A DNA stretch of 64,000 bases from Chryseobacterium gleum. GTDB lineage: Bacteria; Bacteroidota; Bacteroidia; Flavobacteriales; Weeksellaceae. A program made the position numbers and the translations under genes. Below the pieces are notes generated by a model. It was not told the DNA's origin and ran no database searches. It was given only the letters and a program-made list of their open reading frames with translations. Position 1 is the stretch's first letter. The number at the start of each line of letters is the position of its first letter. The stretch spans positions 4,737,501 to 4,801,500 of the forward strand of contig NZ_LR134289.1 of the NCBI RefSeq assembly GCF_900636535.1, given 5' to 3'. Shown one piece after another: positions 1-64,000 of this stretch.

Positions 1-978
1 AAAGCTCTTGACAAGGTGAAAGATAATAAATCGAGAGTGGTTCAGCAGACTGCAACGAAAGGGTTTGACCAAATCATAGGTAAATCACCACTAATTTTAC
101 AAGCTAAAAAGCTGGCAGAAAAAGTGGCTCTGACGGATGCAGCCGTACTTCTTACAGGAGAAACCGGAACAGGAAAGGAAGTCTTTGCCAGTGCTATTCA
201 TGAAGGGAGCGACAGGAAGAAGAACAGATTTGTAGCTATCAATTGCTCTGCATTCAGTAAAGAAATCCTGGAGAGTGAACTTTTCGGACATAAACAAGGT
301 GCTTTTACCGGTGCGGTAAAAGATAAAAAAGGATTGATTGAAGAAGCGAATGGAGGAACCCTGTTTCTTGATGAAATAGGTGAAATGCCGATAGAATTGC
401 AGGCAAAGCTGCTCAGAGTGCTGGAAACCGGAGAGTTTATCAAAATGGGAGAAACCAAAGTTTCCAAATCCGACTTCAGGCTAATTGCTGCAACCAACCG
501 GGATCTGGAGGGTGAAATAAAGCAGGGAAATTTCAGAGAGGATCTTTATTTCAGATTGAATGTATTTGAGATCACACTTCCGCCACTAAGGGAAAGAAAA
601 GAAGATCTGAAAGCTATTGCCAAACATTTTATAGATATTTTTTCCCATAAACTTCATCTTGCATCCGTTCAGGTAAATCCTGATTATTATAAAGCGCTGG
701 AGCGCAACGACTGGAAAGGAAATATCCGAGAATTGAGAAATGCTGTGGAACGCAGCTTGATTTTGATGGATGACAATATCCTTGATGCAGGCAGCCTTCC
801 CCATTACTCGGAAAAAGCTGTTCCTGAAAGTGATTCATTAAGCATCAGATCACTGGAAAAAATACATATCCAAAAAGTATTACAATATACAAAAGGAAAC
901 AAAGCAGAAGCTGCCCGTTTGCTTGAGATCGGTATTGCCACATTGTACCGGAAACTTGAAGAATATGGATTAAAATAA
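1..978 (+). CDS. Sigma-54-dependent response regulator, NtrC type (5' partial)
   Basis: The frame is open from base 1 with no start, so the N-terminus (probably a receiver domain) lies off-window. The visible part is a full AAA+ sigma-54 activation domain: Walker A GETGTGKE near residue 50, the GAFTGA loop that contacts sigma-54 near residue 100, and Walker B GGTLFLDEIGEM just after. The last 40 residues form a Fis-type helix-turn-helix. It lies directly upstream of the kdp genes, in the place where other bacteria carry the OmpR-type regulator KdpE. I infer that it receives phosphate from the histidine kinase at 8219-9934 and drives kdp expression from a sigma-54 promoter. The family call is certain; the target is inferred. 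Confidence 0.93.
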   Translation, partial: KALDKVKDNKSRVVQQTATKGFDQIIGKSPLILQAKKLAEKVALTDAAVLLTGETGTGKEVFASAIHEGSDRKKNRFVAINCSAFSKEILESELFGHKQGAFTGAVKDKKGLIEEANGGTLFLDEIGEMPIELQAKLLRVLETGEFIKMGETKVSKSDFRLIAATNRDLEGEIKQGNFREDLYFRLNVFEITLPPLRERKEDLKAIAKHFIDIFSHKLHLASVQVNPDYYKALERNDWKGNIRELRNAVERSLILMDDNILDAGSLPHYSEKAVPESDSLSIRSLEKIHIQKVLQYTKGNKAEAARLLEIGIATLYRKLEEYGLK

Positions 979-999
979 ATTTTTTTATCATTTTAATAA

Positions 1000-1030
1000 A
1001 GAGCCTATCATTTTGATAGGCTTTTCTGTT
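1000..1030 (+). terminator. Rho-independent terminator after the regulator gene
   Basis: A 9-bp stem AGCCTATCA/TGATAGGCT (1002-1010 with 1014-1022) is followed by a T-rich tail. It separates the regulator from the kdp structural genes, so these are probably separate transcripts. Confidence 0.75.
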
Positions 1031-1097
1031 TTTATATAGGTGAGTGTTTTGATTTAATTGATTGTTATTCAGTATTTTAATTGTTTGTTTTTCAGAA

Positions 1098-1115
1098 TGG
1101 ACTTTCTTTTGGCAT
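1098..1115 (+). promoter_or_regulatory. Possible sigma-54 type -24/-12 element upstream of kdp
   Basis: TGGAC at 1098-1102 and TTTGGCA at 1108-1114 resemble the -24 (TGGCAC) and -12 (TTGCA) elements. The GG-to-GC spacing is 11 rather than the strict 10, so the match is imperfect. The case rests mainly on position, just upstream of the first small kdp ORF and next to a sigma-54 activator gene. Confidence 0.25.
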
Positions 1116-1141
1116 ATAGTCTCTGAATAAAATATTTAAAA

Positions 1142-1249
1142 ATGACAATTTCTAGAAAAACGTTTAAAAAACGGGAGCACTCTACTTTTAGTCTGCTGAT
1201 TGTATCGTATGTATTGTTGACTCTTTTAACCTTAATATTTAAGATATGA
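1142..1249 (+). CDS. Small membrane protein upstream of kdp (35 aa)
   Basis: ATG at 1142 opens a 35-residue frame: a basic N-terminus (RKTFKKREH) followed by one strongly hydrophobic segment (residues 17-33). Its TGA stop overlaps the ATG of the next small ORF (ATGA at 1246-1249), the usual signature of translational coupling. The regular start/stop linkage into the kdp genes argues that it is real. I do not recognise a family. It may be a KdpF-like or assembly-helper peptide for the Kdp complex. Confidence 0.5.
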   Translation: MTISRKTFKKREHSTFSLLIVSYVLLTLLTLIFKI

Positions 1250-1329
1250 TGCTGATAAGTTTAATTCTGCTTTTTGCAGTGTTGTTTTGGCTTTTATATA
1301 AATCAGTTGAATTTTTTGATAGAATATAA
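1246..1329 (+). CDS. Small single-span membrane peptide (27 aa)
   Basis: It starts inside the stop of the preceding ORF (ATGA overlap) and ends 3 bp before the kdpF-like ORF. The 27 residues are almost entirely one transmembrane helix followed by a short acidic/basic tail (KSVEFFDRI). Tight packing in a chain of small ORFs leading to kdpA supports translation. No family is recognised. It could be a second KdpF-like lipid-facing peptide. Confidence 0.5.
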   Translation: MMLISLILLFAVLFWLLYKSVEFFDRI

Positions 1330-1332
1330 ATT

Positions 1333-1410
1333 ATGTGGAGTTTATTTTTCCTCTCAATACTTGCCTTCGTGTATATCTGTTATGTTTTAATAAAACCTGA
1401 AAAATTTTAA
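1333..1410 (+). CDS. kdpF: K+-transporting ATPase subunit KdpF
   Basis: A 25-residue frame with one transmembrane helix that ends VLIKPEKF, matching the characteristic C-terminal LLxPExF of KdpF peptides. It sits immediately before kdpA (6-bp gap), which is the normal position. KdpF is a small inner-membrane peptide that stabilises the KdpABC complex by binding at the KdpA interface. The ORF is short enough to be missed by routine gene calling. The identification rests on the tail motif, size and position. Confidence 0.8.
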   Translation: MWSLFFLSILAFVYICYVLIKPEKF

Positions 1411-1416
1411 TTAGTC

Positions 1417-3111
1417 ATGAATACAGAGATTTTAGGCATTATAGCAATGTTTGCTATCACATTAGTTATCGGAATATTTTTAGGGAAATATATAGCTAAT
1501 GTCTACGGATACAAAAAAACTTTTCTGGATCCGGTTTTTGAACCCGTTGAAAAGTTAATTTATAAAGTTTCGGGAATTAATCCTGCCCGCCAGATGAACT
1601 GGAAACAGAATATGTATGCCATGCTGGCGATTAATCTGATCTGGTTTATCATTGGCTTTCTTCTTTTGCTGAATCAGGCGTGGCTTCCTTTAAACCCTGA
1701 CGGAAATCCGAATATGTCACCTGATCTGGCTTTTAATACGACCATTTCATTCTTAGTTAACTGTAATTTACAGCACTATTCAGGAGAAACGGGAGTAAGT
1801 TATCTGAGCCAGCTTTATCTGATGTTTTTACAGTTTGTTACGGCTGCAACGGGAATGGCAGCAATGGCTGTTCTTTTCAAAGCTTTTAAAGAAAAGACAA
1901 GTACAGAACTTGGCAATTTCTACGATTATTTTACAAAATCCATGATCAGAATCCTGGTTCCGATCAGTGTGATTGTTGCTTTAATCCTTTCTATTAATGG
2001 AAGTCCGATGACTTTTGAAGGGAAAGATCATATTATAACACTTGAAGGTCAGAAGGCAGACGTTTCCAGAGGTCCTGTATCTGCATTTGTTGCCATTAAA
2101 CACCTGGGAACCAACGGAGGTGGATTTTTCGGAGCCAACTCAGCACATCCGCTTGAAAATCCTAATTATATAACCAATATGACAGAAATGGTTACTCAAA
2201 TGATCATTCCTTTTGCATTGGTATTTGCATTGGGCTTTTATCTGAATAAAAGAAAACTCTCATGGGTAATCTTTACGGTAATGACGGTCGGTTTTCTGGC
2301 ACTTACCATTCCGAATATAGTGAATGAAACGGGAGGAAACCCTTTGATTACCCAAATGGGTGCAGACAAGAGTCTGGGTGCTATGGAAGGTAAAGAAATC
2401 CGCTTTGGAAGTGCTGCTTCAGGATATTGGAGTATCGCCACTACTGTAATTTCTACAGGTTCTGTGAATGCAATGCACGACAGTACAATGCCTCTTTCGG
2501 GGATGAATGAGCTGCTTGCCATGATGATCAACTGCTTCTACGGAGGCTGTGGAGTCGGAATCCTGAACTATTTCATCTTTATCATTCTGGCGGTGTTTAT
2601 CAGTGGTCTGATGGTAGGACGAACGCCGGAATTTATGGGTAAAAAGATTGAAGCGAAGGAAATGAAAATTGCGATGATCGTCGCTTTATTCCATCCTTTC
2701 TTAATTCTTGCAGGAACAGCTTTAACAGCTTATCTACCGGAGTTTGGAGCAAAAACATTGAATAACCCGGGCTTCCATGGTTTCAGTGAAATGCTGTACG
2801 AGTTTACTTCTTCCGCAGCCAATAACGGATCCGGATTTGAAGGATTGGGAGACAACACACCATGGTGGAATATCTCAACAGGAATTGTACTGTTACTCTC
2901 AAGATTTATCCCGATCATAGGACCAGTAGCCATTGCAGGTCTGTTGGCACAGAAGAAATATATCCCGGAAAGTGCAGGAACACTGAAAACAGATACGGCT
3001 ACTTTCGGATTTATGACCCTGGCGGTGATTTTACTGATTGCAGCACTGTCTTTCTTCCCTGCATTGACATTAGGGCCTATTGCAGAACAGATCCAGTACT
3101 TCTCAAAATAA
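1417..3111 (+). CDS. kdpA: K+-transporting ATPase subunit KdpA
   Basis: 564 residues, the usual KdpA length, with about ten membrane spans. It is the channel-like, potassium-selecting subunit of the high-affinity Kdp pump in the inner membrane. The selectivity-filter glycine motifs of the superfamily of K+ transporters are visible: NLQHYSG near residue 115, NGGGFFG near 233 and NNGSGFEG near 470. ATG at 1417 follows kdpF directly. It forms one transcription unit with kdpB, kdpC and probably the downstream genes, expected to be induced at low external K+. Identification is secure. Confidence 0.98.
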   Translation: MNTEILGIIAMFAITLVIGIFLGKYIANVYGYKKTFLDPVFEPVEKLIYKVSGINPARQMNWKQNMYAMLAINLIWFIIGFLLLLNQAWLPLNPDGNPNMSPDLAFNTTISFLVNCNLQHYSGETGVSYLSQLYLMFLQFVTAATGMAAMAVLFKAFKEKTSTELGNFYDYFTKSMIRILVPISVIVALILSINGSPMTFEGKDHIITLEGQKADVSRGPVSAFVAIKHLGTNGGGFFGANSAHPLENPNYITNMTEMVTQMIIPFALVFALGFYLNKRKLSWVIFTVMTVGFLALTIPNIVNETGGNPLITQMGADKSLGAMEGKEIRFGSAASGYWSIATTVISTGSVNAMHDSTMPLSGMNELLAMMINCFYGGCGVGILNYFIFIILAVFISGLMVGRTPEFMGKKIEAKEMKIAMIVALFHPFLILAGTALTAYLPEFGAKTLNNPGFHGFSEMLYEFTSSAANNGSGFEGLGDNTPWWNISTGIVLLLSRFIPIIGPVAIAGLLAQKKYIPESAGTLKTDTATFGFMTLAVILLIAALSFFPALTLGPIAEQIQYFSK

Positions 3112-3285
3112 ATGTGAACATTAAAAATTAAAATCAATATTCAACCATTAAGGAAGCTGAAAAGTGTAAGGAAGCTAGTCTGACACTTACGAAACGTTCA
3201 CTTACTATTATCCATATCTATCCTTATGATCCGGCAGACCTTGATGGTTACTATTGATTTAAATGATATAAACTCTTTCAAAAAA

Positions 3286-5325
3286 ATGAAAAATCAGTCA
3301 CAAACATTATTTCAAAGAGATTTGGTTAACGAAGCGATAAAACAGTCCTTCGTAAAGCTGAATCCGAAAATTATGTTTAAAAATCCGGTAATGTTTCTGG
3401 TGGAAATCGGAACCATTGTTATGTTTATCGTAAGCATGTTCAGTCTTACCGGTGATAAAACCCAGGGAAGCTTTTCCTATAACTTTTTAGTATTTATTAT
3501 TTTATTTTTCACCGTTCTGTTTGCCAACTTTGCAGAAGCTATTGCAGAGGCAAGAGGAAAAGCACAGGCTGATACCCTCAGAAAAACAAGGGAAGAAACT
3601 CCGGCCAGAGTAGTCCTTGATAACAAACCGGGGTTCCAGGTAGAAACAAGTCTGAAAATGTCTGCTGAAATGAAATTAGGTGATATTTTCCTTTGTGAGG
3701 CTGGAGATCAGATTCCGATGGATGGAGAGATTATTGAAGGTCTGGCAACTATTGATGAATCTGCAATTACCGGAGAAAGTGCCCCTGTAATCCGCGAAGC
3801 CGGAGGAGATAAAAGTTCTGTAACAGGAGGTACAAAAGTATTGTCAGACAGAATTAAAGTGAAAGTAACCACAAAACCGGGAGAATCCTTCTTAGATAAA
3901 ATGATTGCTCTTGTAGAAGGAGCATCAAGACAAAAGACACCAAACGAAATTGCATTAACCATATTATTAGCAGGATTCACGCTTACATTTATAATTGTTA
4001 CCCTCACTTTAAAGCCTTTTGCAGACTATGCGCAGACTCCGATTACCATAGCGGCATTTATATCTCTTTTCGTTTGTCTTATTCCGACAACCATCGGTGG
4101 TCTGCTTTCTGCAATCGGGATTGCGGGAATGGACAGAGCGCTGAGAGCGAATGTGATTACCAAAAGTGGTAAAGCAGTGGAAACTGCGGGAGATATTGAC
4201 GTCCTGCTGCTTGATAAAACCGGAACAATCACCATCGGTAACCGTAAGGCTACCCAATTTCATCCTGCTAATGGAATTCAGCTTGAAGAATTCATTAAAG
4301 CTTCTGCATTAAGTTCTGTAGCGGATGAAACGCCGGAAGGAAAATCCATCATTGAACTGAGTGCCTTAAAAACCGAAGATTTATTGGTTTCCAATCCTAC
4401 CTATATCGATTTTACTGCGGAAACAAGAACTTCAGGAATTGATTTTGATGAAACAAGAATCCGTAAAGGAGCTTACGATACGATAAAAAAACTGACTGAA
4501 AAAGCCGGGAATATCTTCCCGCAGGAAACCCAGGATGCAGTAACCAAAATTTCTGAAAACGGAGGAACTCCCTTAGTAGTTGCCGTTAATGAAAAAGTAT
4601 GGGGTGTTATTGAACTTCAGGATATCATCAAAACCGGAATTCAGGAACGTTTCCAGAGATTGAGAAAAATGGGCGTAAAAACGGTAATGGTAACCGGAGA
4701 TAATCCTCTGACTGCAAAATTCATTGCAGAAAAAGCTGGAGTAGACGATTTTATCGCAGAAGCCAAACCTGAAGATAAAATGAATTACATCAAAAAAGAA
4801 CAGCAGGAAGGTAAGCTGGTTGCCATGATGGGAGACGGAACCAATGACGCTCCGGCATTAGCTCAGGCAGATGTAGGTGTAGCTATGAACAGTGGAACTC
4901 AAGCCGCAAAAGAAGCCGGAAACATGGTAGACCTTGATAATGACCCCACAAAACTGATTGAAATTGTGGAAATCGGGAAGCAGCTGTTGATGACAAGAGG
5001 AACGCTGACGACTTTCAGTATTGCGAATGACGTAGCGAAGTATTTTGCGATTATTCCTGCACTCTTTATCACGTTTATTCCTTCTCTGCAGAAATTGAAT
5101 ATTATGAATCTTCACAGCCCGGAAACGGCCATATTATCAGCGGTTATTTTCAATGCGGTGATTATTCCATTCCTGATTCCGCTGGCACTGAAAGGAGTAG
5201 CTTATAAGCCAATCGGAGCCAGTGCATTGTTAAGAAGAAACCTTTTGATCTATGGTTTGGGCGGAGTTATTGTTCCATTCATCGGAATCAAAATCATTGA
5301 TCTGATAATCAGTTTATTCTATTAA
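3286..5325 (+). CDS. kdpB: K+-transporting ATPase ATP-binding subunit KdpB
   Basis: P-type ATPase subunit that hydrolyses ATP to drive K+ through KdpA. The phosphorylated aspartate lies in DKTGTIT (Asp about 310), the actuator motif TGES is upstream, and the hinge motif [10 protein letters not shown] is near residue 515. I place the start at ATG 3286 (679 aa) because the protein then begins like other KdpB subunits. The 20 residues readable upstream from 3226 look like intergenic sequence. A 174-bp gap after kdpA contains a direct repeat of TAAGGAAGCT (near 3149 and 3169) of unknown meaning. Confidence 0.97.
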
Positions 5326-5335
5326 AATTTAAAAA

Positions 5336-5893
5336 ATGAAAAATCATATTGTTTCAGCATTCAGATTAACACTTGTAATGCTGGTGGTAACAGGAATTTA
5401 TCTGGCTGTAGTATATGGAGGATCTAAAATACTTCCCAACAAAGGAAACGGAGAACTTATTTACAATAAAGGACAGAAGTTTTATGCCAATATCGGACAG
5501 GAATTTAAATCTGAGAAATACTTTCACGGCCGTCCTTCCTCAGTCAATTATAATGCAGCAGGAAGCGGGGGAAGCAACAAAGGTCCAAGCAACAAAGAAT
5601 ATCTGGAGATTGTACAGAAAAGAATTGATACTTTGAAAATGGATAATCCTGAAATGGGGAATACCAAAGTCCCTGTAGAGCTTGTTACAGCAAGTGGAAG
5701 CGGGCTGGATCCGGATATTTCTGAAGAAGGAGCATTGTATCAGGCCAAGAGAATTGCAAAAGTGAGAAACCTTTCCGAGGAACAGATCAGAAATTTGATT
5801 AATACTAATACTGAAAAGCCGCTTTTAGGACTTTTCGGACCATCAAAAGTGAATGTTCTGAAGCTTAATATTGCTTTGGATCAATTAAAATAA
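5336..5893 (+). CDS. kdpC: K+-transporting ATPase subunit KdpC
   Basis: 185 residues with one N-terminal membrane anchor (about residues 8-30) and an extracytoplasmic domain, as in KdpC generally. The conserved features include the GRPSSVNYN-type motif near residue 65 and the SGSGLDPDIS motif near residue 120. It is the periplasmic-facing chaperone-like subunit of the pump that increases ATP affinity. It follows kdpB after 10 bp, so it is co-transcribed. Confidence 0.97.
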   Translation: MKNHIVSAFRLTLVMLVVTGIYLAVVYGGSKILPNKGNGELIYNKGQKFYANIGQEFKSEKYFHGRPSSVNYNAAGSGGSNKGPSNKEYLEIVQKRIDTLKMDNPEMGNTKVPVELVTASGSGLDPDISEEGALYQAKRIAKVRNLSEEQIRNLINTNTEKPLLGLFGPSKVNVLKLNIALDQLK

Positions 5894-5913
5894 TAAATTA
5901 ATAATCAAATAAT

Positions 5914-5940
5914 CATGTCGGGGCTTTAAACCTTGACATG
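5914..5940 (+). other. Intercistronic hairpin between kdpC and the porin gene
   Basis: A 10-bp stem (CATGTCGGGG with CCTTGACATG, two G-T pairs) with a 7-base loop and no following T-run. It is therefore more likely an mRNA-stabilising or processing structure than a full terminator, and could let the downstream genes be expressed at a different level from kdpABC. Confidence 0.5.
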
Positions 5941-5960
5941 GTTAACATACCTTAATAAAA

Positions 5961-7046
5961 GTGAAAAAATATTTAGTCATAGGAGCCGTATTGGGAATGT
6001 TTTTCTCCAAAGCACAGTCATCAGACTCATTAAAAACAGGCAATAAAGTTACATTTTCCGCTTATGCAGAACTGTTTTATACCTACGATTTTAATGAGCC
6101 TGCCAATCATATCCGTCAGAATTTTTTATACTCATACAACAGACACAATGAAATGAATCTTAACCTGGGATTGGTTAAAGCCAATTATCAGAGTGAAAAT
6201 ATCCGTGCCAATGTAGCTTTAATGGCCGGAACTTACGCACAGGATAATATGGCAGCTGAACAAAATGCATTACGGTACGTGAATGAAGCCAATGTAGGAA
6301 TCAGAATATCAAAAAATAAAAACTTATGGATTGATGCAGGGATTATGCCTTCACATATCGGCTGGGAAAGTGCCATTGGGAAAGATAATGTCAATCTGAC
6401 AAGAAGCTTAGCTGCAGAGAATTCTCCGTATTTTGAAACCGGAGCCAAAATTTCCTACACTTCAGATAATGGGAAATGGTTTTTAAGCGGATTGGTATTG
6501 AACGGATGGCAGCGTATCGCAAAGGCTGAGGGAAATCAGAGTATTTCTTTTGGTCACCAGGTAACTTATAAACCCAATGATAAAATTACCCTGAACAGCA
6601 GTTCGTTTATTGGAAATGATAAAGCAAAAGAGGATAAAAGAATGCGTTATTTCCATGATTTATATGGAAGTTTCCAGATAACGGATCAGTTTTCCGCGGT
6701 ATTGGGATTTGATATCGGTGCAGAACAGAAATCAAAAGGAAGCGAGCAGTACAACATCTGGTACAGCCCGAATGTTCAGATGAAATATCAACTGGATAAT
6801 AAATGGGCACTGGCAGGAAGGTTGGAATATTATAATGATAAAAACGGAGTGATCATCAGCACTGATACACCTAACGGATTTCAGACTTTCGGATATTCGC
6901 TGAATGTAGACTATGCAATATTTAAAAATGTTGTTTTTCGTACAGAAGCGAGAGGCTTGACTTCAAAAGATGCTATTTTCGCGAAAAATGATGAATTTAA
7001 AAAGGGAAATTTCTTTATAACATCGAGTTTAGCGGTCTGGTTTTAA
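5961..7046 (+). CDS. Outer-membrane beta-barrel porin in the kdp operon
   Basis: 361 residues beginning with a signal peptide (cleavage after SKAQ near residue 19) and ending in the typical barrel C-terminus SLAVWF. Alternating amphipathic strands dominate the rest. The pattern fits the porin-like BBP2/OmpL family found in Bacteroidota. The start is GTG at 5961, which gives a clean signal peptide. Position between kdpC and the KdpD-like sensor suggests that it lets K+ cross the outer membrane under K+ limitation. That role is inferred from context. Confidence 0.75.
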   Translation: MKKYLVIGAVLGMFFSKAQSSDSLKTGNKVTFSAYAELFYTYDFNEPANHIRQNFLYSYNRHNEMNLNLGLVKANYQSENIRANVALMAGTYAQDNMAAEQNALRYVNEANVGIRISKNKNLWIDAGIMPSHIGWESAIGKDNVNLTRSLAAENSPYFETGAKISYTSDNGKWFLSGLVLNGWQRIAKAEGNQSISFGHQVTYKPNDKITLNSSSFIGNDKAKEDKRMRYFHDLYGSFQITDQFSAVLGFDIGAEQKSKGSEQYNIWYSPNVQMKYQLDNKWALAGRLEYYNDKNGVIISTDTPNGFQTFGYSLNVDYAIFKNVVFRTEARGLTSKDAIFAKNDEFKKGNFFITSSLAVWF

Positions 7047-7102
7047 TATCGGTTTAGTCACAGAGAATAGTGCTTAAAGTAAAATTAAAAAGAATTAAAT
7101 CA

Positions 7103-8212
7103 ATGTCATCAGCAAAAGATTTTTTAGAACTGATTCAGAAGTCCCGAAAAGGAAAATTCAAAATTTATATCGGGATGAGTGCAGGTGTGGGAAAGACTTT
7201 CCGTATGCTTCAGGAAGCTCATTCTCTTTTGCGAAATGGCATTGATGTAAAGATTGGCTATATCGAAACCCATGGACGGGAAGAAACCGAAGCTCTGGTA
7301 GAAGGTATTCCGCAAATTGAAAGAAAATCGGTTTTTTATAAAGGAAAGAACCTTGAGGAAATGGATCTTCAGGCCATTATCAATGAACATCCTGAAGTCG
7401 TGTTAGTAGATGAGCTGGCCCATACCAACGTAGAAGGTTCTAAAAATAAAAAAAGATGGCAGGATGTGCTGGAAATTTTGGATAACGGAATCAACGTCAT
7501 CAGTGCCATGAATATCCAGCACATCGAAAGCCTGAATGAAGAGGTAAAAAAAATCACGGGAGTGGAAGTAGCAGAGCGGGTTCCGGATAAAATTCTTGCA
7601 TTGGCAGACGAAGTAGTGAATATTGACCTTACCGCTGATGAATTGCTGACCCGTTTGAAAGAAGGAAAAATCTATAAAAAAGAAAAAATTCAGACCGCGC
7701 TGAGTAATTTCTTCCAAAGCGGGCATATTCTGCAGCTTCGTGAGTTAGCCTTAAAAGAAGTAGCTACCCACGTGGAGAGAAAGGTAGAAACAGAGATCAA
7801 AACAGAAAATTTTAAACCGATAAAATTTCTGGCCTGCATCAGCAGTAACGAGAAGATTGCCAAAACTATTATTCGGAAGACAGCAAGGTTAGCCAGTTAT
7901 TATAACAGCCCGTGGACGGTTTTATACGTGCAGAAACCCTCAGAAAATCCTGAAAAAATTGCGCTGGATAAGCAGCGGTATTTGATTAATAATTTTAATT
8001 TAGCACAGGAATTAGGTGCCAAAGTAGTCCGCATCAAGGAAAGCAGCGTTCATAACGGAATTCTGGAATATGTGATAGCCCATAATATTACAACGGTCTG
8101 TATTGGGAAGCCTCATGCCAGGTTCTGGCATCGGCTCTTGGGATACAGCTGGATCTATACCCTGATGAACAGACTGAATGAAAGACAGATAGATATTATT
8201 ATTTTATCTTAA
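7103..8212 (+). CDS. kdpD: KdpD N-terminal sensor domain protein (split KdpD)
   Basis: 369 residues from ATG 7103 (a GTG at 7070 is possible but adds an unconserved basic tail). The first ~210 residues are the KdpD domain with the P-loop GMSAGVGKT and the motifs GYIETHGR, VDELAHTN and NIQHIESLN. A universal-stress-protein-like domain (about 240-369) follows. The membrane and kinase parts of classical KdpD are missing and appear as a separate gene downstream. It probably senses K+ or ATP state in the cytoplasm and controls that kinase. The split is natural: both halves are intact genes. Confidence 0.9.
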   Translation: MSSAKDFLELIQKSRKGKFKIYIGMSAGVGKTFRMLQEAHSLLRNGIDVKIGYIETHGREETEALVEGIPQIERKSVFYKGKNLEEMDLQAIINEHPEVVLVDELAHTNVEGSKNKKRWQDVLEILDNGINVISAMNIQHIESLNEEVKKITGVEVAERVPDKILALADEVVNIDLTADELLTRLKEGKIYKKEKIQTALSNFFQSGHILQLRELALKEVATHVERKVETEIKTENFKPIKFLACISSNEKIAKTIIRKTARLASYYNSPWTVLYVQKPSENPEKIALDKQRYLINNFNLAQELGAKVVRIKESSVHNGILEYVIAHNITTVCIGKPHARFWHRLLGYSWIYTLMNRLNERQIDIIILS

Positions 8213-8218
8213 AAAGTA

Positions 8219-9934
8219 ATGAAACTTAAAACGAAACTTACCTTAGGCGTGGGCCTTTTATTTCTGCTGATTGTTCTGCTTTCAGTCATAGGTTCTGTAT
8301 ATATCAATAAATTAAAATCCGATACTGAAAAAATTCTTACTGCGAATTATAACAGCCTGGAGTTTTCCAAAAATATGCTTCTGGCGTTGGATAATATCAG
8401 TACAGACAGTACTGTTGCAATAGCTGATTTTCAGAAAAACAATAAACTTCAGGAAAAAAACCTTACAGAATTTGGAGAAAAAGAAGCCACGCAGAACCTG
8501 AACCTGCATTTTGACAGTTATCTGAAAGCTCCGGATATCCATAAAGAAAAACTCATCCGTGAGGATTTGGCGAAGATTATGTCTTTGAATATGAAAGGCA
8601 TAGAAAGAAAGAGTGATATCGCGATTATTACAGCAGAAAATGCGACTTTCTGGATCGTAAGTTTAGGAACCGTATGTTTTCTGATTGCTTTTATATTACT
8701 TTTTAATTTACCACAAACCATCGCAGAGCCTATCAATCAATTGACCTTCAGTATTAAACAGATTGCCGATAAAAACTATAGTGAAAGAGTGCATTTCAAA
8801 GGAAGCGAAGAATTCAACAGTCTTGCAGATTCCTTTAACAGCATGGCAGAGAAACTTCAGGAATACGAAAGCAGTACACTTTCCAAGCAGCTGATGGATA
8901 AAAAACGGATCGAAACGCTGGTTAATAATATGCATGATGCGGTTATTGGTCTGGATGAGAACCATTTTATCTACATGATTAATGATGAAGCGCTGAAGAT
9001 TACCAATCTCCATAAAGAAGATATTATCGGAAAAACGGCTCATGAAGTGGCTGTCAATAATGATCTGATGCGTGAGCTATTGAAAAATATTGATCATCCG
9101 GTAAAAGATCCGATTAAAATTGTCCGTGATAATAAAGAGAATTATTTTGAACAGGATATTATCCCGATTAATATTGTAAAGACTGGTGAAAAGGAAAAAA
9201 AATATATCGGAAAGGTAATTCTGTTAAGAAATATTACTCCTTTTAAAGAGCTTGATTTTGCCAAAACCAATTTTATTGCAACCATTTCCCATGAACTGAA
9301 AACACCGATCTCAGCTATCAAGATGGGAGTTCAGCTTCTTGGAAACCAAAAGTTCGGAGAGCTTAATGAGCAGCAGCAGGAATTGTTGAAAAGCATCAAT
9401 GAAGACGGACAACGTTTACTGGATATCACAGGCGAGCTGCTTAATCTTTCCCAGGTAGAATCCGGAAATATCAGACTGACTGTTGAAAAATGCTCCCCAA
9501 AAGAAATCGTACAGACTGCTGTAAAGAACGTTGAAAAGCTTGCAGAGCAGAAAAACATTTCCATCAGTACAGAATATCTTCTAGAAGACAGCGATGCTGT
9601 GACTGCTGATTTTGATAAAACGGTCTGGGTAATGAATAATTTCCTGACTAATGCGGTAAAGCATTCTTTTCAGGACGAAAGTATTAAGATTGTAGTTGAG
9701 AAACTGGATTCTTTCATTCAGTTCAGCATCATTGATACCGGAAGCGGAATTGATGAAAAATACCACCGACAGATCTTTGACCGCTATTTTCAGGTTCCCG
9801 GCGAACATCAGAATGGTACCGGGCTTGGATTAGCAATTTCAAAGAATTTTATTGAGAAACAACATGGAGAAATAGGAGTGAAGAGTTCTCTGAATAACGG
9901 AAGTACATTTTATTTCAGACTGCCGGTTTCATAA
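8219..9934 (+). CDS. HAMP/PAS sensor histidine kinase (second half of split KdpD system)
   Basis: 571 residues: membrane segment near residues 5-27, extracytoplasmic loop, second membrane segment near 145-165, HAMP (about 165-215), PAS-like domain (about 235-340), HisKA with phospho-acceptor His358 in SHELKTP, and HATPase_c with N box NNFLTNAVKHS, DTGSGI and GTGLGLAIS. It begins 6 bp after the KdpD-domain gene, so the two are co-transcribed. It likely phosphorylates the NtrC-type regulator at the start of the window. The partner assignment is inferred from the locus. Confidence 0.9.
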   Translation: MKLKTKLTLGVGLLFLLIVLLSVIGSVYINKLKSDTEKILTANYNSLEFSKNMLLALDNISTDSTVAIADFQKNNKLQEKNLTEFGEKEATQNLNLHFDSYLKAPDIHKEKLIREDLAKIMSLNMKGIERKSDIAIITAENATFWIVSLGTVCFLIAFILLFNLPQTIAEPINQLTFSIKQIADKNYSERVHFKGSEEFNSLADSFNSMAEKLQEYESSTLSKQLMDKKRIETLVNNMHDAVIGLDENHFIYMINDEALKITNLHKEDIIGKTAHEVAVNNDLMRELLKNIDHPVKDPIKIVRDNKENYFEQDIIPINIVKTGEKEKKYIGKVILLRNITPFKELDFAKTNFIATISHELKTPISAIKMGVQLLGNQKFGELNEQQQELLKSINEDGQRLLDITGELLNLSQVESGNIRLTVEKCSPKEIVQTAVKNVEKLAEQKNISISTEYLLEDSDAVTADFDKTVWVMNNFLTNAVKHSFQDESIKIVVEKLDSFIQFSIIDTGSGIDEKYHRQIFDRYFQVPGEHQNGTGLGLAISKNFIEKQHGEIGVKSSLNNGSTFYFRLPVS

Positions 9935-10012
9935 GAGTTATTGTTATATCTTTGATTGAGAAATAGCTGATTTTTCTTATTTAAAAACGTGTCATTCTAT
10001 TCTTTTAAATTC

Positions 10013-10480
10013 ATGGATCCTTTTTTCTATTTGCCATTGGCAGGTGTAGCATTTTTTATTATTTCAAGAGTTGTCTTTTATACCCAGAAAAATAAGATTA
10101 TTGATAAATATCAGCAGCCGGATGCTGTAGTTTTTAAAAATATCCATGGCACCATTGTTTCAGTCACTAAAGGAAGTCTTAGCTATAGTAAAAGCTTTCA
10201 ATGGTGCAGTTTTGAAATTTTCATGAATCAGAATTCTATGTTTTTGTTTCCTAAAGATTTTTACATTGTTCCCGGTAAGTGTATCAATCTGAGATTTGGA
10301 TCAGATCGCAGAAATACAAGAAAGCCGGAAGTTCTCAGAGAGTTTCACATACATGATAATTATGTGGAATTGATTCTTTATCCTGACTGGATGCCCAATA
10401 CAAAACGCACAATTTCTTTGGAAGGATTAAACAAGGAAGAAATTTTACTGTTCCGGAAAGTGTTGCTTAAAGAAGCATAA
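10013..10480 (+). CDS. Membrane-anchored hypothetical protein (155 aa)
   Basis: From ATG 10013 the protein has one N-terminal membrane helix (about residues 5-22) and then a soluble domain of mixed beta character. GTG at 9989 would add eight residues. No family is recognised. It is separated from the kdp kinase by about 80 bp and may be read through from that operon, but nothing ties it to potassium. Confidence 0.6.
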   Translation: MDPFFYLPLAGVAFFIISRVVFYTQKNKIIDKYQQPDAVVFKNIHGTIVSVTKGSLSYSKSFQWCSFEIFMNQNSMFLFPKDFYIVPGKCINLRFGSDRRNTRKPEVLREFHIHDNYVELILYPDWMPNTKRTISLEGLNKEEILLFRKVLLKEA

Positions 10481-10583
10481 ACTCAAGTATTGTTGACGGA
10501 TATTATTACAAAATAAATTGCAGAAGTAAATCCTGACATACCATCTGTATAATGTTTACCCGTTTTTAGGGAGATTTATGATA

Positions 10584-10660
10584 GTGCCTGAAAATGGGTT
10601 AAAATGAAAATGATTGGCTTACCTGTCGGTATAACCAATCATATTTATTCTCAAAGGCAC
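10584..10660. repeat. Nested inverted repeat in a convergent intergenic gap
   Basis: GTGCCT (10584-10589) pairs with AGGCAC (10655-10660), and within it ATGATTGG (10610-10617) pairs with CCAATCAT (10635-10642). The structure lies between convergent genes and could fold as a long hairpin. No T-run follows, so it may be a dispersed palindromic repeat rather than a terminator. Confidence 0.45.
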
Positions 10661-10723
10661 TTAGGTATAATCAATTGATATTATTGATGAATTACCATTT
10701 TTGCTATTTACAACTGTATAGTA

Positions 10724-11161
10724 TTACTTACTTTCATTCATTGATGTTGCATCACTGACAATTTGAGGGAAATTTGGATGTTGAATGTAAATCTTCCCTT
10801 TTCCATTAGAAAATTTGAATTCTATTTCTGATACTCTTTGTTCGTACAAATTAGTTTCTTCATCGTAAGTCAAAACTTTATATTTAAGATTACAGTTATT
10901 AATATCTTTAAAATCACAAATTAATTTTTCAACTATCTTGAATCGAATAAATAGCTCATCTTTTTCTTTATGTATAATCTTTAAATCAATTAAATCATTT
11001 TGAATATAATATTTAATAGGGGTATACCATTTATCCCCGTCAATAGGGAGTGTATAAGCAAAATATGTTAAACTTTTAGGACAATTATTTTCTAAAGTTT
11101 GGCAAAATGATGGTTGCGAAACCGAAGATAGAATCATAATTATATATAATTTTTTGAGCAT
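10724..11161 (-). CDS. Small secreted hypothetical protein, possible immunity partner
   Basis: 145 residues with a signal peptide (hydrophobic core then SFCQ near residue 21). The remainder is lysine- and asparagine-rich with two cysteine-containing stretches. It is the third gene of a minus-strand run after a large toxin-like lipoprotein and a membrane protein, with a 4-bp gap to its upstream neighbour. I do not recognise a family. Position suggests an immunity or accessory protein; base composition is more AT-rich than the core genes. Confidence 0.6.
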   Translation of the reverse strand: MLKKLYIIMILSSVSQPSFCQTLENNCPKSLTYFAYTLPIDGDKWYTPIKYYIQNDLIDLKIIHKEKDELFIRFKIVEKLICDFKDINNCNLKYKVLTYDEETNLYEQRVSEIEFKFSNGKGKIYIQHPNFPQIVSDATSMNESK

Positions 11162-11165
11162 TATT

Positions 11166-11588
11166 TTAAGTTATTTTAATCCATTTTTTAAATAAGAACC
11201 AATTCAATAAACCTATTAAAGTTGTTATAATAATAAATAAATAATTAAAATTACTTTGGCCTAAAAAATAAATTATCAATAAATATATTGTTATTAGATA
11301 AAATATTTGCAACCAAACTTTATTACCAAACCTCGCAACGATTAGATATAATATTAAATATAATGGTAAATAAAATATAACTGCTAGAAATAAAAAATCA
11401 TAAATGAAGATTAATTGAAGTAAAAAATCATAAGAGTAATTACTTTCTTGTAAGTTATATAACTTATATAATTTAATGTCGTTCTCAGAGTTAGATAAGT
11501 ATCCCAAAGTTAATTGTAAAATATTCTTAGCTAAAATGCCAAAATACATTATAACTATAAGTTTAAGAATATTATTTAGCAGCTTCAT
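11166..11588 (-). CDS. Four-helix membrane hypothetical protein, possible immunity partner
   Basis: 140 residues with about four transmembrane helices and a very AT-rich codon choice (Ile, Leu, Tyr, Asn). It lies 10 bp downstream of the 664-aa lipoprotein gene on the same strand. Small membrane proteins directly after polymorphic toxins are often immunity proteins, so that role is possible here but unproven. No family is recognised. Confidence 0.6.
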   Translation of the reverse strand: MKLLNNILKLIVIMYFGILAKNILQLTLGYLSNSENDIKLYKLYNLQESNYSYDFLLQLIFIYDFLFLAVIFYLPLYLILYLIVARFGNKVWLQIFYLITIYLLIIYFLGQSNFNYLFIIITTLIGLLNWFLFKKWIKIT

Positions 11589-11598
11589 AATATTTTAT

Positions 11599-13593
11599 TT
11601 AATTACAACCTAAAGAACTCAGAGGAGTTTTACCTTTTAAATAATTTCGGATTTTTGTATAGTTTGGTCTATAAGTTTTTTCTGGAAGTTTACTTGCATT
11701 TCCTCCTCTGTCATTTATATATTTTGATAAATTATCCTGCATACCTTTCCATAGTTGGTCTGCCCCGAAAAATGCTGAGGTTTCAATTAAATAGTTAGCA
11801 AGATTAGGACTATTTGTTGCTACTTGAGATACTCTGTCAACGCCTCTGGTATATATGTACATTGTATTATCATTTGGATTTACATAGTAACCAAATAATC
11901 TATTCCCTGCGACTGGATGGACACCATCATAACCCATACTCATAGGAGCTTTTATTGTCGAAAACACCCATGCTTTAGGACCAAAACCACTGCAAATTAC
12001 AGTTCCATTATCAATTGGAATTTCGATATGAATGAGTGCACCTAAAGGATTTGATGAGTTCCATAAAGCTATATCATTAATACCGTAATAATTGTCAACA
12101 ATCGGAGTGAATTTTTCTGCAAACAAATTTAAGTTGAGCCTAAAAAAGTTAAAAAACTCTTCAGGTGTATATTTTTGAGTACTATTGGGTTTGTTAGGTA
12201 ATGAATTAATCTGTATTGGGAATACATCCATATTTATTCTAGCGCTAGCTGCATCATCCAAATCTGTGATCTGCCAATTGCTCCACCAGCTTGTTTGATT
12301 TTTTATATTTTGTAATTTATCTTTTACAGATTGCGGAACATTATGTTGGGCAATCGTTTGCCAATCGTCTAGTTCACTACAAGGAATATCTAATAATAAA
12401 TTAGAGTTTTGAAGTATAGCGTCATTTAAATCTTTTTGCCTGATAAAAATTTGTTCTGGATTTAAAGTATCTGGATTTTCGGCAATAAATGTGCTGGCAA
12501 ATTCCAGCATTGGTGTGAATTCCTGCCATGTGATAGAATTATTTTGCTTAAATGTCAGAGCCCATCTAATAATATTCTTTGAATCTTCACTAGCATTACT
12601 AACATCATAATAACTTTTCAGCCCTTCATAAAATTCACTATTAGAAGCATCATTTATCAAAGCTTTTAATTCAGCAGGAAGATTCTTCACATAAATAAAA
12701 AATGTACTTAAAGTAGGAGTAGTTGGTATTCCTGAACAATTATTTCCATCTCCAATATCAGTACTTGGCTCTAAAGGTCCAGTTGCAACACCATTTCCAT
12801 TACAAGGTTCTGTTGGGGTTCCTCCTCCTGAACCATCACCTGTACCTGAGCCGCCGCCGCCAGAGTCTCCTGTTCCACCACCAGTAGAACCGCCACCTGT
12901 ATTTCCAGAACCATCATCTATGCTTTCACATTTCAATAACATCACTTTAATTAATTGAGATTTAACTTCCGCAGTACAACTACCAGAGCCTTCACCATTA
13001 TGGTGTACTCCTTCACTGCACCATGTATAAGAATCTGCCTCTACCCATGAACAGCTCTGGCTTTTGGAAGCAATAGGATTGAATGTATTACCACTAAGTT
13101 CCATGATATAGGATTTTCCTTTAGTGCTTATATTTTTTCCTTTAAGAATAGATTGTTTTTCTTGAGCAGTAAGATTGTATGTAACCAGTATTTCTTTATA
13201 AGTTCCGTCTTTCTTGGGAGCTAAGACCAGATTTTCAATTGGTGCATTTTCTGGTGCTTTCTCATGGATGAGATTAAAGGTATAGGTATAGAAATTTGGA
13301 CCGTTTTCAATGTAAGTTACATTATCTGTATCAATAAATACATTGGAATAACTAACAGTTTTCCCAAAAAGATTGGTTTTTACTTTTTGAAGGCTGGTTA
13401 CAGCTTTTTGCAATTCAGTTTTAAGAGCTAATTTATGTTTACTTTGGTCTAAACGGATTGTTTTAGATGTTGGTCTGAATTGGCTACTGTTGTTGTATGT
13501 TTCTTGTTCTGTTGTAAGTTCATTCCTGCAGGAATATAACAAGACCATAATAGTTACTAAAGAGAGTAACTTCGCAATAAATTTGTTTTTCAT
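11599..13593 (-). CDS. Large lipoprotein with Gly-rich linker, toxin-like
   Basis: 664 residues. The lipobox LYSC (Cys22) marks an outer-membrane or surface lipoprotein. An N-terminal domain of about 200 residues is followed by a low-complexity linker rich in Gly, Ser, Thr and Asp (about 223-258), then a C-terminal module of about 370 residues. That module contains PCSELDDWQTIAQHN, GALIHIEI, YDGVHPVAGN and YIYTRGVDR. I recall this modular layout from flavobacterial surface toxin-like proteins, with small immunity-like genes downstream as here. The catalytic nature of the C-terminus is not identifiable by eye. AT-rich, probably horizontally variable. Confidence 0.65.
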   Translation of the reverse strand: MKNKFIAKLLSLVTIMVLLYSCRNELTTEQETYNNSSQFRPTSKTIRLDQSKHKLALKTELQKAVTSLQKVKTNLFGKTVSYSNVFIDTDNVTYIENGPNFYTYTFNLIHEKAPENAPIENLVLAPKKDGTYKEILVTYNLTAQEKQSILKGKNISTKGKSYIMELSGNTFNPIASKSQSCSWVEADSYTWCSEGVHHNGEGSGSCTAEVKSQLIKVMLLKCESIDDGSGNTGGGSTGGGTGDSGGGGSGTGDGSGGGTPTEPCNGNGVATGPLEPSTDIGDGNNCSGIPTTPTLSTFFIYVKNLPAELKALINDASNSEFYEGLKSYYDVSNASEDSKNIIRWALTFKQNNSITWQEFTPMLEFASTFIAENPDTLNPEQIFIRQKDLNDAILQNSNLLLDIPCSELDDWQTIAQHNVPQSVKDKLQNIKNQTSWWSNWQITDLDDAASARINMDVFPIQINSLPNKPNSTQKYTPEEFFNFFRLNLNLFAEKFTPIVDNYYGINDIALWNSSNPLGALIHIEIPIDNGTVICSGFGPKAWVFSTIKAPMSMGYDGVHPVAGNRLFGYYVNPNDNTMYIYTRGVDRVSQVATNSPNLANYLIETSAFFGADQLWKGMQDNLSKYINDRGGNASKLPEKTYRPNYTKIRNYLKGKTPLSSLGCN

Positions 13594-13825
13594 TATATGT
13601 GTTAATTTTAAAGGTATTTAGTTTTCTTTGGCATAAAGATATAAAAATCATCAAATCAATGAATACGGGAAACCATATTTTGTTAAACAATACAAATATA
13701 GATCAACAACGCGACAAACCTTGTCGTATTATATTTTTCCAAATTTTATCCTGTACTAAAAAAATATAAATATTAAACTTAGGTTTGGCTTGCCGTATTC
13801 TTTATATTTATCGTAAAAAATAACA

Positions 13826-14284
13826 ATGAGAAAAACTTTAGGACTCTTATTATTTTCAGTTGTATTGAGTATTCAGGTCTCTGCTCAAACATTCACATTA
13901 GAACAGCTTAAAGGTTTCAACAAACTGACAATGGATGAGTTTAAAAAGGAAATGAAGCAGCTGAAGTTCAGATTTTATGACAGAACTGAGGGCTTAGGCT
14001 TTCTTTTAACCGAATACGAAGCTCCGGACTATACCTCGAAAATCGGAAAGTTTGAATATAAAGAAGAAAAATCAGAAGACAGGATTGAATTTGAGTTTAG
14101 GGATAAAAAGGAATATGACCAATATCTTAAACTTATATTGGCTGCTGAATATAAAGAAACTGAGAAAGGGAAGATCATTACGAAAGAACCTTACATAGAT
14201 TACTACAGGAATAAAGAACATATCAGGATGATTCTGCCAAAATCAGGAGAAAATACTTCATATACTATTATTGTTTTTAAGTAA
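13826..14284 (+). CDS. Secreted hypothetical protein (152 aa)
   Basis: Signal peptide with cleavage near VSAQ (residue 20), then a charged, lysine/glutamate-rich domain with many aromatic residues. It is transcribed away from the toxin-like lipoprotein across a 232-bp AT-rich divergent promoter region. No family is recognised. It lies just upstream of a toxin-antitoxin pair but is separated from it by about 37 bp. Confidence 0.65.
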   Translation: MRKTLGLLLFSVVLSIQVSAQTFTLEQLKGFNKLTMDEFKKEMKQLKFRFYDRTEGLGFLLTEYEAPDYTSKIGKFEYKEEKSEDRIEFEFRDKKEYDQYLKLILAAEYKETEKGKIITKEPYIDYYRNKEHIRMILPKSGENTSYTIIVFK

Positions 14285-14320
14285 ATAAATTTTTCTAAAT
14301 TTGATCTTAAATCACATAAG

Positions 14321-14557
14321 ATGAATACATCAGATTTAAAAATTGACTTAATTAACAGAATTACCCAATTAAAAGAAGCCAGAATTATTGAAGAAATTCA
14401 AAAGATTCTGGATTTTGAATTGGACCAGAATGAATATATTCTTACTACCGAGCAAAAAGAAAGAGTTGCTGAAGGAAGAGAAGAATATAAGAATAAAGCA
14501 TATCTTACGGAAGATCAGGCCAATCAGGATATAGAAGAATGGCTAAAAGAAAAGTAA
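14321..14557 (+). CDS. Antitoxin of a ParE-type toxin-antitoxin pair
   Basis: 78 residues, acidic and mostly helical, ending in a tail rich in Glu and Lys that would wrap the toxin. It overlaps the toxin gene by 19 bp, the normal arrangement for type II systems. It contains no obvious ribbon-helix-helix motif; the short helical form (like the addiction-module components often paired with RelE/ParE in Bacteroidota) fits. It is expected to neutralise the toxin and repress its own operon. Confidence 0.75.
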   Translation: MNTSDLKIDLINRITQLKEARIIEEIQKILDFELDQNEYILTTEQKERVAEGREEYKNKAYLTEDQANQDIEEWLKEK

Positions 14558-14826
14558 TTTGGACTGTTAAAGCCAATAAAGAAAGAAAAGAAATTCTTGA
14601 ATATTGGATGCTAAGAAATAAATCTAAAACTTTTAGTATAAAACTCAATAAGCTGATCTTATATAATGTAAGATTACTAGCAGATCACCCTGCTATTGGA
14701 AGAAAGACAGATATTGATAATGTAAGGGTAAAAATAGTAAGAGATTATCTGATATTTTATGAATTTTCAAATTCTGAGTTAATCATACTTTCTGTTTGGG
14801 ATGGAAGGAGAGAGGATAAAAAGTGA
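14539..14826 (+). CDS. RelE/ParE family toxin
   Basis: 95 residues with the compact RelE/ParE fold pattern: a helical hairpin (residues 10-50), the segment LLADHPAIGRKTD, then beta strands VRVKIVRDYLIFYEF and IIILSVWDGRRED. The closing WDGRR motif is common in ParE toxins. Members either poison gyrase (ParE) or cleave mRNA on the ribosome (RelE); the sequence is nearer the ParE side. It overlaps the antitoxin gene and is followed by a strong bidirectional terminator. Confidence 0.88.
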   Translation: MAKRKVIWTVKANKERKEILEYWMLRNKSKTFSIKLNKLILYNVRLLADHPAIGRKTDIDNVRVKIVRDYLIFYEFSNSELIILSVWDGRREDKK

Positions 14827-14860
14827 GGAATTATTTAATTCGACTCATTTCTATAATAAT

Positions 14861-14892
14861 AAAAGACCATTGAATTATTTCAATGGTCTTTT
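14861..14892. terminator. Bidirectional terminator between parE-like gene and ligA
   Basis: A perfect 14-bp inverted repeat (AAAAGACCATTGAA with TTCAATGGTCTTTT) around a 4-base loop, with A-run and T-run on both sides. It serves the convergent toxin gene and ligA. Confidence 0.9.
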
Positions 14893-14913
14893 CTGAAAAT
14901 ATTTTAAATTTTA

Positions 14914-16956
<2,043 letters not shown>

Positions 16957-17049
16957 TCATTTAAAAAATAACAGAATAAAATAGTACGGGAAAATTAAAA
17001 ATGCTTAATATGCTTTAACACTTTGGTTCTGTATAACATAAAACATGTG

Positions 17050-17139
17050 TTTAAAGTAATTTAACATAATGTTCTGATTTAATTAAAAAAATGTTAAAAC
17101 TTTCTTAAACACCCCGCTCTTAAAGTCAAAATACCTTTG
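17050..17139 (+). promoter_or_regulatory. Promoter with six 11-bp-phased TTAAnA repeats (Pho-box-like)
   Basis: Units begin at exactly 11-bp steps: 17050 TTTAAAG, 17061 TTAACAT, 17072 TTCTGAT (weak), 17083 TTAAAAA, 17094 TTAAAAC and 17105 TTAAACA. A perfect Bacteroidota -7 box TACCTTTG lies at 17132-17139, 27 bp after the start of the last unit. Tandem 11-bp direct repeats are how PhoB/PhoP-family regulators bind. The 131-bp stretch between ligA and this site would hold the ligA promoter; I see no clear box there. Confidence 0.65.
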
Positions 17140-17241
17140 CACATCTGATTGAAAGAAACCTCATAATGATCTATCATCGTGAAAATCAAAGAGGTTTCCG
17201 GGCGAATATCAAAAAATTAATAATATAGATCTTCGGAAGAA

Positions 17242-20200
17242 ATGAAAAAAGTAAAGATTGTACTGGGATTATTGTTTTTAGGGCTTGGGACAATGGCTTA
17301 TGCACAGACCACACAGGCTTCTATTGTAGGGAAAGTTACCGGACCGGGAAGTACGGCTCAGGAAAAAGTGAAAGTAACGATCGTGAATGAGTCTACAGGA
17401 TTCAGAACGGAAACGGAAACGAACTCAAAAGGGGAGTATATATTTAAAGAAATTCCTCTTGGAGGGCCTTACACCGTCATTGTCAACGATGATAAAAAAG
17501 AAGGGTACAATGTGAATTTTGGTGATCAGGTTACTGTCAATATGGATCTTGGAAATGAGAAGCATATTGAAGAAGTAAAGATTACAGGGAACCTTAAAAA
17601 CAAAATCGGAAACCTGGGAGCGGCCACCGCTATTTCTGCTAAAAATATCAGCATACTCCCGGTAAACGGTCGAAACTTTGCCAATCTTGCTGAACTATCT
17701 CCACTGAGCGGGAAAGGTGGAAACCTTTCCGGGCAACTGGGGTCTTCCACCAACTTTACAATTGATGGGATGACAGCCAAAAATCCTACTTCTGCCGGAG
17801 CTACTACCAGCCGAAGCGGTGCCCCTTTCTCAATCTCTATTGAAGCGGTACGTGAATTTAAAATCACAACCAACCAATATGATGTTACTTTGGGAAGAAG
17901 CGGAGGTGGAACAGTAAGTGCTGTTACCAAATCAGGGACCAATAAATTTTCAGGAAGTGCCTGGGAATATTTAAGAACCAACTGGCTTTCCAGCCCATAT
18001 GATATCAGAGGAAACAAAAGAGATAATGATTTCTCTACTTCCCAGTTCGGATTTTCATTGGGAGGTCCAATCATTAAAAACAAATTGCATTTCTTCGTAG
18101 CATGGGACCATCAGTTGGATTCAAGACCATTGGTCATTGCTGATATCAAGTCTCCGGATGACGAAAAAAGATTCAATACAACAACACAGACACTTAACCA
18201 GTTTCTGGATATTGCCAGAGCAAAATATGGGGTAGGAAACACCCCGCAATTCGGAACATTTGATAAAGTGAGAAACTCCGATGCTGCATTCTTACGTCTT
18301 GACTGGCAGATCAACGAAAAGAACTTATTGACGCTTAGAAATAACTTTACCTACGACCTTAATAAAAACGGATTGGGTGATAATACCAATATCAACTTCT
18401 TTGAATCTTACGGAAATGACAAAAACCTTGATAACAGCTTGTTGTTAACATTAAGATCAAACCTTCAGCCTAATCTGACCAATGAATTGAAGGCACAATA
18501 TCTTTACACTTTCCAGGATAGTTACCAGAACAGCCAATTAGGAAAACCGGTTCCGAGAGCGATTGTGGAAGGAGTATCATCAAGCGTGGGGTCAACTAAT
18601 ATTCAGATCGGAGGACACCGTTTTGCTCAGGAAAGCTTCAGAAATAATGTATTTCAGGTGGTAGATAACTTGTATTACAATACAGATAAAGTAAAATATA
18701 CTTTCGGTGCCGACCTTATGTATACAATGGCAAAATCTGTATACGGAAGTGAGGTGAACGGAAGATTCCATTTTCAGGGGCTTACCAATTTTGATAATCT
18801 TACTCCATACAGATTCTACAGAGAAGTTCCTTTGATGGCAGATCCGTCCGTAAGATCGAACATTTGGAACATTGGTATCTATGGGCAGTTTCAGACTAAA
18901 GTGGCAAAAGGACTTGATTTGATGGCCGGTTTAAGATTAGACTACGGTGGTTATCCGAAAGCAGAATTCAACCAGAAACTGTTTGATGAAATGGGAATCA
19001 GAACAGATAATCAGATCAAATCATTTGTCATTCAGCCAAGATTCCAGTTTGACTGGAATATCAATGAAGGGAATAAAGACTTCCTGAAGTTTGGAGCCGG
19101 AATTTTCTCTTCCGATATCAACAATTATATGATCATCAACAACCTGGTATTTGATGGTAGACACCTTGCTACAGTGGATGTAAATCCTACGGCGATTGGT
19201 CTTACTCCTGATTTTAACAGTTACAGGAATGACTATAATTCTGTTCCGTCTCTCTCCCAGTATCAGATTCCAACAATTAACTATACTGGTAAAGATGCGA
19301 AAATCCCGATCGTTTATAAAGCCAATATCTCGTATACCCATTTCTTCAATGAAAGATTCAGAGCTGGAATTGCCGGATACATGGCTTTAGGTAGAAATAA
19401 TTACTTTTACTACGACAGAAACATGGTGGCAAATCCTTTCTTTACCCTGGCTAATGAAGGCGGAAGAGGAGTATTTATCCCTACAGGTGCTATTACCAAT
19501 AATGCCAATAACAGTGTAAGTTTCGACTGGAAACAGGGAAGAATCAATAATAATTTCGGAAGAGTACTGGAATTGGTGAGCGATGGTAAAGTAAACCAGT
19601 TCTCATTCGTAATCGATACAAGCTACCGTTACTGGAAAGATGGGGAAATCACCGCAAGTTACACTTGGTCTGATATTAAAGACAATACTTCATACAACGG
19701 AAACGTAGCCAACTCAGCAACATTATCTACCATGATCCAGAGTGATCCGAGAGATCTGAGAATGACTTATTCAGACAACCAGTTCAGAAACAAAGTAGTG
19801 ATCTACGGTAACTCTCCAACCATTGCAGGATTTACATTGGGGATCAGGTATTCAGGAATCGGAGGAACGCGTTTCTCAGCAACCACAGGAGGAAACATCA
19901 ACGGCGACTTTGTAGATTCCAACGATCTTGCTTTTATCTTCCCTAACCTTACCAAATCCATTCTGGATGATCCGCAGGTAGGACAGGCCCTGAAAGATTA
20001 TATCAATGAATATAACGGAAGAATCGCAGAGCGTAACGGAGGTAAAAACGGTTTCTACGGTGTTTGGGACGTACGTGTTGCCAAGAAAATTAAATTCGAT
20101 AAAGTCGGAGCTTTTGAACTTTCTGTAGATATCTTCAACGTAGCCAACCTTCTTAACAAAGAATGGGGGGTAAACAAATCATACTCAAATACTTCTTTGT

Positions 20201-20328
20201 ATAAGGTAACCAAGTTCAATAAAGATACGATGCAGTACGAATACACCAAAAACGTAAGTGGAGGTGGTTTGGTTCCTCTGACAGGAAATCCTTACCAGAT
20301 CCAGATCGGTGCAAAATATACTTTCTAA
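17242..20328 (+). CDS. Oar-like TonB-dependent outer-membrane receptor
   Basis: 1028 residues: signal peptide (cleavage after AYAQ, residue 22), a carboxypeptidase-regulatory-like beta-sandwich (about 25-105), a plug domain (about 120-230, with NFTIDGMTAKNP and GGGTVSAVTKSGTN), then a large 22-strand type barrel ending in YQIQIGAKYTF. This is the Oar-like class of TonB receptors, used for uptake of large substrates. Expression is probably from the phased-repeat promoter at 17050-17139. A phosphodiesterase gene follows, suggesting a phosphorus-containing substrate. Confidence 0.9.
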   Translation: MKKVKIVLGLLFLGLGTMAYAQTTQASIVGKVTGPGSTAQEKVKVTIVNESTGFRTETETNSKGEYIFKEIPLGGPYTVIVNDDKKEGYNVNFGDQVTVNMDLGNEKHIEEVKITGNLKNKIGNLGAATAISAKNISILPVNGRNFANLAELSPLSGKGGNLSGQLGSSTNFTIDGMTAKNPTSAGATTSRSGAPFSISIEAVREFKITTNQYDVTLGRSGGGTVSAVTKSGTNKFSGSAWEYLRTNWLSSPYDIRGNKRDNDFSTSQFGFSLGGPIIKNKLHFFVAWDHQLDSRPLVIADIKSPDDEKRFNTTTQTLNQFLDIARAKYGVGNTPQFGTFDKVRNSDAAFLRLDWQINEKNLLTLRNNFTYDLNKNGLGDNTNINFFESYGNDKNLDNSLLLTLRSNLQPNLTNELKAQYLYTFQDSYQNSQLGKPVPRAIVEGVSSSVGSTNIQIGGHRFAQESFRNNVFQVVDNLYYNTDKVKYTFGADLMYTMAKSVYGSEVNGRFHFQGLTNFDNLTPYRFYREVPLMADPSVRSNIWNIGIYGQFQTKVAKGLDLMAGLRLDYGGYPKAEFNQKLFDEMGIRTDNQIKSFVIQPRFQFDWNINEGNKDFLKFGAGIFSSDINNYMIINNLVFDGRHLATVDVNPTAIGLTPDFNSYRNDYNSVPSLSQYQIPTINYTGKDAKIPIVYKANISYTHFFNERFRAGIAGYMALGRNNYFYYDRNMVANPFFTLANEGGRGVFIPTGAITNNANNSVSFDWKQGRINNNFGRVLELVSDGKVNQFSFVIDTSYRYWKDGEITASYTWSDIKDNTSYNGNVANSATLSTMIQSDPRDLRMTYSDNQFRNKVVIYGNSPTIAGFTLGIRYSGIGGTRFSATTGGNINGDFVDSNDLAFIFPNLTKSILDDPQVGQALKDYINEYNGRIAERNGGKNGFYGVWDVRVAKKIKFDKVGAFELSVDIFNVANLLNKEWGVNKSYSNTSLYKVTKFNKDTMQYEYTKNVSGGGLVPLTGNPYQIQIGAKYTF

Positions 20329-20336
20329 CTTCTTTT

Positions 20337-20375
20337 GAGCCACGGAAGACATACAGTCTCCGTGGTTCAATTTTT
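20337..20375 (+). terminator. Terminator-like hairpin between TonB receptor and GDPD genes
   Basis: CCACGGA (20340-20346) pairs with TCCGTGG (20359-20365), followed by a T-rich tract. It may terminate or attenuate transcription, so the GDPD gene may be only partly co-transcribed with the receptor. Confidence 0.65.
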
Positions 20376-20432
20376 AATAACTACCTTTATCAGAAGTTTC
20401 AGGACTTTGTTTTTAATAATCTAAATTATATT

Positions 20433-21179
20433 ATGAAAAATTTTATCTTAGGGTTAGCAGTTTTAAGTACAGTTATGATGAAAGCACAAACCCAGATTAT
20501 CGCCCACAGAGGATATTTCCAGGCTCAGCCTCCTACCACGGAAAATTCACTTCAATCGCTGGAAAATGCCCAGAAATTAAAAGTATATGGGTCTGAATTT
20601 GATGTAAGAATGACAAAAGATGGTGTATTGGTGATCAATCATGATGAGCACCATGGTAAAATGGAAATTTCCGAAACCAGTTTCAAAGATCTCGAAGCAT
20701 TGAAATTATCCAACGGAGAAAACTTTCCTACTTTAAAAGATTATCTGAAGCAGGGAAAAAAAGATAAATCTCTGAAACTAATTGTCGAGATTAAGCCTGC
20801 CAAAACTCCGGAAATAGAAAATGAAATTACGGAGAAAACGATTAAAATGATTAAAGATATGAAGCTGGAATCTCAAAGTGAGTTTATTTCCTTCAGCCTG
20901 AATATCTGTAAGGAAATCAAAAAACTGGCTCCATCCTTTAAAGTTCAGTATCTGAACGGCGAGCTGTCTCCTGAACAGATCAAAAAAGAGGGATTGGATG
21001 GTATGGACTACCACTACAGTGTTTTCCAGAAAAACCCAACATGGATTGCTGAAGCAAAAGCATTAGGATTAATTACCAATGCCTGGACTGTAAATGATGT
21101 TGCCGTATATGATGAATTGAAGAAGCAGGGAATCGGGTTTGTAACAACCAATATCCCTGATCAGTTGAAAAACAAATAA
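20433..21179 (+). CDS. Glycerophosphodiester phosphodiesterase (exported)
   Basis: 248 residues with a signal peptide (cleavage near MKAQ, residue 19). The GDPD fold shows HRG (IIAHRGYF), the acidic pair in SEFDVRMTKDG, the second histidine in INHDEHHG, and a metal-binding glutamate in IVEIKPAK. It hydrolyses glycerophosphodiesters from lipid head groups to glycerol-3-phosphate and an alcohol, in the periplasm. Flanked by TonB-receptor and SusCD genes, it fits an organic-phosphate scavenging locus. Confidence 0.93.
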   Translation: MKNFILGLAVLSTVMMKAQTQIIAHRGYFQAQPPTTENSLQSLENAQKLKVYGSEFDVRMTKDGVLVINHDEHHGKMEISETSFKDLEALKLSNGENFPTLKDYLKQGKKDKSLKLIVEIKPAKTPEIENEITEKTIKMIKDMKLESQSEFISFSLNICKEIKKLAPSFKVQYLNGELSPEQIKKEGLDGMDYHYSVFQKNPTWIAEAKALGLITNAWTVNDVAVYDELKKQGIGFVTTNIPDQLKNK

Positions 21180-21225
21180 ACAATTCAGAACCTTTCAGAA
21201 ATATTACAACTGAAAGACAAAATAT

Positions 21226-21295
21226 TCCCTTCTTCCGGAGGGGTGGCGAAAATTCAAAGAATTTTTGATGGGTGGTCAAACGAAATTTTTTAACC
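21226..21295. repeat. Probable dispersed intergenic repeat
   Basis: A GC-richer stretch starting TCTTCCGGAGGGGTGGCG, with a small palindrome AAAATTC/GAATTTT (21249-21265) and a later GGTGG/CCATC pairing. It is non-coding and unlike its AT-rich surroundings. I recall similar strings in intergenic spacers of chryseobacteria, but I cannot verify copy number here. Confidence 0.4.
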
Positions 21296-21322
21296 ATCTC
21301 AACAAATAACCAATAATTTATA

Positions 21323-21359
21323 CAGTCTGCTTCTTATATGGAAGCAGGCTGCTTTTTTT
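21323..21359 (+). terminator. Rho-independent terminator after GDPD gene
   Basis: An 11-bp stem (CAGTCTGCTTC with GAAGCAGGCTG, one G-T pair) followed by a seven-T run. It closes the receptor/GDPD unit. Confidence 0.85.
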
Positions 21360-21563
21360 AGAAGCTAGCCCTTCTTTTTAAAAGTAAATGAAAGAATCAA
21401 GTGTTTAGAATTTGTTTTAATTTGCTGTAATTCAGTATGTTGCTTGCTTTGTGTGGTATTATCTCAAAGACAGACAATAAAGATAAATAAATACAACCTG
21501 GAAACCGTATTAAAAATACTTAATTGCTTAATTGTTTGTTAATTAGTTATTTATCCAATGTTA

Positions 21564-21652
21564 TTAAGACTGGATTAACAAATGGTTTAATAAATTTTTA
21601 AGAAACGTTAAAAGTGTGTTAAGATGTTCCTTGTAATGTCGTTCTAATTTTG
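21564..21652 (+). promoter_or_regulatory. Promoter with six 11-bp-phased TTAAnA repeats before susC
   Basis: Units start at 21564 TTAAGAC, 21575 TTAACAA, 21586 TTTAATA, 21597 TTTAAGA, 21608 TTAAAAG and 21619 TTAAGAT, each exactly 11 bp apart. A perfect -7 box TAATTTTG is at 21645-21652, 26 bp after the last unit starts, nearly the same geometry as the promoter at 17050-17139. This is the best internal evidence that the two units share one regulator, plausibly of the PhoB family. Confidence 0.72.
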
Positions 21653-21668
21653 CGCAAACAAAAAGGAA

Positions 21669-24632
21669 ATGCGTAAAGAGACACAAAAACTGTTGGTTTT
21701 ATCGCTGTTAGGATTCGTCAGCGTCAATCTGGCAGCACAGCAGAAAGCTAAAAAAGACACGGTTAAAGGACTTGACGAAGTAGTGGTTACTGCTTTGGGG
21801 ATCAAAAGACACGATAGAGCTTTAGGTTATGTTGCCGAAAAAGTAGAAGCCAAAACATTTGAAGAAACCCAGAATAACAACTGGGCACAGTCAATGGAAG
21901 GGAAAGTGGCAGGTCTTAAAATCCAGACTGCCGGAGCAGGACCGTTGGGAACTTCCAGAATTACTTTGAGAGGAGAAAAATCCATTATGATGGATCACAA
22001 CTATGCTCTTATTGTAGTGGATGGAGTACCATTGGGAAATTCTACTACAGGTTCCGGTACAGCAGCCTATGGAGCAGGTTCCGGAGGTGATGTTCCAATC
22101 GATCTTGGAAATGGATTAAATAGCATCAATCCGGACGATATTGAATCCGTAACCGTATTAAAAGGAGCTTCTGCAGCCGCATTATACGGATCCCGTGCCG
22201 CTAACGGAGCCTTAATGATTACTACAAAATCCGGAAAAACGAAAAACGGAAAACTGAGAGTAACTTTTAATTCTTCTTCAAGCTTTGATACAGTATTAAA
22301 ATGGCCGGACTGGCAGTACGAATACGGACAGGGAACACTGGCAACCAATACAGCAGGAAACTTTTACTATTCTTACGGCCTTTCTCCGGATGGACCAAGT
22401 ACAGGAGGCACCAGTAGCGCTTTCGGACCTAAATTCGCCGGACAATATTATTTCCAATACGATCCCGATGTAATGGGACAAAGTAAGGAAAGACAATTAT
22501 GGAGACCTTATAAAAATAATATCAAAGGTTTCTGGAGAGCGGGTTCTAACTATTCAAACAGTATTTCTGTAGAAAGCTCCAATGAGAAAACCAGCTTCAG
22601 AACCTCACTGACGTATCTTAATAACGAGTGGATGATGCCGAATACAGGTTTCGACAGGTTCAATTTTGCTTTATCTTTTGCCCATCAGCTTACTCAAAAA
22701 TTAAAAATTTCAACAAAATTTGCTTATAACACTACTACCAGTGATAACCTTCCTGCGACGGGATATAACAACCAGTCGATCTCTTATTTCATGATCTTTC
22801 AGAATCCCAATGTGGATCTTGAATGGTACAGACCGATATGGAAGCCCGGTCAGGAACAGGTTGATCAGATCCATCCATTTAGTTCTTATATAGACAACCC
22901 TTATATGATTGCTTACGAAATGCTGAATGGAGTCAGAAAGAAGACCATTACAGGGAATATCACGGCAGATTATCAGTTTAATAAAAATTTCAGCTTAATG
23001 TTGAGGTCAGGAATTGAAATCCTGAACGAAAAGAGAACGACCAAAAGACCATGGAGTTCTGCAAACTATCTGAAAGGTTTTTACAGGGAACAGTTTATTA
23101 AAAATCAGGAATATAACAATGACCTTTTATTCTCTTACAAAGCAGACTGGAACAAGCTCAGTATTTCCGCTTCTGCAGGGGGAAGTATCCGTTATAATGA
23201 ATATCTGTTGAATGATTATCAGGCTATCGGATTAAAAACAGCAGGGGAATACAGCCTTACCAATGCACTTAATATTCCGGTTAAATATCCGGCGCCAAGA
23301 GATAAACATGTAGATAGTGTGTACGGGTTACTTACCTTGGGATATGACAATAAAATATTCGTGGACGTTACCGGAAGAAACGACTGGAGCTCTACGCTTC
23401 CAAAGCAAAACAGATCATTCTTTTATCCCTCAGTAAGTACCAGTTTCATTTTATCAGATATTTTTAATTTGAAAAGCAATAACCTGAACTTATGGAAACT
23501 GAGAGCTTCATGGGCAAAAGTAGGAATAGACAGTGATCCTTATCTTCTGGATAACTATTATACGGCCAGCAATATTACAGGAAGTGTGGTAGCGCCTACA
23601 ACTTTTAATAATCCTTCCCTTAAGCCTGAAAAAAATACCAATATTGAAGCCGGTATGGATTTCAGTCTTTTCAAAAACAGACTGAACCTTAATCTTACTG
23701 CTTACCAGAATTTCAGTGAAAATCAGATTATCCCCGTATCCTTGCCCCCTGAAGCAGGATATTCCAGAAGGATCATTAATGCTGGTAAAATCCGAAACAG
23801 AGGTTTGGAACTTTCAGCGGATATCTTAGCCATAAAAGGGAAAGACTTCTCATGGAAGGTTGGTGGAAACTGGTCTACCAATGAAAACAGAGTGATGACG
23901 CTGCCTGAAGGTTTTGACGGAATTGTTTCCAATGTAGGTGATGTTGTCTTCTATAAAATGGAAGTAGGAGGTTCACTGGGAGATATGTATGGATTTAAAT
24001 TACTGAGAACTCCGGACGGAAAAGTAATTTACGGAGACAACGGACTTCCGGCAAGACCTGCAGATATTGAAAAAGTAGGGAATGCATTCCCGAAATGGAG
24101 AGCCGGTCTTCAGAATGATTTCCGAATTAAAAACTTTACAATCAGTTTCTCTTTTGATGGGCAGTATGGTGGGATCGCGTATTCACAGTCACATCATAAA
24201 ATGTCTGAGCAGGGCAAGCTGAAATCTACCCTTCCGGGAAGAGATAATCCTGGCGGAATGATTGTAGGGGAAGGTGTTGTTCAGAATCCTGACGGAACCT
24301 TCAGTCCCAACACAAAAGGAGTTTTGGTATCATCCTATTACGGAGATTACTACAGGAGAGCCAATGTGGAAACCAACAGCTTCAGCACAGATTTTATTAA
24401 ACTAAGAGATGCAAGAATTGCTTATTCCTTCCCCAAAGAAACCATAAAATCTATAGGACTGGATGATCTTACCATCGCCATTTTCGGAAAGAACTTATGG
24501 ATGTGGACCAAGTTCCCGATGTTTGATCCCGAAGTGGCTACACTGGATAACGCAACCATCACTCCGGGGGTGGAGATGGGACAGCTTCCAACAGCAAGAA
24601 CAATCGGTTTTCAGTTAAATCTTAAATTCTAA
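21669..24632 (+). CDS. SusC/RagA family TonB-linked outer-membrane protein
   Basis: 987 residues. Signal peptide (cleavage near LAAQ, residue 23), TonB-box-like segment LDEVVVTALG (about 34-43), plug domain with ASAAALYGSRAANGA (about 170-184) and a long beta barrel ending GFQLNLKF. It lacks the N-terminal carboxypeptidase-like domain of longer SusC proteins, as short SusC members do. It forms the outer-membrane pore of a SusCD pair with the next gene (11-bp gap). Substrate class is inferred from context: probably a phosphorylated or lipid-derived compound rather than a glycan. Confidence 0.95.
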   Translation: MRKETQKLLVLSLLGFVSVNLAAQQKAKKDTVKGLDEVVVTALGIKRHDRALGYVAEKVEAKTFEETQNNNWAQSMEGKVAGLKIQTAGAGPLGTSRITLRGEKSIMMDHNYALIVVDGVPLGNSTTGSGTAAYGAGSGGDVPIDLGNGLNSINPDDIESVTVLKGASAAALYGSRAANGALMITTKSGKTKNGKLRVTFNSSSSFDTVLKWPDWQYEYGQGTLATNTAGNFYYSYGLSPDGPSTGGTSSAFGPKFAGQYYFQYDPDVMGQSKERQLWRPYKNNIKGFWRAGSNYSNSISVESSNEKTSFRTSLTYLNNEWMMPNTGFDRFNFALSFAHQLTQKLKISTKFAYNTTTSDNLPATGYNNQSISYFMIFQNPNVDLEWYRPIWKPGQEQVDQIHPFSSYIDNPYMIAYEMLNGVRKKTITGNITADYQFNKNFSLMLRSGIEILNEKRTTKRPWSSANYLKGFYREQFIKNQEYNNDLLFSYKADWNKLSISASAGGSIRYNEYLLNDYQAIGLKTAGEYSLTNALNIPVKYPAPRDKHVDSVYGLLTLGYDNKIFVDVTGRNDWSSTLPKQNRSFFYPSVSTSFILSDIFNLKSNNLNLWKLRASWAKVGIDSDPYLLDNYYTASNITGSVVAPTTFNNPSLKPEKNTNIEAGMDFSLFKNRLNLNLTAYQNFSENQIIPVSLPPEAGYSRRIINAGKIRNRGLELSADILAIKGKDFSWKVGGNWSTNENRVMTLPEGFDGIVSNVGDVVFYKMEVGGSLGDMYGFKLLRTPDGKVIYGDNGLPARPADIEKVGNAFPKWRAGLQNDFRIKNFTISFSFDGQYGGIAYSQSHHKMSEQGKLKSTLPGRDNPGGMIVGEGVVQNPDGTFSPNTKGVLVSSYYGDYYRRANVETNSFSTDFIKLRDARIAYSFPKETIKSIGLDDLTIAIFGKNLWMWTKFPMFDPEVATLDNATITPGVEMGQLPTARTIGFQLNLKF

Positions 24633-24643
24633 AATCTTTAAAA

Positions 24644-26092
24644 ATGAAAAAACTAATCATAAATCTAGCCTTGGTAATTTCTGTTTTCATGCTTCAATCC
24701 TGTGACAGAACATTCGAGGAAATGAATACAGATACGAGTAAGATTAAAGATCCTTCCGTTGGAAGCCTTCTTGCGCCTATACAGTATGAAATGGGAAGTT
24801 ATGGCTATAACAGGGCAGATGATTTTACATTTGATATCATGCAGATCGCTTTAGACTTTCCCAATGAAGGAAATTCCTACAGCAGATATTATATGGACGA
24901 AAAAAGTGGTAACGGCTACTGGAATACTTCATACAGATGGCTTAAGCAGGTAAGTGATCTCAGAAAATATGCAACAAAAGAACAGAATAATAATTATCTG
25001 GCTATTTCAATGGTTCTGAATGCATGGATTGCCTCCAATCTTACTGATGCTTTTGGTGATATACCTTTATCCGAAGCCTTAAGAGTAGAAGAAAATATTT
25101 TAAGACCAAAATATGATAAGCAGAAAGATGTTTACATTCAGTTGTTAAATGATCTGAAAACAGCTAACTCATTATTCAATAACAATCAGGCATTAACGGA
25201 AACAGATCTGTTTTACAATGCCAATACCAATAGTCAGACCGGTATTTTAGGATGGAAAAAATTCTGTAACTCTCTTTCATTAAGGTTACTGACCAGAATT
25301 CTAAACCGAAACGGAGAAGTAAATGTATACGAAAGAATCCAGGAAATAGTTAATAATCCAGCTCAATATCCTATTTTTCAGAATAATACAGACAGCGCGG
25401 TGCTTCCGCTTTCGGGGATATCTCCTTACTTGCCGCCAATAGCCCGTCCACAGGATTTTACAGCGTACAGGGCAGCAGGTGAATTCTTTGTGAATGCCAT
25501 GAGAGATAACAATGATCCAAGGTTGAGCATGTTTTTTACAAAAGCTAAAGCAACGTCAGGAGAAGATCTTGGTTATAAAGGAGCTCCATCAGGATACGCT
25601 CTGGGAACCTCTTTCAATTATCAGCCTTCCAACCTTAATCAGAATCTGGCGAAAGCACCTCTAAAGATTTTAATTATGACCTATTCTGAAGTGCAGTTTA
25701 TCCTGGCAGAATTGGTTAATAAAGGAATTATTGCAGGAAATCAGCAAACTTACTACGAAACCGGAGTAAAATCTATTATTGAACAGTGGGGTGCAACAGT
25801 TCCTGCCAATTATTTCAGCAATCCGAAAGTAGCCTATGACGGTTCTCTGGAAAAAATTATGCTTCAGAAGTACATTTCCCTGTTTTTTGTTGATCACCAG
25901 CAATGGTATGAATACAGACGTACAAAACTGCCGGTGCTTCCTAATAACGGAGGTCTTCAGAACGGCGGACAAATGCCTGTGAGATTCATGTATCCTACAG
26001 CTACAAAAGTGATGAATACGGATAATTATAACGCAGCTGTACAATCAATGGGAGGAGACAATATTAACGTGAAAATGTGGTGGAATAAATAA
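24644..26092 (+). CDS. SusD/RagB family lipoprotein
   Basis: 482 residues with lipobox LQSC (Cys20), then the SusD tetratricopeptide-like helical core; DAFGDIPLSEALR near residue 145 is typical of the family. It is the surface lid that captures the substrate and hands it to the SusC barrel. It sits between susC and the phosphoesterase gene in one operon. Confidence 0.93.
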   Translation: MKKLIINLALVISVFMLQSCDRTFEEMNTDTSKIKDPSVGSLLAPIQYEMGSYGYNRADDFTFDIMQIALDFPNEGNSYSRYYMDEKSGNGYWNTSYRWLKQVSDLRKYATKEQNNNYLAISMVLNAWIASNLTDAFGDIPLSEALRVEENILRPKYDKQKDVYIQLLNDLKTANSLFNNNQALTETDLFYNANTNSQTGILGWKKFCNSLSLRLLTRILNRNGEVNVYERIQEIVNNPAQYPIFQNNTDSAVLPLSGISPYLPPIARPQDFTAYRAAGEFFVNAMRDNNDPRLSMFFTKAKATSGEDLGYKGAPSGYALGTSFNYQPSNLNQNLAKAPLKILIMTYSEVQFILAELVNKGIIAGNQQTYYETGVKSIIEQWGATVPANYFSNPKVAYDGSLEKIMLQKYISLFFVDHQQWYEYRRTKLPVLPNNGGLQNGGQMPVRFMYPTATKVMNTDNYNAAVQSMGGDNINVKMWWNK

Positions 26093-26132
26093 CTGAGATT
26101 TAAAGATTACAATAATTTAAAAATTAAAAATA

Positions 26133-27719
26133 ATGAGTATCAATATAAAATGCATTATGCCTTGTCTGCTGGTTTCAGCAATGGCTTTCTCACAAGCTTC
26201 TGTTTCAGGATATGTATTCGAAGACAGTAACAAAAATCAAAAGAAAGAAAACCGCGAAAAAGGAATTGAAGGGGTAGCTGTTTCTAATGGTGTTCAGGTA
26301 GTTCTTACGGATAAAAACGGCAGATATAGTCTTCCGGTTCAGGAAGATCAGACTGTTTTTGTAATCAAGCCTTCAGGATATCAGACTGCTTTAAACGAAA
26401 ACAATCTTCCGCAATTCTATTACCATCATAAACCCAAAGGTTCTCCGGCAGATTTTAAATACAAAGGAGTGGCTCCTACAGGAGATCTTCCAAAAGAGCT
26501 GAACTTTCCTCTCTATCAGCAAAAAGAAGACAAAAATTTTGACATTCTTGTTTTTGGTGATCCGCAGCCTTACACAGAAAAAGAACTGGATTACTTCAAA
26601 AGAGGAATCGTAAACGAAGTAAAGAATACGAAGAAAAATGCAGTATTGGGAATAAGTCTGGGAGATTTGGTAGGAGATAACCTAAGCCTTCAGAAACCTT
26701 ACGCAGAGGTGATGAAAGAAGTCGGACTGCCCTGGTATAATGTGATGGGAAATCATGACATGAACTATGATGCAAAAGAAGATAAGCTTTCCGATGAAAC
26801 ATTCGAATCCAATTTTGGCCCTGCCAATTATTCCTTCAATTACGGAAATGTACACTTCATCATTTTAGATGATATTCTCTATCCGGACCCAAGAGATGGC
26901 AAAGGATACTGGGGTGGATTTCGTGAAGATCAGCTTCAGTTTATAGAAAACGATCTGAAACTGGTTGATAAAAATAAACTGATCGTCATCTCTTTCCACA
27001 TTCCGCTGGAGCATAACAATGAAGACAACTTCAGAAATGCGGACCGCCAGAAATTATTTGATTTCTTAAACCCGTTCCAGAATGTTTTGCTGCTGTCAGC
27101 ACATACACACATTCAGCAACAGATTTTCTATGGAAAAAAAGCAGGCTGGAACGGAATCAAAGAATTACACGAATATAATGTTGGAACTACCTGCGGCGAC
27201 TGGTATTCAGGAACACCGGATGATGCCGGACTTCCTACCTCTACGATGAGAGACGGAACTGCAAAAGGATATTCTTTTATCAGCTTTACAGACAATCAGT
27301 ATAAAGTGAAATACAAAACAGCCGGAAAGCCGGAAGATTATCAGATCAAATTATATGTTCCGAAAGTGATTCCTTCCTCAAGAACTTCAGCAAAAGTGCT
27401 GGCTAATTTCTTCATGGGAAGCAAAAAAGACAAAGTAGAATACAGAATAGACGGTGGAAAATGGGAAGAAATGGAATATGACGAGACTATCGATCCGAAT
27501 TTTGCCCTTTCCGTTTTCAAATGGGATTCCACAGAGAAAATTTTCCCGGGAAGAAGACCTTCCAATCCTGAAATGTCAAAACATATCTGGGAAGCTGATT
27601 TTCCTAAGAAACTATCATTGGGAAAACATAAAGTTGAGGTAAAGGCTGTTGACATGTATGGAAATGAATTCTCCGCTTCAGAAGAGTTTGAAGTACAGAA
27701 TCCAATCCAGATTCCTTAA
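26133..27719 (+). CDS. Exported calcineurin-like phosphoesterase
   Basis: 528 residues: signal peptide (to about residue 22), an N-terminal beta-sandwich with SGYVFEDSNKNQKKE, then a metallophosphoesterase core with GDPQPY, GDLVGDN, GNHDMNYD, SFHIP and SAHTHIQ (all metal ligands present), and a C-terminal beta domain. It cleaves phosphomonoesters or diesters in the periplasm or at the surface. It follows susD by 40 bp, so the SusCD pair and the enzyme probably act on the same substrate. Confidence 0.92.
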   Translation: MSINIKCIMPCLLVSAMAFSQASVSGYVFEDSNKNQKKENREKGIEGVAVSNGVQVVLTDKNGRYSLPVQEDQTVFVIKPSGYQTALNENNLPQFYYHHKPKGSPADFKYKGVAPTGDLPKELNFPLYQQKEDKNFDILVFGDPQPYTEKELDYFKRGIVNEVKNTKKNAVLGISLGDLVGDNLSLQKPYAEVMKEVGLPWYNVMGNHDMNYDAKEDKLSDETFESNFGPANYSFNYGNVHFIILDDILYPDPRDGKGYWGGFREDQLQFIENDLKLVDKNKLIVISFHIPLEHNNEDNFRNADRQKLFDFLNPFQNVLLLSAHTHIQQQIFYGKKAGWNGIKELHEYNVGTTCGDWYSGTPDDAGLPTSTMRDGTAKGYSFISFTDNQYKVKYKTAGKPEDYQIKLYVPKVIPSSRTSAKVLANFFMGSKKDKVEYRIDGGKWEEMEYDETIDPNFALSVFKWDSTEKIFPGRRPSNPEMSKHIWEADFPKKLSLGKHKVEVKAVDMYGNEFSASEEFEVQNPIQIP

Positions 27720-27756
27720 GCTTTTTATTTTTTTACTATACCTTTTTTAGATTTTG

Positions 27757-27788
27757 AAACCGGCTCTTATGAGCCGGTTTTAATTTTT
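27757..27788 (+). terminator. Rho-independent terminator of the SusCD/phosphoesterase operon
   Basis: A perfect 10-bp stem AAACCGGCTC/GAGCCGGTTT around TTAT, followed by a T-rich tail. Confidence 0.9.
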
Positions 27789-27807
27789 GATGAGACATGT
27801 ATAAACC

Positions 27808-27954
27808 ACAAAAGTCACAAAAGTTTTAAGCCTTTAAGTTTTTTTAAGTGAAAATCTTTGATCTTCATTTTATGTGAACTTTTCTGTGGTATCATTTTAA
27901 ACTTACTTAAGAGGACTCAGGTGTTTTTAATATGAAACCTTTTGTGACTTTTGT
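27808..27954. repeat. Exact 16-bp inverted repeat flanking a 115-bp spacer
   Basis: ACAAAAGTCACAAAAG (27808-27823) recurs in reverse complement at 27939-27954. The spacer is non-coding and AT-rich. It may be a palindromic miniature repeat or a decayed non-autonomous element; no transposase or target duplication is visible. Confidence 0.5.
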
Positions 27955-28013
27955 AGTTGAATAAAATATAAGTTAAATCCGTGTTTTCACCGCTTCATAA
28001 AAATGTTCTTTCG

Positions 28014-28021
28014 TAACTTTG
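28014..28021 (+). promoter_or_regulatory. Bacteroidota -7 promoter box for the SDR gene
   Basis: TAACTTTG, a perfect TAnnTTTG, lies 22 bp upstream of the ATG at 28044. Confidence 0.65.
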
Positions 28022-28043
28022 TATCAAGAAAAGTATCATTACT

Positions 28044-28757
28044 ATGAATATAAACGGAAAAAATGCCATCGTAACAGGTGGTGGAAGAGGACTGGGAAAA
28101 GCTGTAGCATTAGCTTTGGCCAATGAAGGAGTAAACGTTGCCATTACAGGAAGAAACGAAGAAAATCTTAAAATGACGGTTGAAGAAATCAAAAGGCTGG
28201 GGGTAAATTCAGCATACGCCGTTTTTTCTGTGGACAATGAAATTCAGGTAAAAGCTGGAATTGAATCTTTAGCAGAACAATTGGGAGGGATTGATATTCT
28301 GATCAACAATGCAGGAATAGGAGACTTCGGAAGTATTGAAGAAATGCCTTCTGAAACATGGGAACAGGTTATCAAAACCAATCTGTTCGGTGTATATTAC
28401 GCAGCCAAGGCAGTCTATCCATTTATGAAATCTAAAGGAGAAGGAGATATTGTCAACGTAGCTTCTACAGCAGGTTTGAAAGGAGGTCCGAATATGTCTG
28501 CATACGCCGCTTCAAAAGCAGCTGTTGTATCTCTGTCGCAATCCATGATGGCAGAATGGAGAAAACAGAATATCCGTGTCATCACCCTGACTCCAAGTAC
28601 AATTGCTTCAGATATGAGTATCCAGGGCGGTCTTACAGACGGAAATCCTGATAAAGTATTACAACCGGAAGATTTTGCAGAATGGGTAAGAGATATCCTG
28701 AAAATGAACAGAAGAGCGCTGATTGCTAACGGTTCTATATTCTCTACGAATCCATAA
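28044..28757 (+). CDS. Short-chain dehydrogenase/reductase (3-ketoacyl reductase-like)
   Basis: 237 residues of a classical SDR: TGGGRGLGKA nucleotide-binding motif (about 11-20), NNAG (about 87-90), catalytic Ser in VASTAG and YAASK (Tyr about 153, Lys about 157). The ending is shorter than FabG and the substrate is not clear. 3-oxoacyl-ACP reductase-like activity is the usual annotation, but there are no fatty-acid genes nearby, so a general NAD(P)H oxidoreductase role is safer. Confidence 0.88.
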   Translation: MNINGKNAIVTGGGRGLGKAVALALANEGVNVAITGRNEENLKMTVEEIKRLGVNSAYAVFSVDNEIQVKAGIESLAEQLGGIDILINNAGIGDFGSIEEMPSETWEQVIKTNLFGVYYAAKAVYPFMKSKGEGDIVNVASTAGLKGGPNMSAYAASKAAVVSLSQSMMAEWRKQNIRVITLTPSTIASDMSIQGGLTDGNPDKVLQPEDFAEWVRDILKMNRRALIANGSIFSTNP

Positions 28758-28841
28758 TAAGTTTTTAAAATTCAAAGTTCAAGGTTTAATGTTTAATGTT
28801 TTTCTGCAAAGAACTATTACTCTGCCTTGAATTATAAAAAT

Positions 28842-29024
28842 CAATAGGAGCGGGCTTTAGCCCGCTTTCTTTTTACCGTGTACTGTATGGCTTTAGCAAA
28901 AACTTAGAATTTTTAGTCTTTCAAAAAACAATCCTAAAATTTATTTTCAAGTTTTTTTATAGGTTTTGGCTAAAGCCAATGGCATTGTATTGATTTTGAA
29001 GACGGGCTAAAGCCCGTCCCTATT
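28842..29024. repeat. REP-like palindrome cluster
   Basis: Three palindromes lie close together: AGCGGGCT-TT-AGCCCGCT (28849-28866), TTGGCT-AA-AGCCAA (28966-28979) and GACGGGCT-AA-AGCCCGTC (29001-29018). The outer flanks CAATAGG (28842) and CCTATTG (29018) are also inverted, so the whole 183 bp is one large imperfect inverted repeat. This looks like a dispersed REP/BIME-type intergenic element. The rest of the 456-bp gap is non-coding apart from the prmA promoter. Confidence 0.6.
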
Positions 29025-29190
29025 GAATATATTATGCGCAATCATCCATGTTATCTGTGTCATCCGTGTAATCTGTGGGAGAAAAAATTCACAAATAAAC
29101 TTTTTACCACATCCACGATTTAAAAAACATAAAAATCCCCGGTTTCAGCAAAAAGTTACTCCATCATTTTTTTAACCGTGATAACATTAG

Positions 29191-29198
29191 TATTTTTG
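29191..29198 (+). promoter_or_regulatory. Bacteroidota -7 promoter box for prmA
   Basis: TATTTTTG matches TAnnTTTG and ends 15 bp before ATG 29214. It rules out the further-upstream start at 29178, which would precede the promoter. Confidence 0.6.
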
Positions 29199-29213
29199 CA
29201 GCAAATTATTCAC

Positions 29214-30041
29214 ATGCAAAATTATTTAGAATTCAATTTCAAAATTTCTCCATTACAACCCTGGAATGAGATTTTAATGGCAGAGCTTATAGAAATAGGT
29301 TTTGACAGCTTTACAGAAGAAATTGACGGAATTTTAGGATATATCCAGACAGATTTATTTAACGAAGATCAGCTGAAGGCCCTTCCGATCTTTGAAAATG
29401 AAAACGTAAAAATCGAATATTCCTTCGAGGAAATGCCAAATATCAACTGGAACGAAGAATGGGAAAAGAATTTCTCTCCTATCAATATCGATGATAAAGT
29501 ATTGATCAGAGCAGAGTTTCATGAATCTGTACCGGGAATGCATGAAATTATTATCCAGCCTAAAATGTCTTTCGGAACGGGACATCATCCTACTACCCAT
29601 CTGATGATCCAGCAGATGATGGATATTGATTTCAATGGGAAGAAAGTATTGGATATGGGATGCGGAACTTCTGTATTGGCCATTTATGCAAAACAGCAGG
29701 GAGCAGGAGATACAAAAGCTATTGATATCGACGAATGGTCAGTAGAAAACTCTAAAGAAAACGCAGTAAGAAACAATGTAGAACTGGATATTGAACAGGG
29801 TACTGCTGAAAACTTAGGGAAAGAGAATTATGATATTATCCTGGCCAATATCAACAGAAACATCCTTATTTCAGATATCCCGACTTATGTTTCAGTATTG
29901 AATGACGGAGGGAAATTATTGCTTTCAGGATTGTGTTTCTTTGATGTAGATGATATTCTTGAAGTATGCAGAGAAAGCGGACTTGAGCTGAAAAAACAGT
30001 TGCAGCGTGAAGAATGGGTAAGTCTTCTGCTTGAAAAATAA
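29214..30041 (+). CDS. prmA: Ribosomal protein L11 methyltransferase
   Basis: 276 residues from ATG 29214. The SAM-binding motif VLDMGCGTSVLAI (about 148-160), the acidic residue after beta-2 in AIDIDEWS, and the PrmA signature MSFGTGHHPTT (about 115-125) are all present. It trimethylates ribosomal protein L11. The start choice follows the promoter box at 29191-29198 and the conserved opening MQNYLEF. Confidence 0.95.
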   Translation: MQNYLEFNFKISPLQPWNEILMAELIEIGFDSFTEEIDGILGYIQTDLFNEDQLKALPIFENENVKIEYSFEEMPNINWNEEWEKNFSPINIDDKVLIRAEFHESVPGMHEIIIQPKMSFGTGHHPTTHLMIQQMMDIDFNGKKVLDMGCGTSVLAIYAKQQGAGDTKAIDIDEWSVENSKENAVRNNVELDIEQGTAENLGKENYDIILANINRNILISDIPTYVSVLNDGGKLLLSGLCFFDVDDILEVCRESGLELKKQLQREEWVSLLLEK

Positions 30042-30062
30042 CACACAAAACAAAATATAAAT

Positions 30063-30902
30063 ATGAAAATGTTATGGACAGCTTTATTCTTACTGATGCT
30101 GCAGTTTTTTGCCGCTCAGGAAAATGAAGCATATGCAGATGGAATCTTTGGTTTCGAAGAAAATAAAGCACAGAAGATCTTTACAGATTGGACCCGTGTA
30201 AGACTGGATCCGGGAGTGAATGGCAAGGTTGCAGATTCGCTTCAGGCCAATCAGCAGGTAATGATTCTTAAAAAAGAAGAAGGCGTTCTGAAATTAGGAG
30301 AAAGAGCCGCGAACTGGTATAAAATATCTTATCAGAAAGGTGACAATACTTTAGAAGGATATGTCTGGGGCGGTAACCTTTGTGTAGGATACCGTAACAA
30401 AAACGGATATGATTTTCTTTTCGGACTTTCCAAAACAATTGACAGGAAGAACAAAGAATTTAATGAGATCGAAAAACAGAACATTGCCGGAATAAAAGTG
30501 ATGGAGGGAAATACACTCATTGATGAGGTGTATTTTGATACCGGAAAAGGAGAAGAACTTAGCTCCGGATCTTTCAATATAGAAAGCAACCACAAACTGC
30601 AAAATGTTGAATTCACCCTTAAAGCAGAAGTTTCTGGTGAAGCATGTGGAATTGCCGGCTATGATCAGTATGTTCTTTTTAAAGATAAAAAACTCATTGC
30701 TCTTCCCCAATTGATGAATGTGGGTGATGCCGGCGCTTTTTATCATAGCGAAGAATTTGTTTTTCCGAATGATAAAGGAGGAATACCCAATGCATTTATC
30801 CTGAAAGTGGAAGATATGGAGGTAGATGAGAAAGACAGGGAAAAGAAAAAACAATCTTCCAAAACCTACCTGTGGAACGGAAGTTCCTATAAACTTAAAT
30901 AA
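30063..30902 (+). CDS. Exported SH3-like domain protein
   Basis: 279 residues with a signal peptide (cleavage near FAAQ, residue 19). A bacterial SH3-like segment follows (WTRVRLDPGVNGKVADSL to EGYVWGGNL, about residues 44-105), then a beta-rich domain that is not recognised. SH3-like domains in exported proteins often bind cell-wall peptides. It follows prmA by 21 bp and may be co-transcribed; no functional link is known. Confidence 0.75.
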   Translation: MKMLWTALFLLMLQFFAAQENEAYADGIFGFEENKAQKIFTDWTRVRLDPGVNGKVADSLQANQQVMILKKEEGVLKLGERAANWYKISYQKGDNTLEGYVWGGNLCVGYRNKNGYDFLFGLSKTIDRKNKEFNEIEKQNIAGIKVMEGNTLIDEVYFDTGKGEELSSGSFNIESNHKLQNVEFTLKAEVSGEACGIAGYDQYVLFKDKKLIALPQLMNVGDAGAFYHSEEFVFPNDKGGIPNAFILKVEDMEVDEKDREKKKQSSKTYLWNGSSYKLK

Positions 30903-30923
30903 TAGTATTTATTCTCAATACAT

Positions 30924-30957
30924 GAAAACCGTTGTCCTTACAGCGGTTTTCTTTTTT
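30924..30957 (+). terminator. Rho-independent terminator after the SH3-like gene
   Basis: An 11-bp stem (GAAAACCGTTG with CAGCGGTTTTC, one G-T pair) followed by CTTTTTT. Confidence 0.85.
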
Positions 30958-31277
30958 ACTAGAACTTTATGCTCTTACAATAGCTTTAAGCATAAAAAAT
31001 AGGACTGGAACAAGCCAATCCTACCCAAACATGATTAAGTGTATAGTTGAGCCATTAAAGGCTGCAAGGAATTAAAGTGCACAAAAAGATTTTTATTGAT
31101 CCTTAACCAATGTTTTACATACTAATTAAGATAATCCAATGGCCTTTCGGTTATGTTTACAATGTAAAAGTAGTATGTACTGTTCTCTCAATGGGCAAAA
31201 TTTCTGCTGATTCAGCGAAATAGACAGTTGAAACGGTATTTTAACCCAATGAAACGGATAAGATGATCTGTGTGCTT
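30958..31277. other. Non-coding gap between convergent genes
   Basis: It holds one small hairpin (AGGACTGG with CCAATCCT near 31001-31022) and otherwise no recognisable gene, RNA or regulatory element. Confidence 0.5.
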
Positions 31278-31694
31278 TTATTCAAAAATTAAGAGTACTG
31301 TACCAGCAATGATCAATAGAGCTCCTATAGCGGTCTTCAGTGTGAGTGATTCTCCGAGAAATAAAACAGAAAGGACAATAGTCAGCGCTACACTTAATTT
31401 ATCTACCGGGGCAACCTGCGTTACCTTTCCGATTTGCAGGGCCTTAAAGTAAAATATCCATGAAAGTCCTGTTGCCACTCCGGAAACGGCAATGTAGATC
31501 AGATTATGTCTGGAAAGTGCAGGGATTCCCTTGTATTCACTTCGTGCGAAAACAATTCCCCAGGCTACCAGTAAAATAATAACACTTCTTATGGCTGTTG
31601 CCAGGTTTGAGTTTACCCCTGTGATTCCAATTTTGGCAAAAATTGCGGTCAATGAAGCAAAAAAAGCTGAAAGAATTGCATATACCCACCACAT
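31278..31694 (-). CDS. EamA-domain (DMT superfamily) small transporter
   Basis: 138 residues with about five membrane helices and one EamA domain (opening WVYAILSAFFASLTAIFAKIGI). Single-domain members of this length probably work as dimers. They belong to the drug/metabolite transporter superfamily. The gene lies 124 bp downstream of the isochorismatase-like gene on the same strand and may share its transcript. Substrate unknown. Confidence 0.85.
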   Translation of the reverse strand: MWWVYAILSAFFASLTAIFAKIGITGVNSNLATAIRSVIILLVAWGIVFARSEYKGIPALSRHNLIYIAVSGVATGLSWIFYFKALQIGKVTQVAPVDKLSVALTIVLSVLFLGESLTLKTAIGALLIIAGTVLLIFE

Positions 31695-31818
31695 ATTTTA
31701 ATGTTTTAAAATGATTAATCAGTATTATTGGTAAGCCTCTCCATTTTTTAATGATCTTCTTCGTATTCTTTACTTAAAGATAACCAAAATAAGCAAAAGA
31801 TGATTGTCTTTTTCTTAT

Positions 31819-32373
31819 TTACTTTATCCAGTCACTTGCTGCAGTAATATCGGCCTGTCTTGGAAACACTTTATTCATCAGCACGCGGTGTACCTCTTCG
31901 TCACTATCTTTACAACAATCTTCAATTACTGTAAGCTGATAATCCTTATCCGCAGCTTCTCTTAAGGTAGATAAAATAACGCCGCTGGTTGATACACCTG
32001 TAAGCACCAGATGCTGAATATCCAGTCCACGAAGGACAACTTCAAGATCACTTCCTGTAAAAGCACTGAATCTTCGTTTGTTTATAACAATATCATCTTT
32101 TTCAGGAGCTAGCTCCGGATGAATTGTTACCCATTCTTTCATATCAACATCTGCCATGCGGGTTTTTATAGTCGAAAAGGCTTTATTATTTGCACTGATC
32201 TCTGGCATTCCCTGTCTGAAGCTTACAGTAATATAAATGACAGGAATATTACGGTTTCTTGCGGTCCGGATAACCTCTTTGGTGTTAGACATCAACGTTG
32301 TTGTATCAGGTAATGTGTTGACGATAGCCGACTGCATGTCCATTACCAGTAATGCTGTGTTTGTTTTTTCCAT
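31819..32373 (-). CDS. Isochorismatase-like hydrolase
   Basis: 184 residues of the isochorismatase-like fold: LLVMDMQSAIVN with the catalytic Asp (about residue 11), and the GVSTSGVILSTLREA loop (about 125-139). In cysteine hydrolases of this fold that loop carries a catalytic Cys; here it is Gly, as in true isochorismatases such as PhzD/EntB, so nicotinamidase-type chemistry is unlikely. The start lies 5 bp after the MFS gene stop, so both are in one operon under the TetR regulator. Confidence 0.85.
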   Translation of the reverse strand: MEKTNTALLVMDMQSAIVNTLPDTTTLMSNTKEVIRTARNRNIPVIYITVSFRQGMPEISANNKAFSTIKTRMADVDMKEWVTIHPELAPEKDDIVINKRRFSAFTGSDLEVVLRGLDIQHLVLTGVSTSGVILSTLREAADKDYQLTVIEDCCKDSDEEVHRVLMNKVFPRQADITAASDWIK

Positions 32374-32378
32374 TGTTA

Positions 32379-33659
32379 TTATACTTTATTGATAAATTGT
32401 TCCTCAGATTCTTCAAGTAATTCTTCGTTGACAGCTTTTGTTTTATTCTTCTTAAATAATAAGTTCCTGAAGACAACGGCAATTACAATTCCTGCAATTC
32501 CTTCCAGCAATAAGGTTTTAGGAGCACCTATTCTCTCCGAAACAAATCCAATCAGTACACTTCCCAAAGGCAGCATTCCGAATATAGCGGTCAGAAGAAT
32601 ACTTATTGCCCGGGAACGCATTTCCGGAATGACTTCAGATTGTACAATAATATTACAGGTGGTAAACTGTGCAACGCCTCCCAATCCCGTCAGTGCAGCA
32701 AAGAACATAGACCAGTAGAAGTTGGTGGCATATGAAAAAAGAATCAGCCCGATACTCAGGATAATTGTACTCAGGATAAGAATATTCCTCATGGATGCTC
32801 CTTTCTTTAATGAAGCCAGAAATACAGTGCCCAAAACAGCCCCGATACCAATAAAACTTGATATATATCCGAATGTCTTGGCATCTCCTTTGAAAATTTC
32901 CTTAGCATAAACCGGTATTAACGTGTCATAAGGTAAGATCAGTAAACCCGTAATACTCAGCATGATTATTACAAGACTGATAGAAGGTTCTTTTTTCAGA
33001 TATCTGAAACCTTCGGCCAGTTCCGTGAAAGTTCCTTTTTTAGTTGGCTTTTTAGAAATAATCTTTATTTTCATCAGGGAAATGGAAACCATTACTGCTG
33101 CAAAACTGGCTGCATTGATCAGAAAACAGGTTCCTGCTCCGAATTTTTGCAGAATGATCCCGGATAGGGCAGGACCTGCTAATTTTGCAATACTTGCCAT
33201 CGCTGCACTCAGAGAAAGGGCACTCGGAAGATCATCATCATCCGTTACCACTTCGTTGATCATCGCCTGACGCGCCGGAACATCATAAGCATTGATGACG
33301 CCCAGAAAAACACTTAATATGATAAAACTCCAGATATTCTGGTGTCCTGTCATGACCAGGAAAGCCAGTAAAGAAGCCTGTATTAATGATAGAATCTGAG
33401 TGATCTGTATGATTTTATACCGGTTATACCGATCGGCAGCTACACCTCCGAATGCTGAAAATAAAAAAGATGGAAACTGTTCCGCAAAAATGGTCAGCCC
33501 AAGCATAAACGCAGATTGAGTCATGCTGTACACAACCCATACTACTGCTGTACGCTGCATCCAGGTTCCAAATTGCGATACAGAACGCCCAAAAAAGTAC
33601 AACGTATAATTTGTACTTCTGAACGCCCGGAATGTACTGATATTACTTAATTTGCTCAT
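32379..33659 (-). CDS. MFS transporter (EntS-like exporter group)
   Basis: 426 residues with about twelve membrane helices. The opening FRSTNYTLYFFGRSVSQFGTWMQ is typical of the MFS_3/EntS-like exporter group. It lies between a TetR gene (upstream) and an isochorismatase-like gene (5 bp downstream). The inverted TTTTGAC/GTCAAAA site just before it supports local TetR control. Likely a drug or metabolite efflux pump. Confidence 0.88.
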   Translation of the reverse strand: MSKLSNISTFRAFRSTNYTLYFFGRSVSQFGTWMQRTAVVWVVYSMTQSAFMLGLTIFAEQFPSFLFSAFGGVAADRYNRYKIIQITQILSLIQASLLAFLVMTGHQNIWSFIILSVFLGVINAYDVPARQAMINEVVTDDDDLPSALSLSAAMASIAKLAGPALSGIILQKFGAGTCFLINAASFAAVMVSISLMKIKIISKKPTKKGTFTELAEGFRYLKKEPSISLVIIMLSITGLLILPYDTLIPVYAKEIFKGDAKTFGYISSFIGIGAVLGTVFLASLKKGASMRNILILSTIILSIGLILFSYATNFYWSMFFAALTGLGGVAQFTTCNIIVQSEVIPEMRSRAISILLTAIFGMLPLGSVLIGFVSERIGAPKTLLLEGIAGIVIAVVFRNLLFKKNKTKAVNEELLEESEEQFINKV

Positions 33660-33673
33660 ATTTCAAAATAAAC

Positions 33674-33703
33674 TTTTTGACAAATAATGTAAAAACGTCA
33701 AAA
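33674..33703 (-). promoter_or_regulatory. Probable TetR operator upstream of the MFS gene
   Basis: TTTTGAC (33675-33681) and GTCAAAA (33697-33703) form an inverted pair. The same core occurs in the large palindrome upstream of the tetR gene, so the regulator probably binds both. Confidence 0.5.
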
Positions 33704-33718
33704 TTTGGATAAAAAATT

Positions 33719-34318
33719 TTAACTGATATGTTTAATAACCATTGATGTCAAAGTGGTTACTGTAGTATTTAAATTTTCAAAATTATTTTTTAAGCCCATT
33801 TCACGTCTTATACCTCTGATACTGCTCTGCAGGATAAAAATAATGATTTCCTGCTCTTCAATAGAGACATCCGGGATTTCATGGCTGCTGATACTTGCTG
33901 AAAATAAATTGAGTAGCAGACTTCTCTCTGCTTCCATCATCCGGTTGTGGGCATCGGTAATATGTTTTGATTTTTCTTCATTATCCATTCCTGCTTCAAT
34001 AGCTCTGAAAAATGAAGACCTTTCTTCAGAAGTTTTAATTTTGGAAAGACAAAACTCCTCAATTTTTCCTTCAAACGTGTTTCTTTTCTTCATGTTGGCA
34101 TCAATCTCTGAAATAACTTCCCTGATCAGATTGGCCAGAACAGCCTGGAAAACTTCCTCGCGGTTCTTATAATAATAATAAATAGACGTTCGGCTTTTAC
34201 CAACAGCTTTGGAAATATCATCCATAGTCACTTTCTTCAGGCCATACTTCAGATACAGCCCTGAAGCAGTTTCCAGGATTTGCTGTGAAAGTTGGTCTTG
34301 TTCGGTTTGAGATGACAT
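33719..34318 (-). CDS. TetR/AcrR family transcriptional regulator
   Basis: 199 residues from ATG 34318. The N-terminal helix-turn-helix is KVTMDDISKAVGKSRTSIYYYYKNREEVF (about residues 27-55), with a variable ligand-binding domain behind it. A longer frame from 34375 adds 19 hydrophobic residues inside the operator palindrome region and is unlikely. It lies directly upstream of the MFS/isochorismatase operon that it probably represses. Confidence 0.9.
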   Translation of the reverse strand: MSSQTEQDQLSQQILETASGLYLKYGLKKVTMDDISKAVGKSRTSIYYYYKNREEVFQAVLANLIREVISEIDANMKKRNTFEGKIEEFCLSKIKTSEERSSFFRAIEAGMDNEEKSKHITDAHNRMMEAERSLLLNLFSASISSHEIPDVSIEEQEIIIFILQSSIRGIRREMGLKNNFENLNTTVTTLTSMVIKHIS

Positions 34319-34340
34319 TTTTGAAAATATGGATACAAAA

Positions 34341-34385
34341 ATACAACATTTTGACAAAAAAACAAATTTTGTCAAAATGTTGTAT
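34341..34385. promoter_or_regulatory. Large perfect palindrome, TetR operator or terminator
   Basis: Two perfect 19-bp arms (34341-34359 and 34367-34385) around a 7-bp spacer. Each arm contains CATTTTGACAAAA or its complement, matching the half-sites near the MFS gene. It also lies just downstream of the phosphatase gene and could double as its terminator. Confidence 0.65.
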
Positions 34386-34416
34386 TGCTATAAGAATTAA
34401 TTTTTATTTCTGATTT

Positions 34417-35241
34417 CTAAGGATTGGCCTTTACCGCATTATACATCATAGAATCTTTCTGTTGATTGGTATAATCATATTTGTAATGATAAAATGATGA
34501 TTCCCAGTCGCCATATCCTACATTTGGAATAATGATGAATTTTTTACCAAAATCATCCGCGCAACTCTTTACTGCTGCAGAACGTTCAGCTTCTGTTTTA
34601 TTATCAAACAGGCTGGAGAAGTCAGCAAGATTATCACCTAATAATAAAACAATGTTGTAATTTTTAGCAATATCCTGTCTTCGGTTCTCTTTACTGCTTT
34701 CTTTCGTACGAAGTATAAGATGGGAATCATTTTGAAGAGGAAAATTGTATTTTTTCAGATTCTTTAATGTACCTGCACGTTCCTGCTCCTTACGGTTGGT
34801 CACATAGAAGACCTGAATACCTTTGCTTGCTGCATACTGATAAAATTCCTGAGAACCGGTGAGAGGTGTTGCAATGCCTTTTGCTGTCCATTCTTCCCAT
34901 GTGGCCTGATCATACCCTTTGCCTGTTTTTGAACGCTCAACTGCATAATACGAATTGTCAAGGAAAGTTTCATCAATATCTGAAACAATAGCCAGCGGTT
35001 TTTCTGATTTCCGTGCCAGGGCCTCGTCTAAACGAAGTTTTGCAATATTATAAGCCTGAAGGCATAAAGCTTCATATTCAGCCGCCCGCTGCTGATAAAA
35101 GGCACCATATATTTTCCCGTGAAGTCCAAGATTCTGGTAAGGTGTATCTTGAACGGTGGCCTTTGAAACCGAAGCCGGAGTTTTGCATGATGTAGTCAGG
35201 GCCAAAAGACCGCCTGCGATAATGAAGGTGAGATTTTTCAT
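34417..35241 (-). CDS. 5'-nucleotidase/acid phosphatase, lipoprotein e(P4) family
   Basis: 274 residues with lipobox LTTSC (Cys19). HAD-superfamily class B/C phosphatase: nucleophile motif SDIDETFLDNS (about 89-99), the second motif FYVTNRKEQER and the acidic motif LLLGDNLADF are present. In Haemophilus the related e(P4) dephosphorylates NMN and other nucleotides at the cell surface; a similar nucleotide-scavenging role is likely. It has its own promoter. Confidence 0.92.
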   Translation of the reverse strand: MKNLTFIIAGGLLALTTSCKTPASVSKATVQDTPYQNLGLHGKIYGAFYQQRAAEYEALCLQAYNIAKLRLDEALARKSEKPLAIVSDIDETFLDNSYYAVERSKTGKGYDQATWEEWTAKGIATPLTGSQEFYQYAASKGIQVFYVTNRKEQERAGTLKNLKKYNFPLQNDSHLILRTKESSKENRRQDIAKNYNIVLLLGDNLADFSSLFDNKTEAERSAAVKSCADDFGKKFIIIPNVGYGDWESSFYHYKYDYTNQQKDSMMYNAVKANP

Positions 35242-35261
35242 TGGTTTAGAATAGAGTCAGA

Positions 35262-35269
35262 CAAATTTA
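35262..35269 (-). promoter_or_regulatory. Bacteroidota -7 promoter box for the phosphatase gene
   Basis: Reverse complement TAAATTTG matches TAnnTTTG, 20 bp upstream of the ATG at 35241. Confidence 0.55.
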
Positions 35270-35382
35270 TGACAATTTGATTGATTGACGAAATAGGACA
35301 GTAACGGTCAGCAATAGGAAAGTTCATTTCTGGTAATGTGTATTAAACTAAAAAAGGATGTGGATGAGTGTATAATAATTGT

Positions 35383-35390
35383 TAGATTTG
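35383..35390 (+). promoter_or_regulatory. Bacteroidota -7 promoter box for the Crp/Fnr gene
   Basis: TAGATTTG, a perfect match, 29 bp before ATG 35420. Confidence 0.55.
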
Positions 35391-35419
35391 AATAAGAAAA
35401 AAAGACGAAAAAAATTGAA

Positions 35420-36007
35420 ATGAATAACGCATTTGAAAATTACCTATACTCCACAGGAGAGCTGTCAGCAGAGGAAATCAACTTTTCTTCACAGTTTTTC
35501 AAACCGGTCAGCCTGAAAAAAGGTGATTTTTTTATTCGTGAGGATGAAGTCTGCCGTTATATTGGGTTTATCGTTAGTGGCGCTGTAAAAGCATATGCTG
35601 TTGATAAAGAAGGAAAGGAAAATATTACCTGTTTCAAATTTGAAAATGAATTTGCCACCTTATTTCCGGAGTTTGTGGCACAGGAAAAATCCAGAAGGAG
35701 TATCAGAACTATAGAAGATAGTGTCATCTATAGAATCAGCTACTCTGACTATCGACATTTGATTGAGAAGGTTACTTCATGGAACGGAGTTATCAGATCC
35801 GTGATGGAGCAGGAGTACAATCAAAAGGAAAGTTACCTGCTGAATTATAATAATAAGTCGGCTTTGGATAAATACCATCATATCCTTTTTAATGAACCAA
35901 TGCTTGTACGGCGCGTAAGCACTCAGGATCTTGCATCGTATCTGGGCATTACACAACGATCACTTACACGGGCAAAGGGACAGATTCATAAACCTAACGC
36001 ATTATAG
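35420..36007 (+). CDS. Crp/Fnr family transcriptional regulator
   Basis: 195 residues: cyclic-nucleotide-binding-like beta barrel (about 20-120; KGDFFIREDEVCRYIGFIVSGAVK) and a C-terminal HTH containing VSTQDLASYLGITQRSLTRAKGQ. The cysteine pattern needed for an Fnr-type FeS cluster is absent, and cAMP-binding residues are not obvious, so the ligand is unknown. It lies directly upstream of an MBL-fold hydrolase gene, whose promoter carries a palindrome at the right place for this regulator. Confidence 0.88.
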   Translation: MNNAFENYLYSTGELSAEEINFSSQFFKPVSLKKGDFFIREDEVCRYIGFIVSGAVKAYAVDKEGKENITCFKFENEFATLFPEFVAQEKSRRSIRTIEDSVIYRISYSDYRHLIEKVTSWNGVIRSVMEQEYNQKESYLLNYNNKSALDKYHHILFNEPMLVRRVSTQDLASYLGITQRSLTRAKGQIHKPNAL

Positions 36008-36049
36008 GACAAATGTCCTTATGCAGTCCTGATCATCGCTGTAGATTTG
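36004..36049 (+). promoter_or_regulatory. Crp/Fnr-type operator plus -7 box for the MBL gene
   Basis: The palindrome AGGAC-AAAT-GTCCT (36006-36019) is centred about 40-42 bp upstream of the transcription start implied by TAGATTTG (36042-36049). That is the classical activator position. It overlaps the stop of the Crp/Fnr gene. Confidence 0.55.
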
Positions 36050-36061
36050 CACAAAAAAACT

Positions 36062-36739
36062 ATGCTACGTCAAATTGCTCCCGAAGTATTCCATATTCCA
36101 CTGATGCCACGAAACAGTATCAACAGTTATATTATCGAAGGTATATTGGTAGACTCAGGAATACGGAGCTCATATACCACTGTAAAAAAAGCTATCGGGA
36201 AAATTCCTGTTTATCAACACATTCTGACACATGCACATGCAGATCATCAGGGCTGCAGCGATCAGATATGCGCAGAGTTCGGAATTCCTTTACTATGTCA
36301 TCCTAACGAAGTGCTAAGAACAGAAACAGGTATGGTAACAATCGATTACCCAACACCACAACATTGGGTAGCAAAGCTTCAGCAAAAATATTGGGCCGGT
36401 CAGGGACATAAAGTTGATAAGACGGTCGTTGAAAATGACACTATAGGAAACTTCCGGGTAATAGAAACGCCTGGACACTCGGCGGGCCATATTTCTTTAT
36501 TCCGTGAACGGGATGGTGTACTGATCATTGGTGATGCTTCAACAAACATGAACCTGCTCACTACAGCTGCCGGTCTGCACCTTCCGCCAAACATGTTCAC
36601 CTCGGACCAGCAGCGAAATATCAAATCACTTCAAAAGTTGGCAGAATTAAATCCCTCCATTATCTGTTTTGGTCACGGACCGGTCTTACACAATAAAGAC
36701 CGCAAGTTTGAGCGGTTTGTGACGGCTATTGAAAGATAG
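36062..36739 (+). CDS. MBL-fold metallo-hydrolase
   Basis: 225 residues from ATG 36062. Metal-ligand motif HAHADHQG (about 58-65; HxHxDH), a further ligand in ETPGHSAGHIS, Asp in IGDAS and His in CFGHGP. The start at 36047 is rejected because it lies inside the promoter box. General metallo-beta-lactamase-fold hydrolase; substrate unknown (thioester or quorum-signal hydrolysis are common). Probably controlled by the adjacent Crp/Fnr protein. Confidence 0.9.
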   Translation: MLRQIAPEVFHIPLMPRNSINSYIIEGILVDSGIRSSYTTVKKAIGKIPVYQHILTHAHADHQGCSDQICAEFGIPLLCHPNEVLRTETGMVTIDYPTPQHWVAKLQQKYWAGQGHKVDKTVVENDTIGNFRVIETPGHSAGHISLFRERDGVLIIGDASTNMNLLTTAAGLHLPPNMFTSDQQRNIKSLQKLAELNPSIICFGHGPVLHNKDRKFERFVTAIER

Positions 36740-36875
36740 TTTTGTGCTGTAATTTCAAGTAAAATATGAATATCCAGGCTGCTTTATGAGTGGCTTTTTT
36801 GTTTTAGATTAACAACTTTGAGCCTTTTTGCGCCTGATTCATTTTTTGCTGCAAAAGATTTTTAATAATGAGATA

Positions 36876-36911
36876 AAAACAAAAAAGACTCACTGCTTCC
36901 AGTAAGTCTTT
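36876..36911 (-). terminator. Terminator behind the tRNA-Arg remnant
   Basis: Minus-strand stem AAAGACTTACTG/CAGTGAGTCTTT with a GAAG loop, followed by a T-run. Confidence 0.7.
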
Positions 36912-36914
36912 AAG

Positions 36915-36970
36915 TGAGCGCGAAAGGATTCGCACCTTTGACCGTCCCGATTAAAATCGGGATGCTCTAT
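36915..36970 (-). pseudogene. Truncated tRNA-Arg-like remnant
   Basis: It retains the acceptor 3' strand, T arm, variable region and an anticodon-like arm (TCCCG/CGGGA stem with an 8-base loop instead of 7). The D arm and 5' acceptor strand are lost, replaced by a T-run. It cannot fold as a functional tRNA. Confidence 0.75.
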
Positions 36971-37005
36971 TTTTTTAGCTACAAAAGATTTAATAATGAG
37001 ATAAA

Positions 37006-37039
37006 AACAAAAAAGACTCACTGTTTCTAGTAAGTCTTT
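37006..37039 (-). terminator. Terminator of the tRNA-Arg gene
   Basis: Minus-strand hairpin AAAGACTTACTA/CAGTGAGTCTTT with a following T-run, immediately after the tRNA 3' end. Confidence 0.75.
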
Positions 37040-37042
37040 AAG

Positions 37043-37116
37043 TGAGCGCGAAAGGATTCGAACCTTTGACCGTCTGCTTAGAAGGCAGATGCTCTATCCA
37101 GCTGAGCTACGCACCC
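37043..37116 (-). tRNA. tRNA-Arg (anticodon TCT)
   Basis: 74 nt on the minus strand: acceptor GGGTGCG paired with CGCGCTC (one G-T), D arm AGCTCAGCTGGATAGAGC, anticodon stem TCTGC/GCAGA with loop CTTCTAA, T arm GGTTCGAATCC. Discriminator A. CCA is not encoded. Confidence 0.95.
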
Positions 37117-37149
37117 ATTAAATAATTTTGAAAAAACTATTTAAAACAG

Positions 37150-37224
37150 TCGGGGCGGCAGGATTCGAACCTGCGACCTCCTGGTCCCAAACCAGGCGCG
37201 ATGACCGGACTACGCTACGCCCCG
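37150..37224 (-). tRNA. tRNA-Pro (anticodon TGG)
   Basis: 75 nt on the minus strand: acceptor CGGGGCG paired with CGCCCCG, anticodon loop TTTGGGA in a CCTGG/CCAGG stem, T arm GGTTCGAATCC, discriminator A. It lies 33 bp from tRNA-Arg and is probably co-transcribed with it. Confidence 0.95.
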
Positions 37225-37581
37225 AGGGTGTCATCATTAACGAGTTTTACTTCGTTTTTGCGGTTGCAAAGGTACAATACTTTTTCAAATAAAAAAATAA
37301 AATTGAGAATTATTTTTAATTAATTTTTCATGAAGACTTTTTTATTACCTTTACCAGGTTAATAACCATTGACTTAACTTATTTTAAAAATGAGTGAAAA
37401 TTTTTCGTTTTTTTATTCCTTTTTTCCTTTTTTAAAAATTTAAACTGTTTGTTCATGGTGGTTTGCTCTAAAATTATAAAAAATGGAAAAAGAAGATTTC
37501 TATACAATTTACATTCCTGCATTGGAAAAGCGTTTCAAAATGATTTCGCAGTGATTTCAAGAAAACAAACAGTAATTTTTT
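37225..37581. other. AT-rich gap with no intact gene
   Basis: It includes the tRNA promoter region. A short open stretch from ATG 37482 (MEKEDFYTIYIPALEK...) reads like coding sequence for about 22 residues and stops, so it may be a small gene remnant. Nothing else is recognisable. Confidence 0.4.
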
Positions 37582-38220
37582 ATGACATACTATATAGATT
37601 CGAACAGTTATTATTTGTCAAGATTTTTCAATTGTAAAGAACTTAAATATAATAGTTTATGGTTGTTTTATAATCATGAGGACGGTATTCAAATGGGTGA
37701 TTTTTTTCCTGACCGAAAAGTTTATTCATTTTTATGGGAATATGCCAGTACAGATATTTTAATAAAAATAGATGAATGGAAAAGAGCTTTCAGGAGAAAT
37801 AATATTGAGATCTTAGAAAATGATAAGCTGCATATCCGAAATTACTTATCAGGAGAGCGAAAAGTATACCTGGATTGCTTAGAAACCGACCTTGTAATTG
37901 CTGATAAAAAATTTAAAGATATGACCGCATATGATATTGGACAAAATTTTGTTCAGATCGTTACCGATGAAAATATATCTTTTACTGATATCAATTTAAG
38001 TTTTCTGGAATTAACAGATAATATTGATAAATTTAAAGCGTTTATCAGGACTTCAGACATGAATGGTATTCACGCGTTAATCTTAAATGGCTATCATCAT
38101 CGAGGAGAATTGCTGAAAGTCTGCATTACTAAAAATGATGAATGCATATTAAAAAGAGAAGAAATTTTACCGTTAAATATCTTTGAAAATAGCTATGTAC
38201 CCATGCCATTTAACTGGTGA
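37582..38220 (+). CDS. Hypothetical protein in a toxin/immunity scrapyard (212 aa)
   Basis: 212 residues, soluble, rich in Asp, Glu, Asn and aromatics, without signal or membrane segments. The ATG at 37582 is the only reasonable start. I do not recognise a family. Size, acidity and position next to a frameshifted membrane-anchored gene and a metallopeptidase fragment make an immunity-type protein plausible. Confidence 0.6.
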   Translation: MTYYIDSNSYYLSRFFNCKELKYNSLWLFYNHEDGIQMGDFFPDRKVYSFLWEYASTDILIKIDEWKRAFRRNNIEILENDKLHIRNYLSGERKVYLDCLETDLVIADKKFKDMTAYDIGQNFVQIVTDENISFTDINLSFLELTDNIDKFKAFIRTSDMNGIHALILNGYHHRGELLKVCITKNDECILKREEILPLNIFENSYVPMPFNW

Positions 38221-38246
38221 AATTGTAGTTCTAAACTCATGAGACT

Positions 38247-38608
38247 ATGGATAGATATTTTTCATACAAAAGAAATAGGAATTTAATAATCATGTTGATT
38301 ATAATTGCCGGTATATTTTTATACAAAATTATATTTCCGTCAAAAAACAAAGACCATTTTTTAGATGAAATTAGAGATAAGGATATAAAATCAATAGTTA
38401 ACAAAAGTACATTAATTATGATAATCACAATATACCATTCTTGGTGTATAGCAATAAAGATAGTATAGTGGTGTATAGAGATTGGTGGGATAAGGTTTCT
38501 GCTGGAGACTCAATAATAAAACCAAAAGGCTCTTTAGAGATAGTTATTAAAAACTCTGATAAAATTGAAAAATTTGATTATGAAGATAAATTTGGGTTAG
38601 ACAATTAA
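38247..38608 (+). pseudogene. Frameshifted membrane-anchored protein gene
   Basis: Residues 1-51 (one membrane helix at about 13-30) run in one frame to the A-run near 38402. The other frame then continues KYINYDNHNIPFLVYSNKD, then RDWWDKVSAGDSIIKPKG, to a stop at 38606-38608. Restoring one A in the A-run joins them into an about 120-residue protein. A single-base loss has probably inactivated it. Immunity-like by context. Confidence 0.6.
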
Positions 38609-38630
38609 TAGCGTTAATTTGTAATAACGA

Positions 38631-38685
38631 CTAATCCCTATATTTGCCCCGTTAAACGATTAATGCTGCTGTACGTGCTTTTCTC
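38631..38685 (+). repeat. Duplicated copy of the nuclease promoter and gene start
   Basis: This 55 bp matches 39939-39993 (promoter box TATATTTG, then the first ~11 codons of the nuclease gene) with only five differences. The start codon ATG is GTT here. The copies bracket the toxin fragment and its lipoprotein neighbour. Confidence 0.8.
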
Positions 38686-38691
38686 AAATGA

Positions 38692-39119
38692 AGATCCCAC
38701 AATGTTATTAAAATAGATTCTGACGTAGTAAACACGGTTTCAAAAAATAAAGGAGATAGAAGTATATTGATAATTTAGCAGAAATTATAATTCATGAAGG
38801 TGGTCATTGGGCAGACTATGCATTTGACCATGTTTCCGAGGAATTTACCCCAGGTTTTAAGACGAGTTTTCAATCAAAAAGTGGTATTGGAAATGCAAGA
38901 GATAATTGGGAAGCTGTTTATTTTGGAACAGATACCCAATTTTCTGATTCTGATCGTGATATAATTAGTGAAAAGTTTGATGGAATTAGGAGGAATAATG
39001 CTGCAAAAGATTTTAGGCAACAACGTGAAATCAGGGATTTAAAATCACAAAAAATGCCATCTGTTTTAGATAATTATAAAAAACCAAAAGATAATTTGCG
39101 AGTAAGACCATGTTATTAA
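38692..39119 (+). pseudogene. Metallopeptidase toxin-domain fragment, frameshifted
   Basis: No start codon. One frame reads RSHNVIKIDSDVVNTVSKN, then a shift near 38757 joins AEIIIHEGGHWADYAFDH and continues to a stop at 39117-39119 (about 120 residues after the shift). HEGGH fits the HExxH zinc-protease signature. The fragment resembles the C-terminal domain of secreted polymorphic toxins, torn from its delivery domain. It begins directly after the duplicated nuclease start. Confidence 0.6.
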
Positions 39120-39138
39120 CCCAAAATCCCTAAATAAT

Positions 39139-39819
39139 ATGAATTTTAAAACTAAAATAGTTATAATTTTATTATCCTCTTCATTACTTACGAATTGTAA
39201 AGAGGAAATGAAAAAATGTGTAAGTCAATCAACAGATACTAATGTAAAACTATATAATGATTTAACAGATCAGTTGATACCTTATTTTTTTCGAGAAGAT
39301 TATTTAGGTGAAAAAAGATATTTTGATAGTTTAAGAGTTCATAATGAGGATTTATATATCGAAGAGAAGACAAAAGCGCACAACGAAATTTTTAATCATC
39401 CTGAAAAATTTTGCAATTTGTATATAGATTCTACTAAAAGTAAAAATACATATTTCGGGACAGATAATACCGAGGTTTATTTAAGACGCATAAAAAGAAC
39501 GAAGGATTCTTTTAAAGACTTTTCTAATAGTCCAGATATTAAAAATTTAAGCATACGAAGTTCTATAAAAGCAAATCAATTTAATTTGTGTACCGCAAAA
39601 GTCCTGGATCTGGCAGAGTATGATAAACATACAAATGAATGTGAGATAGGTGTTGTCTATTTTTCAGAGATTGTATTTGATCCTTCTAAAAGAACAGCAT
39701 TAGTTTTTGTTGACCATCGTATAAAAAAAGATTATTACGGTAGAAATGCTATATTTAAACTAAGATTGCATGGTAATTATTGGGAAATAGAAGATTTTAT
39801 GTTAGTGTCAACTTCCTAA
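39139..39819 (+). CDS. Lipoprotein, possible immunity protein for the adjacent toxin fragment
   Basis: 226 residues with lipobox LTNC (Cys20) and then a lysine/aspartate-rich soluble domain. It starts 19 bp after the toxin-fragment stop, the usual place for an immunity gene. No family is recognised. It is intact, which fits retention of an orphan immunity protein after the toxin decayed. Confidence 0.6.
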   Translation: MNFKTKIVIILLSSSLLTNCKEEMKKCVSQSTDTNVKLYNDLTDQLIPYFFREDYLGEKRYFDSLRVHNEDLYIEEKTKAHNEIFNHPEKFCNLYIDSTKSKNTYFGTDNTEVYLRRIKRTKDSFKDFSNSPDIKNLSIRSSIKANQFNLCTAKVLDLAEYDKHTNECEIGVVYFSEIVFDPSKRTALVFVDHRIKKDYYGRNAIFKLRLHGNYWEIEDFMLVSTS

Positions 39820-39896
39820 TTTCCGGCTCTTTACCTTCGCTCCGCAAGTCTCCAGACTTTGAGGTAGGAAATCAAATAACTCAATTTAATATTATG

Positions 39897-39923
39897 AAAA
39901 CCTCGCAAAACGCGAGGTTTTTT
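39897..39923 (+). terminator. Rho-independent terminator
   Basis: Stem AAACCTCGC/GCGAGGTTT with a 5-base loop and T-run, after the lipoprotein gene and just before the nuclease promoter. Confidence 0.85.
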
Positions 39924-39946
39924 AATTAAAAAGCTCCACTAATCCC

Positions 39947-39954
39947 TATATTTG
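39947..39954 (+). promoter_or_regulatory. -7 box unusually close to the nuclease start codon
   Basis: TATATTTG ends 4 bp before ATG 39959. The expected transcription start falls at or beside the ATG, giving a leaderless mRNA unless ATG 39971 is used. Confidence 0.5.
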
Positions 39955-39958
39955 CCCC

Positions 39959-40483
39959 ATGAAACGATTAATGCTGCTGTATGTACTTTTCCCTGTATTC
40001 CTATTCTCACAGACGACCGGAAAAGTGATCAAAATTTCAGACGGAGATACCATTACTTTACTGTTAAAAGGCAATCAGCAAAAAAAGCTGAGGCTGGCTG
40101 AAGTCGATTGTCCGGAAAATGGGCAGGCGTTTGGTAAAAATGCAAAACAGTTTACTTCTGCTCAGGTTTTTGGGAAAACCGTAAGCTTTGTTGAAACCAC
40201 TACAGACCGTTATGGAAGATCCATTGCGAAAGTGTATTATGACGATGGGAAATACCTTTCCAAAGAGCTTATCAAAGCAGGATTGGGATGGTGGTATTTT
40301 TCCTATTCCAAAGATGACTCTTTGGGAAAACTGCAGGAAGCTGCACAGCAGAAAAAAATAGGACTTTGGCAGGATAGTAATGCCATTGCTCCCTGGGACT
40401 ACCGCAAAATGAAACGGGAACTTAGGAATACCAAGAAAATCGAAGCTGCTAAGAGCGCAACAAAAACAAAAGAAGCAGTGTAA
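39959..40483 (+). CDS. Staphylococcal-nuclease-like thermonuclease (exported)
   Basis: 174 residues: signal peptide (LFPVFLFSQ, to about residue 18), then the SNase fold with ISDGDTITLL (catalytic Asp region), LRLAEVDCPE (Arg-Glu region) and TTDRYGRSIAKVY (second Arg). All catalytic residues are present. A Ca2+-dependent nuclease acting on DNA or RNA outside the cytoplasm. ATG 39959 is 5 bp after a promoter box; ATG 39971 also gives a working signal peptide. Confidence 0.9.
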   Translation: MKRLMLLYVLFPVFLFSQTTGKVIKISDGDTITLLLKGNQQKKLRLAEVDCPENGQAFGKNAKQFTSAQVFGKTVSFVETTTDRYGRSIAKVYYDDGKYLSKELIKAGLGWWYFSYSKDDSLGKLQEAAQQKKIGLWQDSNAIAPWDYRKMKRELRNTKKIEAAKSATKTKEAV

Positions 40484-40707
40484 ATCTTTGGCCAAAGAAG
40501 TTTGAGAATAGAAATAAGTATTGGTTAATAGCTATTTATTGATAGGTCCAATAGTAACTTCCATCCTCACGCTTCCATCTTCCTTCCTTTTAGATAAACA
40601 ATTTGCAACATCTTTCTCACAAATTATAACAGAAACTTTTAAGTGATAACCCTGAATGGCGCCCTAAAAATGAGTATTATTGTAAGAAAATTAATTCTGC
40701 AAAATAT

Positions 40708-41457
40708 ATGGGGCATTGGGAAATCTTTTTCTTTTTTTTAATCATCGCTTTCATTTATTCTTCTGTGGGATTTGGTGGAGGATCCAGTTACCTTGCTGTT
40801 CTGGCAATGTACAGTCTTCCTTATCAGGAAATACGGTTAACAGCACTTATCTGTAATGTTATTGTAGTAATAGGAGGAGTATTTATTTATATCAGAAATA
40901 AGCAGATTGATTGGAAGAAAATACTGCCGCTTACCCTTGTAAGTGTTCCCATGGCATACCTGGGAGCTGTTTTGAAAATAAGCCAGGAGACTTTTTTCCT
41001 GGTATTAGGTGCCACCTTAATCATGGCTGCGCTGTTGCTTTGGGTAAAGACAGAAACAAAAAATGAAGAAAATCCTTCGAAATATACAAAAGCTACACCT
41101 TTCAAAAACGGATTTTTAGGAGGAGGAATCGGGTTTTTATCAGGATTGGTAGGCATTGGCGGAGGGATTTTTCTTTCCCCATTGTTAAACCTCATGAAAT
41201 GGGATACCCCACGGAAAATTGCAGCGGCGTCAAGTGTTTTCATATTGGTAAATTCAATATCAGGAATCTTTGGCCAGTTATCTAAGCTGTCTGCAGATAT
41301 GGATTATTTCAGAATCATGAGTTTATGTTTTGCCGTGTTCATTGGCGGGCAGATCGGTTCCAGGATGTCCCTGAAATGGAATCCTTTAGTCATCAAAAGA
41401 ATGACGGCTGTTCTGGTTCTAGTGGCCGGAATAAACGTTTTAATAAAATATTGGTAA
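40708..41457 (+). CDS. TauE/SafE family anion permease
   Basis: 249 residues with about eight membrane helices in two repeats, each with the glycine-rich motif seen in this family (GFGGGSSYLAVLAMY and GIGGGIFLSPLLNL). Members export sulfite or related sulfur anions, or move other organic anions. It stands just upstream of moaD (16-bp gap), so it probably belongs to the Moco/oxidoreductase operon. It may move a substrate or product of that enzyme, or molybdate-like anions; this is inference. Confidence 0.88.
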   Translation: MGHWEIFFFFLIIAFIYSSVGFGGGSSYLAVLAMYSLPYQEIRLTALICNVIVVIGGVFIYIRNKQIDWKKILPLTLVSVPMAYLGAVLKISQETFFLVLGATLIMAALLLWVKTETKNEENPSKYTKATPFKNGFLGGGIGFLSGLVGIGGGIFLSPLLNLMKWDTPRKIAAASSVFILVNSISGIFGQLSKLSADMDYFRIMSLCFAVFIGGQIGSRMSLKWNPLVIKRMTAVLVLVAGINVLIKYW

Positions 41458-41473
41458 TAAGCTGCATATAAAA

Positions 41474-41716
41474 ATGAAACTTAAAATACTGGCATTCGGA
41501 ATAACGAAAGATATTTTCGGAACTTCAGAGAAAGAAATAGAAATACATGAAGGAGCAAGTGTCAAAGCACTCAAGGAGCTTCTGGAAAAAGACTTTCCGG
41601 AACTGAAAAAATTAAAATCCTATTTTATTGCCGTTGACGATGAATATGCAGAAGATGATCAGATCATAACAGTGTCTAACGAAATAGCAATAATCCCTCC
41701 GGTAAGCGGCGGCTAA
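41474..41716 (+). CDS. moaD: Molybdopterin synthase sulfur carrier subunit MoaD
   Basis: 80 residues of ubiquitin-like fold ending in the essential Gly-Gly (PPVSGG). The thiocarboxylate made on this C-terminus donates sulfur to precursor Z. It precedes moaE by 5 bp. The activating enzyme MoeB is encoded at 46835-47878. Confidence 0.93.
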   Translation: MKLKILAFGITKDIFGTSEKEIEIHEGASVKALKELLEKDFPELKKLKSYFIAVDDEYAEDDQIITVSNEIAIIPPVSGG

Positions 41717-41721
41717 TAGAT

Positions 41722-42138
41722 ATGGTTGATATAAAAATAACAGAACACATACTGGATCTTACAGATTGCTTTGCTCTTGCTTCTGATCACGCATACGGAG
41801 GAATAGCGTCATTTGTAGGAACCGTACGAAATCATACCAAAGGTAAACCTGTTACCCGTCTGGAATATGAATGCTATCAATCTATGGCCGTCAAGGAAAT
41901 ACAAAAAATAGCAGATAAAGCCATTTCCTTATTTTCAGTGAAGAATATTGTTGTTCACCACCGCACGGGAGTCTTGTTTCCCGGTGATGCTGCCGTGATC
42001 ATTGTGGTAAGTGACGGGCATAGAAATGCGGTTTTCGATGCCTGCAGCTTTATGATTGAAAATATAAAAAAGACCGTTCCTATCTGGAAAAAAGAAATTT
42101 TTGAAGATGGTGAAGAGTGGGTTTCGGCGCATCCCTGA
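41722..42138 (+). CDS. moaE: Molybdopterin synthase catalytic subunit MoaE
   Basis: 138 residues with the MoaE core GGIASFVGTVRNHTKG, LEYECYQSMAVKEI, HRTGVLFPGDAAVIIVVS and the catalytic lysine region VPIWKKEIFEDGEEW near residue 125. With MoaD it converts cyclic pyranopterin monophosphate to molybdopterin. Confidence 0.96.
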   Translation: MVDIKITEHILDLTDCFALASDHAYGGIASFVGTVRNHTKGKPVTRLEYECYQSMAVKEIQKIADKAISLFSVKNIVVHHRTGVLFPGDAAVIIVVSDGHRNAVFDACSFMIENIKKTVPIWKKEIFEDGEEWVSAHP

Positions 42139-42184
42139 TTTTAGGAATAAAATTTTGTACCTTTACTAGGCCAGTCATTATATC

Positions 42185-43060
42185 ATGAAAGCAAATCTGT
42201 TGTCAAATAAATCTGTAAAGCAGATAGAAATCATCAAAGTCAGGGAAAGCAACAGTTTCCCTTATACAGATGATATCTCTGTAGAAGAACCTCTGGAAAT
42301 CAGGGTTTCTTACAGCGCTGAAGGTAAAAAAGAGTCTAAAAATATTTCTGTAACCATGCGGACTCCCGGAAATGATGCAGAATTTGCTGCAGGGTTTTTA
42401 TTCACAGAAGGGATTATTTCCGGTCGTGAACAGATTAAAAGCATATATTCTCCGCAGGCAGAATGTTCGAGGAACAGCGAAAATGTTGTCATTGTCGAGC
42501 TTACAGAAGGCTTTGTTCCTGAACTGATGAAGGCAGACCGGAACTTTTATACCACTTCCAGCTGTGGTGTATGTGGAAAAGGTTCCATAGAATCTATAAG
42601 AACAGTAAGCGCTTTCCATAACCATACAAAAGAAAATACAGAAGTTTCCCTGGAAACGCTGTATCAGCTGTCTGAAAAACTGCAGTCATTCCAGAATAAT
42701 TTCAGTGCTACAGGCGGTATACATGCGTCCGGTATCTTTGATCTGGAAGGAAACCTTCTGGCACTGCGTGAAGATGTGGGAAGACATAATGCTTTGGACA
42801 AACTCATAGGATATGCACTATCTGCCGGTTTGCTTCCTTTGAACAATAAAATTTTGCTTCTGAGCGGAAGAGCCAGTTTTGAACTTATTCAGAAAGCTGC
42901 AATGGCAGGAATATCCATTGTGGCGGCAATAGGCGCTCCTTCAAGCCTGGCAGTGGATCTGGCCAAAGAATTTGATATTACTTTACTGGGCTTTCTCCGG
43001 GACAACCGTTTTAATATTTACCATTCCGGCAGCCATTTTAACATTGAAAATTTATTATGA
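42185..43060 (+). CDS. fdhD: Formate dehydrogenase accessory sulfurtransferase FdhD
   Basis: 291 residues with the conserved CGVCGK motif (about residue 126) and REDVGRHNALDKLIG near 195. FdhD delivers sulfur to the molybdenum of bis-MGD enzymes. It overlaps the following gene by 4 bp and is two genes upstream of the oxidoreductase it probably matures. Confidence 0.95.
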   Translation: MKANLLSNKSVKQIEIIKVRESNSFPYTDDISVEEPLEIRVSYSAEGKKESKNISVTMRTPGNDAEFAAGFLFTEGIISGREQIKSIYSPQAECSRNSENVVIVELTEGFVPELMKADRNFYTTSSCGVCGKGSIESIRTVSAFHNHTKENTEVSLETLYQLSEKLQSFQNNFSATGGIHASGIFDLEGNLLALREDVGRHNALDKLIGYALSAGLLPLNNKILLLSGRASFELIQKAAMAGISIVAAIGAPSSLAVDLAKEFDITLLGFLRDNRFNIYHSGSHFNIENLL

Positions 43061-43407
43061 AAATAAGAATTAAAGATAATACAGTCAGATTTCGTCTTAC
43101 CCAGTCCGAAGTGGCAAAATTGGGGGAAGATGGGATTATTTCAAGCTCTACAGAATTTGTAGACCGTCCGTTTATTTACGCGATTGAAAGAACGGAAGAT
43201 ACAGAGCTTTCAGCAGTTTTCATCGAAAACAGAATAGTTCTGAAAATGCCTGCATTAATGATAACAGAGTGGATTTCCACAGACAGAGTCGGTTTTGAAG
43301 GACAGACCGGAAAAATTAAACTCTTAATAGAAAAAGACTTTGTATGTATTGATAATACTTTGGAAGACCAAAGCGACAATTATCCCAATCCAAACCTGAA
43401 ATGCTGA
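43057..43407 (+). CDS. Uncharacterised small protein of the Moco operon
   Basis: 116 residues starting within the fdhD stop (ATGA overlap). Opens MKIRIKDNTVRFRLTQSEV; acidic, beta-rich, with two Cys (one four residues from the C-terminus). It is conserved in position between fdhD and the YdeP-like gene, so a helper role in oxidoreductase maturation is plausible. Possibly the DUF7009 family, from memory. Confidence 0.7.
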   Translation: MKIRIKDNTVRFRLTQSEVAKLGEDGIISSSTEFVDRPFIYAIERTEDTELSAVFIENRIVLKMPALMITEWISTDRVGFEGQTGKIKLLIEKDFVCIDNTLEDQSDNYPNPNLKC

Positions 43408-43435
43408 TTTTTTCATTTTTTTAAACCTGGAAATC

Positions 43436-45835
43436 ATGGAAAACAAAGATGTATTCAATAAAAAAGGAAGCAGCAGATTACCTTCTGCAGAACCACCCTA
43501 TAAACTTCAGGATCTGAAGCTGAAACCACCCAAAGCCTGGGCAGCAGGTGTTCCTGCAGTGATTCATTCATTGGATCAGTTGGTGCTTAATGCCTCTGTT
43601 CTTCGCGGAGGAAGAGCCCTTTTCAGTATGAATCAGTTTGACGGTTTCGATTGTCCGAGCTGTGCATGGCCGGATCCGGATGATGAACGTTCCAGACTGG
43701 GTGAGTATTGTGAAAACGGTGCAAAAGCCCTGGCAGAAGAAGCTACCTCAAAAAAGATCGGAACAGAGTTTTTCAGAAAAAATTCAGTATATGATTTAGC
43801 AAAGCTGACAGATTTTGAAATCAGCCAGTTGGGAAGACTGGCAGAACCCATGTATTTGCCGAAGGGAGGAACACATTATCAGCCGATAAGCTGGGATGAT
43901 GCCTTTAAAAAAATTGCAGAAAAACTAAATGCATTAGATTCGCCTGATGAAGCTATTTTTTATACATCAGGAAGAACAAGTAATGAAGCGACCTGGGTCT
44001 ACCAGCTATTTGCCCGTGAATTCGGGACCAATAATTTTCCGGACTGTTCCAATATGTGCCACGAGACTTCCGGTTACGCACTTTCCAGAAGCATAGGAAT
44101 TGGGAAGGGAACCGTAAAGCTGGAAGATTTTTACGATGCGGACCTGATCATGATCATAGGACAAAATCCGGGAACCAATTCTCCGAGAATGCTTTCCGCA
44201 TTAACTAAAGGAAAGAAAAACGGGGCAAAAATTATAGCGGTTAATCCGCTTCCTGAAGCCGGATTGAAAGGTTTCAGGAATCCTCAGGAAATCCGTGCCT
44301 TGCTCAATAAGCCTTATGAATTGTCAGATCTGTATCTCCCTGTAAAAATTAATGGAGATATGGCGCTTTTAAAAGCACTGCAAATTCTCGTGCTGGAAGA
44401 AGAAGCCAAAAGCCCGGGAAAAGTTATTGACCATGATTTTATTACGAATAAAACTGCCGGCTTCAATGAATTGGTTGAAGAATTAAAACGCTATGACCTT
44501 AATTTTTTATCAGAAGAATGTGGCATCCCGGTCGAAAACTTGAGAGAAGCGGCACAGATGATTGCCTCCAGAAAACGGATCATCATTTGTTGGGGAATGG
44601 GAATTACACAGCAGCACAACGGGGTGGAAATGATTTACAATATTGTGAATATCCTGCTGATGAAAGGGAGCATAGGAATCAAGGGAGGAGGAGCGTGTCC
44701 TGTTCGTGGCCATAGTAATGTGCAGGGAAACAGGACGTTACTTATCAATCATCATCCAACAACTGAGCAATTGGATAAACTGGAGGAATATTACGGTTTT
44801 AAAGTACCCAGAAAAGGAGGATATGACGTTGTAAATGCGCTTAAAGCAATGCATGAGGGTAAAGTGAAATTTATGTTCTGCATGGGAGGAAACTTCCTTT
44901 CTGCCGCACCGGATACAACTTTTACAGCAGAGGCAATGCGAAAATTAGAAATGTCAGTAATTGTTTCTGTAAAATTAAATAGAGGCCACCTTATCCATGG
45001 AAAAGAAGCCTTGATCTTACCTGTAATTTCCAGAAGTGAAAAAGATATAGTAAACGGTGAGCTTCAACACGTAAGTACGGAAAATTCAATGGGCGTTGTG
45101 GAATGGTCAAGAGGAGTTCTCGATCCTATCTCAAAACATCTGATCAACGAAACTCATGTGGCCTGCAGAATGGCAAAAGCGGTTTTAGGAGAACGTTCCG
45201 TAGTGGATTGGGATAAGTTTATCAACAGTTATGATGCTGTTCGTAACGATATTGAACAATGCATTCCAGGATTTGAAAATTATAACGAAAGGGTAGTGCA
45301 GAAAGGAGGTTTTTATCTTCCGAACGGACCAAGAGACGGTAAATTCAACAGCGAATTTTACCCCGGAAAAGCGGCTTTCAATATAACCGCCGTACCAGAT
45401 AATTCGCTTGCAGAAGACGAATATTTAATGGGAACCACCAGAACACATGACCAGTTCAATACGGTTGTTTATGGTTTGAATGACCGCTACCGTGGGATTT
45501 TCAATGAAAGAAGAGTCGTAATGATGAATGAAAAAGATATTGAAAAAGCAGGCCTCAAAGAAGGAGATCACGTAGACCTTTTCAATTATGATGATGGAAT
45601 TGAAAGGATTGCACCACTTTTCATTGTCGTAAAATATCCTATTCCTCAGAAAAGTACCATGACGTATTTCCCGGAAACTAATGTATTGGTATCTATCAAT
45701 AACGTGGTGAACGGTGCCAATATGCCGGCTTCCAAATATGTCCGTATCAAAATCCGAAAGCATGATCCTGCTGTTTTTAGAAAGATTGATGATCATGTAG
45801 TTGCAGCTTCCGGAACAAGTCTCGAACAACCATAA
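43436..45835 (+). CDS. FdhF/YdeP family molybdopterin oxidoreductase
   Basis: 799 residues. The N-terminus has FDCPSCAWPDP and YCENGAKALAEEAT, signatures of the YdeP branch of the formate-dehydrogenase/DMSO-reductase superfamily. The molybdopterin-binding region (SGRTSNEATW, NMCHETSG, IGQNPGTNSPRM) and the C-terminal MGD-binding beta barrel follow. It has no twin-arginine signal, so it is cytoplasmic. The natural substrate of YdeP-type enzymes is not settled (acid resistance in E. coli). fdhD and moa genes surround it. Confidence 0.92.
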   Translation: MENKDVFNKKGSSRLPSAEPPYKLQDLKLKPPKAWAAGVPAVIHSLDQLVLNASVLRGGRALFSMNQFDGFDCPSCAWPDPDDERSRLGEYCENGAKALAEEATSKKIGTEFFRKNSVYDLAKLTDFEISQLGRLAEPMYLPKGGTHYQPISWDDAFKKIAEKLNALDSPDEAIFYTSGRTSNEATWVYQLFAREFGTNNFPDCSNMCHETSGYALSRSIGIGKGTVKLEDFYDADLIMIIGQNPGTNSPRMLSALTKGKKNGAKIIAVNPLPEAGLKGFRNPQEIRALLNKPYELSDLYLPVKINGDMALLKALQILVLEEEAKSPGKVIDHDFITNKTAGFNELVEELKRYDLNFLSEECGIPVENLREAAQMIASRKRIIICWGMGITQQHNGVEMIYNIVNILLMKGSIGIKGGGACPVRGHSNVQGNRTLLINHHPTTEQLDKLEEYYGFKVPRKGGYDVVNALKAMHEGKVKFMFCMGGNFLSAAPDTTFTAEAMRKLEMSVIVSVKLNRGHLIHGKEALILPVISRSEKDIVNGELQHVSTENSMGVVEWSRGVLDPISKHLINETHVACRMAKAVLGERSVVDWDKFINSYDAVRNDIEQCIPGFENYNERVVQKGGFYLPNGPRDGKFNSEFYPGKAAFNITAVPDNSLAEDEYLMGTTRTHDQFNTVVYGLNDRYRGIFNERRVVMMNEKDIEKAGLKEGDHVDLFNYDDGIERIAPLFIVVKYPIPQKSTMTYFPETNVLVSINNVVNGANMPASKYVRIKIRKHDPAVFRKIDDHVVAASGTSLEQP

Positions 45836-45867
45836 AATATAGTATTTGAATAAATTATCATTCAGCA

Positions 45868-46785
45868 ATGATCATAAGAAAAAAGGAACACTGGTTCAGA
45901 ATGCTTTTTGTGTGGCATGGCTCTGTTTTGCCAGCCCTGCTTCCCCGTTTGGGATTGCTTTTAATTCTTTCTTTACTGGTGACCTATTTTCATGGGATCA
46001 TTCTCTCGTTTAAAGTTCCGCTAAATCCGGCACCACTTACCCTGTTCGGTTTTGTACTGGCTTTATTTCTCGGATTCAGAAACAATGCCAGCTATGACAG
46101 ATTCTGGGAAGGACGAAAACTGTGGGGCGCTCTGCTGAACACTTCCAGGGCACTGACCCGCCAGGCCATCACGCTGAAAAATATAAAAAATGATCAGGCT
46201 TCAGTCCATAATTTTGTGCAGCTGCTTGGGGCCTTTGTTTTTGCGTTGAAACATCAGCTGAGAGGAACAGATGCTTATGAAGATTTAAAATCCAGACTTG
46301 ATGAAGATCAGCTGAAAATTGTCGCTGCATCCAAATATAAACCGGCTGTAATGATGCGCCTGCTTGCAGAATGGGTACAGAATTTAAAAGATGAAGGTTC
46401 CCTGGATTCTATCCAGCAGGCCCGCTTTGATGAAAATTTTGATAAACTGTCTGATATTCTTGGAGGCTGCGAGAGAATTATTTCAACTCCCATCCCTTAC
46501 AGCTACAGGGTTTTACTGCACCGGACGGTATACATTTATTGCTTTCTGTTACCTTTCGGACTGGTGGATTCGCTCGGATGGTTTACACCACTTATTGTGG
46601 TTTTTGTAGCTTATACATTTGTTGCGTTTGAAGCAATAGCTGACGAAATTGAGGAACCTTTTGGAACAGATGCGAATGATTTAGCCCTTAACAGTATGTG
46701 TGTCATGATTGATGAAACCATTCATGAGATGGTGGGAGAACATATTGCTGTTTCTCAGAAAATGGCTCAGAATATTATTGATTAA
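45868..46785 (+). CDS. Bestrophin family ion channel
   Basis: 305 residues with an N-terminal WFRMLFVWHGSVLPALLPRLG segment, LFLGFRNNASYDRFWEGRKLWG (about 70-91) and C-terminal DEIEEPFGTDANDLALN, all hallmarks of bacterial bestrophins. These form pentameric channels, usually sodium- or anion-selective. It follows the oxidoreductase gene by 32 bp and may be co-transcribed. The functional link is unclear. Confidence 0.93.
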   Translation: MIIRKKEHWFRMLFVWHGSVLPALLPRLGLLLILSLLVTYFHGIILSFKVPLNPAPLTLFGFVLALFLGFRNNASYDRFWEGRKLWGALLNTSRALTRQAITLKNIKNDQASVHNFVQLLGAFVFALKHQLRGTDAYEDLKSRLDEDQLKIVAASKYKPAVMMRLLAEWVQNLKDEGSLDSIQQARFDENFDKLSDILGGCERIISTPIPYSYRVLLHRTVYIYCFLLPFGLVDSLGWFTPLIVVFVAYTFVAFEAIADEIEEPFGTDANDLALNSMCVMIDETIHEMVGEHIAVSQKMAQNIID

Positions 46786-46834
46786 TGTCGAAAAGCGAAA
46801 GTGATTGTTGCTTCTCTTAATTCATAAATTACTG

Positions 46835-47878
46835 TCATATATGCTTATATTTTTGAATGCCATCTTTTAAAGAATACACTTTCTTCCCAGGAAAGATATT
46901 TTTAATTTTTCTCACCGCTTCTGCACTGCGTTTCCCGGATAGACAATATACGACAATAGATTTTGGACAAGCTGAAATATAATCTGAATGGCTCTGTAAT
47001 TCTTCTACAGGAAAATTAATTCCTCCGATATTAAACTCATCATGTTCCTGTGGTGTACGGACATCTATGATTTCAAAAAGATCTTTTTCCTGCATCAGTT
47101 GCTCAAACGTAATGGTTTTTACGGTCTGAGGCAAACCTGTAATCTGCACGGAAGTTTTTCTTAATTTAATGATCTGGGTTTTGCCGTTCAGCACATTCAT
47201 CATCCAGAGTTTTCCTGCCAGTGAATCTTCGGGATGTGTAAAGTATTTTATAGCTTCATTAGCCTGCATACATCCAACAATTCCCGCCAATGTAGGCAAT
47301 ACACCTCCTTCTCTGCAGTTCGGTACCTGTGATTCTTCCGCATTCGGGAAAACATCACGGTAATTAGGGGAATAAGTGCCATTTTTCTGTATAACATTCC
47401 AGATGCTTACCTGGCCTTCGTATTGGTAAATAGCACCATATATCAAAGGTTTTCCCGTCAGTACACAGGCGTCATTCAGCAGACATTTTGTTTCGAAATT
47501 ATCTGTTCCTTCAATAATCAGATCAAATTCAGAAATCAAATCCATGACATTTTCAGAGGTTACCAGGAAATTAAAAGGAATAATCTTTACCGATGGATTT
47601 TGCTGGTGTAACTTTTTAGCAGCAACATCAACTTTCGATTTTCCGATATCTTCCGGAGCATATAAAATCTGGCGGTGAAGATTGCTTTCAGAGACGGTAT
47701 CATTATCGGCAAGACCAATTGTTCCTATACCTGAAGAAGTAAGATATTGTGCCGAAGGACAGCCAAGCCCTCCCATACCTACGATCAGGACTTTAGCGTT
47801 TTTAAGAAGTTCCTGAGACGAAGCTCCAAATCCGGGTAAAGCCATCTGGCAATGATAACGTTCAAGCGGGTTACTCAT
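46835..47878 (-). CDS. moeB: MoaD-activating enzyme MoeB with C-terminal rhodanese domain
   Basis: 347 residues: E1-like adenylation domain (GMGGLGCPSAQYL, NLHRQILY, IEGTDNFETKCLLNDAC) and a C-terminal rhodanese (about 255-347) with active-site loop YCLSGKRS. It adenylates MoaD and provides its sulfur. The paired CxxC zinc motifs of E. coli MoeB are not seen. Last gene of the minus-strand moaA-moeA-moaC-mobA-moeB run. Confidence 0.92.
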   Translation of the reverse strand: MSNPLERYHCQMALPGFGASSQELLKNAKVLIVGMGGLGCPSAQYLTSSGIGTIGLADNDTVSESNLHRQILYAPEDIGKSKVDVAAKKLHQQNPSVKIIPFNFLVTSENVMDLISEFDLIIEGTDNFETKCLLNDACVLTGKPLIYGAIYQYEGQVSIWNVIQKNGTYSPNYRDVFPNAEESQVPNCREGGVLPTLAGIVGCMQANEAIKYFTHPEDSLAGKLWMMNVLNGKTQIIKLRKTSVQITGLPQTVKTITFEQLMQEKDLFEIIDVRTPQEHDEFNIGGINFPVEELQSHSDYISACPKSIVVYCLSGKRSAEAVRKIKNIFPGKKVYSLKDGIQKYKHI

Positions 47879-47889
47879 CTGTTTCTGTC

Positions 47890-48498
47890 TTAAATCTGTT
47901 TTCTTAAAATTTCCTGGGCTTTTTCCCTATCTTCAGGAGTATTCACATTCATTAAAGAATCCGGGTTGCCTGGTTTCAGGATTAAGGTATCACTGTTGAT
48001 CAGAACTTTTCTTGGGCAGGTAATTCCTGATCCTAAAAAATTGAGGAGCAAAGGATAGCTTTTAGGTTCCCAAATCGTAATCAATGGCTCCGGTAATCTG
48101 TCAAAAGGACTTTCGTAAGTGGTGGCTGCTTTTTCTATATTCCTGTTTTCAATTAAAAACTCTAACGATTTTTCATCCAATAAAGGTAAATCACAGGCAA
48201 CGACCAACCATGCCGCATCTCTTTGGGAGCGTAATGCCGAAAGAATTCCGCCGAAAGGTCCCATATTCAGAAAAGTGTCAGTAAGGGCATTGTAATTTGA
48301 ATCAAAATTTTCCAGCTGGTCTTGTCTGCAGGAAATAAAAACCTCATCACAAAACGGAGCTAAAAGATCAGCCGCATAATACCGCTGCTCTTTGCCATGC
48401 CAGTTCATTTTATCTTTAGGGCTTCCCATACGCTGGCTTTTTCCTCCTGCCAGTACCAGCCCGTTTAATTGGGGTACATCAGTCTCTTTTGAAATCAT
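47890..48498 (-). CDS. mobA: Molybdenum cofactor guanylyltransferase MobA
   Basis: 202 residues with the nucleotidyltransferase motif LVLAGGKSQRMGSPK (about 14-28) and WLVVACDLPLL. Adds GMP to molybdopterin to make MGD, as needed by the YdeP-type enzyme. Overlaps moaC by 20 bp. Confidence 0.93.
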   Translation of the reverse strand: MISKETDVPQLNGLVLAGGKSQRMGSPKDKMNWHGKEQRYYAADLLAPFCDEVFISCRQDQLENFDSNYNALTDTFLNMGPFGGILSALRSQRDAAWLVVACDLPLLDEKSLEFLIENRNIEKAATTYESPFDRLPEPLITIWEPKSYPLLLNFLGSGITCPRKVLINSDTLILKPGNPDSLMNVNTPEDREKAQEILRKQI

Positions 48499-48955
48499 TT
48501 TTTCCTCCGGATTTTTCGATGAGTTGTATTTCTTTGATTACGATGTCATGACTCATGGCTTTGCACATATCATAAATAGTAAGTGCGGCAACAGATGCAC
48601 CTGTCAATGCTTCCATTTCGATGCCTGTTTTAGCTTCGATCTCGGCAGTACAATAGATTTCAATTTCATTTTGATCATTGATTTCAATATCTATTTCACA
48701 GTTGTCCATACCAATAGGATGGCAGAGAGGAATCAGTTCTCCCGTTTTTTTTGCTGCCATTATTCCTGCAATGATAGAGGTTTGGAAAACTGAACCTTTT
48801 TTAGTTTTAAAATCATCTTTTTGAAGCGCTTCCAGAATATGTTCAGGAAGTATTACAATAGCTTTGGCAGTGGCTTTCCGGTGGGTAGCTTTTTTACCGC
48901 CTACATTCACCATACCGGGCTGTTCTTTTTTATTAAGATGTGAAAAATTTGTCAT
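48479..48955 (-). CDS. moaC: Cyclic pyranopterin monophosphate synthase MoaC
   Basis: 158 residues with the MoaC signatures GIMAAKKTGELIPLCHPI and GIEMEALTGASVAALTIYDMCKA. Converts the MoaA product into cPMP. Located 7 bp after moeA in the same operon. Confidence 0.97.
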   Translation of the reverse strand: MTNFSHLNKKEQPGMVNVGGKKATHRKATAKAIVILPEHILEALQKDDFKTKKGSVFQTSIIAGIMAAKKTGELIPLCHPIGMDNCEIDIEINDQNEIEIYCTAEIEAKTGIEMEALTGASVAALTIYDMCKAMSHDIVIKEIQLIEKSGGKNDFKRD

Positions 48956-48962
48956 GATTACA

Positions 48963-50162
48963 TTAAAAATTATATCTCCAGATTTTATAGACTTCGCCTT
49001 TCTTAAACACAGTTTTTTCCAGAGGAAGTTCTATAAATGCATCGGTTTCCGCAAGATGAGAAAAATCTCCGGAACCATTGGTATTTACTGATTCTGCGAT
49101 TAATTGTCCTGATGGATTCATGCTGAGTTTTACCTGGGCAAAATATTGTAACGAAAAGGGAAAATCAATATCATTTTGTAAAACGACATATTGAGGTTTT
49201 TCCCGGATTTCCAAAGATTTTTCAAGCCAGGGAATAAAATACCGGTGCAGGCACATAAATACGGAAACCGGGTTTCCAGGGAATGCAAAAACCAATTTTT
49301 CGTTTTGGCTTTTTCCAAACCAGAAAGGTTTTCCCGGCCTCTGTTTTATTTTGTGAAAAAGCTTTTTTATTCCCAGCTCTTCACAGGCTTTGGGCAAATA
49401 ATCGAATTTTCCCATAGAAACCCCGCCGCTCATCAGTAGAATATCATAACTGTCAATACATTGGGATAATTCCTTTTTTATCAATTCAAAATCATCATTC
49501 CAATGCAGCCAGTCAGCATCAATTTTATATTTTTTCAAAACAGATTGTATAGTAATTCCGTTGGAACGTCTCAGTTGGAATGGGGTAGGAGTATGTTCAG
49601 ACGGAACCATTTCGTCTCCGGTGGAAATAATGGCGACTCTGGGAAGTTTTTTTACCTTTAAAGATGTTTTTCCCACAGACGAAGCGATCCCGAGAATAGA
49701 TGGTGTGATGACCTGATTGGCTTTTACCAATATTTCTCCTGATTTTTTATCCCTTCCTTTCAAATGGATATTCTGTCCTTTTTTAATATCAATATTAATG
49801 CTTGCAACATTATTATTGATCAGAATATCTTCATAACGTATGACAGTATCCACTGAAGAGTGCAATGCTGCTCCGGTCATAATTTCTATGCATTCGTTTT
49901 CTTCATCAATGGAAAGTGGAGATTCTCCTGCTGCCTGTACAGCTTTGATGGTAAAGTCACGAATTCCCCTTTCATAGGATTTAAAACTGATGGCAATTCC
50001 ATCTACCGTTGGCCTGTCAAAAGGCGGCAAATCACGGTCTGCCAGAATATTTTCTGCTAAAATTCGTCCTGTGGCATTTTCATAGAAAATTTCTTCTGTC
50101 CCGAAATTTCTGATTTGAGAAAAGATGATGTCTTCTGCCTGCTGTACACTGATCATTTCCAT
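48963..50162 (-). CDS. moeA: Molybdopterin molybdenumtransferase MoeA
   Basis: 399 residues: DRDLPPFDRPTVDGIA near residue 40, ISTGDEMV near 180, LLMSGGVSMGKFDYLP near 245 and PGKPFWFG, FAFPGNPVS near 295. Inserts molybdenum into adenylated molybdopterin. The usual partner MogA/MoaB is not in this window. It abuts moaA with 2 bp between. Confidence 0.96.
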   Translation of the reverse strand: MEMISVQQAEDIIFSQIRNFGTEEIFYENATGRILAENILADRDLPPFDRPTVDGIAISFKSYERGIRDFTIKAVQAAGESPLSIDEENECIEIMTGAALHSSVDTVIRYEDILINNNVASINIDIKKGQNIHLKGRDKKSGEILVKANQVITPSILGIASSVGKTSLKVKKLPRVAIISTGDEMVPSEHTPTPFQLRRSNGITIQSVLKKYKIDADWLHWNDDFELIKKELSQCIDSYDILLMSGGVSMGKFDYLPKACEELGIKKLFHKIKQRPGKPFWFGKSQNEKLVFAFPGNPVSVFMCLHRYFIPWLEKSLEIREKPQYVVLQNDIDFPFSLQYFAQVKLSMNPSGQLIAESVNTNGSGDFSHLAETDAFIELPLEKTVFKKGEVYKIWRYNF

Positions 50163-50164
50163 AA

Positions 50165-51151
50165 TTACCCTCCTATTGTTGCCATTGACTGATGTATTTG
50201 TGATGGCTTTAAACTCAGTTTCTGAGCTTCCCAGCCGTCTTTCGGTTTTTTGTGTATGCTGCCGATAATGATACTTTTCAGCTCTTCATTTGTTCTTCCC
50301 ATACGGATTTCATCCTTCAGGTTGATACCGGTTCCTTCATACAAACAGGTTCTGAGGATACCGGAAGGCGTGATTCTTATTCTGTTGCAGTCTCCACAAA
50401 ATGAACGGGTATAAGCTGCAATGATTCCTATACTTCCTGTAAAGCCAGGAATCTTATAATTGTATGATGTTGAACTTTTAGGATCATTTGTCTTTTGAAT
50501 TTCAGGAAAATGATCTTTGATATAGCTGTAGATTTGTGTGAAATTCCATTTTAGGGAAATATCAGTTTCACTTCCGTTAAAAGGCATTTCCTCAATAAAA
50601 CGGACATCTACCGGAAGATTTTTTGTAAGCATTACTAAAGGAATAATGTCCTCAATATTTTCCCCTTCCATCACCACTGTGTTGATTTTTACTTTTATAT
50701 CATACTGCAGGAGACTATCTAACGTTTTCATCACCTTATCAAAGCTGTTTCTTCTTGTAATTTTGAAAAACCGCTCTTTATCAAGGGTGTCAAGACTTAG
50801 ATTGACAGATTTTATTCCGTATTCTTTTAGTCGTGGAATATGTTGTCCGGTAAGAAGACCATTGGTGGTGATGCTGAGATCAGTAAGTCCGGCTAATTGT
50901 GATATATTTTGGATAAGCTCAATACTGTTTTTACGGACGAAAGGTTCTCCTCCTGTTATCCTGATTTTATCGACCCCCATTTCTGTAAATACCGAACAGA
51001 TTCTGAGCATTTCTTCGTCAGTCATGAGTTCATTTTGCTTGATCCAGCTAAGACCGTTTTCCGGCATACAGTAAGTACATCGGAGATTACACCGGTCTAC
51101 AATAGCAAGCCGGAGATAGTTTATGCTCCTTCCAAATTGATCTGTCAACAT
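50165..51151 (-). CDS. moaA: GTP 3',8-cyclase MoaA (radical SAM)
   Basis: 328 residues. Radical-SAM cluster CNLRCTYC (about 17-24), a C-terminal second cluster (CGDCNRIRI, then C in LRTCLYEG) and the C-terminal Gly-Gly. First gene of the minus-strand Moco operon, with a promoter box at 51175-51182. Confidence 0.97.
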   Translation of the reverse strand: MLTDQFGRSINYLRLAIVDRCNLRCTYCMPENGLSWIKQNELMTDEEMLRICSVFTEMGVDKIRITGGEPFVRKNSIELIQNISQLAGLTDLSITTNGLLTGQHIPRLKEYGIKSVNLSLDTLDKERFFKITRRNSFDKVMKTLDSLLQYDIKVKINTVVMEGENIEDIIPLVMLTKNLPVDVRFIEEMPFNGSETDISLKWNFTQIYSYIKDHFPEIQKTNDPKSSTSYNYKIPGFTGSIGIIAAYTRSFCGDCNRIRITPSGILRTCLYEGTGINLKDEIRMGRTNEELKSIIIGSIHKKPKDGWEAQKLSLKPSQIHQSMATIGG

Positions 51152-51174
51152 TTAAATACAATAAGTCCTATTAC

Positions 51175-51182
51175 AAATATAC
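51175..51182 (-). promoter_or_regulatory. Bacteroidota -7 promoter box for the moaA operon
   Basis: Minus-strand TATATTTG, 23 bp upstream of the moaA ATG. Confidence 0.6.
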
Positions 51183-51310
51183 TGATTGTTTCTTCTGAAA
51201 GAGAGAGAATTTTAGCTTAAATCCGATCAAAGAACCGGATATCCTGATTCATGCGGCCGGGAAAATGTAAAAATCGTTTTGATCAGTGGATGGCGAATAA
51301 AAAAAAACAA

Positions 51311-51344
51311 AAAACCTCACAATAAAAATTGTGAGGTTTTTTTG
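51311..51344. terminator. Terminator hairpin at the island boundary
   Basis: A perfect 13-bp stem AAAACCTCACAAT/ATTGTGAGGTTTT with T-runs on both strands. No intact gene precedes it on either side, so it is left from a lost or truncated gene. Confidence 0.8.
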
Positions 51345-51354
51345 TGATCCTTAA

Positions 51355-51431
51355 AGGATTATCTTCGAACTCTTTAATAAATGATCTTAATTGGATTTTG
51401 CGTATATTTTGTTGATATTTAGTATTTTATA
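51355..51431. repeat. 77-bp direct repeat, left copy
   Basis: 63 of 77 bases match 55907-55983. The minus strand of both copies is open in the same frame (KIQLRS, KEF and DNP are shared), so these are probably homologous gene 3' ends, each followed by a terminator, bordering the three-gene island. Confidence 0.7.
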
Positions 51432-51463
51432 GAGGTTGTTAATGGATTGATACGGCAGGCTAG

Positions 51464-51790
51464 CTAATAGTCTGCCATAAATTCGTACAAAACAGAATTG
51501 CTACTAAAGACAGAAGCCGATTCTTTCGCTGCTGTTACTATAGTAATCAATGCTTTCTCTATTTTCATCCCTAGTGTCTGGTTTTATCCGTAATTAGAAT
51601 TTAACCATAATTGATCAGCTGGGATTGCATTTCGAGCCATACCTAAAAGTCCACCCATTTCTTCTTTTGATGGACCTCTTGGCGAATAAATATCATAAAC
51701 ATACGACCACAATATCGTTTGGATCTTTAAAATCTACAAAAAGCATTCAAATGTTCCAATTGTAAAAGGGAATATTATGTGATTATATCA
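51464..51790 (-). pseudogene. Decayed gene remnant
   Basis: The minus strand reads YVYDIYSPRGPSKEEMGGLL, then GMARNAIPADQLWLNSNYG, an in-frame stop (51584-51586), then NQTLGMKIEKALITIVTAAK and on to a stop at 51464. A frameshift lies upstream near 51725. The peptide is clearly coding-like but broken; family not recognised. Outside it, the 51183-52094 gap has no intact gene. Confidence 0.55.
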
Positions 51791-52094
51791 GCATCTTTAT
51801 TATTAGTAGTTTTGAAATCCACACATTTATAAATAAGATAAAAGAAATTTTGGAAAAAAGAGCTTCATATATTCTTAATCATAATGTTTATTGTAATTTT
51901 TATAATTCATTTTTTCATATGAAAGGGAGGGATTCGAACTAAATCTCTCATTTCGTAATAAACCTGTATTTTAAGTAACTTTTTTAAAGCTACCACGATT
52001 CTGCCACTAAAAATTAAATCCCTAAAATGGCAATTGCTGTTAACTTTAACATATTTAACATAAAGACAAAGAGCATAAAACTCAAACAAATTAT

Positions 52095-52250
52095 ATGCAA
52101 ATAAAGCTAAAAATATTATCTTGTGGATACCGTCAAATTGCTAAAAGTTGTACGATATGTGGTTTCATGCATGAATTAGAAGAAGCTTATGAGGGCAATA
52201 TTTGCTCTTATCATAGAATGTTAATGGAAAAAGCTGATGCAGATGATTAA
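52095..52250 (+). CDS. Small Cys/His-rich ORF (51 aa), zinc-binding candidate
   Basis: 51 residues with C-x2-C (CTICGF, Cys19/22) and C-x2-H (CSYH, near 38-41), spaced like a small zinc ribbon. It precedes the DUF262 operon by about 180 bp. Could be a small regulator or a remnant; real status unsure. Confidence 0.35.
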   Translation: MQIKLKILSCGYRQIAKSCTICGFMHELEEAYEGNICSYHRMLMEKADADD

Positions 52251-52303
52251 TATTGATAACATATTATTCTTAAATAATAAAAAAACGATCCTTAAATTTG
52301 TTC

Positions 52304-52377
52304 TATATTTGAATTATAAAGGATAGCCCAACAAAATGAATAAATATTTTTTGGGAGGTCAAAAAATTATGTTGGCT
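52304..52377 (+). promoter_or_regulatory. Promoter and leader inverted repeat of the DUF262 operon
   Basis: -7 box TATATTTG (52304-52311), then in the transcribed leader AGCCCAACA (52325-52333) opposite TGTTGGCT (52370-52377). The right arm extends into TTGGCTTTCAA (52372-52382), a word also present in the leader of the helicase gene at 56320. Confidence 0.5.
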
Positions 52378-52426
52378 TTCAAAATTAAGAAAGTTTAATT
52401 AAGAAGGATTGAAAATAACTAAAACG

Positions 52427-53494
52427 ATGCCAAACGACTTATTTAGAGATAGTTACGACTACAAGTTTAATCCAAATGATATAGACATATCTATACAACA
52501 AATAAGTTTGTATTATATTCTTCGAAGATTACAAAATGGAGAAATAGATTTATTCGCAGATTATCAGAGACATTGGAATATTTGGAGTAGAGTACAACAA
52601 AGTAGATTAATTGAATCTATATTGATTAGAATTCCAATACCTTCTTTTTATTTCGACTCTAATGAAAAAGGTGATTGGCAGGTTGTTGATGGATTACAAC
52701 GTGTAACAACATTTTATAATTTTATTGTTAAAGAGAATTTCAAATTGGATGGTTTGGAATTTTTGCCAGAATTCAATGGTTATACTTTCTCAGAGCTCCC
52801 ACGCGAACTTCAAAGGAGGATTGAAGAATTTCCATTAAATATTTATCTCATTAATAGAGGGACTCCTGATGAAATAAAATTCATAATATTTAGTAGAATT
52901 AATACCGGTGGTATTAATCTTAATAATCAAGAATTAAGATATGCTCTGAATCAGGGAGTTGCCACAAAATTACTTATGGAACTTGCTGATTCAAAGTATT
53001 TTAAAGAGGCGACATTCAATTCTATTAGCCCCCGTAGGATGAAGGATTTTGAATATGTAAATGGTTTTTTAGCATTCTACTTGTTGAAAATTGATTATAA
53101 TGGAAATTTAGAAACATTTATGAATAATTGTTTGGTTCAAATTAATAAGAATTATTATAATATTGAACATGTTAGAGATGTTTTTTTTAAATCAATGTAT
53201 TATTCTATTGAAATTTTTGGGGATAATAGATTTAAAAAATTAGATCCCGAAAAAATTCGAACTCCAAGAATTAATAAAGCACTTTTCGAAGCAATAAGTG
53301 TAAATCTTGCTTGGCTTGATGAAGATGAATTAGAAAATTTAAAAACAAATAAAGATCAATTGAATTTAGAATTACAGAATATCTTTTATAATAGATATTT
53401 TAATGAGTCAATTTCATTTTCAACAAATAGTAGAAACAAGGTTGATTACAGATTTGAAGTAATATTTCAACTGTTAAAAAAATTTAAAATATGA
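52427..53494 (+). CDS. DUF262 (ParB/GmrS-like) domain protein
   Basis: 355 residues from ATG 52427 (TTG 52409, directly after AAGAAGGA, is an alternative). The DUF262 core is clear: ADYQRHWNIWSRVQQSRLIESILIRIPIPSFYFD split across about 42-75, then VVDGLQRVTTFYNF with Asp88-Arg92 at the family's DGQQR site (here DGLQR). The fold resembles ParB and the GmrS half of GmrSD nucleases, which use the site for nucleotide or DNA chemistry. It overlaps the next gene by 4 bp. Confidence 0.85.
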   Translation: MPNDLFRDSYDYKFNPNDIDISIQQISLYYILRRLQNGEIDLFADYQRHWNIWSRVQQSRLIESILIRIPIPSFYFDSNEKGDWQVVDGLQRVTTFYNFIVKENFKLDGLEFLPEFNGYTFSELPRELQRRIEEFPLNIYLINRGTPDEIKFIIFSRINTGGINLNNQELRYALNQGVATKLLMELADSKYFKEATFNSISPRRMKDFEYVNGFLAFYLLKIDYNGNLETFMNNCLVQINKNYYNIEHVRDVFFKSMYYSIEIFGDNRFKKLDPEKIRTPRINKALFEAISVNLAWLDEDELENLKTNKDQLNLELQNIFYNRYFNESISFSTNSRNKVDYRFEVIFQLLKKFKI

Positions 53495-54621
53495 TCACAA
53501 AGCTTGAACTAAAAAATTTTAAAGCTCATGAAAACGCCTTTTTCGATCTAAAAGGTCTAAATATATTTACTGGAAGGAATGGGATGGGTAAATCTTCAAT
53601 TATACAATCTATTTTACTTTTAAGGCAGTCTTATTTGTCTCAACGCAAATTTGAAGGACTATTATTAAACGGTGATTTAGTTATGATTGGCAATTCACAA
53701 GATGCATTTTGCGAAAGCGGGGATGGAGATGAATTAGAATTTTCTATTACGTTAGAAAACTCTATTAAGCATCAATGGTTATTCTCCAGAAATGTTGATA
53801 AGAACTTTTTACCACTCAAAAATGCAATTAAGGAAGATGATTTTTCAAAATTAGAAATTTTCGGAAAAAATTTTCAATATATTGCAGCGGAGCATATTGG
53901 CGCTAGAGAGTCACATGAAAGGAATACCTACTATGTTGAACAACTAAACCAAATTTCAGAAAAACATGGTGATGGTAAATACACTGTACATTATTTAGCA
54001 AGTAATGCAGAGAAAGACATTGTATTTCCTCAAATGGCTCATGAGAAAGCTAAAAGCCTTAAATTGAAATCCCAGGTTGAAGCATGGCTACACGAGATTT
54101 CTCCTAGTATTAAAATAAGTATAAATGAAAATTCAGCTCAAAATTCAGTTACATTAAGATATCAATTTGAAACATCTTTAGGTCAAACAAAAGAGTATAA
54201 ACCTGAAAATGTTGGATTCGGAGTTTCTTATATTCTTCCAGTATTGGTTGCAATTTTAACTTCCCAAAAAGGAGCCGTTATACTAATTGAAAATCCTGAA
54301 GCTCACTTGCACCCTGCTGGACAGTCAGTAATAGGAAAACTTTTTTGTCTGGCCGCACAATGTGGAATACAACTAATAGTTGAGACGCATAGCGACCATA
54401 TTGTTAATTCAATTCTAGTCAATATAGTAGAGAATAAAAGAAACTCTAATATAGGAATTACAACAGATAACGTAGCTATATATTTTATTGAGAGAGAAAA
54501 TGAATCACATATCTCTTTGGTACATCCCATAAAAGTAAGAGATGACGCGAGAATAATTGGTCCTCCTCAAGACTTTTTTGATCAATTTAGTAAGGATATG
54601 AAACAAATAATGGGATTCTAA
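53491..54621 (+). CDS. AAA (OLD/SMC-like, DUF3696) ATPase
   Basis: 376 residues. ABC-type ATPase with Walker A GRNGMGKSS (28-36), no long coiled coil, and Walker B/D-loop VILIENPEAHLHPAGQS (Glu267). The C-terminus is of the DUF3696 kind (VRDDARIIGPPQDFFDQF). Starts within the DUF262 stop (ATGA) and shares one base with the next gene's start, so the three are translationally coupled. Such small ABC ATPases are frequent in defence loci as sensors or nuclease drivers. Confidence 0.85.
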   Translation: MITKLELKNFKAHENAFFDLKGLNIFTGRNGMGKSSIIQSILLLRQSYLSQRKFEGLLLNGDLVMIGNSQDAFCESGDGDELEFSITLENSIKHQWLFSRNVDKNFLPLKNAIKEDDFSKLEIFGKNFQYIAAEHIGARESHERNTYYVEQLNQISEKHGDGKYTVHYLASNAEKDIVFPQMAHEKAKSLKLKSQVEAWLHEISPSIKISINENSAQNSVTLRYQFETSLGQTKEYKPENVGFGVSYILPVLVAILTSQKGAVILIENPEAHLHPAGQSVIGKLFCLAAQCGIQLIVETHSDHIVNSILVNIVENKRNSNIGITTDNVAIYFIERENESHISLVHPIKVRDDARIIGPPQDFFDQFSKDMKQIMGF

Positions 54622-55472
54622 TGAAGGCATTTTTAAATGAAAGGATGTATTTAGATGGTCAAGATTGGATTCCAGAAACTCTTGAAGAATTCAATAGAAA
54701 TATTGATAATCTATTAGATATTTTACATTCTTTTTTGTTTCTTCCAAATGTTGAACTATTCTATTCAAGTGTAGAATTAGGAAAGCTATTTAATAACATA
54801 GATATGTTGGATGAGGTGACAGATTATTCGATTACAAATCCAGTACACAAAATTAGACAATTATTATTAGAGGCCGAGTCAAAGGATTGGACAATTCAAA
54901 AAAAACAACAAGTTGATCATAGATATTATTATATATTTGATTCAGGCGCTCAAACTGCATATGTTAATGATAAAAGTTTTGCCGAAGCTTGTGAGTATAA
55001 ATATTTAGGAAATAAGGTTTATATAATTAATTTTTATTCTTCAGAATTCAGTAAAAATTCTACAATTCTTATTTCCAGAGCCAATTTGAAGCCTCCAATA
55101 ATTACAACAGGACATAATGTAGATTGCTTAACAGAGGTAAAAAAAGCAATTGAGTGGTTTCATAGCAATAGAGATCAAAGAAGTTATACTTGGAATAAAA
55201 AGCATGGAGAAAATGGAGTTGGAGTTATTCCAAATAAAAATGAACAGGTATCTCCATTGGAATGCAGCCAAGATGATGCAAAATTATTTTTAGAAGAAGC
55301 TATTGGATATCGCAAATCGAATGAATTATATAATTACGATCCCAGCAATAATAAATTCATGGTGTGGAAATGTGATGCTCCAGGAGCTCAAAGTTTTCAC
55401 GCATACCATCCAATTGACCAAAGAGAAGTTGATTTAAAAGTTCAACAATTTATTACTAAAACCAGAGAATAA
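54621..55472 (+). CDS. Third gene of the DUF262/ATPase operon, unknown (283 aa)
   Basis: 283 residues; start overlaps the ATPase stop by one base. The N-terminal half is helical and acidic. The C-terminal half has a compact region with KNEQVSPLECSQDDAKLFLEEA, then WKCDAPGAQSFHAYHPID and RE near the end, with conserved-looking His and Asp residues that could be catalytic. No known domain is recognised. The last position in a sensor-ATPase operon makes this the likely effector or partner. Confidence 0.7.
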   Translation: MKAFLNERMYLDGQDWIPETLEEFNRNIDNLLDILHSFLFLPNVELFYSSVELGKLFNNIDMLDEVTDYSITNPVHKIRQLLLEAESKDWTIQKKQQVDHRYYYIFDSGAQTAYVNDKSFAEACEYKYLGNKVYIINFYSSEFSKNSTILISRANLKPPIITTGHNVDCLTEVKKAIEWFHSNRDQRSYTWNKKHGENGVGVIPNKNEQVSPLECSQDDAKLFLEEAIGYRKSNELYNYDPSNNKFMVWKCDAPGAQSFHAYHPIDQREVDLKVQQFITKTRE

Positions 55473-55522
55473 TTATTAATATTTTTCCTCAATAAATAAT
55501 TGGGTACTATTAGAAAGTTTAA

Positions 55523-55705
55523 ATGTTGGTATTATTTTTAATCATAGATAAGAGAAACTCAATTCTGTTTGCAATAAGACAATCGTGTTTTCCCCTATTA
55601 GCAAAGAATGGCATTAAAGTAGATGATGAAGAAATAGCAGTTATTTTGGACTTGCTTTATCTTATCTCAAAAAATTATAAAAAACCAGAACAAAAGACAC
55701 TATAG
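55523..55705 (+). CDS. Small ORF or gene remnant (60 aa)
   Basis: ATG 55523 opens 60 residues whose second half (LLAKNGIKVDDEEIAVILDLLYLISKNYKKPEQ) reads as genuine helical protein, like short proteins near mobile regions. The N-terminal half looks random, so the gene may be truncated. A second open stretch (55712-55870, 52 codons, no ATG) follows. Confidence 0.4.
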   Translation: MLVLFLIIDKRNSILFAIRQSCFPLLAKNGIKVDDEEIAVILDLLYLISKNYKKPEQKTL

Positions 55706-55863
55706 CCCTAAGGAGATTTCGAATTTGCGAAAAAGTCCTATAGAAAATATATTGAGGCTCTTCTAGATAATTTCAAACAAGTGAAGAGGAATTCTAGCTT
55801 CAAAAATCGAACTCTAAATATCCCAATTGTAAAAGTTTGGGCCACAGTTTTTTATGGGTATAA

Positions 55864-55900
55864 AAAATGAGACAGCTTTTAAAAAGTTATCTCATTTTGT
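55864..55900 (-). terminator. Terminator hairpin at the right island boundary
   Basis: AAAATGAGA/TCTCATTTT stem with inner CTTTT/AAAAG pairing; T-run on the minus strand. The minus-strand reading frame in the neighbouring direct repeat stops inside this stem. Confidence 0.65.
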
Positions 55901-55906
55901 CTTGAC

Positions 55907-55983
55907 AGGATTATCTCCGAACTCTTTGGTTACTGATCTTAATTGGATTTTGTGAGTATTTTGCTGATTTATAATGTTTTATA
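55907..55983. repeat. 77-bp direct repeat, right copy
   Basis: Partner of 51355-51431 (63/77 identical). The minus strand reads KIQLRSVTKEFGDNPVKTK then stop. Beyond it, 55984-56220 is AT-rich with no recognisable gene. Confidence 0.7.
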
Positions 55984-56220
55984 TTTAATTTAAATATTCA
56001 AGTATTAAGTATAGAGTTGATTTGATCATCTCTATACTTAATTTTAGCATGAGTAGCGAAAAGCCGGTAAAGATGATTCATTAGAATTTTTATAATCAGA
56101 TTCTCTAATATACTGTAGCAATTTCATATTTATAAAATCAACCATAAGATAATAGAAAAGGTTGATTTTAATAAAAGTGTTTCATACGGTTTTCCGTAAT
56201 TTTTCAATTTCTTTTTTTAA

Positions 56221-56331
56221 TATATTTGTATATAGTGCAATTTATTGAAAGCCTGAATATTGCAGATTGATTAAAGAAAAAAGAACTATCACCATATAGG
56301 AGAATTTCAATAGTCGATATTGGCTTTCAAT
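56221..56331 (+). promoter_or_regulatory. Promoter and leader inverted repeat of the helicase gene
   Basis: -7 box TATATTTG (56221-56228). The ~100-bp leader carries ATTGAAAGCCTGAATAT (56244-56260) inverted against ATATTGGCTTTCAAT (56317-56331), ending 3 bp before the ATG, where it could hide the ribosome site. Confidence 0.55.
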
Positions 56332-56333
56332 AT

Positions 56334-59300
56334 ATGTTAAATTTATTCAAGATGGATAGCCTATTCCCAGAGGAAAAGATTGAAATTACTTTCAATTGTA
56401 CATATGTAAAAAATATCAACGGCAATAAACAAGAATACTATATTGGAGTTGAAAAAGGTGTTATAAGAAAATTTAATGGAAGTACATTTTCAGGATATGA
56501 ATTTCTTTCCGAAAATGATTCAAAGTATTTTATCTCAATAATTAAGAGCCAGATCCCACAAAATTATGATGCTGTATTCACATTGCTTGAAGAGTATGAA
56601 AAACTGACCATTGCAATTCTTTCGAAATGTAAGAAGAAAGCAGAGTATATAAAACTTCCTGATCACAAAAATATCCTTCAGACTTGGGAAGGGAAATTTA
56701 ATTACAAAAAGGAAATCAAAGATGAAACTGGTAATATTACACAGTTTGGACTTAGACCTCCACAAATTGGTGCATTACATTCTATTCTTTCCCATTGGAG
56801 CATTTCAAATAAACCTGCTGTAATTGTAATGCCTACTGGGACAGGTAAGACTGAAACAATGCTATGTTTAACTATAGCAGAAAAGTGTCAAGGCTTATTG
56901 GTAATCGTTCCTTCGGCCTCATTGAGAACCCAGATTTTCAATAAATTTAAATCTCTGGGTGTTCTAAAAGATCGTAAGTTTCAAATTGTTTCCTCTTCTG
57001 CCAAAAATCCAATTGTAGGTTTTCTAAAAACGAGTATTAAAAGCATAGAAGATGCAAACAGTTTGTTCGAATCAAATGTAATTATTTCCACTCCGCAAAT
57101 AATTACAGGGATATTGAATGGTGATGTAAAAATAAAGACATCATTTCTGAATTGGTGCAATCTTTTGATTATGGATGAAGCACACCATAGTCAGGCAAAA
57201 GAGTGGAATAACATCAAAGTACAACTTGAAACTTATAATAAACCTATTTTGTTATTCACAGCGACTCCATTTAGAAATGACAAGAAACGTTTACAAGGTA
57301 AGGTTATTTACGATTATCCCCTCTCACTCGCTCAAAGAGACAATTACTATAAACAAATTGTTTTTCACCCTATTCTCGAATTTAATCCACTGAAATCTGA
57401 CCAACTTATTGCAGAGAAAGCAATTTCCATTTTGGAAAAAGATATAGAGGGAAAATACGACCATATATTGATGGCAAGGGTGGATACAATGTCTAAAGCT
57501 GAAGAGGTATTTGAAAAAATCTATAAACCATATCAGAAGTACAACCCTGTATTTATTCATAGCGGTATTAAGCAGGCAATCCGCAAGAAAATATTAGAAG
57601 ACATCATTGCAGGAAAGCATAAAATAATTGTATGCGTTGATATGCTTGGAGAAGGATTTGACCTTCCTCAGTTAAAAATTTGTGCATTGCACGATTTGCA
57701 TAAAAACATCACAACCTCATTTCAGTTCTTTGGAAGGTTTACGCGCGAATCAATATTAAAATTGGGCAATGCGTCTATAGTAGCCAATATTGCAGATCCG
57801 GAGCTAAAAGGGACTTTGAAAAAATTATATCAAAAAGATTCGGACTGGGATAAAATTATCAGTATGGCGAATGAAGATATAATAGGCTCAGTAAAAGAAG
57901 AACAAGACTTTTTTCAGAATTTTTCAGATGCTGAGATCCCGGCAAAAATTCCATTGCGAAATATAACGCCAGCGATGAGCACAGTTGTCTTCAGGTTATT
58001 TGATGATGAGATCGAATGGGAACCACAGAATTATACATCTTGTTTTAATGAAGAAAAATATGAAACAGTATCAGTAGAACATGAAGAAAAAAATCTACTC
58101 GTTATTGTTGCAAAAAAAGTTGATCCTGTAAAATGGGGGAAAATAGACGATTTGCTAAACTGTCAATATGATCTCTATATAATATACCTGAACGAAGAAC
58201 AGAAACTACTCTATATAAACAGTACAAATAATGGAACAACGCATGATAAACTTGCCGAAGCAATTGTAGGACCCAATAAAAGTTTGTTTAACGAGGCTGA
58301 TATTTATAAGTGCCTGGATGGAGTGTTTCAATTGGAGCTATTTAATCTAGGTTTAAAGTCTACTTTAGATGGTCCTATCAGTTTCACTATGTATGCAGGA
58401 AATTCTATAGTGAGTGGTCTGGATGAATTGGACAAGGATACTAAATCCAGTTCAAATCTTTTCGGAGTCGGTTATGAGAATGGAGATAAGGTTACAATTG
58501 GTTGCTCCTCGAAAGGTAGAGTTTGGACTAAATTGGTGAAAAGTATTCCCGATTTCTGCCAATGGTGTGATAGTCTTGGCAACAAGCTCTTAGATGATTC
58601 TATCGATACACAAGACATTTTCAAATTCATTCAGAAACCAGAATTGATTACAGAACTCCCTGCGAACAAAGTTCCTGTAGCCATGAAATGGAACGAAGAA
58701 TTATATGCTTATACCTCTATGACCCTGCACAGAGGCATTCCCGTGGTTGATTTTAATGTCAGATTGAAATCATATAGTCATAATTACGTCGAATTCTCGA
58801 TTGAGTCAAATCAGAGTACCATTGACTATAAATTGGTATTGGATTCTACGATTGGACGTGGTTATAAATACGAATTGATTGGTAGTATACCTTTTATAAT
58901 TACTTATAAAGGAAACGAAATAGATATAGCCGAATTATTTTATGATTTTCCTCCGATAACTTGGTTTCATGACAATTCCAAAATGTATAATAATATCTTT
59001 TTCCCTTTTAAAGGTAAAATTAGCCTTTTTGATACCTCAAAAATACTTGCTTTAGAATGGACGGGTACAGACATTCGGAAAGAATCACAGAAACTAGAAA
59101 AGAGAACTGACTCAATTCAATACCATATTATTGAAAAGCTAAAATCTAATATTGATTATAAAATAATATTTGACGACGATGATGCCAATGAAGCGAGTGA
59201 TATTATAGCGATAAAATTTTGGGAGGGTGGAGACAGTAGAGTAAAAATAGACTTGTACCATTGTAAGTTTTCATCAAAATCGCAAAGCGGTGGTCGCTTA

Positions 59301-59636
59301 AAGGATTTATATGAGGTGTGTGGGCAAGCGCAAAGAAGCTTTCATTGGAGGCATACCACTTATGAACTTCTGCAACATATGGTTAGACGTCAAAATTCAC
59401 GTATTAACCAAGGGAAAGCAAGTAGGTACGAAGTCGGTGGGGATGAAGAAATGAACACCTTATTAAATATGATAACATCAGGATACTGTGAACTCGAATT
59501 CAATATTTATGTTGTGCAGCCCGGCATTTCTAAAAAGGTTATTGAAAAAGAAACGGAGCACTTAAAATTACTTGGTGCTACTGATTTGTTGTTAAAAAAG
59601 ACAGGAAATAATTTCTTTGTAATGACGAGTGAATAA
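56334..59636 (+). CDS. DEAD/DEAH helicase with C-terminal nuclease-like domain
   Basis: 1100 residues. SF2 helicase: motif I MPTGTGKTE (Lys172), motif II DEAH (281-284), motif III TATPF, and motifs V/VI GEGFDLPQL and FQFFGRFTR. The region from about 940 holds DII (Asp956) and HCK (976-978) at the spacing of a PD-(D/E)xK-like active site with a variant motif. It is then followed by DLYEVCGQAQ. It resembles restriction-type helicase-nuclease fusions. ATG 56352 is an alternative start. Confidence 0.85.
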   Translation: MLNLFKMDSLFPEEKIEITFNCTYVKNINGNKQEYYIGVEKGVIRKFNGSTFSGYEFLSENDSKYFISIIKSQIPQNYDAVFTLLEEYEKLTIAILSKCKKKAEYIKLPDHKNILQTWEGKFNYKKEIKDETGNITQFGLRPPQIGALHSILSHWSISNKPAVIVMPTGTGKTETMLCLTIAEKCQGLLVIVPSASLRTQIFNKFKSLGVLKDRKFQIVSSSAKNPIVGFLKTSIKSIEDANSLFESNVIISTPQIITGILNGDVKIKTSFLNWCNLLIMDEAHHSQAKEWNNIKVQLETYNKPILLFTATPFRNDKKRLQGKVIYDYPLSLAQRDNYYKQIVFHPILEFNPLKSDQLIAEKAISILEKDIEGKYDHILMARVDTMSKAEEVFEKIYKPYQKYNPVFIHSGIKQAIRKKILEDIIAGKHKIIVCVDMLGEGFDLPQLKICALHDLHKNITTSFQFFGRFTRESILKLGNASIVANIADPELKGTLKKLYQKDSDWDKIISMANEDIIGSVKEEQDFFQNFSDAEIPAKIPLRNITPAMSTVVFRLFDDEIEWEPQNYTSCFNEEKYETVSVEHEEKNLLVIVAKKVDPVKWGKIDDLLNCQYDLYIIYLNEEQKLLYINSTNNGTTHDKLAEAIVGPNKSLFNEADIYKCLDGVFQLELFNLGLKSTLDGPISFTMYAGNSIVSGLDELDKDTKSSSNLFGVGYENGDKVTIGCSSKGRVWTKLVKSIPDFCQWCDSLGNKLLDDSIDTQDIFKFIQKPELITELPANKVPVAMKWNEELYAYTSMTLHRGIPVVDFNVRLKSYSHNYVEFSIESNQSTIDYKLVLDSTIGRGYKYELIGSIPFIITYKGNEIDIAELFYDFPPITWFHDNSKMYNNIFFPFKGKISLFDTSKILALEWTGTDIRKESQKLEKRTDSIQYHIIEKLKSNIDYKIIFDDDDANEASDIIAIKFWEGGDSRVKIDLYHCKFSSKSQSGGRLKDLYEVCGQAQRSFHWRHTTYELLQHMVRRQNSRINQGKASRYEVGGDEEMNTLLNMITSGYCELEFNIYVVQPGISKKVIEKETEHLKLLGATDLLLKKTGNNFFVMTSE

Positions 59637-60001
59637 AAACAAAAAAATAAAATAGCCAAATAATGGAAACATTACATTTATAATCGTAGCTGTTTTTAGG
59701 GAAGATTACAGACTGATACTATATTAAAAAAAGTCCATTGGGGATATTTTTTTTCTTGTATGGCAATTGATTGAACAGAAGGCGAGCGGTTTTTAGTCCA
59801 GATATTTAAAAAAATAAATCAATGAATCGAATAGATTTTGGGGATCGCATACTTAGAATGCAGAGGAGTCTGGATAATCGGTATAAAAGATAAGCTACTC
59901 CTCAAAGCAGCTGGAGTAACGGCCTTGGTAGGCGGGCTTATCCAATATTATCTTTGGGTTATTAAATTATTTGCATAAAATCATGATATTTACAGTAGTT
60001 A
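59637..60001. other. Gap with a short coding-like remnant
   Basis: No intact gene. Near 59859-59978 one plus-strand frame reads GIKDKLLLKAAGVTALVGGL, then IQYYLWVIKLFA and a stop, which resembles the C-terminal end of a membrane protein lacking its start. Confidence 0.4.
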
Positions 60002-61648
60002 CTATTTTATTCCTGGAAAATGCAACTTCGTTTGTAAAATCAGTTTTAAACATAACCACCAGGCATAGAGCCCATACTTATGAACGAGCGTAGTTTCCAT
60101 CAGTCCATGCAGCAATTCATTTCGAAAATTGACGTTGCTGTTATGGACAAGAAAACTATCCAGTTCTTCAATAATATCATCATTAGCCAAGGGACGGATT
60201 TTAGCAATTAATCCTCCCAATAGATTTTCTAGGTGGAATCTCTTTTCATAGGTTGTTACAATAATATCATTTGTAGCGGCTAAGTGCCTGAGGCTATTTT
60301 CCAGCTGGGGAATAAGTAAATGAGCGGCAGTGACAAAATCATTTTGAAAGCCAGCCGTAATTCCTAAGCTATAAATATGCAACCTATCCTCTGGAACAAA
60401 CGGACTTTTAGATTCGATTAAAAGTCTCGTTACCATTGCATGATTCATGTCAATGTATCCATCCAGGGTACCCTTTACAAAATAAATATAAGCCATTAGT
60501 TTTTCTCTCAAGTAAGTCCGCGCATTACTACTGTAACTTTCGGCAATATCTTCAGAAGCAACTTGAGCACCTTTCTGTGAAATTTTAACTTGCTCTGAGA
60601 AGAACGATGCTAATCCCATAGCGGATTTCCTGTCTGACTTAGCCAATTCCTCAACTATCGAGTTGGAGATCATTGGTAGTTCTAGCAAAGTGTGATATGC
60701 AAGGCTTGAAGTACTTAGATTCAATTTTAGTACATTATTATGAATTGAAGCCATATCAATTTCCGGAATAAGACGAATACCACCAGCCTGTATTGTACGA
60801 AAATCCTCAAGTTGAAGTTTAGCAACTTTTCGCTGTAGTCTGTTATGCAATTCTTGGCAACCATTTGTAGAAGCTATCAATCTAAAGCCCTTTAAATATA
60901 CTGCAGAAATTGTAGGATAGTAAGTATTGGGTTCCATTTCTGACACATACTGGTCACCTTCTGCTTCGTAATTTTCAGCCATTCTAATATTGCATTGATT
61001 TTTGTCTAATATGCCAATAAGTTGTAATGATCTGATGCAAAATCTTGCAGAGCGAAAGTCCTTGGTTTTACCGAAATGATTTATTTTCAGTTCTATGTAT
61101 TCACTAAACTCGTCCTGACATTTGTTTTGACCATAGATAGAGGACAATTCAATTAATATAAGTTGCTGATAGTATGCCGACGAACATTCAATGAATGTAT
61201 ATTTTACCTTCTCGAATATCTCTTCAAATTCATCATTAAAAAAGCTCTTTGCATATTTTACCAGTGCAAGAGAACGGATCATATAGTATATCTCAGAAGT
61301 TGCTGCATATACCTCCATATAGCTTTCATGGGCTAGTTTGATGTAGGCTCTAATGTTCTTTTTATTTAAAGTTAACATTACATCAAACCATCTTGCTAAA
61401 ACCTCTTTATTTTTAATTCCTTGAATAGGTTTTGTGTCTTGAAATAACTTTTTTTCATTTTCAGTAAAATATAAGTTCAGGTCTTTCACTTCACACTTCT
61501 GGAAATCAATATTAATGAGTTTCAGAATTAATTCTATCATTTCTTTGTAAGCAGGATAATGATATTGATGTTTCCAAAGTAATTTCTTTAATTCATACCC
61601 GTAAGTATTATCTTCTATTACCAATTGAGAATTCTTGGAATTTTCCAT
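60002..61648 (-). CDS. DUF4209-like protein with HEPN-type RxxxxH motif
   Basis: 548 residues, nearly all helical. The C-terminal segment (about 440-540) matches the DUF4209 pattern and includes FRNELLHGL, with Arg509 and His514 in the R-x4-H arrangement of HEPN ribonucleases, followed by YAWWLCLKLIL. HEPN proteins cleave RNA in many defence and toxin systems. The first 400 residues show helical repeats, possibly TPR-like. A single-gene unit between a helicase-nuclease and a STAND-type protein. Confidence 0.65.
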   Translation of the reverse strand: MENSKNSQLVIEDNTYGYELKKLLWKHQYHYPAYKEMIELILKLINIDFQKCEVKDLNLYFTENEKKLFQDTKPIQGIKNKEVLARWFDVMLTLNKKNIRAYIKLAHESYMEVYAATSEIYYMIRSLALVKYAKSFFNDEFEEIFEKVKYTFIECSSAYYQQLILIELSSIYGQNKCQDEFSEYIELKINHFGKTKDFRSARFCIRSLQLIGILDKNQCNIRMAENYEAEGDQYVSEMEPNTYYPTISAVYLKGFRLIASTNGCQELHNRLQRKVAKLQLEDFRTIQAGGIRLIPEIDMASIHNNVLKLNLSTSSLAYHTLLELPMISNSIVEELAKSDRKSAMGLASFFSEQVKISQKGAQVASEDIAESYSSNARTYLREKLMAYIYFVKGTLDGYIDMNHAMVTRLLIESKSPFVPEDRLHIYSLGITAGFQNDFVTAAHLLIPQLENSLRHLAATNDIIVTTYEKRFHLENLLGGLIAKIRPLANDDIIEELDSFLVHNSNVNFRNELLHGLMETTLVHKYGLYAWWLCLKLILQTKLHFPGIK

Positions 61649-61892
61649 AAGTACTTGTTTTTAGTTATTTAAAAGTATCACAGTATTAAACAGTTTGTTA
61701 ATAATCAATAGTTTGTTTGTATTACCCTTCGTCTTGTAAGTTCTTTAACGCTTCCTAAGTAGATGTAATCAATGAAATTAAATTTTTATGTAAAAAAAGT
61801 TAGCTTGATAGGGTTAAACTGAGTATAAACATTAAAGAATAATATATGGAATCTACTGTATTATTTAGGAAGTAGAATGTGCAACATCTTTC
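61649..61892. other. AT-rich intergenic gap
   Basis: 244 bp holding the DUF4209 gene promoter region. No clear TAnnTTTG box, RNA or repeat is seen. Confidence 0.4.
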
Positions 61893-64000
61893 TCAATTCT
61901 GTTTTATTAATGATTCAAGCTTATCCTTATAAATTATGTGATTCTCAGGGTTATTACTTATTTTAAATAAGTCAATGAGAAATTGATACATCTTTACAGC
62001 ATGCGTATTTTTGATTCCTTGCGATTCCAGAATTTCTACACATCTTAATTGATGTATTATTGCATCATCCAAATTGTTTTTCAAAATGGAACTTTCCGAT
62101 AATTTATTGTAGTAGCTAGATAATAGAAGTTCATTTCTCTTTTCTTTGGGTATTGAATTATGATATTTAATAGCTTTCTTGATCAATGACTCAGATTCAT
62201 CAAAATTTTTGTTCCTACGGTGAAGTTCAGACAATATACTATACCCTACGCCGACTTGTGCATCATGATAAAAATAATTTTGTTTTCTAAGGGCTGCTAC
62301 TTTTTGGAGACATTTGAGTACGTTTTCTGGATCATCTTTTAAAAGATATGCCTGCGCCAGATTTTGTAATGATGTAATAAACATTAATAAATCACCGTTT
62401 TTAAAATCACGAGAATGTTGTAAATATAAATTATTAGCTTTTCTTTGGTATTTAATAATATCATCCAAAGAATTTTCAATATTTAATGTTGATGCTAGAT
62501 TGTTATACATTGCTCCCAAGCAAAGCGCATCCTTTCCTAAATATTTTTCAGTTCTCTTTATCAAGTCTGCCCATAATTCATCGCTATTATCACGTATAAA
62601 GAAGAATGATGATAAATGCAAATATTCATTTTCAAGAAGTAAAAGCGGCTGATAAATACTTGTCCGATACTCTTCTTTAATGTTATTTAAAATTGATTCA
62701 GCATATTTTAAAAATCTGAATGATTCTTTTGGATTATTATAACCTTCGGTTAATCTATGTGTTAGCCAAGATATATATAACATGAAACCTATAAAATCGC
62801 TATTCCCAGCTCTTAATCTATATATAATTGTTTGTTGGAGTATTTTATGAACTCGTATACTTTTCTTGTCATTCTCGTATTGTACAAGCCCTTTCTTTTC
62901 TAAAGAATTAATTGAGTTTATATAACTTAGTTTGTTAGCATCATAAAATTCCTTACCACAAATTAATACTAAATCTTCAATGACAATATCTGTAGATGGG
63001 AGTAAGGCAAGATAATCCAAAAAGAACTTTTCTGTATCGTTGATACCTTTTACAGAAAATTTTTGCAGAATAAAGTCAAATATAGCCGTTACTTTATTCT
63101 CCTTATCATAAAGGTCAATATCTATTTTGAGCAATTCATTATTTAGATTTTGTGTTTCTAAGGAATTAAATACAAACTCTAAAGTTAGATCAAATCCATT
63201 CTCAATAGTTTTGGCAACAAGCTCTATGATAAGGGTGTTAAACTCGATATAATTTATAAAAGATTTAAATACTGTTTCGTCAAATTCCTTTGAACAATGT
63301 AATTTAAAAAGGCTGATTGCACTGTCATAATCCAAATACGGAAGTAAGTAAGGGTTTAACGTTTTAAGTTTTGCTCGCGTAAGAAATATTTTCTTCCAGT
63401 TTCTTAAATTCGCGATGTTGTTAAGAGCAGAATAAGTCTCGTCATTTTCTTGGATGTCTAGTATGATAAGGTTATTTTCACCAATTTTATCTAGCTCATT
63501 CAATATAATATTAAACTGTTCTTCTACAGTTTTATCCTTATCCAAATTGATACGCAAGTTAGAAAGCAACAGGTTATTAAAGACAAATGAAGTTTCTATT
63601 GATTTTTCGATATTTAACCATACGACGTTATTAAATTTATTGCGGTTAATTGTAAGAAATTTTTTAGCAAATGTTGTTTTTCCAACACCACCATAATTAT
63701 TAACTGTTATAAGTTTTTTTTTGTTGAGAATATCAAATACCTCCTTAAGTTCATTTTCCCAACCAAATACTTCTTCAACATCATTGACATATGGAACTAA
63801 TGTCAAATCAAGCTTTTCTAATGTATTTGGTCTTAGCTTTTCTATTAATACAGCTTGACTTTCCTGTACGGATTCAACCGCTTTAATTCTATCCTTTATT
63901 TCCTCTAATTCAAAACCAATTAATTGTATAAATTTTGAATCAATTCTTTGAAATATTTCAGTATCTGTTAGATTTAAAAGGTTTTGTAAGTCCAAGCTTG
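61893..64000 (-). CDS. NB-ARC/TPR (STAND-type) ATPase, 5' partial
   Basis: At least 700 residues; the frame stays open to the window edge, so the N-terminus is missing. P-loop NYGGVGKTT (about 101-108 of the visible protein), Walker B LIILDIQEN, the NB-ARC arginine in FLTRAKL, and a degenerate GLPL-like site followed by a winged helix. The last ~300 residues form TPR-like helical repeats. This is the STAND architecture used by Avs-type antiphage sensors and other signalling ATPases. The effector, if any, would be in the off-window N-terminus. Confidence 0.8.
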   Translation of the reverse strand, partial: SLDLQNLLNLTDTEIFQRIDSKFIQLIGFELEEIKDRIKAVESVQESQAVLIEKLRPNTLEKLDLTLVPYVNDVEEVFGWENELKEVFDILNKKKLITVNNYGGVGKTTFAKKFLTINRNKFNNVVWLNIEKSIETSFVFNNLLLSNLRINLDKDKTVEEQFNIILNELDKIGENNLIILDIQENDETYSALNNIANLRNWKKIFLTRAKLKTLNPYLLPYLDYDSAISLFKLHCSKEFDETVFKSFINYIEFNTLIIELVAKTIENGFDLTLEFVFNSLETQNLNNELLKIDIDLYDKENKVTAIFDFILQKFSVKGINDTEKFFLDYLALLPSTDIVIEDLVLICGKEFYDANKLSYINSINSLEKKGLVQYENDKKSIRVHKILQQTIIYRLRAGNSDFIGFMLYISWLTHRLTEGYNNPKESFRFLKYAESILNNIKEEYRTSIYQPLLLLENEYLHLSSFFFIRDNSDELWADLIKRTEKYLGKDALCLGAMYNNLASTLNIENSLDDIIKYQRKANNLYLQHSRDFKNGDLLMFITSLQNLAQAYLLKDDPENVLKCLQKVAALRKQNYFYHDAQVGVGYSILSELHRRNKNFDESESLIKKAIKYHNSIPKEKRNELLLSSYYNKLSESSILKNNLDDAIIHQLRCVEILESQGIKNTHAVKMYQFLIDLFKISNNPENHIIYKDKLESLIKQN

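Follow-up and report, generated by a model that had tools for sequence, protein, structure and literature searches.

Six-unit arrays of 11-bp repeats phased to TAnnTTTG boxes are likely Pho boxes at two outer-membrane scavenging units of Chryseobacterium gleum

Two promoters within a 64,000-nucleotide stretch of the Chryseobacterium gleum genome (contig NZ_LR134289.1; hereafter the window) each carry six 11-bp repeats locked 26–27 bp before a TAnnTTTG box. Judged from sequence, these arrays are very probably Pho boxes for a PhoB-type regulator, which would activate two units at low phosphate, one encoding an outer-membrane protein (OMP) and a glycerophosphodiester phosphodiesterase (GDPD), and the other a SusC–SusD–phosphoesterase set (Table 1). 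The GDPD gene probably belongs to the OMP unit.

Table 1. Arrays, promoter boxes and genes of the two units (window positions)
Feature	Position	Strand	Remarks
Array 1, predicted PhoB-type operator	17050..17115	+	six 11-bp units read in sequence
TAnnTTTG box TACCTTTG of array 1	17132..17139	+	27 bp past last-unit start
Outer-membrane beta-barrel protein (presumably Oar-like), 1028 aa	17242..20328	+	Pfam OMP_b-brl_4, CarboxypepD_reg
Glycerophosphodiester phosphodiesterase (GDPD), 248 aa	20433..21179	+	Pfam PF03009
Array 2, predicted PhoB-type operator	21564..21629	+	six 11-bp units read in sequence
TAnnTTTG box TAATTTTG of array 2	21645..21652	+	26 bp past last-unit start
SusC/RagA-family TonB-linked outer-membrane protein, 987 aa	21669..24632	+	TIGR04056, above cut-off
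SusD-like lipoprotein (SusD-like_2), 482 aa	24644..26092	+	PF12771
Calcineurin-like phosphoesterase, MetallophosN/MetallophosC, 528 aa	26133..27719	+	PF16370, PF16371, PF00149

Read in order, the units of array 1 are TTTAAAGTAAT, TTAACATAATG, TTCTGATTTAA, TTAAAAAAATG, TTAAAACTTTC and TTAAACACCCC (cores TTTAAA, TTAACA, TTCTGA, TTAAAA, TTAAAA and TTAAAC), and those of array 2 are TTAAGACTGGA, TTAACAAATGG, TTTAATAAATT, TTTAAGAAACG, TTAAAAGTGTG and TTAAGATGTTC (cores TTAAGA, TTAACA, TTTAAT, TTTAAG, TTAAAA and TTAAGA). The sequence-only reading had placed the arrays at these coordinates, with an 11-bp pitch and perfect TAnnTTTG boxes at the distances in Table 1, and reading the sequence confirmed all of this; we take both boxes to be of the Bacteroidota −7 type. 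It had also described six TTAAnA units at each promoter; the count of six stands, and the strict consensus fits only 3/6 units in array 1 and 4/6 in array 2. TT(A/T)A fits 11 of the 12 units, the exception being unit 3 of array 1 with TTCT. Strict TTAAnA was rejected as too narrow, the unit matrix showing TT(A/T/C)A as the better fit, and a search of the C. gleum genome (the home genome) with a strict four-unit TTAANA pattern gave no match. A Pho box needs two or more direct repeats at an 11-bp pitch, and both arrays have them.

When six TTAA cores spaced by 11 bp were sought with no more than three mismatches, the window yielded two places, exactly arrays 1 and 2 (3 and 2 mismatches respectively), and none of 100 dinucleotide shuffles of the window contained a six-core array. 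Over the whole 5.6-Mb genome the same pattern occurs at 3 places, versus 0 with a reversed-pattern control. A five-unit, box-locked scan of the window scored the two sites at 27.7 and 26.2; the next-best site, on the opposite strand of array 2, reached 9.3, and the maximum was 5.9 among 20 Markov windows and 11.9 among 20 sequences of 64 kb with AT-rich promoter composition. Array matches across 98 genomes of the genus number about 86, versus 9 in the control (summed, with some overlap). Base composition alone might be thought to generate such likenesses in AT-rich promoters, but the shuffles, the reversed-pattern control, the genus-wide counts and the strict conservation described below leave chance hardly credible.

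The phasing is kept in orthologous promoters, a point on which the sequence-only reading had staked itself. With box and offset picked jointly with the array, array 2 is retained in 49 of 50 aligned SusC promoters (offset to the box 26 bp) and array 1 in 39/39 OMP promoters (offset 27 bp in 38 and 26 bp in one). The SusC set was drawn from 51 related loci and the window, excluding L056, where the match begins inside the gene, and L066, which has no box; L064 was retained and is the single miss. Column agreement in the SusC promoters is 0.99 in cores versus 0.68 in spacers (n=49), with 0.98 versus 0.68 in 31 distant SusC promoters, and in the OMP promoters it is 0.97 versus 0.81 (n=39). An origin of the arrays as a tandem repeat or mobile element was rejected because the spacers diverge while the cores stay fixed. 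In loci lacking the OMP gene, the GDPD promoter has its own array in 8/8 cases (p = 0/500 each); these 8 were counted among 13 such loci, leaving aside L049–L051, in which GDPD lies behind SusD (hence the zero score of L049), and L064 and L066, which have no GDPD. A Pho box also keeps a constant helical phase relative to the core promoter, and this is seen here both in the 26- or 27-bp offsets and in the blind-box profile presented below.

A five-unit search of the home genome gave 12 forward matches at 11 places (control 1). Six of the places are box-locked, namely both window units, phoD, a paralogous OMP gene, one efflux gene and a TonB receptor gene divergent from phoBR; the efflux gene apart, the weakest of the five is the OMP paralogue, with a score of 9.2. 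The efflux gene (L085) is of TolC type, adjoins a CusR-like OmpR-family regulator and is unrelated to phosphate, and the core is therefore not exclusive to phosphate genes. Arrays L080, L081, L084, L086 and L087 were set aside, having no lock to a box. The home genome has 23 SusC genes above cut-off, and a strong locked array is present only at the one in the window. In the phoBR-divergent region of the home genome there is no locked box in the direction of phoB, and a role for the array in driving phoB as well was dropped for that reason.

PhoD-type phosphatase genes, 12 in all, were found in 12 of 24 genomes of the genus, and 11 of their 12 promoters are locked at 26 bp; the training set of the unit matrix had consisted of SusC and OMP promoters, without any phoD, GDPD, pstS or receptor promoters. 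The enrichment before phosphate genes anticipated by the sequence-only reading is thus found for GDPD, SusCD–phosphoesterase and PhoD genes and for the PhoB-divergent TonB receptor, and only in part for pstS. Arrays do stand before recognised phosphate genes, in this genome or in related ones, namely phoD, the phoBR-divergent gene, GDPD and a few pstS. Eight distant pstS matches are convincing (E < 1e-20), of which two have a clear array, one a weak array and five no locked array, although one of these five (L152) has an unlocked one; some of the array-less pstS genes may not be the first gene of their operon. In the home genome, PF12849 (pstS) matched a 198-aa lipoprotein-like protein beside tonB-exbD-exbB, with one further weak match below cut-off.

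The regions divergent from PhoB provide a view of the phasing in which the boxes were picked blind. Across the order, 18 of 19 such regions were used (L219, which is not divergent, was omitted), and mean unit matches are highest at 26, 37 and 15 bp before the box, with 48 and 59 bp next among in-phase positions. The in-phase mean is 3.03 versus 1.75 (sd 0.16), and 0/20,000 shifts are as high, for a unit, nTAACA, that was chosen after some of the promoters had been inspected; restricting the set to a single genome of each genus (n=13), or to promoters from beyond the home family (n=11), likewise leaves 0/20,000. Of the periods from 7 to 15, 11 is the conspicuous one. The pooled profile also has an out-of-phase maximum, at 89 bp (2.82), and its value at the in-phase 70 bp (2.12) is not prominent. 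At least four of five matches at offset 26 are present in 11 of the 18 promoters, with fewer in 7/18. One of the 18, in a distant relative, drives pstS. Units in the distant genomes have the core nTAACA, with the C conserved.

The proposal that a PhoB-type regulator is the controller fits the gene content of the home genome, which encodes one such regulator with an adjacent kinase (L008; G000:C1:2182158-2182829). Among 12 OmpR-family regulators it alone has the recognition helix RTIDVHIR, which we take to be of the E. coli PhoB type, and RTIDVH(I/V)R occurs in 18/18 of the PhoB-type orthologues compared; the adjoining gene encodes a PhoR-type histidine kinase (HisKA/HATPase_c). Within an NCBIfam comparison that covered 8 of the 12 home regulators, its best match is the PhoB equivalog TIGR02154, at 208 bits and so under the cut-off of 296.2; an orthologue located beside pstS, at 219 bits, is likewise under it. 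We call the regulator PhoB-type because of its context and helix, not because of the TIGR02154 model. Orthologues are linked to phosphate transport genes, with pstS nearby in 3 of 24 genomes (G011, G056 and G008) and a Na/Pi cotransporter at another PhoB-type locus (L224). No PhoU was found in the home family.

OmpR-family regulators in general are expected to bind 11-bp repeats, and the arrays could be operators of one of the eleven others in the home genome (RprY-like or CusR-like, for example), the link to phosphate being coincidental or indirect. The number of candidates and the locked TTAA array at the efflux gene beside the CusR-like regulator are consistent with this, but we consider it improbable, given that the same layout recurs at phoBR-divergent promoters in several genera, before phoD and before pstS divergent from a PhoB orthologue, and that within the home genome the conserved RTIDVHIR helix is confined to the PhoB-type regulator. 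Even less probable is a role of the units as phased A/T tracts, curving the DNA and lifting basal transcription with no dedicated regulator: a conserved core of TTAA/TTTA/TTCA rather than an A tract (most units contain a TpA step), the conserved C of nTAACA in distant genomes, the strong locked array at just 1/23 home SusC genes, and scores beyond the reach of AT-rich simulations all speak against it, even though the 11-bp period is near one helical turn and the A+T-rich units lie directly upstream of the box. As far as sequence comparison goes, the Pho-box reading of both arrays is supported.

With the arrays read as Pho boxes, up to three dimers of the PhoB-type regulator would line up head to tail on each array, and phosphate scarcity would lead the regulator to switch on both the OMP–GDPD and the SusC–SusD–phosphoesterase units. 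The last array unit falls where a −33 element would be expected, and in E. coli the downstream-most PhoB dimer contacts sigma factor in place of a promoter element. Because the last unit sits at the expected −33 position, the downstream-most dimer may by analogy contact sigma factor here too, replacing the −33 element, and the units further upstream would make occupancy cooperative and graded with concentration. Through the SusCD pair and the receptor, phosphodiesters or the head groups of phospholipids would cross the outer membrane, and GDPD and the phosphoesterase would then free phosphate from them.

Classical Pho boxes usually have two to four units. The arrays share 11-bp direct repeats with the Pho boxes of PhoB (Escherichia coli) and PhoP (Bacillus subtilis, Streptomyces), and the helix here is of PhoB type; they differ in the core (TTAAnA/nTAACA), the six units, the lock to TAnnTTTG and the lack of any PhoU found in the home family. 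Pho boxes have been described as 11-nt direct repeats bound by phosphate response regulators, with a consensus that varies between species (PMC4415409, in the part consulted), and Streptomyces pstS has two 11-bp PhoP units (excerpts of PMC2605767). Extended ArcA sites of E. coli, with two to five direct repeats mostly 11 bp apart (PMC3798270, in excerpt), are another case of an OmpR/PhoB-family regulator on repeat arrays, as proposed here; their repeat number and spacing are variable, whereas the arrays here mostly have five to six units and keep a constant distance to the box.

Riemerella belongs to the same bacterial family as Chryseobacterium, and in the open literature on Flavobacteriales we found no described Pho box besides its PhoP motif. 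R. anatipestifer PhoP, the likely orthologue of the home regulator, gave a DAP-seq motif with TTTAACA as its most conserved letters, which was likened to the ArcA motif and agrees with the array core; 583 peaks were obtained in vitro, and the protein binds in front of the operon that encodes it as well as in front of a TonB receptor gene and an outer-membrane barrel gene (PMC9603813, in the sections available). In those sections the description includes no multi-unit array, no box phase and no phosphate gene among the tabulated direct targets. The system is reported there to rise in phosphate starvation, and in rich medium (TSB) the mutant shows higher expression of several outer-membrane genes bound by PhoP, which suggests repression (PMC9603813); in a double mutant pstS is 8-fold higher (PMC5399024). 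We counted the repression in rich medium and the raised pstS against activation by the PhoB-type regulator.

In Flavobacterium johnsoniae, the available text of PMC8115612 reports induction by low phosphate of SusCD pairs and a PhoB-adjacent TonB receptor, strong at the PhoBR locus with the TonB receptor and lipoprotein alongside; its main text mentions neither promoter nor motif nor Pho box. The PusCD (phosphate utilisation system) loci of F. johnsoniae combine a SusCD-like pair with phosphoesterases, as does the window, which differs in that its SusD is of the SusD-like_2 type (PF12771) and its enzymes are GDPD and MetallophosN/C. Bacteroides fragilis is of the same phylum as Chryseobacterium, and its PhoB shifts a 512-bp pst promoter fragment and is required for pstC expression in low phosphate (PMC3547664, in part); the main text lacks the word consensus, and the parts available describe no repeat architecture.

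The 11-bp Pho repeats are already known; what is new here is the six-unit length, the lock to the Bacteroidota box and a regulon with no detectable PhoU. More speculatively, and with real doubt, the Pho regulon of Chryseobacterium and its family may lack both PhoU and a standard Pst transporter, with PhoBR controlling scavenging at the outer membrane instead. The place in the genome that pstS to phoU take up in a distant member of the order would here be filled by a TonB receptor and a lipoprotein, and arrays of six units, bound by three PhoB dimers, would serve as graded cooperative switches locked to the Bacteroidota sigma-factor box, replacing the −33 element. If so, PhoR would sense phosphate by a route without PhoU, and how it senses phosphate where no PhoU is found is a question that these observations raise. 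They also suggest a readable cis code for the phosphate response of Flavobacteriales, 11-bp units at 15, 26, 37, 48 and 59 bp before TAnnTTTG, beyond which the window arrays extend further upstream. Such a code allows phosphate-scavenging SusCD/TonB systems to be picked from among many (1 strong match in 23 home SusC genes), in an order that is prominent in plant-associated phosphorus turnover.

Each of the two arrays in the window consists of six TTAA-type direct repeats at 11-bp pitch, held in phase with a TAnnTTTG promoter box as the sequence-only reading had described, and this arrangement was confirmed in the sequence and against shuffles and simulations (see table). Six TTAA cores with no more than three mismatches occur at two sites in the window, arrays 1 and 2, and at none in 100 shuffles; across the whole 5.6-Mb home genome (the window being G000:C1:4737501-4801500) there are three such sites, compared with none using a reversed control. 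When five units were scored and a TAnnTTTG-like box was demanded 26 or 27 bp downstream (a 'locked' array), the window arrays scored 27.7 and 26.2 and the next window site 9.3; top scores were 5.9 in 20 Markov windows and 11.9 in 20 AT-rich 64-kb simulations. Array 1 is followed by an outer-membrane barrel (OMP) gene and then a GDPD gene, and array 2 by genes for SusC, SusD (92–97% identical to proteins in many Chryseobacterium records) and a calcineurin-like phosphoesterase. A KdpB potassium-transporting ATPase, unconnected with the arrays, is encoded at window positions 3226-5325.

Arrays, boxes and other locked places in the window and the home genome (L numbers denote loci)
Feature	Location	Strand	Remark
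Array 1, six 11-bp units	17050-17115	+	seen in the sequence
Array 2, six 11-bp units	21564-21629	+	seen in the sequence
Box of array 1, TACCTTTG	17132	+	27 bp after start of last unit
Box of array 2, TAATTTTG	21645	+	26 bp after start of last unit
Paralogous OMP, locked array	L067		24% identity to window OMP; weakest lock, 9.2
TonB receptor, locked array	L082/L070		divergent from PhoB-type regulator and kinase
PhoD-type phosphatase, locked array	L088		PF09423
TolC-type efflux gene, locked array	L085, L073; G000:C1:2899610-2899657		adjoins CusR-like regulator and kinase; not a phosphate gene

We fetched 51 related loci and mapped their gene order. Loss of the phasing from orthologous promoters had been named as evidence against the Pho-box reading, and the phasing is kept: 20–23 of 24 core matches are retained in 49 of the 50 aligned SusC promoters, and 20–21 in all 39 OMP promoters. 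Agreement at core columns 1, 2 and 4 of the SusC promoters is 0.99 versus 0.68 in the spacers (0.98 versus 0.68 in 31 distant ones), and in the OMP promoters it is 0.97 in the core versus 0.81. At a Dysgonomonas locus (L064) the box is present and the array was not found, and no box was found at a Niastella locus (L066). In loci that lack the OMP gene and have GDPD elsewhere than behind SusD, a separate locked array precedes GDPD in every instance (8/8, p = 0/500 each), and the array thus travels with the genes through rearrangement.

Searching the home genome for five units with no more than two mismatches gave 12 forward matches at 11 places, compared with one in the control; at six places, the two window units among them, the array is locked to a box and followed by a gene, and the remaining five show no lock. 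The locked array at the efflux promoter indicates that the TTAA core is not exclusive to phosphate genes, and is possibly an operator of the adjoining CusR-like regulator; arrays resembling it in sequence are present in genomes G088, G109, G111 and G149. PhoD is a patchy member of the regulon, with 12 genes in 12 of the 24 genus genomes searched, and 11 of their 12 promoters have the lock at 26 bp, the exception belonging to a shorter PhoD (L182). Among 23 home-genome SusC genes over cut-off only the window SusC scores strongly (22.1). The second, L187 (G000:C1:3387952-3390864), has a weak locked array (9.1, p = 0/300) and is a possible weaker regulon member. The strict six-unit pattern (no more than two mismatches) occurs in 72 of 98 genus genomes, with about 86 matches, some overlapping, versus 9 in the control. 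The expectation that such arrays precede phosphate-related genes held for GDPD, PhoD, the SusCD-phosphoesterase unit and the PhoB-divergent TonB receptor, but only in part for pstS: of eight convincing genes in distant genomes, five were without a locked array and one had a weak one.

The home genome encodes 12 OmpR-family regulators, and in an NCBIfam search with eight of them PhoB was the top model for one (L008), at 208 bits, under the cut-off of 296. A histidine kinase gene lies alongside L008, and the helix RTIDVHIR, confined to L008 among the 12, is found in 17 of 18 orthologues, with RTIDVHVR in the other. Of 79 genomes in the order, 54 yielded an orthologue, and in 16 of 19 regions inspected genes related to the home TonB receptor and lipoprotein are found close to PhoBR, mostly in divergent orientation.

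In 18 promoters divergent from phoBR, with boxes picked blind, mean matches to nTAACA (out of five) are highest at 26 bp (3.67), 37 bp (3.28) and 15 bp (2.83), followed by 89 bp (2.82, out of phase), 48 bp (2.72) and 59 bp (2.41); the in-phase position 70 (2.12) is not over background maxima, and the 89-bp maximum may stem from an element conserved on the phoB side. In-phase positions average 3.03 versus 1.75 (sd 0.16) at random shifts (0/20,000, and likewise with a single genome per genus, n=13, or outside the home family, n=11), and all other periods between 7 and 15 stay at 2.27 or less. Eleven promoters have at least four matches at offset 26 and seven have fewer; those of L213, L214, L216 and L217, from one family of the order, have about five or six units each. 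In genome G011, pstS is immediately divergent from the PhoB-type regulator, and the three genes between it and a PhoU gene further along look like pstC, pstA and pstB. Its promoter reads TTTACA TTAACA TTAAAA TTTACG at 11-bp pitch, the last unit 26 bp before TATTTTTG. pstS also lies near the PhoB orthologue in G056 and G008. At L226:9533-13930, the genes from pstS to PhoU fill the slot on the divergent side of phoBR, where other genera (L213-L217) have a TonB receptor and lipoprotein.

No PhoU match was found in any of the 13 home-family genomes examined (12 of the genus, one of another), even though a PhoBR-type system is encoded in the home genome. G056, G001, G008 and G011 have short PhoU proteins; other matches are long proteins, and the single one inspected proved to be a Na/Pi cotransporter carrying PhoU domains. 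Such a cotransporter lies at L224:15781-17736, about 7 kb from PhoBR, and in G033, G059, G067 and G074 long PhoU-domain matches are separated from the PhoB orthologue by about 10 kb. With PF12849, a single home-genome protein exceeds the cut-off: a 198-aa lipoprotein-like product encoded beside tonB, exbD and exbB (L078:9912-13706), a hint of a TonB-linked phosphate binder in the periplasm.

Phosphate depletion is reported to strongly induce the PhoB-adjacent TonB receptor of F. johnsoniae, its lipoprotein and two SusCD pairs (PMC8115612), in an article whose main text does not use the words promoter, motif or Pho box. The Riemerella anatipestifer PhoP pair has, by its authors' figure, 70% identity to Flavobacteriaceae including Chryseobacterium (PMC5399024), so PhoP is probably an orthologue of the home PhoB-type regulator. 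Its DAP-seq motif, most conserved at TTTAACA, was likened to that of ArcA, and PhoP bound ahead of the operon that encodes it and upstream of genes for a TonB receptor and an outer-membrane barrel; according to the authors, the system goes up in phosphate starvation (PMC9603813). ArcA sites are described as two to five direct repeats, at 11 bp in most (PMC3798270), and Pho boxes as 11-nt direct repeats whose consensus differs between species (PMC4415409); B. fragilis PhoB is reported to bind the pst promoter (PMC3547664). Besides the Riemerella motif, we found no description of a Pho box in Flavobacteriales in the open-access literature. Compared with known Pho boxes, the arrays here are longer and have a different promoter partner and gene set.

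We consider it very probable that the arrays are Pho boxes. Phosphorylated PhoB (PhoB-P) would most likely fill them from the promoter-proximal units outward as head-to-tail dimers, the upstream dimers adding cooperativity. The last unit sits where we take the -33 element of Bacteroidota to be. In E. coli the promoter-proximal PhoB dimer contacts sigma, and from this position the proximal PhoB-P dimer would do the same. In rich medium several PhoP-bound outer-membrane genes go up in a Riemerella phoP mutant (PMC9603813), and pstS is 8-fold higher in the double mutant (PMC5399024); it is therefore from F. johnsoniae and the last-unit position that we infer activation of these promoters in low phosphate. 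As outer-membrane and hydrolase genes follow each array, both gene units are predicted, from protein families only, to couple outer-membrane import with phosphodiester hydrolysis.
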